NCBI GenBank assembly: GCA_021792795.1
Contig: JAJYUB010000037.1
Coordinates: 1-32,559 of the forward strand
Direction: 5' to 3'
DNA length: 32,559 bases
Source of the DNA: Acidobacteriota bacterium
GTDB taxonomy: Bacteria; Acidobacteriota; Terriglobia; Terriglobales; Acidobacteriaceae
Shown here: positions 1 through 32,559 of the stretch, in pieces
Numbering within the stretch: the stretch's first letter is position 1
Layout of the letters: each line of letters starts with the position of its first letter
Notes under the pieces: generated by a model
What the model was told of the DNA's origin: nothing
What the model saw: the letters and a program-made list of their open reading frames with translations, nothing else
Databases searched by the model: none
Made by a program: the position numbers and the translations under genes

Positions 1-539
1 ATCCGCATGGATCCTGTGAAACGAAAGGGCGGCATCAAGGCCAGACGGCTGATCGCCGCCACAAGCGATAACTACCGTGCCGAACTTTTCGGCCTCACTT
101 GAGGCGCTCCTTCATGCGATTGCCCTGATTCCAGGCGGCGATAGACCGCTTCCCAGGTTTGACAGCGCATAAAATGTCCTGCACCGGCAGAACAGCTTTT
201 CAAGCCGGTATTGAATGCGCTCAAAAAGCGCTGGACCAATTCGAATTCACGGGCGTCATCGCCAACGCCGATCCGCACGCGATCGGACTCTTGCGCGGCC
301 TTCAAAAAGCAGGGAAAAAAATACCGGATGACATCTCCATCATCGGTTTCGATAACAGCCCATTTTGCGAGTACACCGACCCACCGCTGACGAGCGTAAA
401 TATTTCCAGAGGAGAAATCGGCCAATGCGCAGTCGAAACTCTCGCTGCGATGATTGAGCAAAGCCGTCCTGGAATCGAGATTCGCATCGCGACTGAACTC
501 ATCTTGCGCGAGTCTGTAGGAAGACCTCGTAAGACATAA
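1..539 (+). pseudogene. LacI-family regulator, decayed, C-terminal effector-domain part
   Basis: The readable part is 159-539, which ends in a TAA stop. It matches the C-terminal half of a LacI/PurR-type effector-binding domain: a TGVIANADPHAIGLLRGL segment, then IPDDISIIGFDNSPF, then the typical DPPLTSV and a C-terminal LRESVGRP tail. Upstream, pieces of the same domain appear in other frames (IAATSDNYRAE in frame 1 at about 49-80, EALLHAIALIPGGDR in frame 2), broken by stops at about 100-102 and elsewhere. I therefore read it as a frameshifted pseudogene entering from the window edge, not a 126-residue gene. The DNA-binding helix-turn-helix would lie outside the window. An assembly error could mimic the frameshifts. 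It lies next to mobile-element debris, which fits decay. Confidence 0.7.
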
Positions 540-732
540 ACGGAAAATCGCCTCCGCGGCAGAATTTGCGAGCGGATTCCGGTTCAGGAAGCCGTCCATG
601 CGATTTCGTGTTGAGCTCAAGGCCAGTCGCACTCGGGCCGAGAATTTGTCGATGCGGTGAAGATCAACCAACAGGATGTTGCGCCGGTGCGTGCTGTCAA
701 GCTGATGGACGAGTTGGACTTTCCCCGGAATT
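540..732. other. Gene-poor spacer, nothing recognised
   Basis: Between the LacI remnant and the IS4-like remnant I see no gene I can name. A short plus-strand frame (about 642-746, with FVDAVKINQQDV and LMDELDFP) and an opposing minus-strand frame both look protein-like, but neither has a start signal or a family I recognise. It may be the tail of another decayed gene. Confidence 0.4.
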
Positions 733-981
733 TCAGGCTGACCAGATGAAGGCGAGTTCGAGCTGCGTGTCCGGAGGCGATTTTTGCGGCGGCTGGAAAG
801 TGCTGCCGGAGAGAACACGGCGAATTCCATCTGCCAGGGCATAGAAGCGGAAGGGCGGAATGCCGAAAAATCGCTGCGAGATGACCAGCAGTTTTTCGGT
901 GAGGATGCGCAGCTTCATCTGTTGTCCAAGGAAGGTGGCGGCGAAGTAAGCTGCCGCTGTCACCAGCACAACTATTGATAG
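733..981 (-). pseudogene. IS4-like transposase C-terminal remnant (distal part)
   Basis: Read on the minus strand from 981, the frame gives IVVLVTAAAYFAATFLGQ, then LKLRILTEKLLV-like sequence, then FGIPPFRFYALADGI and a stop at 733. This pattern is typical of the C-terminal end of IS4-type DDE transposases. It is the continuation of the fragment at 2078-2180 (KIEETFRFVKQSYNLEDIRVL), from which it has been separated by the IS630 element. The two halves do not rejoin perfectly in frame after removing the insertion, so the gene was probably already dead. Its stop at 733 looks like the native end. The open frame that starts with ATG at 987 begins inside the inverted repeat of the inserted IS and is not a real start. 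Confidence 0.65.
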
Positions 982-999
982 CTGCATAAATAATGCAAT
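982..999 (+). repeat. IS630 element inverted repeat, left
   Basis: CTGCATAAATAATGCAAT, a perfect complement of 2057-2074. The repeat is itself a partial palindrome (TGCAT and ATGCA arms around AAATA), which could give the transposase a symmetric site at each end. Confidence 0.9.
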
Positions 1000-1002
1000 G
1001 AC

Positions 1003-2030
1003 TCAGCGCAAAGAAATGGACAACTCGGACTGGGCGATGCACCCGCGCAGTTTTATCTGCGAGTTTCGAATTCCGTCAATGGAGCCAAGGATGTCATCCA
1101 TCAATTCGTCCACATCCTTTGGGCAGCTGTTGGCCAGTTCGCGCTTGGCCAATGACCAGACGCCTTCATCTGGATTCAGTTGCGGCGCATAGGACGGAAA
1201 GTGCTCGATACGCAGACGGGGATGTTTTTCGAGGAATTGTTCGATAGGCTTTCCCTTGTGCGTCGATGAGTTGTCCAGCAATAGAATGACAGGCCCGCGC
1301 AGGAGGCGCAGCAGTTCGCGCAAATACATACAGACCTCCTCCTGCCCGATGTTGTCGTAAAAGAGCAGATAGTAGAGGCCGAGGCGATGTCGCCCGGGGC
1401 TGACGGAAATCCCGGAGATCACGGAGATCTTGTCGCGCTGTCCTTGGCGATGGCGGTGGATAGGAGTTTCCCCTTGTGGTGCCCAGGTTCTGACCACGTT
1501 GGGAATCATCAGGAAGCCCGATTCATCGGCAAAGACGATGCGGGCGCCCAACCTTGTGGCGTTTTTTTTATACGGGGCCACGCTTTTTGTTTCCAGCGCT
1601 CGATCTCTTCTTCGTTGCGCTCCAGAGCGCGTCGTTCCGGCTTCTGCGGAGTCCAACCGAGATCGTGCATCAACCGGCCAATGTGATCCGGGTGATAGCT
1701 CACGCCGAACTCGCTCTCGATCAACGCGGCGATGCGTGCAGTGGTCCACAGATTGGTGCGATAACCTTGCGCAAGCGGCCCCTTCAGTAGCAGGCGAACA
1801 AGTTTCTTTCGCCGAGTAGCGGCCAGCTTCAGTGGGCGTCCAGGAGAGAAACGGACCTGCAATGCCTCGTCTCCGCCCTGCCGTCGAGCATCGCGCCAGC
1901 GCATCACTGAACTCGCGTTACATCCGATCTGCCGTCCGACTTCGTTGAGCGAGCAGCCTTCATCCAACAACGCCAAAGCGCGACGGCGACGGTCTTCCAA
2001 AAGCTCGGCACTTGCCTTCAGCCTGGGCAT
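1003..2030 (-). CDS. IS630-family transposase, made by -1 frameshift
   Basis: The upstream frame starts best at ATG 2030 (MPRLKASAELL) and carries helix-turn-helix domains (GCSLNEVGRQIGCNASSVMRW, and a second around TTARIAALIESEFGVSY). The downstream frame carries the DDE catalytic domain: FADESGF, LLLDNSSTHKG and LNPDEGVW, giving D, D and E. The frames overlap at a T8 run near 1562-1569, which is A8 on the coding strand. A -1 slip on A-AAA-AAA would join WPRIKK to NATRLGARIVFADE and give one protein of roughly 340 residues. Split transposases joined by slippage are known in IS630 elements. The stop is at 1003, just inside the left inverted repeat. Without slippage only a DNA-binding product ending near 1509 would be made, which could act as an inhibitor. 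Confidence 0.85.
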
Positions 2031-2056
2031 GGTGACTCCGAACCTCTGCAAGTATT

Positions 2057-2074
2057 ATTGCATTATTTATGCAG
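2057..2074 (-). repeat. IS630 element inverted repeat, right
   Basis: Exact reverse complement of 982-999. It lies 26 bp upstream of the transposase start at 2030, so the element's own promoter must lie in or just inside this end. Confidence 0.9.
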
Positions 2075-2077
2075 TAG

Positions 2078-2180
2078 TCAATAAGTTCTTCAACCGCTGA
2101 TACTTCAGCACGCGGATGTCCTCCAGGTTGTAACTCTGTTTGACGAAGCGGAAAGTTTCCTCAATTTTCCATCCATACTC
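2078..2180 (-). pseudogene. IS4-like transposase remnant (proximal part)
   Basis: The minus-strand frame reads EYGWKIEETFRFVKQSYNLE followed by DIRVLKYQRLKNLL and then meets the IS630 right end. The KIEETFRFVKQ motif with a following LEDIRVL is a hallmark of the C-terminal part of IS4-type transposases. The frame is closed upstream by a TAA at about 2187-2189, which is the end of a different transposase fragment, so everything before this segment has been lost. Together with 733-981 it makes one broken gene. Confidence 0.65.
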
Positions 2181-2186
2181 AGCGTC

Positions 2187-2300
2187 TTAAATAAGTGCGC
2201 ATAGTCTGCGCAAGGTAATGTTGCCGCGAAGCCACTGTTTGAATTGCCCTTCGATGCTCTCGATGACTTCATCCAGCTTCGGGAAGTACCGGTTATGCAC
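2187..2300 (-). pseudogene. Second IS630-family transposase, C-terminal stub
   Basis: The last 35 or so codons before the TAA at 2187 read HNRYFPKLDEVIESIEGQ, then FKQWLRGNITLRRLCALI. This is the usual C-terminus of a different branch of IS630 transposases (HNRxFPTLD...FxQWRxGNxTLRRLCAII). It is not related closely to the intact copy at 1003-2030. Sequence further upstream in this frame (2301-2474) is antisense to the IS1-like gene and is not transposase. The break at about 2300 coincides with the start of recognisable IS1-like sequence on the other strand, marking a recombination or insertion junction. Confidence 0.6.
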
Positions 2301-3021
2301 GCATTTCCATGATGCCCACGTCCGCAATCTCCGCGTTCGCCGCTTGCAGGCTGACGAAATTTGGAGCTTTGTCGGGGCCAAAGCAAAGAACGTCTCCAAA
2401 GAAAAAGAACAGGACGGCTGGGGTGATGTCTGGACGTGGACGGCGATCGATGCGGATACGAAGCTCTGCGTCACTTATTACGTGGGAGATCGGGGCAAAC
2501 TATCCGCATGGAATTTCATGCGCGATGCGGCAAAGCGCATTGTCGGAAAGCCGCAGATCACAACGGACGCGCACAAGCCGTACCTCAGCGCAGTGGAAGC
2601 GGCGTTTGGCGGGGATGCCGATTACGCGATGCTCCACAAGATTTACGGTCACAGCGGAGAACCGGAAACCCGCTACAGTCCCAGAACCTGCATCGGCTGC
2701 GACATGAAAACCATCAGCGGCGTACCCGATCCCAAGCACGTCAGCACCTCTTTTGTGGAGCGCCAGAATTTGAACATGAGAATGAGGCGGTTTACCAGAC
2801 TGACCAACGCTTTCAGCAAGAAAGTCGAGAATCATGGTCACGCCATCGCACTCTATTTCGCGTATTACAATTTCTGTCGCGTCCATCAAACGCTTCGCGT
2901 CACACCGGCAATGGAAGCTGGATTGACCGATCATGTTTGGAGCATGGAAGAATTGGCTATGCTGATGCCGGAGCCGAAAGCGGCAAAACGCGGACCTTAC
3001 AAGAAAAGAATTTCAAACTGA
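2297..3021 (+). pseudogene. IS1-like transposase, 5'-truncated
   Basis: The frame from about 2297 to the TGA at 3019-3021 encodes the catalytic part of an IS1-like DDE transposase: HVRNLRVRRLQADEIWSFVG (first D), TTDAHKPYL (second D), then TSFVERQNLNMRMRRFTRLT (E) and a C-terminal FCRVHQTLRVTPAM segment. The family's N-terminal zinc-ribbon and helix-turn-helix region, about 70-90 residues, is missing. The open frame continues back to an ATG at 2218, but those codons are antisense to the IS630 stub and are not part of the protein. The catalytic triad is intact, so truncation is likely fairly recent. Sequence just after the stop (TGACCCACTACCC) may be the element's right end; I found no matching left end. 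Confidence 0.75.
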
Positions 3022-3097
3022 CCCACTACCCGATGCTGGGTTTCCTTTGAGAATCCAGTACTGCATGCGTACAATCTTTCACACGCTCTTCAGGGAT

Positions 3098-4099
3098 TCA
3101 AGTGTTTTGATTGCTCTTTAGTTGCGACCCAGATGTTCGCGATAATTCAATACGCACGAGATCGAATGCGTTTGCTTCCGTCGCCGGATCGTCGCCGAAT
3201 CCGCCGAGCCAATGCACGTGGGGCTCGCGGCGAAACCATGTCATCTGTCGCTTGGCATAGTTGCGATGGCCCTGTTGCGTCGAAGCAATCGCGCCCGCCA
3301 TGGAAAGGTCTCCGCGCAGCAGCATCCCGGCCTGCTTGTATCCCAGCGAAAGCAACGGACGGCAATCCGCGCCATAACGGGCCAGCAAGCGCTCGGTTTC
3401 TTCGACCAGCCCATCTGAAAACATCGCCGCGGCGCGCTGATTGATACGCGCATAGAGGGCGGCCCGCGGTGGATCGAGCCCGATTCGCAGAATGTGAAAG
3501 CCCTGCAACGGATCGCGCCCAGCTTCCCACAGTGTCGACATTTTTTGCTGCGATGCCAAGGTGACTTCAATCGCACGCACCAGCTTGGGTGCATCGTTGG
3601 GATGGATGCGCGAAGCGGAGACTGGGTCCAGCCGCCGCAGAATTCGCGCCAGGTAACTACTGCCGCGCTCCTGCTCCATTTCGCGCAACCGGACACGCAG
3701 CGACTCAAATCGCGTTGGACCCGGAAACAGTCCCTCGATCAACGCCCGTAGATAGAGACCTGTTCCACCGGCAACAATGGGCAGCTTGCTGCGGGCTTGA
3801 ATGTCAGCAAGACTTTGGCGCGCGTCGCGGGCATAGTCCCCCGCAGTGTACGGCTGGTCCGGCGAAACTACATCGAGCATGTGATGCGGAACCAGTGCGC
3901 GCTGTTCCCGCGATGGCTTCGCGGTGCCAATCTCTAATTCGCGATAGACGGCTACCGAATCGCAGCTGACGACCTCACCTGAAAATCGCTGCGCTAGTTG
4001 AAACGCAAGCGAGGTCTTCCCGCTTGCGGTCGCTCCATGCAACACCACCAGGTGGTAGCTGGGAATTCTCGATTCACTTTGTTGATTGGCGCCGTCCAT
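3098..4099 (-). CDS. miaA: tRNA dimethylallyltransferase
   Basis: This enzyme transfers the dimethylallyl group to N6 of adenosine 37 in tRNAs that read codons beginning with U, the first step towards ms2i6A. The 333-residue product has the P-loop GATASGKT (residues 22-29), the DSVAVYRELEIGTAKPS segment, the HHMLDVVSPDQPYTAGDY region, GGTGLYLRALIEG, and the conserved late motif RNYAKRQMTWFRRE. Length is normal for the family. A GAGGAAA sequence lies about 13 nt before the ATG, rather far for a ribosome site. It follows the small membrane gene (4169-4309) after 69 bp on the same strand and may be the last gene of a tonB-small protein-miaA transcript. Its 3' side faces the transposon debris. 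Confidence 0.97.
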   Translation of the reverse strand: MDGANQQSESRIPSYHLVVLHGATASGKTSLAFQLAQRFSGEVVSCDSVAVYRELEIGTAKPSREQRALVPHHMLDVVSPDQPYTAGDYARDARQSLADIQARSKLPIVAGGTGLYLRALIEGLFPGPTRFESLRVRLREMEQERGSSYLARILRRLDPVSASRIHPNDAPKLVRAIEVTLASQQKMSTLWEAGRDPLQGFHILRIGLDPPRAALYARINQRAAAMFSDGLVEETERLLARYGADCRPLLSLGYKQAGMLLRGDLSMAGAIASTQQGHRNYAKRQMTWFRREPHVHWLGGFGDDPATEANAFDLVRIELSRTSGSQLKSNQNT

Positions 4100-4168
4100 G
4101 GTTCCAGGCAGTTTTCCTCGGTCGAACTTCCCACGCTTTTCAGGACTTCGGCAGAAGTGACCCTATCG

Positions 4169-4309
4169 CTACCACAGATTCCACCAGTGGGTTAGAAAGA
4201 TGGCGCGCCAGCCGGCGCGAATCGCGCAGAACAGCATAATTGCCAGGGCAATCCATAGCAGACCCAAGGCCTGACGGCGTCGCAGCGCGGCTTCTTCGGG
4301 GGCGATCAT
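4169..4309 (-). CDS. Small single-span membrane protein, 46 residues, unknown
   Basis: ATG at 4309-4307 overlaps the TGA of the tonB-like gene (4308-4306) in an ATGA arrangement, and the frame runs to TAG at 4169. The product begins MIAPEEAALRRRQALG, continues with a hydrophobic stretch LLWIALAIMLFCAI (about residues 18-31) and ends RAGWRAIFLTHWWNLW. Arginines on both flanks of the segment and the tryptophan-rich tail suggest an inner-membrane miniprotein. The stop-start overlap implies translational coupling to the TonB-like gene, so a role beside TonB is possible. I do not recognise the family. A chance frame cannot be excluded, but the ATGA coupling, clear membrane segment and lack of any other gene here make it credible. 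Confidence 0.6.
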   Translation of the reverse strand: MIAPEEAALRRRQALGLLWIALAIMLFCAIRAGWRAIFLTHWWNLW

Positions 4310-5436
4310 TGCCGGGTGTATTGTCCGGTTTGCTCGTTATAAAGGAAGTAAAAGCGCAACGCGAGATAGGGTCCATGGAACTGTTTTGGCAACGGCGGAA
4401 ACGGCCCGGCCCCGGTGATGCCGCCCCATGCGGCGCGGTCGAGCGAAACATCTCCCGAGGGCCGCACCAACTGCATCTGCTTGATGCTGCCATCCGGCAT
4501 AATCATGAACTGAATGGCGACCGTGCCTTGCTTCAGGAGAGGCGGACGGGCGGCCTCTGGAATCAGCAGGTCCCAACTGGATTGCGTCGCCTGCACCACC
4601 TGGCGAAGATAGGGCCCGAAATCGACGCCCATAGTGTCGCTCAGGACTTCCACGCCGGAGGCGACTCCTGGATGCGCGATGGGAGCATTCTGGCCATTGT
4701 CGCCGCCTTCGCCGTTCGAGCGGGCGGCATTCCGTTCCGCCTGACGGATCAGGTCGCCGACAGACATGTTGGGCTGGCTGGTGGCCTGGTTTTGTTGTGC
4801 CTTCGATGGCCGCTGCGGAGCCTGCTCCCGCTGCATGGCGGACTGGGTTGCGCTGGGCGCGGACGGAAGCGACTGAGTGGAACGATGCACTGGCGGAGAA
4901 GGCTGGGTGGCGCGGGCCTGCTGCTGCGGCCGGGGGGTTGGCTGGCGCGGCTGCTCTGCCTGTTGCGCCTTTTGCTGCGGCTGCGGTGGCGGAGAAGGCC
5001 TGCCGGCCCGACGCATGGCCTGCAGCTCCTCAATCGTTTTCTGGTCGAGGGTCGGGTTCTTGGTTTGCGCGGTGTGGTTCTGGTCTGAAATGATGTTGGT
5101 CGGCTTGGGCGGCTTCTTCACCAGGTCCGGAGGCATGTCCAGATAGACATTCTCCGGCGCCTTCTCGGGCACCGCCGGCATGGTGTTCACGACGGTGGCG
5201 GGCCGAAACATCTTCAACTTGGGACCATAGAAAATCCACCAAAACACAAAGAAATGGAAAATGAGGGATATCCAGATGGCTTCGCGCACGCGGGCAGACA
5301 GCCGCTCACCCTCCAGCGCGTCGATGACATCGAGCAACTCATGGGGCGCGTGAGAATCGTAACGTGTCCGCAAACGATCGAACTTCGGTTCGATTGGCTT
5401 CTCTGGCGGACTCGGGGGTGTTTCGATTGCGGCCAT
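4306..5436 (-). CDS. TonB-family energy transducer
   Basis: TonB proteins link the inner-membrane proton-driven ExbB/ExbD motor to outer-membrane receptors. This 376-residue product has a roughly 50-residue cytoplasmic head, one membrane span (about residues 53-70, IWISLIFHFFVFWWIFYG), a long Pro/Gln/Ala/Ser-rich periplasmic spacer (about 90-230), and a C-terminal TonB-like domain (about 270-376) with GTVAIQFMIMPDGSIKQMQL and a hydrophobic end FYFLYNEQTGQYTRQ. The cytoplasmic head is longer than in classical TonB. ATG 5436 is chosen over an adjacent in-frame TTG at 5439. No exbB/exbD is nearby. It may serve the giant receptor at 28210-31755, but distance gives no proof. Confidence 0.85.
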   Translation of the reverse strand: MAAIETPPSPPEKPIEPKFDRLRTRYDSHAPHELLDVIDALEGERLSARVREAIWISLIFHFFVFWWIFYGPKLKMFRPATVVNTMPAVPEKAPENVYLDMPPDLVKKPPKPTNIISDQNHTAQTKNPTLDQKTIEELQAMRRAGRPSPPPQPQQKAQQAEQPRQPTPRPQQQARATQPSPPVHRSTQSLPSAPSATQSAMQREQAPQRPSKAQQNQATSQPNMSVGDLIRQAERNAARSNGEGGDNGQNAPIAHPGVASGVEVLSDTMGVDFGPYLRQVVQATQSSWDLLIPEAARPPLLKQGTVAIQFMIMPDGSIKQMQLVRPSGDVSLDRAAWGGITGAGPFPPLPKQFHGPYLALRFYFLYNEQTGQYTRQ

Positions 5437-5595
5437 CAAAATTGGACGACACTGATCCTATCGTAGTTTCATCGCACCAGACCAGTGCCGACTTTGCGTC
5501 CTGCTCTCATTGTCTCACTCTTTGGCGTTCCGGGGCCTGGCCAGGGGGCTGCTCCCACGCCTGGATCGTTCTCCGGGGAAGGTAAAATCGCAGGT

Positions 5596-6096
5596 GTGAA
5601 CGCGATCGTCATTACAGTCAGCGACTCCTGTTTCCAAGGTCATCGGGTCGATCGTTCCGGGCCCGAGGTCGCAGTCCGCCTGCGGCAAGCCGGTTTTACT
5701 GTGGACCGCAACTTGATCGTTCCCGATGATAGGGAGCGGATTGCCGCCGAAATTCGCGAACAGGCTGGCCGGGCACGGCTGGTGGTGACGACCGGCGGCA
5801 CCGGCATTGCCCTCCGCGATGTTACGCCCGAAGCTACGCGGCAGGTCTGCGATCGCATCCTCGACGGCTTTGGCGAGCACATGCGTCGCGAGGGATTGAA
5901 GGACACCGCCTTCGCTCCCATGAGCCGCGCCGTGTCAGGAACCTTCGGCACTACTTTAATTGTGAATGTTCCGGGCAGTCCGCGGGCCGCAGTCGCGTCG
6001 CTGGAGGCTGTCCTCCCCCTCATCCAACATGCGCTGGCCTTATTGTCCGGCGACACAGAACACTCCGAACCGGGCCGTGCATCGGGAAAGAAATAA
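5596..6096 (+). CDS. mogA: MogA/MoaB-type molybdopterin adenylyltransferase
   Basis: Proteins of this family adenylylate or bind molybdopterin before molybdenum insertion. The product shows the expected motif series: VITVSDSCFQG and VDRSGPEVAVRL at the start, VPDDRERIAAEI, the strongly conserved VVTTGGTGIALRDVTPEAT, MSRAVSGTFGTTLIVNVPGSP, and a terminal HALALLSGDTEHSE. From GTG 5596 the length is 166 residues, normal for MogA. The frame is open back to ATG 5485, but those extra 37 residues (Gly/Pro-rich, with no counterpart in the family) are probably upstream DNA. A GGGGAAGG lies about 14 nt before the GTG. It is divergent from the tonB-like gene. No other molybdopterin gene is in the window. 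MoaB-type naming is equally possible. Confidence 0.88.
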   Translation: MNAIVITVSDSCFQGHRVDRSGPEVAVRLRQAGFTVDRNLIVPDDRERIAAEIREQAGRARLVVTTGGTGIALRDVTPEATRQVCDRILDGFGEHMRREGLKDTAFAPMSRAVSGTFGTTLIVNVPGSPRAAVASLEAVLPLIQHALALLSGDTEHSEPGRASGKK

Positions 6097-6143
6097 GACC
6101 CGAAGGGGATCGAGCGCGTGGCCGCAAGGCCCTGTACGATAAA

Positions 6144-6172
6144 TTGACGCCCTTGTGGAAACATTTCTTACA
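6144..6172 (+). promoter_or_regulatory. Candidate promoter, leaderless DedA-family gene
   Basis: TTGACG (6144-6149), a 17-bp spacer, and CTTACA (6167-6172) lie so that transcription would begin about at the ATG at 6179. No Shine-Dalgarno sequence precedes that ATG. The same TTGAC-N17-CTTAC pattern with the same distance to the start codon is seen before the GntR gene at 16229. Confidence 0.45.
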
Positions 6173-6178
6173 TAGCCC

Positions 6179-6805
6179 ATGATACGGAAACTCTCCTCCC
6201 ATCTTCTCCACTGGAAACTGGCGCTGCTGCTGTTCCTGAAGCCTCTCGGCTTTTTAGGCATCGGCGTTCTTGCGGCCATCGATTCCAGCTCGCTCGCCAT
6301 CCCCATGGATCTCATCATCGCCGGGTACGTGTGGAGCAATCGAGGGTATTTCTGGGTCTACGCCATCATGGGCGCGGCCGGGTCCGCGGTTGGCGCGCTG
6401 GTGCCGTTCTATATTGGCCGGACGGGTGGTGAATGGGTGTTGCTGAGGCGCATCCCGCAGTCGAAATACGACCGGATGCGGGCGCGTTTCGACCGTCACC
6501 ATTGGCTGGCCGTCCTGGTACCTGCCGCCATGCCTCCGCCGTTCCCCTTCAAGGTGTTTGCTTTTGGCGCGGGTGTTTTTGAGATGCGCGTCCTGCCGTA
6601 TTTGGGCGCAGTTTTCCTGGGGCGGGCCGTGCATTATCTGGTGACGGCCATCCTGGTCGTATACTTTGGTCCGGAAATCATGAGCTGGATGGGAGGACAT
6701 TCCTTCATGGCGCTCACTCTGATCGCCATCCTGGTTACAGTCTTCCTGCTGTATGAAATCTTCCGCCGACGGCGCAAACGCCGCAGAGAAAACACTGCGA
6801 ATTAA
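6179..6805 (+). CDS. DedA/VTT-domain inner-membrane protein
   Basis: A 208-residue membrane protein of the VTT (SNARE-associated, DedA/YqaA-like) family, whose members are linked to lipid-carrier or phospholipid translocation and membrane homeostasis. Visible features are hydrophobic segments at about residues 15-35, 55-75, 110-130, 140-162 and 170-193, the AAGSAVGALVPFYIGRTGGE segment typical of the family core, a central PPPFPFKVFAFGAGVF re-entrant-like stretch, and a basic tail RRRRKRRREN. I keep the ATG at 6179 because the candidate promoter suggests a leaderless mRNA. Its stop (TAA 6803-6805) overlaps that of the convergent AsmA-like gene (TAA on the minus strand, 6802-6804), so there is no room for a terminator between them. 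The precise substrate is unknown. Confidence 0.85.
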   Translation: MIRKLSSHLLHWKLALLLFLKPLGFLGIGVLAAIDSSSLAIPMDLIIAGYVWSNRGYFWVYAIMGAAGSAVGALVPFYIGRTGGEWVLLRRIPQSKYDRMRARFDRHHWLAVLVPAAMPPPFPFKVFAFGAGVFEMRVLPYLGAVFLGRAVHYLVTAILVVYFGPEIMSWMGGHSFMALTLIAILVTVFLLYEIFRRRRKRRRENTAN

Positions 6806-9657
6806 CGTGCGACGGCCGCGCGGCCAGACGCTTTGGCAGGTCTGGCCTTCATGGCCGGCATGTCGAGCGGCCCGGAAATCGATATGCCGGACGGTTGCAA
6901 GCGTAAATCCAGCAATCGCGAAAATGTCACCGTTCCGGACAAAGATTGTGTCGCGGACAAGAGTGTTCTGCGGCGCGAAGCCGGAGTGGCAAGCGCCAAC
7001 TGGCCGGAATCGAGCACCAGTTTCCGGTCGCGAATGCTTCCTTCCGCGTGCAGTCTTTGAAATCGCGTGATGCCGCGCGCGCCGGCAATCGCTCCCAAAG
7101 GATCTACGGTCGTCCCGGAAGAGGTAAGCGCAGGCAACGAAGCCGCAAGCGTACCCCCGCGCCAATCGATGACAAAATTCCCCGATGCATTCCGCGCCAG
7201 CTCCGCGGCAGACCATCCACGTGTTTTCAGGCGAACCTCCGCAGTCGTCGTGCCGCGCCCCCATTTCTCATGCCAGATTGCGCCGACCAGATCCGGCTGA
7301 ATCTTTTCGAGCCTTGCCCGCAGCGTGTAGATGGGCGTTCCATCGCCCCACTGGGCCGACCCAATACTTGATTCAACCGCGTTGGCCCCGCTGCCGGCTG
7401 GCTGCGCCGGTTGCACCCCAGTGTTTCCACTCGGCACTGCATTCGGAACATCGTCAGGAATTCCAGACAGGGTTCCGCCGAACAAACCACCGGAGATCGC
7501 GACCAGGTCCGCGCGATGGCCCTGAATATGGAGTTGTAACGAAGCATTCTTCAGCGAAAGCTTGCCTATCGACAGCACTTCTGCGTTGAAGGCACCGGAA
7601 ATCTCAGGCAACTCCGGCACGCCCGCCGCCCACGGATTCAGTTGCGCCAGCAGACCTGATTCGGCGATGGTGTGACGCAGAACCGCCTGAAGGCGATCGA
7701 CATTCAAATCGGAAGTATGCAAAGCGAAGGTCCGGGCGCAGGGCGGACGCGAGGTCGGGCAGGATGTTTCCCAGCCAATGCTTCCGTCAAACGGCATGTG
7801 GGCGTAGGTCCCTGTCAGACCCGTCCATTCCACGCCCGTCGGAGTCACATCTAGCTGAGCGGCTGCAATTTGAAACGTGCCGGGAAACGATCCGAGTCGC
7901 ACGGCCGCATTGTGGATATGAAGCGTGCCGCTCCACTGCGACGGCGCGAACCAGGGGACTGGCCGCATGGCCAGGTTCGTCGGATTGCCGGGGACAGCTT
8001 CCACCAGCGCAGCCGGATTCGGCTGCGGCAACCAATTGGACCGAAGGGTCAGCGCCATCTGGGCAGTGCCGCGAATGGAACGAATTCCGTTGGAGATGAC
8101 GGGCGAATTCAGAGCGCGGGCCAGTTGGTCCATCTGCGTCAGATCTGCTGGCCCGTCGATACTGAGCGCGAGCCCCGACGAAGTGGCCGTACCGGCCAAG
8201 GTGACCGGTGTTGCGCCCGCCAGCGAGACGCGCGATGGGGCCAGATTCCAAACTCCACCAGCAGCTACCGCCGAGTCCAGGCCATGGCTTCCCTTGGCCA
8301 TCTTGGCTGGCCGCCGAGAGCGGGAAATTTCTCCCAAACCTGCCGTCGCCGGGAGCGAGGACATCAGCAGCGGCGACAAATGGAGTGAATGTTCAACACG
8401 CGGCAGACGCAGCGTCAGCGGAGTGGAGCGCAATTCTCCTGAGCATGCACTCAGCGTGTCGAGACCTCGCCACTCGCAGTCGGCATTCCCGTTGACTTCA
8501 CCGGAGACGGAGGCGTCCGCGGCAACACCGGGATGGACATGGCGCAGCAGTTCCAAAAAGAACCCGGCGGAAACGTGTTGCAATGTGACCTGCAAGAACG
8601 CAGGGCTTTCCGATGTAGGGCGTTCGGTCTGAACAGGGCCGCGCGTGTCCCCGGCGAGCGAGGATTGGCGAAGATCGGACTTCACCAGCAGATGCCCGCC
8701 ACCCAGCGGCGCATCGCAATCGACTGAATCCAGGCGCCGATCCGCATGCACGTATTGCGCCGTGCAATGTGCGGATAAATCAATCTCTGTTGGCGGAATG
8801 AACTCGGCGCGACGAAATTCCTCCACTTGGACGTCAGTCGTCACCAGAGCTTTCTCCATCGTTCCCCGCACATTCGCGGTCCAGTCGACGGTACCTCGCC
8901 AGCCGCTGTCTTCGCCGTGCAGCAGGCGGCTGATTTCTCCCAGTTGGCCGCGACGCCATTCCAGAGTGGCTTGGATGGGAGCGTCCATCAGCACTCCAGA
9001 TGTTTTGACGGAAGCTTCCCCCAGGACCTGGCCCGCATCTCCGCCCGGCAAGTCGGTACGCACCGGACGCGCCTTGATGCGAACATGCCATTCGTTGCTC
9101 GACCCCTTCCAGAATGCGAGGTCCGCCCCTTCCAACGAAAGCGGCAGCTTTTCCGCCCCTCGCTTGAAGTTAATGCGCGCATCCGTCGCCTGCACGTAAG
9201 GAAATGGCGGCGGGTTTGCCGAGGGAAACGGGCCGGAGGGAGATGTCTCCTGCTGCCGCGGGACTGGCAGGTTGCCGAGCAGGGATTCAAAGTTCCACCG
9301 ACCGTTGCTGTCGCGGGCAAGGTTCACACTGGGCGCATCGAAGTGCAGGCTGGCGATTTCTACCCGGCGATGCCAAAGCGTGCTGGCCCGCAGGCTGGCA
9401 GTGACGGTCTCCGCCATGATTACCGGCTCCGCGCCATAGGCCGGCCACTCCGCCACCGTAAGATGGTGCAGCACAAACGCAGGGCGAGGAAACAGCTTGA
9501 GTTCCACCGCGTCGGCATACACCGGTCGATCCAGGCCGGCACCGATCGACTGCACAATGCTGTGCCGGAAACGATTGATGTTGATAAACGGGGGCACGAC
9601 AATTGCCGCCACCAGCAACGCAACTGCGGCGAGAAAAAGGATGCGTGCGCGACTCAT
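6802..9657 (-). CDS. AsmA-like large envelope protein
   Basis: A 951-residue protein with one N-terminal membrane span (about residues 3-21, ARILFLAAVALLVAAIVVPP) followed by a long periplasmic region. The opening FINxNRFRHSIVQSIGAGLDRPVYADAVELKLFPRPAFVLHHLTV is the classic AsmA start, and the C-terminal part has the DUF3971/AsmA-2-like repeats of beta-rich LNVDRLQAVL...GTLSG segments. AsmA-like proteins are thought to bridge the membranes and carry phospholipids or affect outer-membrane assembly. ATG 9657 is preferred because AAAGGGGA precedes it at a good distance; an in-frame ATG at 9687 and the longer open frame to 9879 lack a ribosome site and would overlap the upstream signal peptidase gene. 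It is last in the rnc-lepB-lepB series. Confidence 0.85.
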   Translation of the reverse strand: MSRARILFLAAVALLVAAIVVPPFININRFRHSIVQSIGAGLDRPVYADAVELKLFPRPAFVLHHLTVAEWPAYGAEPVIMAETVTASLRASTLWHRRVEIASLHFDAPSVNLARDSNGRWNFESLLGNLPVPRQQETSPSGPFPSANPPPFPYVQATDARINFKRGAEKLPLSLEGADLAFWKGSSNEWHVRIKARPVRTDLPGGDAGQVLGEASVKTSGVLMDAPIQATLEWRRGQLGEISRLLHGEDSGWRGTVDWTANVRGTMEKALVTTDVQVEEFRRAEFIPPTEIDLSAHCTAQYVHADRRLDSVDCDAPLGGGHLLVKSDLRQSSLAGDTRGPVQTERPTSESPAFLQVTLQHVSAGFFLELLRHVHPGVAADASVSGEVNGNADCEWRGLDTLSACSGELRSTPLTLRLPRVEHSLHLSPLLMSSLPATAGLGEISRSRRPAKMAKGSHGLDSAVAAGGVWNLAPSRVSLAGATPVTLAGTATSSGLALSIDGPADLTQMDQLARALNSPVISNGIRSIRGTAQMALTLRSNWLPQPNPAALVEAVPGNPTNLAMRPVPWFAPSQWSGTLHIHNAAVRLGSFPGTFQIAAAQLDVTPTGVEWTGLTGTYAHMPFDGSIGWETSCPTSRPPCARTFALHTSDLNVDRLQAVLRHTIAESGLLAQLNPWAAGVPELPEISGAFNAEVLSIGKLSLKNASLQLHIQGHRADLVAISGGLFGGTLSGIPDDVPNAVPSGNTGVQPAQPAGSGANAVESSIGSAQWGDGTPIYTLRARLEKIQPDLVGAIWHEKWGRGTTTAEVRLKTRGWSAAELARNASGNFVIDWRGGTLAASLPALTSSGTTVDPLGAIAGARGITRFQRLHAEGSIRDRKLVLDSGQLALATPASRRRTLLSATQSLSGTVTFSRLLDLRLQPSGISISGPLDMPAMKARPAKASGRAAVAR

Positions 9658-9703
9658 GTTCCCCTTTGGCTTGCCTGGGTTTTCCATGAACGGTCCGGGC
9701 AAA

Positions 9704-10492
9704 TCACTTGACTCGATGGAAGGTCCGGCGCCACCGTGTTTGGTCGAAGAAGTGGACCAGGACATGTCCCATAAAGCCAACCTTATCGGCGATTGAAGTC
9801 CTGTTTGCCTGGTCTTCCGCCGTGATGAAAGACCAATAAACAAAGAGCGGCCGGCCGATAATGTTCTGCCTCGGCACAAATCCCCAGTAGCGGCTGTCGA
9901 GCGACACCATGCGGTTGTCGCCCATAGCGAAGTAATCGCCGGCAGGGACCACCAGATTGCCGTCTTGAATGTGACTGGGCAGATCGACCGACCATGTCGC
10001 CGTTACATCCGAGTCCGGCGGCGGCGGGACGGCGGGAAAATCGTCCCGGTACGGATAATACTCGTCGTTGGGATTGCCATCGTCGGACGGCACGGTTGCG
10101 AAGGGCATGTTTTGCGGCTTGCCGTTCAAATACACGATGCCGTGCTCCAGGTGGAGTCGATCGCCAGGAATCGCAACGACCCGTTTCACCAGAAACATCT
10201 TGGGTTCGCCGGGCTTGAAGAACACGATGATGTCGCCGCGACGAATGTTGCGGTAATAGACGAACGGCGCCCAGCGTGTCGGCGGCGCGAAGGTGATCCT
10301 GTCGACCAGCACATGGTCGCCGATCAGCAGCGTCTTCTCCATCGAAGAGGATGGAATTTCGAAGTTCTGGAAAACGAACGTAATGATGAACAGTCCGACC
10401 ACCAGAACGGAGCAGATGGAGGCAAAGAATTCAAATGGGGTTTCCGAGTGCTGTGCGTTGGGAGCTTCTTGCGCGAGTTGCTGGCCGGCCAA
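9704..10492 (-). CDS. lepB: Signal peptidase I (second copy)
   Basis: Type I signal peptidase, which cleaves Sec and Tat signal peptides on the outer face of the inner membrane. The 262-residue product has one N-terminal span (about 24-43), the catalytic serine in FEIPSSSMEKTLLIGD (Ser50), the catalytic lysine in LVKRVVAIPGD (Lys103), and the box E motif GDNRMVSLDSRYWGFVP. Start is TTG at 10492 with GGAG six or so nt upstream. It follows the first copy (10515-11327) by 22 bp, so both are co-transcribed. The two share the same architecture but differ at many positions, for example SSSM against SGSM around the serine, and in the insertion between the lysine and box E. Tandem copies suggest divided substrate preference. 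Confidence 0.95.
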   Translation of the reverse strand: MAGQQLAQEAPNAQHSETPFEFFASICSVLVVGLFIITFVFQNFEIPSSSMEKTLLIGDHVLVDRITFAPPTRWAPFVYYRNIRRGDIIVFFKPGEPKMFLVKRVVAIPGDRLHLEHGIVYLNGKPQNMPFATVPSDDGNPNDEYYPYRDDFPAVPPPPDSDVTATWSVDLPSHIQDGNLVVPAGDYFAMGDNRMVSLDSRYWGFVPRQNIIGRPLFVYWSFITAEDQANRTSIADKVGFMGHVLVHFFDQTRWRRTFHRVK

Positions 10493-10514
10493 AGTTTTCT
10501 CCGATTTCGAGTGG

Positions 10515-11327
10515 CTAACGAATTACATGAAACATACGACCCCAGCGAGCTGTCCCACCCAAGCCGTTCCACCACCCGTGCTCGTGGGACAATCCATCGC
10601 TGGTAAGACCCGTGATTTCCGACCTGCTTGCGGTCACGACTGAGAAATAAACCAGGAACGGTTCTCCAACGATGTTTTGGCGCGGGACCAACCCCCAGTA
10701 CCGACTGTCCAGACTGTCATTTCTATTATCGCCCAGGACAAAATATTGTCCTGGCGGGATCTCCAGTTGCCCCTGGTGGACGTTCCGCTGCATCTGCATC
10801 CACCATCGGCTGCTGACTCCTGGGTCGGTGTAGGTGGGAGTGGGAAATTCATCGCGAAACGCGTTCGCATAACTGGGAATGTAGAGCGCAAACGGTTCGC
10901 GCTGCAGCCGTCCATCCAGATACAGCAGCCCATGATGAAGATGGAGTTCGTCCCCCGGCACTCCAATCACTCGCTTGACCAGGTACATGGAAGCATCCAT
11001 CGGATAGTGGAACACGACAATGTCGTCGCGCTTGACGGGTTCATACGCCAGCAGCCGCTTCCACGGGCCCGGAGCGGCAAAGACAACTTTATTCACCAGC
11101 AAAAAGTCGCCGATTAACAGCGTGTCTTCCATCGATCCGGAGGGAATGCGATAGGGTTGAGCGATAAACGTCAGCACGAACAGCGCGCCCACCAGAAATG
11201 TCAGCGTGGTCTGGATCAAGACCAGGACCTCGTGACGATGCTCGGTCCGCACCGGCCCAGGAGTGGCGGGGACCCGCGGTCCCGCAGAGGAAGGCGCGCC
11301 GACGGAGAGATCAGCTTCGCCGGTCAT
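10515..11327 (-). CDS. lepB: Signal peptidase I (first copy)
   Basis: A 270-residue type I signal peptidase with one N-terminal span (about residues 38-57), the serine motif YRIPSGSMEDTLLIGD (Ser65), the lysine motif YLVKRVIGVPGDELHL (Lys118), and box E GDNRNDSLDSRYWGLVP. Compared with its neighbour it keeps the more standard PSGSM box, so I expect it to be the general enzyme. The ATG overlaps the stop of rnc in an ATGA arrangement (11324-11327), and GGGAAGAGAAA lies directly upstream. RNase III and signal peptidase genes are often neighbours in bacteria. The roughly 35-residue cytoplasmic lead is Pro/Ala-rich and probably disordered. Confidence 0.96.
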   Translation of the reverse strand: MTGEADLSVGAPSSAGPRVPATPGPVRTEHRHEVLVLIQTTLTFLVGALFVLTFIAQPYRIPSGSMEDTLLIGDFLLVNKVVFAAPGPWKRLLAYEPVKRDDIVVFHYPMDASMYLVKRVIGVPGDELHLHHGLLYLDGRLQREPFALYIPSYANAFRDEFPTPTYTDPGVSSRWWMQMQRNVHQGQLEIPPGQYFVLGDNRNDSLDSRYWGLVPRQNIVGEPFLVYFSVVTASRSEITGLTSDGLSHEHGWWNGLGGTARWGRMFHVIR

Positions 11328-12313
11328 TTTCTCTTCCCTGCTGTAGGTCCTTCCGGAGCGACGGCCAGGGATGCCAGTTTTTCCGGCAGAGGCGACTGCT
11401 CCGCCCCTTGGGACGACCGCAGCGACAGTAACGCCAACCGGGCGGCTTCCTGTTCGGCGTGTTTCTTGCGCGTGCCAGTGGCGGAAGCCAGCGTCTTTTC
11501 TTTCGCGGGCGGTTCCAGGAGTTTCACCGCAACCACAAAGCTCTTCCTGTGGTCCGGCCCTGTTTCCGATGTGAGTTCATACGTTGGCTGGCCCAGCCCA
11601 TGCGCCTGAGAATATTCCTGCAGCATGGACTTATAGTCGCCCACTTCTCCTGCACGCGCCGCCGCCACCACCGCTTCCAACGTTTCATCCAACAACCATG
11701 TACGCACCAGGCGGACGGTCGTCTCCATACCGCCATCCAAATAGACCGCTGCAATCACCGATTCGACGGCATTGGCCAGAATCGCGGGCTTTTTTCGCCC
11801 ACCGCTTTTTTCCTCGCCTTTGCCGAGCCGTAGAAATTCCCCCAATCCTATGGCCTGGGCAACACGCGCCAGATGCGGACGGCTGACAAACTGCGCCCGC
11901 AATCGGGTCCATGCCCCTTCAGTGAATTCCGGATAGGCGCGAAAAAGATGCTCGGTCACCACCAGGCCCAGCACGGCATCGCCGAGAAACTCCAACTGTT
12001 CGTTGTCATCCTTGGGCTCATGTTCGGTCGGCTCTTCATAGGCAACGGAACTGTGCGTGAGCGCCAGATCGAGCATTGCCGGATGGCGAAACCGATAGCC
12101 AAGCGACTGCTGCAGGCGCTCCAGCAATGCGGCGCGGTCCGCCGGAAGATCTGCCTGGTCTTCGGCCTCCGATGGCAGCACGGAAGGCCCGGATCGCTTG
12201 TTCGGAGAGCCGGATCGGTGGTTGGTCAAGGCCGTTTCGTCTCCTGGAACCAGTGTAGTGCGTTCCTGCGCGTTCACTCCACGTTTAGGAGGACTTTCTC
12301 TTACTGTGCCCAT
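11324..12313 (-). CDS. rnc: Ribonuclease III
   Basis: RNase III cuts double-stranded RNA, including rRNA precursors. The 329-residue protein has the catalytic domain at about 62-215 with the signature NEQLEFLGDAVLGL (residues 104-117) and the second metal segment ILANAVESVIAAVYLDGG, then a double-stranded-RNA-binding domain at about 222-295 (DYKSMLQEYSQAHGLGQPTY, GTRKKHAEQEAARLAL). In the second metal segment the position that is Asp114 in E. coli is Asn181 here, while the essential Glu (184) is kept. It carries an unusual 60-residue polar N-terminal extension and a 30-residue tail; a later start is possible but no better ribosome site is evident. It is coupled to lepB through an ATGA overlap. 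Confidence 0.95.
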   Translation of the reverse strand: MGTVRESPPKRGVNAQERTTLVPGDETALTNHRSGSPNKRSGPSVLPSEAEDQADLPADRAALLERLQQSLGYRFRHPAMLDLALTHSSVAYEEPTEHEPKDDNEQLEFLGDAVLGLVVTEHLFRAYPEFTEGAWTRLRAQFVSRPHLARVAQAIGLGEFLRLGKGEEKSGGRKKPAILANAVESVIAAVYLDGGMETTVRLVRTWLLDETLEAVVAAARAGEVGDYKSMLQEYSQAHGLGQPTYELTSETGPDHRKSFVVAVKLLEPPAKEKTLASATGTRKKHAEQEAARLALLSLRSSQGAEQSPLPEKLASLAVAPEGPTAGKRK

Positions 12314-12387
12314 CCGAATGCAGCCATGACCAACTCGTCGCGATGAGCCGCGCGAAGATCACCCGTTTCAACGACAGGTGTAGGAAA

Positions 12388-12404
12388 TTCGCATTTAGTG
12401 CGAA
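12388..12404 (-). terminator. Short hairpin at the end of the TPR gene
   Basis: TTCGCA and TGCGAA pair around a 5-nt loop that contains the stop codon of the upstream gene (12395-12397). On the transcript it is followed by only a short TTT. It is at best a weak terminator or a processing site between the TPR gene and rnc. Confidence 0.3.
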
Positions 12405-14254
12405 CTGGCCGCTCCGTCGTCGGACGTGTCATCTTGACCCTTCGACCCCTGCCGCGCCGCCTGCGGAGGAGCGAAGGGCGACTTCAGGCCGGCTTCAGCG
12501 GCCTGGCTGGTGTCTGGCCGTCCATCCCGCGACTGCATTGCCGCCTGATATTCCGCGATGGCCGCACTGCGTTCTCCCTGCACATCGTCCAGACGGCCTA
12601 GATAGATATGCGACCAGGCAATGGTGCGCAGGTCATGGGAGACCTTGGCTGCCTCGGTGAATTCCTGCACGGCGGCATCCATTTTCCCGCTCATAATGTC
12701 TGCCCGCGCCAAAATAAAGTGGGCCCGCCCGGGATTGCCGGTGTGCCGGTCGAGCGCCTGCTGGGCCAGTTGCGCCGCCGCGCCTGTGTCTCCGGCGATC
12801 AGTTTATTTTCTGCCTCGTCGAGCGCGGCCGACTGCGGCGCCACGGGCATGGCCACGTTCTGGTCGGTTTGCGACGCAAACACAATGTCCTGCACGCGAT
12901 GCTTTTCAATGTCGACGTTCATTCCGTAGATCATGATGCCAACCATCTCCGGCAGCGATCTTGGACTCTGGTCGAAACCTCTGAGTTGATCGTAAAAGTA
13001 TTGCGTCAGAATGAAGCCCTGGACCATATCGTCATAGACTGCCTGATGGCGCACGTCGGCAACTGCATGTTCATACTCGTTCTCGGCCTTGTCGACCGCA
13101 GCCAGTTGGTTGCGATCGATGTGCGCGGGAATTTTATAGACCGGGACCCCAGTGTCCATCGAGTGCGCCTCGATCGCCCGGATCATGCACTCCGTCACTA
13201 AGGTAAGAACGTCGCTTTTATAGATGTACGGCAGTGGAGAAGGCTGCACCAGCTCCAGAATTGGCCGCAGTTGATCGATGGATTCAGAACGGGCATAGAT
13301 CAGAGGCTCCAGGACAAAGCGAAGATAGGTGTGCTTCACCGGCTTCATATCGATCTTGCCGTTCGCCGGAGACGACACCACGATGTAGTCGCCGCCGTAC
13401 ACGCGTGCATTCTCCTCGCCGGGCGCAATCAGCGGGTCCACGATCACCAGAAAGCGACGACTGCCATTCGTCGCTGGAGGTTGTTTCAGATACAGGTCGG
13501 TCTGTATCAGCATTTGATTCATCGCAGTGCGGACCTTGTTGGCCAGCGCTTCGTAGGCAGGATGGTTCAGTACCCAGATCACGTGCAGATCCACCGCCTG
13601 GGAAAAGTTTCGCAGCGGAGAAGGCAGGCCGACCAACGTTGCCGCATCCGGGGGCAAGTCGGAGGCCGAGACATTGGTCGTCAACTCTGGCGGCGGAGTC
13701 AGAAACAAGGCCAGCGAGACGTAGGCGGCAAGATTGACGGAGACGCCGTTCATGGTATGGCTGTGGATAAAAGCACACAACCGGTCCCGGCTGTCGCGCG
13801 CGGCCGCGGATTGTTGCAGGGCCTCTGCAATGTCATCGCGCACCTTCTGGCGCACGGGGTCGGAAATCGACAACCCCTCGTTATAACCGCAGGTATTCAG
13901 GGCCGCCATCACATCGAACATTGCCTCGGACGTTTCCAGCGAAATGGTTGGCCCGGTCGGGTCAATGGCGGCCGGGATGGCCGCGAGTTGCGCCGCATTG
14001 GGCCGAGGCGCGACCTGAGTTTCCGGCAGCGGGACTGGTTCACCCGATTCGGTGCGGGAAGACGACGACACTCCAGATTGTTTCGACGGCGCAGGCGTGG
14101 ACAAATCTCGCGACGGGGAGGACTGAGAAGAGGAATCCTGAAACGAGGACGCCTGGGCCCACACCATAACCGAGAAGGCCGACAGGGCCAGCGAAAGCCC
14201 CAGGGCGCGAAACAAAATCCGTGGGCTGAAACGTACTGCGTGTCTAGACTGCAT
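12395..14254 (-). CDS. Exported TPR protein, unknown role
   Basis: About 619 residues from ATG 14254 (an in-frame GTG lies two codons earlier, at 14260). An N-terminal signal peptide or anchor (LFRALGLSLALSAFSVMVWA) is followed by a Ser/Pro/Gln-rich linker to about residue 90, a long alpha-helical middle region with no family I recognise (LDVMAALNTCGYNEGL-like, then LHVIWVLNHPAYEALANKV), and C-terminal tetratricopeptide repeats at about 490-580 (AENKLIAGDTGAAAQLAQQALDRHTGNPGRAHFILARADI, IYLGRLDDVQGERSAAIAEYQAA). TPRs suggest a protein-binding scaffold outside the cytoplasm. It sits between dnaG and rnc on the same strand, a placement that looks lineage-specific. It is not a peptidase by any motif I can see. 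Confidence 0.75.
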   Translation of the reverse strand: MQSRHAVRFSPRILFRALGLSLALSAFSVMVWAQASSFQDSSSQSSPSRDLSTPAPSKQSGVSSSSRTESGEPVPLPETQVAPRPNAAQLAAIPAAIDPTGPTISLETSEAMFDVMAALNTCGYNEGLSISDPVRQKVRDDIAEALQQSAAARDSRDRLCAFIHSHTMNGVSVNLAAYVSLALFLTPPPELTTNVSASDLPPDAATLVGLPSPLRNFSQAVDLHVIWVLNHPAYEALANKVRTAMNQMLIQTDLYLKQPPATNGSRRFLVIVDPLIAPGEENARVYGGDYIVVSSPANGKIDMKPVKHTYLRFVLEPLIYARSESIDQLRPILELVQPSPLPYIYKSDVLTLVTECMIRAIEAHSMDTGVPVYKIPAHIDRNQLAAVDKAENEYEHAVADVRHQAVYDDMVQGFILTQYFYDQLRGFDQSPRSLPEMVGIMIYGMNVDIEKHRVQDIVFASQTDQNVAMPVAPQSAALDEAENKLIAGDTGAAAQLAQQALDRHTGNPGRAHFILARADIMSGKMDAAVQEFTEAAKVSHDLRTIAWSHIYLGRLDDVQGERSAAIAEYQAAMQSRDGRPDTSQAAEAGLKSPFAPPQAARQGSKGQDDTSDDGAASSH

Positions 14255-14391
14255 GGCCACTTTTTAGAATGCTTTCCATCCGAAGACCAACTTCAGTCTA
14301 TGCATCCGCCGGAGGCACGGTCAAACCACAAGCCGAGCTGGACAGGACGCCAAACACGCCAACGACCGCCAGGCTTTCGCGGGAGATACTC

Positions 14392-16161
14392 TCATCCGTC
14401 TCGCAGCACGCGATCGAGCGCCATTTTTTCTGTCATCAACTCCTGCACTGTGGCGCTGTCATTGCGAAGTTCGGCTTCCGCCAAGGAGCGGCGCAGTTCC
14501 CGTTGACGACGTTCCAACCGGCTGTGCCGCAAGGAATGGAAGGCATCCTCCACCTGCTGCGTCTGAATCTCCTGGCCGCCGTTCATTAACACCGCTGCCA
14601 GCAAGTGGCGGCTGGACTCGTCCGGCGCCAGGTCGAACGGATTGGAAATGGTTTCCGCCTCCAAAAACGCAGACAGCAACGCGGAGGCCGCCAGTCCTTC
14701 ATAGAGAGAAGGCTCCTCGGTCATTCGCTGCCGTGCCAGCTCCCGCGCGGGCTGACCGGCAGGCAACATCAAGGCGCGCAACAGCAATTTTTCCGCTTCG
14801 CTCCATCCCAGCGCTGACGACGATTTCGGGCGAACATCCGCGCGCCGGGCAAAGGCTGCCTGCTTCAACTCCTGCCGCAGCAAGGCAGAATCGATGGACA
14901 GCTTTTGCGCGGCATCGGCGGCAAACTCATCACGCGCGATACGGCTGGGAATGTGCTGCATGTGCGGCAGCAGAAAATTCAGCGCCTTCACCTTGGCATC
15001 CGGCGTGACCGGAGGAAACAGCGTGCGCGCCCGCTCAATCAGATAGTCGCTATGCCGACGCGCCCCGCGCAGGGCGGCAATATAGGCCGGCGTTCCGCGC
15101 TCGCGCACGTAGCGGTCCGGATCCAGGCCGCCTTCCAGCGTCACCACCTTGACGCTGAAGCCTTCCTCGATCAGCAGCGCAATGGATTTCTCCGCTGCGT
15201 TTGCCCCCGCCGTGTCCGGATCGAAGTTCACCACCACCTGCCTCGTATGACGCGCCAGCAGCCGCACCTGCGCCTCAGTAAACGCCGTGCCGCTGGTGGC
15301 CAGCACATTCGTGATCCCCGCCATATACACGGAGATGCAGTCCATCTGCCCTTCCACCAGCAGGGCGAATTCAAATTGCCGGATCGCCTGCTTGGCCTTA
15401 TCCAGATTAAAGAGCACGTGGCCCTTGGTATACAGCGGTGTCTCCGGCGAGTTGAGATACTTCGGCCCCGCCTTCTCGTCGTTGTCCAACGCCCGCGCGG
15501 TAAAAGCAATCACCCGACCCGCTTCATTGCGAATCGGAAATGTGATCCGCTTGCGAAAGCGCGCATACATCGTTCCGCTGCCGCCCTCGGCCTGCTCTTT
15601 TGCGGAAAAAAGGCCGCTGCCTCGCAAAACTTCTTCCTCGAACCCAGATTGAAAACGGTCGCGCATGGTGGAGTAGGAATCCGGCGCATAGCCGATGCGA
15701 AAAGCGGTGATTGCCTCCGCGGTCAGGCCTCGGCCCGTGAGATATTCGCGGGCGCGGGCCGCTTCCGGGCCCTGTAGTTGCTCCTCAAAGTAGAGGCAGG
15801 CCTGTTCGTGGATTTCCAGCAGCTTCGACCGCAGCCGCGACGCCTGCGCTTCTTCCGGCGAGGAAAATTCTCGCTTCGGCAGCGGGATGCCGCATTTCTG
15901 CGCCACGGTGCGCACCGCCTCCGGAAAGCTGATGTTCTCCATCTTCTGCACGAAGGTAAACACGTCGCCGGACTGGCCGCAGCCGAAGCAATGGTAGAAC
16001 TGCTGCACCGCCTGCACGTTGAACGATGGCGTCTTTTCCTTATGGAACGGGCACAGCCCCTTGAAGCTCTGCGCGCCGCCCTTGGTCAGGCGCACGTATT
16101 CGCCGACGATGCGAACGATATCGGCCTGCTGCTTGACGGATTGGGCAAAACCATCGGCCAT
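14392..16161 (-). CDS. dnaG: DNA primase
   Basis: Makes RNA primers for replication. The 589-residue protein has the N-terminal zinc-binding domain with Cys37, His40, Cys58 and Cys61 (LCPFHKEKTPSF, YHCFGCGQSGD), the RNA polymerase domain (FRKRITFPIRNEAGRVIAFTARAL, with YLNSPETPLYTKG), and the TOPRIM core with the acidic motifs LLVEGQMD and VVNFDPDTAGANAA. The C-terminal region (about 430-589) corresponds to the helicase-binding part and is diverged, as usual. The expected neighbours rpsU and rpoD are not adjacent here; instead a secreted TPR gene follows after about 130 bp. The start ATG 16161 is 31 bp from the promoter of the divergent GntR gene. Confidence 0.97.
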   Translation of the reverse strand: MADGFAQSVKQQADIVRIVGEYVRLTKGGAQSFKGLCPFHKEKTPSFNVQAVQQFYHCFGCGQSGDVFTFVQKMENISFPEAVRTVAQKCGIPLPKREFSSPEEAQASRLRSKLLEIHEQACLYFEEQLQGPEAARAREYLTGRGLTAEAITAFRIGYAPDSYSTMRDRFQSGFEEEVLRGSGLFSAKEQAEGGSGTMYARFRKRITFPIRNEAGRVIAFTARALDNDEKAGPKYLNSPETPLYTKGHVLFNLDKAKQAIRQFEFALLVEGQMDCISVYMAGITNVLATSGTAFTEAQVRLLARHTRQVVVNFDPDTAGANAAEKSIALLIEEGFSVKVVTLEGGLDPDRYVRERGTPAYIAALRGARRHSDYLIERARTLFPPVTPDAKVKALNFLLPHMQHIPSRIARDEFAADAAQKLSIDSALLRQELKQAAFARRADVRPKSSSALGWSEAEKLLLRALMLPAGQPARELARQRMTEEPSLYEGLAASALLSAFLEAETISNPFDLAPDESSRHLLAAVLMNGGQEIQTQQVEDAFHSLRHSRLERRQRELRRSLAEAELRNDSATVQELMTEKMALDRVLRDG

Positions 16162-16192
16162 GGGAAGGAAAGGTCAGTGTACGGCAAAAAGC

Positions 16193-16230
16193 TTGACTTT
16201 ACCGTCTACTGTATGCTTACTCTATACAGT
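16193..16230 (+). promoter_or_regulatory. GntR promoter with overlapping palindromic operator
   Basis: TTGACT (16193-16198), 17 bp, then CTTACT (16216-16221) form a candidate promoter. A perfect palindrome, ACTGTAT (16208-16214) and ATACAGT (16224-16230) separated by 9 bp, exactly brackets this -10 element. The GTG start at 16229 lies 7 nt past the -10 box and has no Shine-Dalgarno sequence, so the mRNA is probably leaderless. A GntR dimer bound here would block RNA polymerase; autorepression is the natural reading. Confidence 0.6.
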
Positions 16231-16621
16231 GAATGGGGCCCCGCAAATTCGCATTGTTCTCGACGGCCCTACGCCGATCTACCGGCAGGTTGTGGACCAA
16301 ATTCGAACATTATGTGTCGACGGCGGACTGAAAGCGGGTCATTCCATGCCCTCCGTGCGTCAACTGGCGGCGAACCTGGGCGTGCATTTCAACACCATTG
16401 CGGAAGCGTACCGGACCCTGGCAGTGGAAGGCTGGCTAGAGGTAAAGCAAGGCCGCAGCGTGTTTGTGTCGGAGCGCCGCGAACCACGGCAGCCTACTCG
16501 CGCCGCGGCGGCGCAACACAGTTCCCGCCTGCGGCACCAGGTCGCGGAGTTGCGAGCAAACGGCTTTTCGCCGGAATGGATCCGGCATGAAATTGAATCT
16601 GCATTGGGTGGTCCTGAATGA
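16229..16621 (+). CDS. GntR-family regulator, YtrA type
   Basis: A 130-residue regulator starting at GTG 16229. The winged helix-turn-helix spans about residues 13-80: PTPIYRQVVDQIRTLCVDGG, LKAGHSMPSVRQLAANLGVH, NTIAEAYRTLAVEGWLEVKQ and a GRSVFV wing. The short C-terminal tail lacks the effector domain of FadR/HutC types, as in YtrA-type regulators that control membrane transport genes. The open frame extends back to 16019, but that part is antisense to dnaG. Its TGA overlaps the ATG of the next gene (ATGA, 16618-16621), so the pair is one translationally coupled operon, and the palindrome around its promoter is probably its own operator. Confidence 0.9.
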   Translation: MNGAPQIRIVLDGPTPIYRQVVDQIRTLCVDGGLKAGHSMPSVRQLAANLGVHFNTIAEAYRTLAVEGWLEVKQGRSVFVSERREPRQPTRAAAAQHSSRLRHQVAELRANGFSPEWIRHEIESALGGPE

Positions 16622-17616
16622 CCTATCTACTCGTCTTACTTCCGGTTTTCATCGTGGGCATTGTTTTCCTGGCAGTCGCTAACCTGCATGCCGGCATCCT
16701 CTTTGGCGCCAGCGTACCTGTGGAGTTCCCCTCAAGCCACGCCGGGCGCCGCATCCTGCGCGAGTATCGCGCGCGCGGAGTCGTGATGATGGCCGTTTTC
16801 ATGTTGATGGACGCGATCGCGCTACAAAGGGGACACGCCGACTTGGCGATTTTCGCGCTGCCAGCGCAGGTCCTGTTATGGGCCGCGCTCTATTCCATCG
16901 CAGTTCGTCGCACCCGGCCGTTTGCCATTCAACCGCCGTTGGTTCGCACCGCATCGCTCGATCGGGACCATTCGCTCAAACCAATGGTTCTGGGCTGCGT
17001 TGCCGCGCTGCTCCCACTCTTGGCTGCCACCCTCTACCTGCATCTGCACTGGGCATCCATACCGGAAATCTTTCCGGTCCACTGGGGCGCGGATGGCCAG
17101 GCGAACGGCTGGACCCAACGCACGGTCACTGGTGTATACATGCCGATCTGGATCGGCGTGGCTGTCATCGGATTCGTACTCGTCATCGGCATTTCGGTGC
17201 GCTACGCTCGCGGCGGAGAGGGCCTTCGCAGACTCACGCGGACCGTCTTGATACTCGTTTCAGCGCTGCTCTCATTCACGTTCACCTGGGTCGCGTTGCT
17301 TCCCTTGCTGCATCGGAATGGCCCTACAGCGCCCTTTGCCGCCGTTGGCGTCTCATTGGTCGGCGCAGGCATCGTCTTCTGGGCCATCGTCCAACAAATC
17401 CGTTTGCGAAATTCAGGCGAACCCTACGACGGAACCCCGGACAACTGCTGGTATGCCGGCATGTTCTATTACAATCCCGCCGATCCTTCCATCTTTGTGC
17501 CCAAGCGTTTAGGAGTTGGCCATACGCTCAACTTCGCGCACCCCATTTCCTGGATGGGTCTCGCAGTCCTGTTGCTGCCGATCGGATTCCTATTGCTGCA
17601 TCGACATGCTCGCTAA
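16618..17616 (+). CDS. DUF1648-domain membrane protein
   Basis: A 332-residue polytopic membrane protein with about seven hydrophobic segments (roughly residues 3-22, 55-70, 80-97, 122-143, 172-193, 208-228 and 312-328). The DUF1648 core is the stretch IPEIFPVHWGADGQANGWTQRT (148-169), and near the C-terminus DNCWYAGMFYYNP followed by ADPSIFVPKRLG matches the DUF5808-like tail common in such proteins. The family, related to SdpI immunity proteins, is associated with a coupled small GntR or autorepressor-type regulator; the substrate is unknown. The start overlaps the GntR stop. Its TAA (17614-17616) overlaps the stop of the convergent GNAT gene by a CTAA, so the two transcripts run into each other. 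Confidence 0.85.
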   Translation: MTYLLVLLPVFIVGIVFLAVANLHAGILFGASVPVEFPSSHAGRRILREYRARGVVMMAVFMLMDAIALQRGHADLAIFALPAQVLLWAALYSIAVRRTRPFAIQPPLVRTASLDRDHSLKPMVLGCVAALLPLLAATLYLHLHWASIPEIFPVHWGADGQANGWTQRTVTGVYMPIWIGVAVIGFVLVIGISVRYARGGEGLRRLTRTVLILVSALLSFTFTWVALLPLLHRNGPTAPFAAVGVSLVGAGIVFWAIVQQIRLRNSGEPYDGTPDNCWYAGMFYYNPADPSIFVPKRLGVGHTLNFAHPISWMGLAVLLLPIGFLLLHRHAR

Positions 17617-18176
17617 ACCGGAGCGATCGCGCCCGAAACGGTGCGGACGACCTTCTCCATAAGGACCACAGGCAGCGTGACACCCGCTTCCAGCGGCACC
17701 GTCATCTCCTCCACCGCGCGGTAGCCCCGCCGCAAATAGACTGGAACGCCGGTCAGCGTCGCTCCCATTTCCAGTCGAGTAAATCCAGCCGCGATGGCAG
17801 CGTCCTCGGCTGCTTTCAAAAGCAAGCTCCCAATGCCTCGGCGGGCCCACAGGGGATGCACAAAGATCGCGCGAATCTTGGCGGCGTCCTGCAAGGGGTC
17901 CATCAGCGTATTTTCCCGCACGGCATGATGGTCGCCGCCGCACAGCGTTTTGCGTCGGCCCCAGCCCCCGCAACCCAGCATCTGGCCGGCTTGCTCGACG
18001 ACAAAATATGTCCTGTCCTCGATGAGTTGGCTGTCCACGGTAAACGATGTCCGCAACGCTGCTTCGATTTGTGCCGGCGTGTAATCGTCCGCCTGCAATC
18101 CGCGCACCGAGGCGTCGATCAACTTCTTCAGCGCGGGAATATCGGCGGCGTTTGCTCTACGCAAGCAGAACGGCAT
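17613..18176 (-). CDS. GNAT-family N-acetyltransferase
   Basis: A 187-residue GNAT-fold acetyltransferase using acetyl-CoA. The N-terminus LRRANAADIPALKKLIDASV is the typical first strand and helix, and the acetyl-CoA motif A is clear: IRAIFVHPLWARRGIGSLLL (R-R-G-I-G) followed by AAEDAAIAAGFTRLEMGATL. The C-terminal VPVYLRRGY completes the fold. The substrate cannot be told from sequence. GAAGGAG lies about 5 nt before the ATG. It is transcribed away from the ABC remnant and towards the DUF1648 gene. Confidence 0.88.
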   Translation of the reverse strand: MPFCLRRANAADIPALKKLIDASVRGLQADDYTPAQIEAALRTSFTVDSQLIEDRTYFVVEQAGQMLGCGGWGRRKTLCGGDHHAVRENTLMDPLQDAAKIRAIFVHPLWARRGIGSLLLKAAEDAAIAAGFTRLEMGATLTGVPVYLRRGYRAVEEMTVPLEAGVTLPVVLMEKVVRTVSGAIAPV

Positions 18177-18297
18177 TGCACTCCTTCACAGCGGTTGTGG
18201 AGATTATAAATTTCCTTACCGGCCGGAGTCGCAATATCGGCGACGCGGCCACGGGACTGGCTCCTTCACGCCTGCGCCATGCCATTTAGATAAGCCC

Positions 18298-18500
18298 GTG
18301 CATCCCCTTCTCCGCGTCGACCGTCTGTCAGTCGCGTTTTCCTCCGATGCGGGGAGACACACGGCTGTCGATGATTTGAGTTTTCCATTGACCCAGGCGA
18401 GTCTCGGGCACTGGCGGGCGAGTTTGGCTCCGGGAAATCCGTCACTGCGCTGGCAGGTCTCGGCGCCCGGAAAACTGCTCATCCCGGCTTCCAAAACCTG
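18298..18500 (+). pseudogene. Oligopeptide-type ABC transporter ATPase, decayed N-terminus
   Basis: From 18298 the frame reads PLLRVDRLSVAFSSDAGR, then HTAVDDLSFPL, which is the start of a DppD/OppD-like ATPase. At about 18400 the homology jumps to another frame, where a perfect Walker A region follows: GEFGSGKSVTALAGL at 18417-18461. After about 18480 no ABC sequence can be followed, so the Q-loop, signature, Walker B and everything beyond are gone. It is thus a frameshifted and truncated relic. The rest, 18501-18700, has a protein-like stretch (NLLHRALNQLEEQVLSAETL, about 18500-18560) that I cannot assign. No permease or binding-protein gene is nearby. Confidence 0.7.
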
Positions 18501-18702
18501 CTGCACCGTGCTCTAAACCAACTCGAGGAGCAAGTCCTCTCCGCCGAAACCCTCTTGCCATCCCGCTACAACCTCAGTACCTTGTCCTTTGCGAGCCATC
18601 TGTATCGTTCCTCCTCTGGAATGTCGTATCCTAAGGGATCGACCGGAGGGTCCGCTGCAACTCGCCGCTCAACCACTTCTACAGGACTTTACGGACTCAA
18701 TC

Positions 18703-18744
18703 ATTTGCAAATATGCGATTGATTCGCAAATATACAGATATGAT
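18703..18744 (+). promoter_or_regulatory. AT-rich repeat region before the SMP-30 gene
   Basis: Two copies of GCAAATAT (18707-18714 and 18726-18733) lie 19 bp apart on the same face of the helix, the first within the palindrome ATTTGCAAAT (18703-18712). A TATGAT (18739-18744) could be a -10 box, with only a poor -35 match (CGATTG) 17 bp before it. The AT-rich block stands out from its GC-rich surroundings and lies 18 bp before the ATG at 18763. Confidence 0.35.
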
Positions 18745-18762
18745 TATGGTGCCCAGCGCACA

Positions 18763-19785
18763 ATGATGAAAACTTCCCGTTCCTTTCTTTTCACGCTTGC
18801 GGTGTTTCTAGCTTTTTTCGTTTGTACGGCGGTCGCGCAGCAGCCAGTCACGCCCGCGGTTGCAGTGTCCCAAGGACCAGCGGGTCAACAGAAGGCCCAG
18901 AGGCCCTTCGAACTCCATGCACTGACGCCAGAATTCTGGGAGGTGTTCGACAAGAACGCGAAGCTTGAGACGATGGGGACCGGCTTCGGTTTTACCGAGG
19001 GCCCGGTGTGGGACCCTGCCGGATTCCTGTGGGTGAGTGACGAGTCGAAGAACTGGATCGACAAGCTCTATGAGGACGGCCGTGTCGAGAACATGGTTTC
19101 GCTGGTGGACCCCGACGGCAGCACCTATGACCGGGAGCATCGCCTGTTGAGTACCGCGAGCGGGTTGCGCGCGATCATTCGGCTCTCAGCAGACGGCAAG
19201 AGCTTTGAGACGGTCGTCGACCACTACCAGGGCAAAAAACTGAACACGCCCAATGACATCGTCATCGGCCCGGATGGCGCGATCTATTTCACCGACCCGA
19301 CCATCGACATGACGCACGATCAGCAACAGGAACTGCCTCCGTCCGTCTACCGCATCGGGGCCGACAATCGCATCTCACTGTTGACCGCGGACCTGAAGGC
19401 GCCGAACGGTCTGGCATTCTCGCCGAATGGAAAGTACCTCTACATCGACGACGACGACGCGCGGAACATCCGGCGCTACAAGTTCCACAAGGATGGAACG
19501 ATCTCCGATGGGATGGATTTTGGCGACATGCATGACGCTGTGCATCGCGGCGTTCCGGACGGAATGAAAGTCGACAAGAAGGGACGCTTGTTTGTCTCGG
19601 GCCCGAACGGCATCTGGGTATGGAATAGCCAGGGGGTACACATCGGCACGGTGCAGATGCCACAGGGCATGGCCAACCTGACATGGGGCGGACCGGATGA
19701 CTCCAAGCTATACATCACTGCCGGCGATACTGTTTATGTCCTGCAGGCAAAGACGCGCGGGATTCTGGGCCATCCAAAGAAATAG
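18763..19785 (+). CDS. Exported SMP-30/gluconolactonase-family protein
   Basis: A 340-residue six-bladed beta-propeller of the SMP-30/gluconolactonase/LRE family, whose members are metal-dependent hydrolases of sugar lactones. A Sec signal peptide (SFLFTLAVFLAFFVCTAVAQ, about residues 7-26) precedes it. Expected metal and substrate motifs are present: FTEGPVWDP (Glu79), LNTPNDIVIGPDG (Asn164), LKAPNGLAFSPNGKYLY (Asn215), and a later VPDGMKVDKKGRLF with the conserved Asp. The frame is open back to 18589 but those codons lack family similarity; ATG 18763 gives a clean signal peptide. It converges on the PQQ dehydrogenase gene (36 bp between stops). With a dehydrogenase that makes lactones, a lactonase would be its natural partner. 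Confidence 0.88.
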   Translation: MMKTSRSFLFTLAVFLAFFVCTAVAQQPVTPAVAVSQGPAGQQKAQRPFELHALTPEFWEVFDKNAKLETMGTGFGFTEGPVWDPAGFLWVSDESKNWIDKLYEDGRVENMVSLVDPDGSTYDREHRLLSTASGLRAIIRLSADGKSFETVVDHYQGKKLNTPNDIVIGPDGAIYFTDPTIDMTHDQQQELPPSVYRIGADNRISLLTADLKAPNGLAFSPNGKYLYIDDDDARNIRRYKFHKDGTISDGMDFGDMHDAVHRGVPDGMKVDKKGRLFVSGPNGIWVWNSQGVHIGTVQMPQGMANLTWGGPDDSKLYITAGDTVYVLQAKTRGILGHPKK

Positions 19786-19821
19786 CGCGACGCGATGGCT
19801 TGGTTTCCGCTGAAAGATTGT

Positions 19822-21528
19822 CTATGGCAACGCGAAGGCAAACACGTCGTCTCCAGCCGCCACGGCAAAGTACTGCTTGCCCTCAATGCCGTAGGACATG
19901 GGGGAGGCATGCATGGGCTGCCCGAGCTTGAATGCCCAGAGCGGCTTGCCGGTACGGGCATCATCCATTTCGAATTCGTTGGCGTCATTGCCGAAGGCCA
20001 CCAGACCGCCCGCCGTCGTCATCACACCGGCCCAGGCCTGACGTTCGCCGACCTGCTTGTCGCGCCAGGCAAAGTCAAGCTTGGTCAGGTCGAAGGCGTT
20101 GATGTATCCGTCGCTTGGAACATTGCCTGGCGGTGTTCGCGCGCCGGTTGAATAATACGGACGCCCTTGCTGAAACGGTCCGTTCTTCGCCTGAATTACG
20201 TCACACGCTTCCAATGAGCGGAAGTAGAACATGTTTGCAAGCGGATCGTAGCTGGGGGAATACCAGTTGGTCGCACCCTCGATGCCGGGGCAAACCAGAA
20301 CGCCCTTTGCGTTGGGAATGAGGTTGTTGGAGATGGGCCGCCCGTTCTTGTCGATGCCCTTGGCCCAGTTCATCCGTTTCATAAACTGTTTTGAGTAGAG
20401 ATACTCTCCCGTCGCGCGATCCAGGATGTAGAGAAAGCCATTGCGGTTTGCCGTCACGATGAGTTTGCGCGGCTTGTTCTTGAACTTTGCATCCACCAGT
20501 ACCGGCGTCTGCACAGAGTCATAGTCGTAGAGATCGTGCGGATTGAACTGGAAATACCATTTCATCTTCCCAGTGTCCGGGTCCAGCGCCACCAGAGAGC
20601 TGGTATAGAGGTTGTCGCCGGGCCGCACGCTGCCGTCGAAATCCGGCGCGGCATTGCCCGTGCCCCAGTAGATCGTGTTGAGTTCAGGATCGTAGGTGCC
20701 CGGCATCCACGCGGTCCCGCCGCCGCGCAAAAAATCCTCGCCGACGGGCCAGGTTTCCGATCCTTTCTCTCCTGGAGCGGGAATCGTCCAGAAGCGCCAC
20801 ACCTCTTTGCCTGTCTGCGCATCGAAGGCGGCCACAAAGCCGCGCACGCCGTCGTCGCCGCCGGAGGTGCCGACCAGTACTTTGTCTTTCACAATCAGGG
20901 GGGCACTCGTCGCGCCGTAGCTCTGGGTATTGTCCGCATAGGCCACATCCCAGATCAGGTTGCCCGAGCGTGCATCCAGGCACAGCAGGTGGGCATTGTC
21001 CGTCTCCATATAGACACGCGTCCCCAGCACCGCAACGCCGCGGTTGATATGGCCGGAGGCATCGTCAATCAATCCCGGCGAAACGCCGCGCGCATGGCGC
21101 CACAGCAGCGTACCCGTCCTCGCATCCAGGGCATAGGCGTCGTTGGAGCCGGTGATGAACATTACCCCGGCCACCACCACCGGCGTTACCTGCAGCACGC
21201 CCGCATTCTGTGTGTGGAAGACCCACTTTGCCGCCAGGTGGCGGACGTTTGCCGGCGTAACCTGGGCCAGGCTGCTGAAGCGCCGTCCGGTGTAGTCGCC
21301 GTTGTACGACACCCAGTTGTTTTTGATGGTCTTCTGCAACAGATCGCTCGGCTGCACATCGATCAGGCCCAACTGGGTTCCATGTCTCGACTCGTGTCCC
21401 GAGCCCTTCACTGCGGCGAGTGCCTTCGTCGCCGGCTTGGCTGCCGACCGCCCCTGCGCGGCGACGGTTGCGATCGCCAGCGCGCCTGTCGCGGCAAGCC
21501 CAACCATGCTCCTGCGGAATCTCGTCAT
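19822..21528 (-). CDS. PQQ-dependent alcohol/sugar dehydrogenase, exported
   Basis: A 568-residue eight-bladed quinoprotein with a signal peptide (MVGLAATGALAIATVAAQG). Tryptophan-docking repeats are plain (LDARTGTLLWRH, LDARSGNLIWDV, FDAQTGKEVWRFW, LDPDTGKMKWYF). The cofactor pocket shows SGGDDGVRG, YWGTGNAAPDFDGS (metal-binding Asn) and NPHDLYDYD, where DYD offers the catalytic Asp plus the extra Asp found in lanthanide-type XoxF enzymes. The adjacent Cys-Cys ring of methanol dehydrogenases is absent (SGHINRG instead), and the usual metal Glu is an Asp. ATG 21528 is preferred (GGAAGGGA seven nt upstream) over an in-frame GTG at 21534. It follows the cytochrome gene by 39 bp, its likely electron acceptor. 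The substrate is unknown. Confidence 0.88.
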   Translation of the reverse strand: MTRFRRSMVGLAATGALAIATVAAQGRSAAKPATKALAAVKGSGHESRHGTQLGLIDVQPSDLLQKTIKNNWVSYNGDYTGRRFSSLAQVTPANVRHLAAKWVFHTQNAGVLQVTPVVVAGVMFITGSNDAYALDARTGTLLWRHARGVSPGLIDDASGHINRGVAVLGTRVYMETDNAHLLCLDARSGNLIWDVAYADNTQSYGATSAPLIVKDKVLVGTSGGDDGVRGFVAAFDAQTGKEVWRFWTIPAPGEKGSETWPVGEDFLRGGGTAWMPGTYDPELNTIYWGTGNAAPDFDGSVRPGDNLYTSSLVALDPDTGKMKWYFQFNPHDLYDYDSVQTPVLVDAKFKNKPRKLIVTANRNGFLYILDRATGEYLYSKQFMKRMNWAKGIDKNGRPISNNLIPNAKGVLVCPGIEGATNWYSPSYDPLANMFYFRSLEACDVIQAKNGPFQQGRPYYSTGARTPPGNVPSDGYINAFDLTKLDFAWRDKQVGERQAWAGVMTTAGGLVAFGNDANEFEMDDARTGKPLWAFKLGQPMHASPMSYGIEGKQYFAVAAGDDVFAFALP

Positions 21529-21567
21529 CGTCACGTCCCTTCCGTCGTGTCGGAATGTCGCCTGGCG

Positions 21568-22404
21568 CTAATTCCGATGGCGCCGTCTGGGCCTTGCGGG
21601 CGTCGGCTCGCTTGGGGCATGCCTGCCGGTGACGATCAGGAAGGCCACGAGGTCGTCCAGTTCGCCGGACGTCAACCGGGCCCCATAATCGCGCGGCATC
21701 AGAGAGTGGTGGGTGTAGGTCACCTTCACCAGGTTGCTCCTCGACAGAAAGCGATACCGCCCGTCCTCCGTCTGCAGCGTGATGTTGAGGTTGTCTTCCG
21801 CGCGCACCACGCCGGTCAGGCTCTGTCCAGCCCTGGTCCGCACCTCTGCCACGCGCGATGTCGGTTCGAGATTCGCATCCGGGTTCACCATCGCCTGCAG
21901 AACTTCCTCCGCCGTCCGGTTCCTTGCATAGGAGGTCAGCTCCGCCGCCATAAAGCCGCCTTTGCCGCCGACCATGTGGCAGATGGAGCACTGCCCCTTG
22001 CCGAAGAAAAGTTGCCGACCAGCATTTGGGTCTCCCGTCAGCTTTGCCGAAGGCGCAACCTCGGTCGCTCCCTGTAGCGTGCGTAAATACTGCACCACCG
22101 CCTGTGTTCCCCGATCGCCGAGATCGGGAAACCCAGGCATACCCTGGTCTGCCTCGCCATTCTGCACGATGCCCATCAGGTCCCGGTTCGAGAGCGCGAT
22201 CGCTTTCGGTAGCGTCGCAATCGACGGGCCCCGCCCGCCCCTGCCATCCGCACCGTGGCAGTACGCGCAGTCCGATGCATACATCTGCGCTCCCTGTCCC
22301 GGATTGGGGCCGCTTCTCTGCGCGTCCTGTCCGAATACGGACATCCCTCCAAACAACAATACGGAGGAGTAAACCAACATCGCTGTAAGCCGGGTACGTG
22401 TCAT
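21568..22404 (-). CDS. Diheme cytochrome c, PQQ-dehydrogenase partner
   Basis: A 278-residue exported c-type cytochrome. After a signal peptide (about residues 6-25, ending near VFGQ) come two class I heme sites: CAYCH (46-50) followed by GPSIATLP and GMPGFPDL (axial Met), and CSICH (139-143) with a late SLMPRDYG (axial Met). The C-terminal part between the second heme site and that Met carries a beta-rich TGVVRAEDNLNITLQTEDGRYRFLSR insertion often seen in cytochromes of quinoprotein and membrane-bound dehydrogenase clusters. Start is ATG 22404, preceded by GAGAGA nine nt away. It should carry electrons from the PQQ enzyme to the respiratory chain. The Arg-rich C-terminus (RPRRRHRN) may aid binding to acidic partners. 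Confidence 0.9.
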   Translation of the reverse strand: MTRTRLTAMLVYSSVLLFGGMSVFGQDAQRSGPNPGQGAQMYASDCAYCHGADGRGGRGPSIATLPKAIALSNRDLMGIVQNGEADQGMPGFPDLGDRGTQAVVQYLRTLQGATEVAPSAKLTGDPNAGRQLFFGKGQCSICHMVGGKGGFMAAELTSYARNRTAEEVLQAMVNPDANLEPTSRVAEVRTRAGQSLTGVVRAEDNLNITLQTEDGRYRFLSRSNLVKVTYTHHSLMPRDYGARLTSGELDDLVAFLIVTGRHAPSEPTPARPRRRHRN

Positions 22405-22479
22405 TGTTTCAAATCTCTCGATGAAAATCAGCCAAGGCAAGGATTGTATGCGGCACATTTTCTCCGTGACCAAACTCTG

Positions 22480-23868
22480 CTACCTGGCATTCGCCCCATC
22501 GCGTGGAGGAGGTGGATTCACGGGAACTTCGCCCAGCGGCCCGCGATCGAGACCATGAGAATCCACCAGATGCACTGAGACCCGGGCGGTGTTTGGCGGC
22601 GCGTTTATGGTGGTCTGCAAGTGTACAGGCTCGGTGGGAATGACAGGCATCAGCTTCGCGGCGCTTCCACCGCCTCTTCCGTACAAGTGAACAACCAGAT
22701 CGCCGGCATAAAACACACCAAAGCTGCCGGAAAGTACCAGGCCGGCGGGGGTCGCGGTCGCGGTCAGCGGGGTCCCGATCACACCGCTGTAGGTCGTCGT
22801 TTTGAAGTCCTCTCCCATGCGCGTCGGATACCACTGCGTGTCCATCGCGTAGGTTTCGCCGGGCGCCAACTCGACCATCGGGCTGTTCATCTCCGCCTCC
22901 ACGAACGGCCCTTCGCGGGGTCCCGCGTTCTGTCCGGTCGCCGGGGAGGGTGTTGGTTCACCGGACGAATAGAAGATGATCGACGCCTTTCCGGGATACA
23001 CCGCAGTGGGATCGACATGGTGGCGCTCCACCATGGTGTATCCGGTCGAACCATCCACCGCCGCCAGCCATCCCGATTGAGAGTCGATCCATACTTCTTG
23101 CATGATGTCGTTCCAATGCACGCGCAACGTGCCATCCTTCGCGCTAAAAGCCGGGTTGTCCGCCGGGCCAGTGCGCACATGATAGCCCTTCAAATACGCG
23201 CTTGAAGGAGCCAGTGCTGTCACTCCCCAGAACTTGGTGTTGAAATGGTCCGAACCGGCGGGATGGGACGTAGGGTACTCGGTGATCGTCTGCTCCGACC
23301 AGGTCCGCGGGTAGCCACTCATGTTCTGCATCACCACGTGAAACGAGATCACAGGCGTGTCCGCGCCGATGCTGATGTCGCGGATATATCGCTGACCGAT
23401 CTCCGGATCGACCGGCCCGGTCAAACGCACTGCGCACGTGGGTCCGCTGGAAAGCACCTGCAGCGTAAAAGGTGCGTCATCCAGGTTGCCGCCGCCAGAC
23501 CAATGCTGCTCATCCTGATTGCCCTCCGGCAGCGGCCAGATCTTATCGCCGCCGTAGTTGCGATCGCCGTACCCTTTGCTTTCCAGCGGAACCACCTGCC
23601 CTTGCAGCAAGGGATTGATGTACAGGAAGTCATGTCCGCCGAAGGTGACCTGAATCAGCCGCCCACCGATCTGCGGAACAATCTCCAGCGTCACCCATGG
23701 ATTGGACATCTCCTCGGCCTTCCATCCCAGGTAGTTTGTTGCCTGCACCTGGCAGCCGGGCGCGGAGGTCGTCTGGCACTGCAACGGCAAACCCAGCAGG
23801 GCCGACAGCGCAATCGCAGAAAACAACGTTGGAAACCGTGCTTTGGTTCTGACAGAAGCGAACTGCAC
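22480..23868 (-). CDS. Exported DUF4380 protein (sugar-mutarotase-like fold)
   Basis: A 462-residue protein with a signal peptide (about residues 12-32, SAIALSALLGLPLQCQ). The opening NPWVTLEIVPQIGGRLIQVTFGGHDFLYINP is characteristic of DUF4380, a beta-sandwich group related to galactose mutarotase and carbohydrate-active folds. Further conserved stretches are KIWPLPEGNQDEQHW, TGPVDPEIGQRYIRDISIG, TWSEQTITEYPTSH and HVDPTAVYPGKASIIFYSSG. No catalytic role is established for the family to my knowledge; binding or processing of a sugar is a guess from the fold. GTG at 23868 follows the RidA stop (23878) by nine bp with GGAGAGA between, so the two are translationally close. A Pro-rich tail ends the protein. 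Confidence 0.8.
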   Translation of the reverse strand: MQFASVRTKARFPTLFSAIALSALLGLPLQCQTTSAPGCQVQATNYLGWKAEEMSNPWVTLEIVPQIGGRLIQVTFGGHDFLYINPLLQGQVVPLESKGYGDRNYGGDKIWPLPEGNQDEQHWSGGGNLDDAPFTLQVLSSGPTCAVRLTGPVDPEIGQRYIRDISIGADTPVISFHVVMQNMSGYPRTWSEQTITEYPTSHPAGSDHFNTKFWGVTALAPSSAYLKGYHVRTGPADNPAFSAKDGTLRVHWNDIMQEVWIDSQSGWLAAVDGSTGYTMVERHHVDPTAVYPGKASIIFYSSGEPTPSPATGQNAGPREGPFVEAEMNSPMVELAPGETYAMDTQWYPTRMGEDFKTTTYSGVIGTPLTATATPAGLVLSGSFGVFYAGDLVVHLYGRGGGSAAKLMPVIPTEPVHLQTTINAPPNTARVSVHLVDSHGLDRGPLGEVPVNPPPPRDGANAR

Positions 23869-23877
23869 ACTCTCTCC

Positions 23878-25116
23878 TCAGCGAAGCGTCTGTCGCACTG
23901 CGATAAAAGAAATTTGCTCGACATCTTCCGACTTCATATCGAAATTCTGTTGCAACGTAGTACGCGCGGGAAAATTGTCTTTAAAAAACGTGCCGTAGAG
24001 AGACACGACCGGGTCCTCGTCTTTCATGTCACGCAGATACACAGTCGAAGAGACGACATTCGAGAAATCCATGTCCGCCTTCTGCAACCCATCCAGCAGG
24101 CTGCGCATCGACATCCGCACCTGAATGCCCAGCTCCGGCGAAAACAGGCCCAGGGATGGGACATACGCGTCCTTGGCCGAGAGATACAGGGTATCTCCGT
24201 AGAGGATGCCGGGGCTTGCGGTTGGACTGGGCCCCTCATTTCTGGGGCGAATCGACATGCGTTTGGACAGATCGGCGCCGGCAATGCAACTGAACACGAT
24301 ATGGGCGTGGTTCGGAAGGTCCACCACCTGAATTGTCCCTCGCCCAGGGGTGTTCCCAAACTCAAAATATGTTGCGTAGATCTTGTTCATCACACGTTGT
24401 GGACCGCCATGGCTGCTGAGATAGGGATTGACCCAGATGACATTCGCCATGCTCATGTTGGCAGCCTTGGCAACCGCAGCGACGTTATCGAGGGCCTGCT
24501 TGACTTCTCCGGCATCATCGGCGGCCAGCTTTCCCGTCAGCGGATCGACGCCTCCCTGCGCCGATATGTAGAGAACATCGTCGGCTTCGATTCCCGCCGG
24601 ATCGATGTGTCGTCCCTGCGGCCACCCCTGCGGATGGATCACGCGTCGGCGGGCAGCACTGCTCACAGCGATGCAGTTGATTTCGATATTCTCTCCGTTC
24701 GGCAGACTCGCTACTCCGAGCACGGTGCGGGCAGGCGGGTCCGCTCCGATCATCTTCCAGTAGACCTTGTTCATCCCTTCCATATTCGACAGATGGGTCA
24801 GATAGATGTTCATCCACACCACATTGCCAAAATCCATTCCTGCCGCGCGCAGCACGCCTTGCACATTGCCCAACGACTGGCGCGCCTCCTGTTGGAAATC
24901 CTTTGGGACCTCGCCGCTACTGTTGCGTCCATCCTGGCCGCCAACGTAGAGCGTTCGATTGACGAGAATACCGGCACTCGATGCCGAACCAAGGCGATTG
25001 CCGGCTACCTGAACGACCTTGATCGCGCCGCCGGCCTGCGCAAGCAGTGGCGCGCACCATGCAGCCAGCAGAAGACACAAGACAAAATAAGGGCAGCGTC
25101 TTAACGGATCGCGCAT
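23878..25116 (-). CDS. Exported triple-RidA (YjgF) domain fusion
   Basis: RidA proteins hydrolyse reactive enamine/imine intermediates released by PLP enzymes to 2-keto acids and ammonia. This 412-residue protein has a signal peptide (about 9-27, PYFVLCLLLAAWCAPLLAQ) and three consecutive RidA domains at about 40-152, 160-280 and 290-410. Each keeps the family's active-site arginine just before the last strands: PARTVLG (Arg130), GRGTIQV (Arg259) and ARTTLQQ (Arg385). Single-domain RidA proteins normally act as cytosolic trimers, so this looks like a covalent, exported trimer. ATG is preceded by AGGGAGGACAA. It lies in the same series as a Tat-exported PLP enzyme, which would be its imine source. 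Confidence 0.88.
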   Translation of the reverse strand: MRDPLRRCPYFVLCLLLAAWCAPLLAQAGGAIKVVQVAGNRLGSASSAGILVNRTLYVGGQDGRNSSGEVPKDFQQEARQSLGNVQGVLRAAGMDFGNVVWMNIYLTHLSNMEGMNKVYWKMIGADPPARTVLGVASLPNGENIEINCIAVSSAARRRVIHPQGWPQGRHIDPAGIEADDVLYISAQGGVDPLTGKLAADDAGEVKQALDNVAAVAKAANMSMANVIWVNPYLSSHGGPQRVMNKIYATYFEFGNTPGRGTIQVVDLPNHAHIVFSCIAGADLSKRMSIRPRNEGPSPTASPGILYGDTLYLSAKDAYVPSLGLFSPELGIQVRMSMRSLLDGLQKADMDFSNVVSSTVYLRDMKDEDPVVSLYGTFFKDNFPARTTLQQNFDMKSEDVEQISFIAVRQTLR

Positions 25117-25212
25117 TTGTCCTCCCTGGAAAGCTACTCCATTTGTTCATATTCACAAAAACGCTAGCGGAACAACAGTCCACGATCGAGCCGATGAAAT
25201 CTTCCCTGGAGC

Positions 25213-26109
25213 TTAGTGGCGTGCGCCTTTTTGTTGCATGCCCGGATACCAGGAGCGCACGCAGAGTAGCCGCGATGTGACGTCGGGCGCGCTGTAGTAG
25301 CCCACCGTAGCATTGAGCCGGAAAAAATAAGCATCCCCGGCTTTGGCAGGGTGTCGCCCTGCGATTCCGTCCATTCCTCCGCCAGCCACGATGACGCCGT
25401 GGCCACTCAATATCAGGTAGATCTCCTCTTCACGCTGGTGATGGTGAGGAAAGTTCGTGCCGCCGGGCGCTATCTCCATCAGGAAGAGGCTGGTCAGTAC
25501 GCGGCCTGCCGCAATGCGGTCACGCTTGCTGTCGACATCTCCCATGAGCAGACGGAAGCGGGTCGAACTTGGGTGGCCATTCACCAGCGTCGTTGGCACA
25601 TCTTCAATGTTGGCTTTCAAGGGGTGCGATGGCGGTTGAGACTTGTCAAATCCTTTGGTGTAAAAACCCATGACGACCACGGTCAGCGGCGCTCCGGATG
25701 TATTCGTTAAAGCATGCGGAACCGTCGACGGGAGATAGAGATAGTCCTCGGTCTTCAGGGGTATGTCCTCGTTTCCGTATTTCGCGGAGCCACTGCCGTC
25801 GAGAACGACGTACACCTGGTCTTCCTGGGGATATTGAACCGTGGCGCAAGCGCCATGGGGATCGATGACTGCCTCCCCATATCGAGCTACGCCAACCACC
25901 ACGGACGTATCCGGATCTCCCTGGCCGAACAGAGGTTTGTAACGACACGTCGCCGTGGTGATGTCCGACGGTCTCTCCGCAGCGGTCAGGGTGTTGCGAT
26001 ACAGGTAGGTGGGATCGATCCGGCGATGGTCTGCATGCAGAGGAAGAGCACAAGCGGTACCTGCCAGCAGAGCGATGAATGCGGCTGCGTGCCGTTGACT
26101 GGGATGCAT
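25213..26109 (-). CDS. Exported bicupin protein
   Basis: A 298-residue protein with a signal peptide (FIALLAGTACALPLHA, about residues 11-26) and two cupin barrels. Barrel one (about 55-150) has the QEDQVYVVLDGSGSAKYGN strand and LPSTVPHALTNTSG. Barrel two (about 185-290) has a strong metal site, NFPHHHQREEEIYLILSGHG (His222-224 and Glu229), and the matching later segment. The first barrel lacks the His-rich site, so only the second is likely to bind metal. Cupins of this type include sugar isomerases, dioxygenases and binding proteins; the substrate is not evident. ATG 26109 has GAGAGGTGG just upstream. The longer frame to 26370 is antisense to the downstream end of the PLP gene and is rejected. 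Confidence 0.85.
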   Translation of the reverse strand: MHPSQRHAAAFIALLAGTACALPLHADHRRIDPTYLYRNTLTAAERPSDITTATCRYKPLFGQGDPDTSVVVGVARYGEAVIDPHGACATVQYPQEDQVYVVLDGSGSAKYGNEDIPLKTEDYLYLPSTVPHALTNTSGAPLTVVVMGFYTKGFDKSQPPSHPLKANIEDVPTTLVNGHPSSTRFRLLMGDVDSKRDRIAAGRVLTSLFLMEIAPGGTNFPHHHQREEEIYLILSGHGVIVAGGGMDGIAGRHPAKAGDAYFFRLNATVGYYSAPDVTSRLLCVRSWYPGMQQKGARH

Positions 26110-26317
26110 GAGATTCCACCTCTCTTGCAACGTGATCGAAGAAGCTTTCTCGACCCTCGAGGATTTGTCCTTTTTAGCTGTCTTTCTCTCTGTCGGATAT
26201 ACCTGTGTGTTCTCGTACGCGCCAATGCACCCCGCCCAGGAGGGTGCCTTGCAGACGGGCATGATGCGACAAAATAAGTTTCCCACGGGTGTCTCTCTCC
26301 GGTTCGAAGAAACCGCC

Positions 26318-27616
26318 TCACGCAGATTGTTTGCGCGCCTTGTTGAGGACCTGGCGGAGGCGGTTGCCAACGATCAGGTCCTCACCGGGTTGCAGAGTCA
26401 TGGAAATAATTTGCAAGGGATTCGGGTGGGACCTCCGCCGCTTGTTTGAATCATGCTTGATGCGTGCCAGGACCCCGCTGGGATTGCTGTCCGTCAGCAC
26501 CTCAATGCGAGGGTCGCCGTCGTGCAACTGCTGGGCGCATTGGGCCACCGTCAAACCAAACTTCGCTTCGTCCCACATTACCGACAATGTTGGATAACTG
26601 TTCCCGTCTTGCGGGGTCATGATGTTCGTCGTCACTCCGGGCACAGTGTCCACCAGCTTCTGGATGCGTTCGACTCGGCCCTGCCACTCTCTGTTTAAAT
26701 CTCCGAGGTCCGCACGCGACCAATACTCGATCGCCGCCAGGATGCCCATGATCTCTTCCTTGCCGACCTTCATGGGACGGCATACGGCGCCTTCCCAGGG
26801 ATTGGTGTTGTACAGGGCCGCATCGATCAGGTCCTTGCGGCCCAATAACACTCCGGAACATTGCGGGCCAGACAGTCCCTTTCCGCCGCTGAAGCAAAAA
26901 AGGTCGACGCCAAGCTTGGCATAGCGCGTGAAGTAAGAAAATGGGGGTATACCGGCCGCGTCGTCGACCAAGAGGGGAACACCGGCGGGTTTGGTGACCT
27001 TGAGGACGCGCTCAAGCCGGTCGTCACGCCAGGTGGTGTAGACCATGGCGGTTTGCGGAGTGATGGCCGACGGCAGGTCTTCCACTGTTTCGGCGATCAC
27101 CAGTTTGCCTCCGGCAAGGCGGATGGCGCTGTCGAATGGACTCCGGCCTTCCATCATCACGACTTCACTTTTCAAGCCGGTCGTGTCGGGCAATTGCCAG
27201 ATGTTTTTTGGGTCCGACCCGGCGATGCAGGCCGCTGTTGCCGAAGCCATCGCGCCGGCCGAGCCGGAAGTGACCATTCCGGATTCAGCTCCAGACAGCT
27301 TCGCGAGATAGCGGCCAACTCCGGCTTGCAGTTCAAACATGTCGACAAAATAGTGCGACGCCTCCTCGGTCGCTCGCCGTGTCTCTGGCAGTTCCAGTGA
27401 ACCGCACACATAGGTCCAGGTGCCACGCGCGTTAATTAAAGGGCGAACGCCCAAGCGAGTGTAAATATTGTTGGAGAAGGTCCGCCTGCCAGGGGAGGCC
27501 ACAGTAGCGGCCAGGCTACGGGTGCCAATCGTGGCAAACAGAGGGGCTGCTGCCAGCAGTTTGATAAACGACCTTCGGTCATTCAAATGAGGTTGAATCT
27601 CATCCACCGGTAACAT
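26318..27616 (-). CDS. SelA-like PLP enzyme with Tat signal
   Basis: A 432-residue fold-type I PLP enzyme of the SelA/D-glucosaminate-6-phosphate ammonia-lyase-like group. Evidence: INARGTWTYVCGS near the N-terminus, the GSAGAMASATAA segment, PLLVDDAAG (cofactor Asp), and FCFSGGKGLSGPQCSGVLLG, whose lysine (246) should form the aldimine. A twin-arginine signal begins at residue 14 (DRRSFIKLLAAAPLFATIG), so the folded enzyme with cofactor is probably exported. Relatives such as DgaE eliminate ammonia from amino-sugar acids. Start ATG 27616 has AGGAG five nt upstream. It heads the minus-strand series (208 bp to the cupin gene) and is divergent from the giant receptor gene. True selenocysteine synthesis is unlikely because no selB or SelC-like gene is present. 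Confidence 0.82.
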   Translation of the reverse strand: MLPVDEIQPHLNDRRSFIKLLAAAPLFATIGTRSLAATVASPGRRTFSNNIYTRLGVRPLINARGTWTYVCGSLELPETRRATEEASHYFVDMFELQAGVGRYLAKLSGAESGMVTSGSAGAMASATAACIAGSDPKNIWQLPDTTGLKSEVVMMEGRSPFDSAIRLAGGKLVIAETVEDLPSAITPQTAMVYTTWRDDRLERVLKVTKPAGVPLLVDDAAGIPPFSYFTRYAKLGVDLFCFSGGKGLSGPQCSGVLLGRKDLIDAALYNTNPWEGAVCRPMKVGKEEIMGILAAIEYWSRADLGDLNREWQGRVERIQKLVDTVPGVTTNIMTPQDGNSYPTLSVMWDEAKFGLTVAQCAQQLHDGDPRIEVLTDSNPSGVLARIKHDSNKRRRSHPNPLQIISMTLQPGEDLIVGNRLRQVLNKARKQSA

Positions 27617-27720
27617 TGCGCTCCTTCTCTCTCTATTGCGAGAAAAACAATATCAAAGAACACTTGTGAAATCGGCGGCTGTTCAGGCGATTTCGGGGGC
27701 CATCCTGGTCCTCTCAGTGG

Positions 27721-27744
27721 CCATTGAAAGCAAGCTTTCAATGG
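27721..27744. repeat. 11-bp-arm palindrome, possible operator
   Basis: CCATTGAAAGC and its complement GCTTTCAATGG are separated by only AA. TTGAAAGC/GCTTTCAA half sites resemble LacI-family operators (classic TTGAAAGCGCTTTCAA), except for two bases inserted at the centre. It sits 105 bp before the ATG of the SelA-like gene and 466 bp before the receptor start. As RNA its 2-nt loop is too tight for a good hairpin, which favours a DNA site. Confidence 0.55.
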
Positions 27745-28113
27745 AAAGACATGGATTCCCAAACATGTGTGTCAAAACCGCCGATTCGCGCAGCCGTGAA
27801 GTGAAACACAGGCGTTCCTGTTCCTTCCAGTGCAACGCTCCTCGAATATATATAACAGTACATATAGAAACAAGCCACTTAAGTCTCTTACTGACTGCTT
27901 ATTATGCATTACATCAGGGGTATATTCAGAGGCGTTATGCTTGACCGATGATGATCCACAGGATGTTATGTATTTTATTTTCAATAACTTATCTCGTTAG
28001 TTGGAGAGAAAGTATTTCTTGGCGTAGAGACCTTCCCTTACTCGCTAGATCGAAATTTCGTTGCACAACATAGCAAAGACATTTTCGTATTATTGCTTTC
28101 CCGCAAAAAAGGA

Positions 28114-28142
28114 TTGACATTCGATGATTGCAACTCTTACTA
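28114..28142 (+). promoter_or_regulatory. Candidate promoter of the receptor gene
   Basis: A perfect TTGACA (28114-28119), a 17-bp spacer and TTACTA (28137-28142; TACTAT if one base later). Transcription would begin near 28150 and give a leader of about 60 nt before ATG 28210. It is the best sigma-70-like site in the region. Confidence 0.6.
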
Positions 28143-28209
28143 TTCCATCTCCCGACGATTGTTGCGTTTGGAGCCAAGCGTTTCACACATTGAAATCCGC
28201 TATGGAAAG

Positions 28210-31200
28210 ATGGAAAACAGAATGAATCGAACGATTAAGCTGCTGTTAACTCTCGTGGTGGGGGCAATTTTCTCATTGGGAGCGGTCGCGGTTTGGGCCG
28301 CAATCACAGGTTCGATCTCTGGGCTGGTTACCGATCCTGCCGGCGCGCCCGTTGCAAACACCACAGTCACTGCAACGAACCAACTGACAGGGGTTGAGAG
28401 CAAAGTTGTGACAGATTCAAGAGGTTTCTACAGTTTTCCAGCCCTTGCAGTAGGCACATATACGGTTCAACTCAGTTCTCCTGGGTACAAGGAGTTTATC
28501 GAAAAAGATGTGCCCATCAATGCGAATTCGGCGGTTCGAGTAGACGTTAAATTTGTGCTGGGTCAACTAACGGAAACCACGACCGTGACCGCAGATGCTT
28601 TGCGAGTCGAGACCCAGAGCACCCAACTTGGCGACGTGATCGAAGGCGCAAAAATGACGTCCGTGCCGCTGAATGGCCGCGCGTTCACCGATCTGCTGGC
28701 TCTGCAGCCGGGCGTTTCACCCTACCAGAACGTGGAAGCTACGTATGTCAATCGTCCGGTCTCAGGCGACCTCAACTCTGGAAATCAATCGATTAATGGC
28801 GGTAGAGAGACCGCAAACGGGTTCATGGTAAACGGAGCAATAGCCAACGAAGGCGTTGCAAACGGAACCGCTCTAATGCCGAACCTGGATTCGATACAGG
28901 AATTCCGAATTCTTACGAGCAACTTCGATGCCGAATACGGCAATTTTAGCGGGGGGCAAGTCAACGTGGTGACCAAGTCGGGAACCAACCGGTATCACGG
29001 AGACGCCTTCGACTTTGTCCGCAATACAGCCCTCGATGCGAAAAATTACTATGCCACAACTCGTGGCTCCTTCGTGCAGAACCAGTTCGGCGGAACAATC
29101 GGTGGACCCATTAAGAAGGACAAGATGTTCTTTTTCGGCGACTATCAAGGGACCCGAAATACGATTGGGGCGACGGAGAACTATCCAGTTCCTTCGTTGG
29201 CAGATCGCGGGGGAGACCTCAGCGATCAAACGGCCGCGTTGCTTGCGTCAGACCCTGCAAATGGCGGAACAGGAGTCGCGGGACCCTACTGGGCAAACAT
29301 TCTTTCACAACGGTTGGGCTATGCCGTGACCTCTGGTGAGCCATACTACACGCAAGGGTGTACAACGACTGCTCAGTGCGTATTTCCGAATGCCATAATT
29401 CCGACCACTGCATTCTCTCCCGTTGCAAACAATTTGCTGCAATATATTCCTACACCGAACAAACCGTCGAATTATTATGAGACCTCGGCATACCCGGAAA
29501 CCTTGAACGATGAGAAGGGAAGCCTTCGCGCGGACATGAACACGCGCTTCGGCCAAGTATTTGCGTATTATTTCCAGGATTGGTACACACAAATCAATCC
29601 GTTCGCCCCGGGCGACGCAACAGTGCCTGGATTTCCTGCGGACACGACAGCGCGGGCGCAAATGGCGAACGTCGGCCTCACGACTACGTACGGCTCCAAT
29701 GCTGTGAATGACATACGGATATCGTATCTGCGCAATATCTGGGACAATGACGAGCCCAGCGGGGGGCTTGGTCCTTCATTGTCGTCCCAGGGTTTTGTCA
29801 CGCCTTGGGGGTCTGCGGGCGGTTTGGGCATGAACAATCCCGCGTTTCAAGGAGTCATGCCAATTTTTTTCAACAACTATACCATCGGGATTCCGCAAGA
29901 CACGATGAGAAACCTTGACAATACGTTTCAGGGCCTCGAAAACTATACCAGGATTGTCGGAACCCACACGTTTCAATTCGGCGTGGAATTCCATTACGAT
30001 CAGATCGCGGAGCGCAACTACGATGTCCCAAATGGATCGTTTAACTTCAATGGTTCCGAAACCGGCTTTGATTTCGCAGATTTCCTGCTAGGTGCTCCGG
30101 CCAATTTTCAGCAGGCAAGTATTCAAATCATGGACTCGCGCACCACTTATTTTGGGACCTATGCGCAGGATAGTTGGCGTGCGACTCCGACGCTAACGCT
30201 GAATTATGGATTGCGGTATGAAATTATGCCGCCGTTTTACGACACAGGGAACAAGCTAGAGACGATTGTGCCAGGCCTGCAGTCGGTGGTCTTCCCAGGC
30301 GCTCCGACTGGATATGTATTTCCAGGAGATCCAGGTATTCCGAGAACCCTAGCGCCGACCGACTATAAGGATTTTGCCCCAAGGTTTGGAGTGGCGTATT
30401 CCCCAGGCGCCGAAACCGGGTTATGGTCAAAAATAACAGGCGGTCCGGGAAAAACCAGCATTCGGGCTGGATACGGAATCTTCTATACTGCGATTGAAGA
30501 TCTCTCGAACTTCGAAGAAGTCGGCGATGCCCCGTACGGCCAGTTTTACTCAAGTCCTGCGCCCCCACTTTTCGATACACCCTATGTCGATCGAGGGACG
30601 GGATTTCACGAAACGAATGCCTTTCCGTTCATATTCCCGCCTAAAAATACCTCCGCTTCCCATCCCGATACGAGCTTCAATTGGGCGAATGTGGAACCCA
30701 TATCGTTTTCACTCTCTTATTACTATAAAAACGTGGTCCCTTATACGGAGGAGTGGCAGTTTACGGTTCAACGGCAGTTAGGACAGAATATGGTAGTCAG
30801 TGCTGGTTACGTAGGGAACCAAGGCCATCACCTGATCGTTTCCGAAGAGGCAAATCCAGGAAATGCTGCTCTATGCTTGCAGTTGAGCAACCCGGCGATA
30901 CTTGCTCCAGGCCAGCAGCCATGCGGCCCATTTCTTGAGAACACCGTCTTTACCTTGGCCACCGGACAAGTGGTGAACGGCACGCGGGGCCCATTAGGGA
31001 ACGACTTCGGTGCAAACCCCTATATGATCACCAAAGGGAACTCAAGCTATAACTCATTGCAGGTCAGTGTCCAGCAGACGGCCAAATATTGGAATTACTT
31101 GCTGGGTTACACCTTTGCCAAATGCATGGATGACGGCTCCGCACTTACTGGCGGGGTCAACTTTTCCAACCCTGCTTTGAGCCGCGGGTTATGTCACGCG

Positions 31201-31755
31201 GACGTTGAGCAGGACTTGGTGGTGAGCGGCACACTCCAGTTACCCTCCAGGAAGTTATTTGGCGCCGCATGGACGAATGCGATCACGAGAGGCTGGGCGA
31301 TTTCGGATATTACGACATTCGCAAGCGGTATACCAGTTACTTTTTCCGAGTCGGACGATCGCTCTCTCACCGGTGCGGGAGAAGATATAGATCTTCCCAA
31401 CTACGATCGGCAGGGTGGCCCGTTGTTTGGCGGCGGCAGTAGCCAGAATCCGCGAACCGGCAATCCCTATTTCAACATCGGCCTCTTCACGCCCGAGAAC
31501 CTCGGTACGTTTGGGACTTCCAGAAGAAGATTTTTTCACGGCCCTGGCATTGACAATTCCGATATGGCGCTCCTTAGGAACATGTCCTTACCTAAGGCGA
31601 CTCAGCTCCAGTTCCGTTTGGAAGCATTCAACGTTTTCAATCATGCACAATTCCAAACTCCAGGTGGAAATATCAACGATCCAGCAACATTCGGAATAGT
31701 AACTGCGGCAAACGATCCTCGCATCATGCAAGTTGCCTTGAAATTTTTGTTTTAG
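28210..31755 (+). CDS. Oar-like TonB-dependent receptor
   Basis: A 1,181-residue outer-membrane receptor of the very large acidobacterial type. Order: signal peptide (residues about 9-31), a carboxypeptidase regulatory-like beta domain (about 32-117: GSISGLVTDPAGAPVANTTV, YSFPALAVGTYTVQLSSPGY), a plug domain starting with SVPLNGRAFTDLLALQPGVS, then the barrel (FDFADFLLGAPANFQQ, YGLRYE, WEFQFTVQRQ-like, ISDITTFASGIPVTFS, LEAFNVFNHAQF) ending in QVALKFLF with the terminal Phe needed for outer-membrane insertion. The start is ATG 28210 (GGAAAG just upstream); ATG 28222 is possible. Such receptors import glycans or other bulky ligands through TonB. It is divergent from the exported PLP/RidA/PQQ series and probably brings in their substrate. 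The gene is less GC-rich than its neighbours. Confidence 0.92.
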   Translation: MENRMNRTIKLLLTLVVGAIFSLGAVAVWAAITGSISGLVTDPAGAPVANTTVTATNQLTGVESKVVTDSRGFYSFPALAVGTYTVQLSSPGYKEFIEKDVPINANSAVRVDVKFVLGQLTETTTVTADALRVETQSTQLGDVIEGAKMTSVPLNGRAFTDLLALQPGVSPYQNVEATYVNRPVSGDLNSGNQSINGGRETANGFMVNGAIANEGVANGTALMPNLDSIQEFRILTSNFDAEYGNFSGGQVNVVTKSGTNRYHGDAFDFVRNTALDAKNYYATTRGSFVQNQFGGTIGGPIKKDKMFFFGDYQGTRNTIGATENYPVPSLADRGGDLSDQTAALLASDPANGGTGVAGPYWANILSQRLGYAVTSGEPYYTQGCTTTAQCVFPNAIIPTTAFSPVANNLLQYIPTPNKPSNYYETSAYPETLNDEKGSLRADMNTRFGQVFAYYFQDWYTQINPFAPGDATVPGFPADTTARAQMANVGLTTTYGSNAVNDIRISYLRNIWDNDEPSGGLGPSLSSQGFVTPWGSAGGLGMNNPAFQGVMPIFFNNYTIGIPQDTMRNLDNTFQGLENYTRIVGTHTFQFGVEFHYDQIAERNYDVPNGSFNFNGSETGFDFADFLLGAPANFQQASIQIMDSRTTYFGTYAQDSWRATPTLTLNYGLRYEIMPPFYDTGNKLETIVPGLQSVVFPGAPTGYVFPGDPGIPRTLAPTDYKDFAPRFGVAYSPGAETGLWSKITGGPGKTSIRAGYGIFYTAIEDLSNFEEVGDAPYGQFYSSPAPPLFDTPYVDRGTGFHETNAFPFIFPPKNTSASHPDTSFNWANVEPISFSLSYYYKNVVPYTEEWQFTVQRQLGQNMVVSAGYVGNQGHHLIVSEEANPGNAALCLQLSNPAILAPGQQPCGPFLENTVFTLATGQVVNGTRGPLGNDFGANPYMITKGNSSYNSLQVSVQQTAKYWNYLLGYTFAKCMDDGSALTGGVNFSNPALSRGLCHADVEQDLVVSGTLQLPSRKLFGAAWTNAITRGWAISDITTFASGIPVTFSESDDRSLTGAGEDIDLPNYDRQGGPLFGGGSSQNPRTGNPYFNIGLFTPENLGTFGTSRRRFFHGPGIDNSDMALLRNMSLPKATQLQFRLEAFNVFNHAQFQTPGGNINDPATFGIVTAANDPRIMQVALKFLF

Positions 31756-31884
31756 GGAAGCTCCGATTGAGTATGGCCCTGTATCAGGGCGCGGCTTTGA
31801 GAGCCTGTCCTGAGCGCAGCCGAAGGGTGCCGTATATGGCTGAAAATCGGTAGGGCTTTAGCCCCCGAGTGATTTTCTGTCGAT
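31756..31884 (+). repeat. Hairpin-rich spacer after the receptor gene
   Basis: GCCCTG-TAT-CAGGGC (31776-31790) forms a tight six-pair hairpin, and GGGCTTTAGCCC is a second one near 31853-31864. Between them CTGTCCTGAGCGCAGCCGAAG resembles a repeated intergenic motif that I know from several bacterial genomes. No clear run of T follows either hairpin. It may act as a transcript end or be a dispersed repeat. Confidence 0.4.
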
Positions 31885-32208
31885 TTAATCAGACCTTCCT
31901 TGGCGGATTATTTTGTTCGTCGGCGTGCTGGCCGACGCCAGTGTCGCGGTTTGCGCAAGATGCCAGTTAGACCTTGCAGCCTGTGGTGCACCTGGCCATT
32001 GCCCAACCTGGCTGGCGCTGAAGTTTGTGGAGCAAATTCGACCCAGATATGCGTGAATGGTATGGACGATGGATTGGGCCGTGCTCGCGGGCAGGTATAG
32101 GTTCATGAGGCCCGCAATCAGGCGCAAAACCTGGCTTGCCGCGCGGCTTTTCAACTCCTGCGACATCCCCGCTCCCAGCATCTTGCGCAACAGCAGACTG
32201 ATGCTCAT
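31885..32208 (-). CDS. Small unrecognised open frame
   Basis: A 107-residue frame with no family I recognise. Its first half is mildly hydrophobic (LRLIAGLMNLYLPASTAQSIV) and its tail ends in GRSD. Several other frames on both strands are also open here, so it may be non-coding, part of a repeat or a degraded gene. No ribosome site is obvious. I list it only so that the stretch is accounted for. Confidence 0.2.
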   Translation of the reverse strand: MSISLLLRKMLGAGMSQELKSRAASQVLRLIAGLMNLYLPASTAQSIVHTIHAYLGRICSTNFSASQVGQWPGAPQAARSNWHLAQTATLASASTPTNKIIRQGRSD

Positions 32209-32344
32209 CGTGGCGTGACCTCGAAATGTGGATGGCCCAGCGTGGTCTAGTCCGGATAATTCGTGAAGGTTGAAAAAGCGAAAGCCTCATGTGCTGCAAA
32301 CATGTTGTTGCGACTGGGTTTGAAGCAGCAAGAGAGGCTATTGC

Positions 32345-32559
32345 GTGACTGACTTCACCACGACAGAGTGTTTGTTGTGTGAGCGTTATGCAAAGCCCAT
32401 CTTGTGCGGCGCCTCCGGTGGTAGCACTCTTGACAGCCCGTGGTGTAACCGGCCATTTTCAGCACGTTCAGCAGCAGAATCCTTCGGTGCAAAATTCATC
32501 GATCAGCGGATAGGTTCCATCCGGACGGGCTGGGAGTCGGCTTTGCGGTGCGCATAGGC
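32345..32559 (+). pseudogene. Possible degenerate IS1380-like transposase start
   Basis: GTG 32345, preceded by AGAGAGGC, opens a frame reading to the window edge. Its first residues TDFTTTECLLCE resemble the usual start of IS1380-family transposases (TDCTTECLPF), and GGSTLD may correspond to their FDGGxLTSD strand. Beyond residue 30 the similarity is lost. The upstream sequence from about 32250 could be the element's left part, but no inverted repeat can be checked because the right end lies outside the window. This is a weak call. Confidence 0.3.

Follow-up and report, generated by a model that had tools for sequence, protein, structure and literature searches.

The window, here the whole stretch of 32,559 nucleotides that was analyzed, carries a run of minus-strand genes transcribed in the order lyase, cupin, triple Rid, DUF4380-like protein, cytochrome c and quinoprotein dehydrogenase, on which a gluconolactonase-like gene of the plus strand converges. 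The features of this region are:

26318 to 27616, minus strand: DgaE/SelA-like PLP enzyme with a Tat-like motif (NDRRSFIKLL) and the PLP lysine retained (SGGKGLSGPQ); TIGR01437 at E 1.7e-44, below the curated cut-off; PDB matches 8t7j and 7lc0.
25213 to 26109, minus strand: cupin protein with an export-like N-terminus, PF07883 in two stretches, between the lyase and RidA genes; start taken from the relative L012.
23878 to 25116, minus strand: gene for a putatively exported triple-RidA protein of 412 amino acids, reading from 25116 to 23878, coordinates including the stop codon.
25036 to 25116, minus strand: signal-peptide-like N-terminus of the triple RidA (residues 1-27), of Sec-like hydrophobicity, twin arginine present; cleavage near LLAQ is an estimate.
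24658 to 24996, minus strand: RidA domain 1 (residues 41-153), retaining Arg130, the Asn and Glu145.
24268 to 24645, minus strand: RidA domain 2 (residues 158-283), retaining Arg259 and the Asn, with Val at the Glu position.
23881 to 24264, minus strand: RidA domain 3 (residues 285-412), retaining Arg385, with Gln at the Glu position and Val at the Asn position.
22480 to 23868, minus strand: DUF4380-like protein (PF14315, E 1.5e-6, below cut-off), beginning 9 bp after the RidA gene.
21568 to 22404, minus strand: c-type cytochrome with two CxxCH motifs.
19822 to 21534, minus strand: quinoprotein dehydrogenase (TIGR03075 over cut-off; TIGR04528, "acido-empty-quinoprotein", below cut-off).
18763 to 19785, plus strand: SMP-30/gluconolactonase-like protein with an export-like N-terminus (PF08450, E 2.5e-41); start set by eye.

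A Shine-Dalgarno-like AGGGAGG lies upstream of the triple-RidA open reading frame, and a scan for promoters and terminators gave a result near chance level. Transposase-like open reading frames were recognized by eye at 1003-3021.

Searches with the triple-RidA protein recovered the Pfam domain PF01042 in three stretches (E 1.1e-50; 171.1 bits against a cut-off of 27.3), the same three being recovered singly in a genome-wide search, and TIGR00004 matched the whole protein at 187.2 bits (cut-off 106.25). The 4.04 Mb genome of origin holds eight PF01042 stretches, namely the three in this gene and five elsewhere. The initial annotation had described one protein with three successive RidA domains, each with its key arginine; the domains are borne out by these matches, and the arginines at residues 130, 259 and 385 all align with Arg105 of TdcF. 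The closest named relatives of the protein come from Acidobacteriota MAGs: full-length copies are present in three other MAG contigs, with best segments 86, 78 and 75% identical, and a fragment that is 89% identical and bears an in-frame stop lies at the end of contig L015. Triple Rids of the window type are also found in two single-contig genomes, G125 and G325, and this recurrence, together with the copies in other MAG contigs, indicates that the gene is not a product of chance or misassembly. The triple-Rid proteins of G125 and G062 are 41 and 34% identical to the window protein, and no further homologs were detected in the viral contigs scanned. Comparison with three relatives gave dN/dS values of 0.07-0.20 for domain 1, 0.12-0.13 for domain 2 and 0.11-0.15 for domain 3; the protein is under purifying selection in every domain, with all values falling between 0.07 and 0.20.

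The complete same-strand set, from lyase to quinoprotein, is retained in L012. The quinoprotein and cytochrome genes also occur in the same orientation in L015. The gluconolactonase-like gene is present in L015 and, in part, in L012. On the 13 kb of L014 the lyase is accompanied by a pair of triple-Rid genes in tandem (L014:7333-9605, with a short assembly gap of Ns in the first) and by the DUF4380-like gene, and nothing related to the cupin, the cytochrome or the quinoprotein was found there. The gluconolactonase-like gene and the other extras of the cluster hint at a possible bearing on sugar-acid chemistry.

The N-terminus of the triple-RidA protein, FVLCLLLAAWCAPLL, has a mean hydropathy of 2.51. 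The signal peptide assigned in the initial annotation thus stands insofar as hydropathy makes this segment signal-peptide-like; export itself we infer from it. The best 15-residue hydropathy is 2.07-2.69 in nine triples, against 1.13-2.07 in 15 single Rids. A pair of arginines is present in six of the nine window-type triples, and a twin-arginine motif in all 15 single Rids (above 60 bits) encoded near DgaE-like lyases. Of 72 DgaE-like proteins, at least 55 have a twin arginine ahead of a hydrophobic segment, this count being a lower bound, as some motifs visible by reading fell outside the scripted cut. By the definition used in PMC5539426, the h-regions of OmpA and DsbA score 2.31 and 2.49, and strongly hydrophobic signals are reported there to be able to use Tat. 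Judging from N-terminal hydropathy and motifs, the triples are likely to be Sec-exported and the single Rids Tat-exported. PLP enzymes exported through Tat are known, as exemplified by PvdN and PtaA of pseudomonads (PMC6206403). The likeness to these lies in export of a folded, PLP-loaded enzyme; they differ in acting on pyoverdine side chains, and the available sections of that article mention no Rid partner.

To what extent triple Rids and DgaE-like lyases are linked across genomes can be seen from both directions. A profile built from six triples (A1; E 1e-50) recovered six loci in four of 396 genomes of the phylum, that of the window included. At all eight window-type loci with enough flanking sequence (the window, L012, L014, one in G062 and two each in G125 and G325) a DgaE-like gene lies on the same strand as the triple Rid, either adjacent or one gene apart, with the cupin intervening in the window and L012; L013 and L015, which are too short to judge, stand outside this count. 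Since the window, L012 and L014 are close relatives and G125 and G325 belong to the same genus, the eight loci represent about four independent lineages.

Starting from the lyase, TIGR01437 at E 1e-20 detected DgaE-like genes in 39 of 297 genomes, none scoring over the curated cut-off. Lyase loci were read in 30 of these 39, the other nine having weak matches only (E 8e-25 to 9e-21). A same-strand Rid gene scoring above 60 bits lies within 2 kb of 25 of the 68 DgaE-like genes, across 16 genomes, compared to 0.35 expected by random placement given the Rid counts and genome sizes; the genomes are related, so that the corresponding P is nominal and too small. This tally omits G325 and the named MAG contigs, which were added for carrying a triple, as well as Rids that scored no higher than 60 bits. 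No Rid was found within 2 kb of the remaining 43 lyase genes, some of which have flanks of only 1.5 kb. In eight genomes (G036, G061, G155, G195, G233, G241, G249 and G281) a single Rid is sandwiched between two lyase genes, and in the genome of the window the DgaE-like gene of the cluster is the only one found. Scanning of some neighbors at five single-Rid lyase loci showed an RraA-like aldolase family gene in three, an amidohydrolase/deacetylase gene (over cut-off) in two and one MFS carrier, whose best model, below cut-off, is a D-galactonate transporter; these neighbors are as expected for the breakdown of sugar acids or hydroxy amino acids. Two cases fall outside the above counts: in G261 the lyase has another Tat-motif Rid at a distance of about 1.2 kb, and in G291 a putatively exported triple whose middle domain is degenerate lies some 5 kb away from a DgaE-like gene of the opposite strand. 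The genome of the window also encodes a single Tat-motif Rid of the lyase-associated type with no adjacent lyase (L006, at C9:3071-3391).

The window lyase scores 152.3 bits with TIGR01437 (cut-off 385.3) and matches PDB 7lc0 at E 1.5e-28, in keeping with membership in the same PLP superfamily as DgaE/DGL. The PLP lysine is present in 72 of 72 aligned DgaE-like rows; a His is found at DGL column 163 in none of the 72 and at column 162 in three, and the window enzyme has neither. The substrate of DGL is PTS-phosphorylated, and the enzyme possesses His162 and His163, unlike the lyases described here, which are mostly Tat-like and never have His163; in DGL, His-163 protonates the enamine, and the H163A mutant is still active and releases an enamine rather than an imine, the authors connecting such free enamines with RidA (PMC9529869). 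Given this release by H163A, the absence of His-163 offers a chemical reason for a Rid partner. Loss of His-163 as a mark of specifically Rid-paired lyases was considered and rejected, since the residue is missing with or without a Rid nearby.

We favor, with a probability of roughly 0.6, the reading that the triple-RidA protein is an exported single-chain Rid, probably using the Sec route, that works with the DgaE-like lyase encoded two genes upstream, a neighbor on which the initial annotation is silent. The lyase, with its Tat-like motif, would remove the 3-hydroxyl of a 2-amino-3-hydroxy acid, possibly an amino-sugar acid such as glucosaminate, and free an enamine/imine, which the Rid protein would hydrolyze outside the cytoplasm to a 2-oxo-3-deoxy acid and ammonia. 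Probably, the three domains would assemble as a pseudo-trimer resembling RidA; its one fully canonical cleft would be that formed via the domain 1 glutamate, the other two being eroded or specialized. Observed here are the domains, the arginines, the Sec- and Tat-like N-termini, the conserved linkage to the lyase gene and purifying selection; trimer closure, export and its route, catalysis and the substrate we infer. No exported Rid with a PLP partner is described among the matches listed from the open-licence literature, and we consider two things to be new, namely the pairing of a lyase and a Rid that both look exported, and the asymmetry of the clefts. The ong cluster for oxidized chitin monomers also combines a deacylase and a PLP deaminase with an essential RidA, OngD, in the breakdown of GlcN1A, but is cytoplasmic and uses a fold-type III PLP enzyme and a single 127-residue RidA (PMC9537276).

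A wider, tentative proposal, to which we would give somewhat less than even odds, is that Acidobacteriota possess an extracytoplasmic deamination module, in which Tat-exported lyases devoid of an internal proton donor would free enamines and exported Rids would be the obligatory second enzyme. The Rid would have been captured in two forms, namely as single Rids using Tat, which could be exported as an assembled trimer, and as triples using Sec, in which a single chain could form the trimer after unfolded translocation. If this holds, the fusion would be an adaptation to the export route. Rid proteins have been studied mainly as agents of intracellular damage control; a lyase and a Rid exported together would be a case of imine chemistry, and of its control, beyond the cytoplasm, and would offer a direct test of Rid as a dedicated pathway enzyme.

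A Rid census of 30 genomes brought up further triple Rids, which constitute a second putatively exported family. A profile of five of its members (A5; E 1e-50) has matches in 26 of 297 genomes, against three of 297 for the window protein (E 1e-40), making the second family the commoner; the 26 include the genome of the window, through its window-type gene only, and a few of the matches span about two thirds of the profile. In the 21 triples read, one of which (L113) came from the census rather than from A5, the Arg is present in 19, 20 and 18 of domains 1, 2 and 3, and the Glu in 19, 21 and 21, respectively. Of the 63 domains, all have Gly31 and 61 have Glu120, and in 20 of the 21 proteins a 15-residue stretch with a hydropathy of at least 1.95 lies ahead of domain 1. 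Neighboring genes scanned include those for an amidase and for UPF0047 proteins, and no DgaE-like gene was found in the flanks read (about 5 kb per side at six loci, about 2.5 kb at L101 and at most 1.5 kb at the others). Hence, export and triplication do not require this lyase partner, and the notion that every exported triple Rid adjoins DgaE was rejected. The second-family loci (L101-L107 and L121-L133, e.g. L102:5355-6551) are spread over many Acidobacteriota genomes and have mostly intact clefts. The triple Rid at L113:531-1805 has an export-like N-terminus and a Ser at the catalytic Arg position in each domain (PAS motif).

From the account in PMC1884159, each RidA cleft would need an Arg face and a Glu face contributed by neighboring units, and any side chain in place of Gly31 would clash with Glu120. 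All 27 domains of the nine homologous triples, the window protein among them, have the Arg105 equivalent. The Glu, by contrast, is found in nine of nine first domains, three of nine second domains and none of the seven third domains that align there (two do not align). At the positions of Tyr17, Ser30, Asn88, Cys107 and Glu120, the window protein has S, G, N, V, E in domain 1, D, S, N, T, V in domain 2 and A, S, V, T, Q in domain 3, a partial set in each. The four window-group proteins all carry Val in domain 2 and Gln in domain 3 where Glu120 would be, and Ala replaces Gly31 in every third domain and in three of four second domains. By this comparison, a canonical cleft is predicted to be possible at just one of the three in the window protein. 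In the cleft comparison proposed in the initial annotation, the three must differ, with the Glu in domain 1 only, the Gly31 position occupied by G, A, A and the Asn88 position by N, N, V in domains 1, 2 and 3. Loss of the cleft residues other than Arg from all three domains, which the same annotation had seen as counting against it, is not observed, as domain 1 retains the Asn and the Glu.

That annotation further held three different specificities to be possible, and here its claim survives in part: the clefts do differ, but one good cleft with two eroded ones fits the data equally well or better. We regard it as unlikely, if still the best of the alternatives, that a different imine is handled at each interface by a broad-specificity exported protein. 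In its favor, all three arginines are retained (27 of 27 domains) and dN/dS is equally low across the three domains. Moreover, replacement of the equivalents of Tyr17 and Glu120 by Ala is reported to have little effect on Salmonella RidA (PMC4433059), so the two Glu-less clefts need not be dead. However, set against the mostly intact second family, the changes at Glu120 and Gly31 in domains 2 and 3 look like relaxation at two clefts.

Two AlphaFold runs, both with the same five closely related sequences, reached a mean pLDDT of 47.4 and 43.9, too low to judge trimer closure. The first of these models, which at such pLDDT supports little, matched RidA chains over domain 1 (Z at most 8.9) and also the chorismatases 5a3k and 4bps. 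Goat RidA and one of two salmon RidAs have the N-terminus of a subunit paired with the C-terminus of its neighbor (PMC7311433); linkers that are short would thus be compatible with a ring that closes. A pseudo-trimer is a plausible reading and has already been proposed for the 3x-RidA class. A natural single-chain RidA would allow clefts to be mutated one by one, which is impossible in a homotrimer.

A less likely alternative still is that the Rid works for the cluster's own quinoprotein dehydrogenase and cytochrome c, hydrolyzing imines that arise from oxidation of amines or amino alcohols. The genes for both follow the Rid gene in the same orientation, also in L012 and L015, the lyase/Rid pair of G261 has a quinoprotein-like gene close by (L110), with a weaker match (4.5e-18) on the G175 stretch L072, and clustering of Rid genes with those for amine oxidases is on record (PMC4433059). 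Nevertheless, a phmmer search at E 1e-6 found no relative of the quinoprotein or cytochrome on L014 or at the five distant triple-Rid loci read (L016, L056, L057, L058 and L059), all of which have the DgaE-like gene, and the best full-length match of the quinoprotein over cut-off is to an alcohol dehydrogenase family. The quinoprotein itself (19822-21534) is of the "acido-empty-quinoprotein" type, below the cut-off of that model, in a genome with no PqqE over cut-off; PqqE matches there are below cut-off only, as in control genomes. The gene in G261 (L110:6381-8000) is of the glucose/quinate type, its best model, a glucose-type one, being below cut-off, and lies a few kb from the DgaE-like gene and the Tat-motif Rid; the L110 and L072 quinoproteins hint at a possible link of lyase-Rid chemistry to sugar oxidation. 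Least probable of all is an exported, non-catalytic RidA fold such as a stress-induced chaperone or ligand-binding protein, which could draw on the other activities of some family members (e.g. YabJ, a chlorination-induced ribonuclease; PMC6435465), but sits poorly with the catalytic Arg in all domains and the linkage to a PLP enzyme.

The triple RidA as such was rejected as a novel class: the 3x-RidA type, likewise a single chain of three RidA domains in tandem, has been in print since 2015, when Niehaus et al. named it and proposed a covalent trimer (EF_0115 of Enterococcus faecalis; PMC4433059). With the RidA homotrimers (E. coli TdcF, human hp14.5 and goat UK114) the window protein shares the domain family and the catalytic Arg, and in domain 1 also the Asn and Glu; it differs in its putative export signal and in being fused and asymmetric. 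These homotrimers are single-domain proteins and are not known to be exported. The E. faecalis plasmid homolog WP_002367615.1, which we take to be of the EF_0115 type, has no signal peptide recognizable by eye, unlike the window triple.

To understand the provenance of the exported triples we examined two domain trees, the second of which comprised 72 rows, with L103, L106, L113, L127, L128, L131, L132, L133, L012, L013 and most Tat single Rids dropped; L111, with two domain matches only, was in neither. The three domains of the E. faecalis protein form a clade of their own (100/100) beside canonical RidA in both trees, and this 3x-RidA is most simply a separate fusion, a pattern that concerted evolution could mimic. 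Third domains of the window type form one clade (92/88, then 98/90), but first and second domains each do not; in the second family every domain position is a single clade (97/87, 100/94 and 96/82). The simplest reading of these trees is that the exported triples are old fusions that arose independently of the E. faecalis version, unless the latter has been homogenized.
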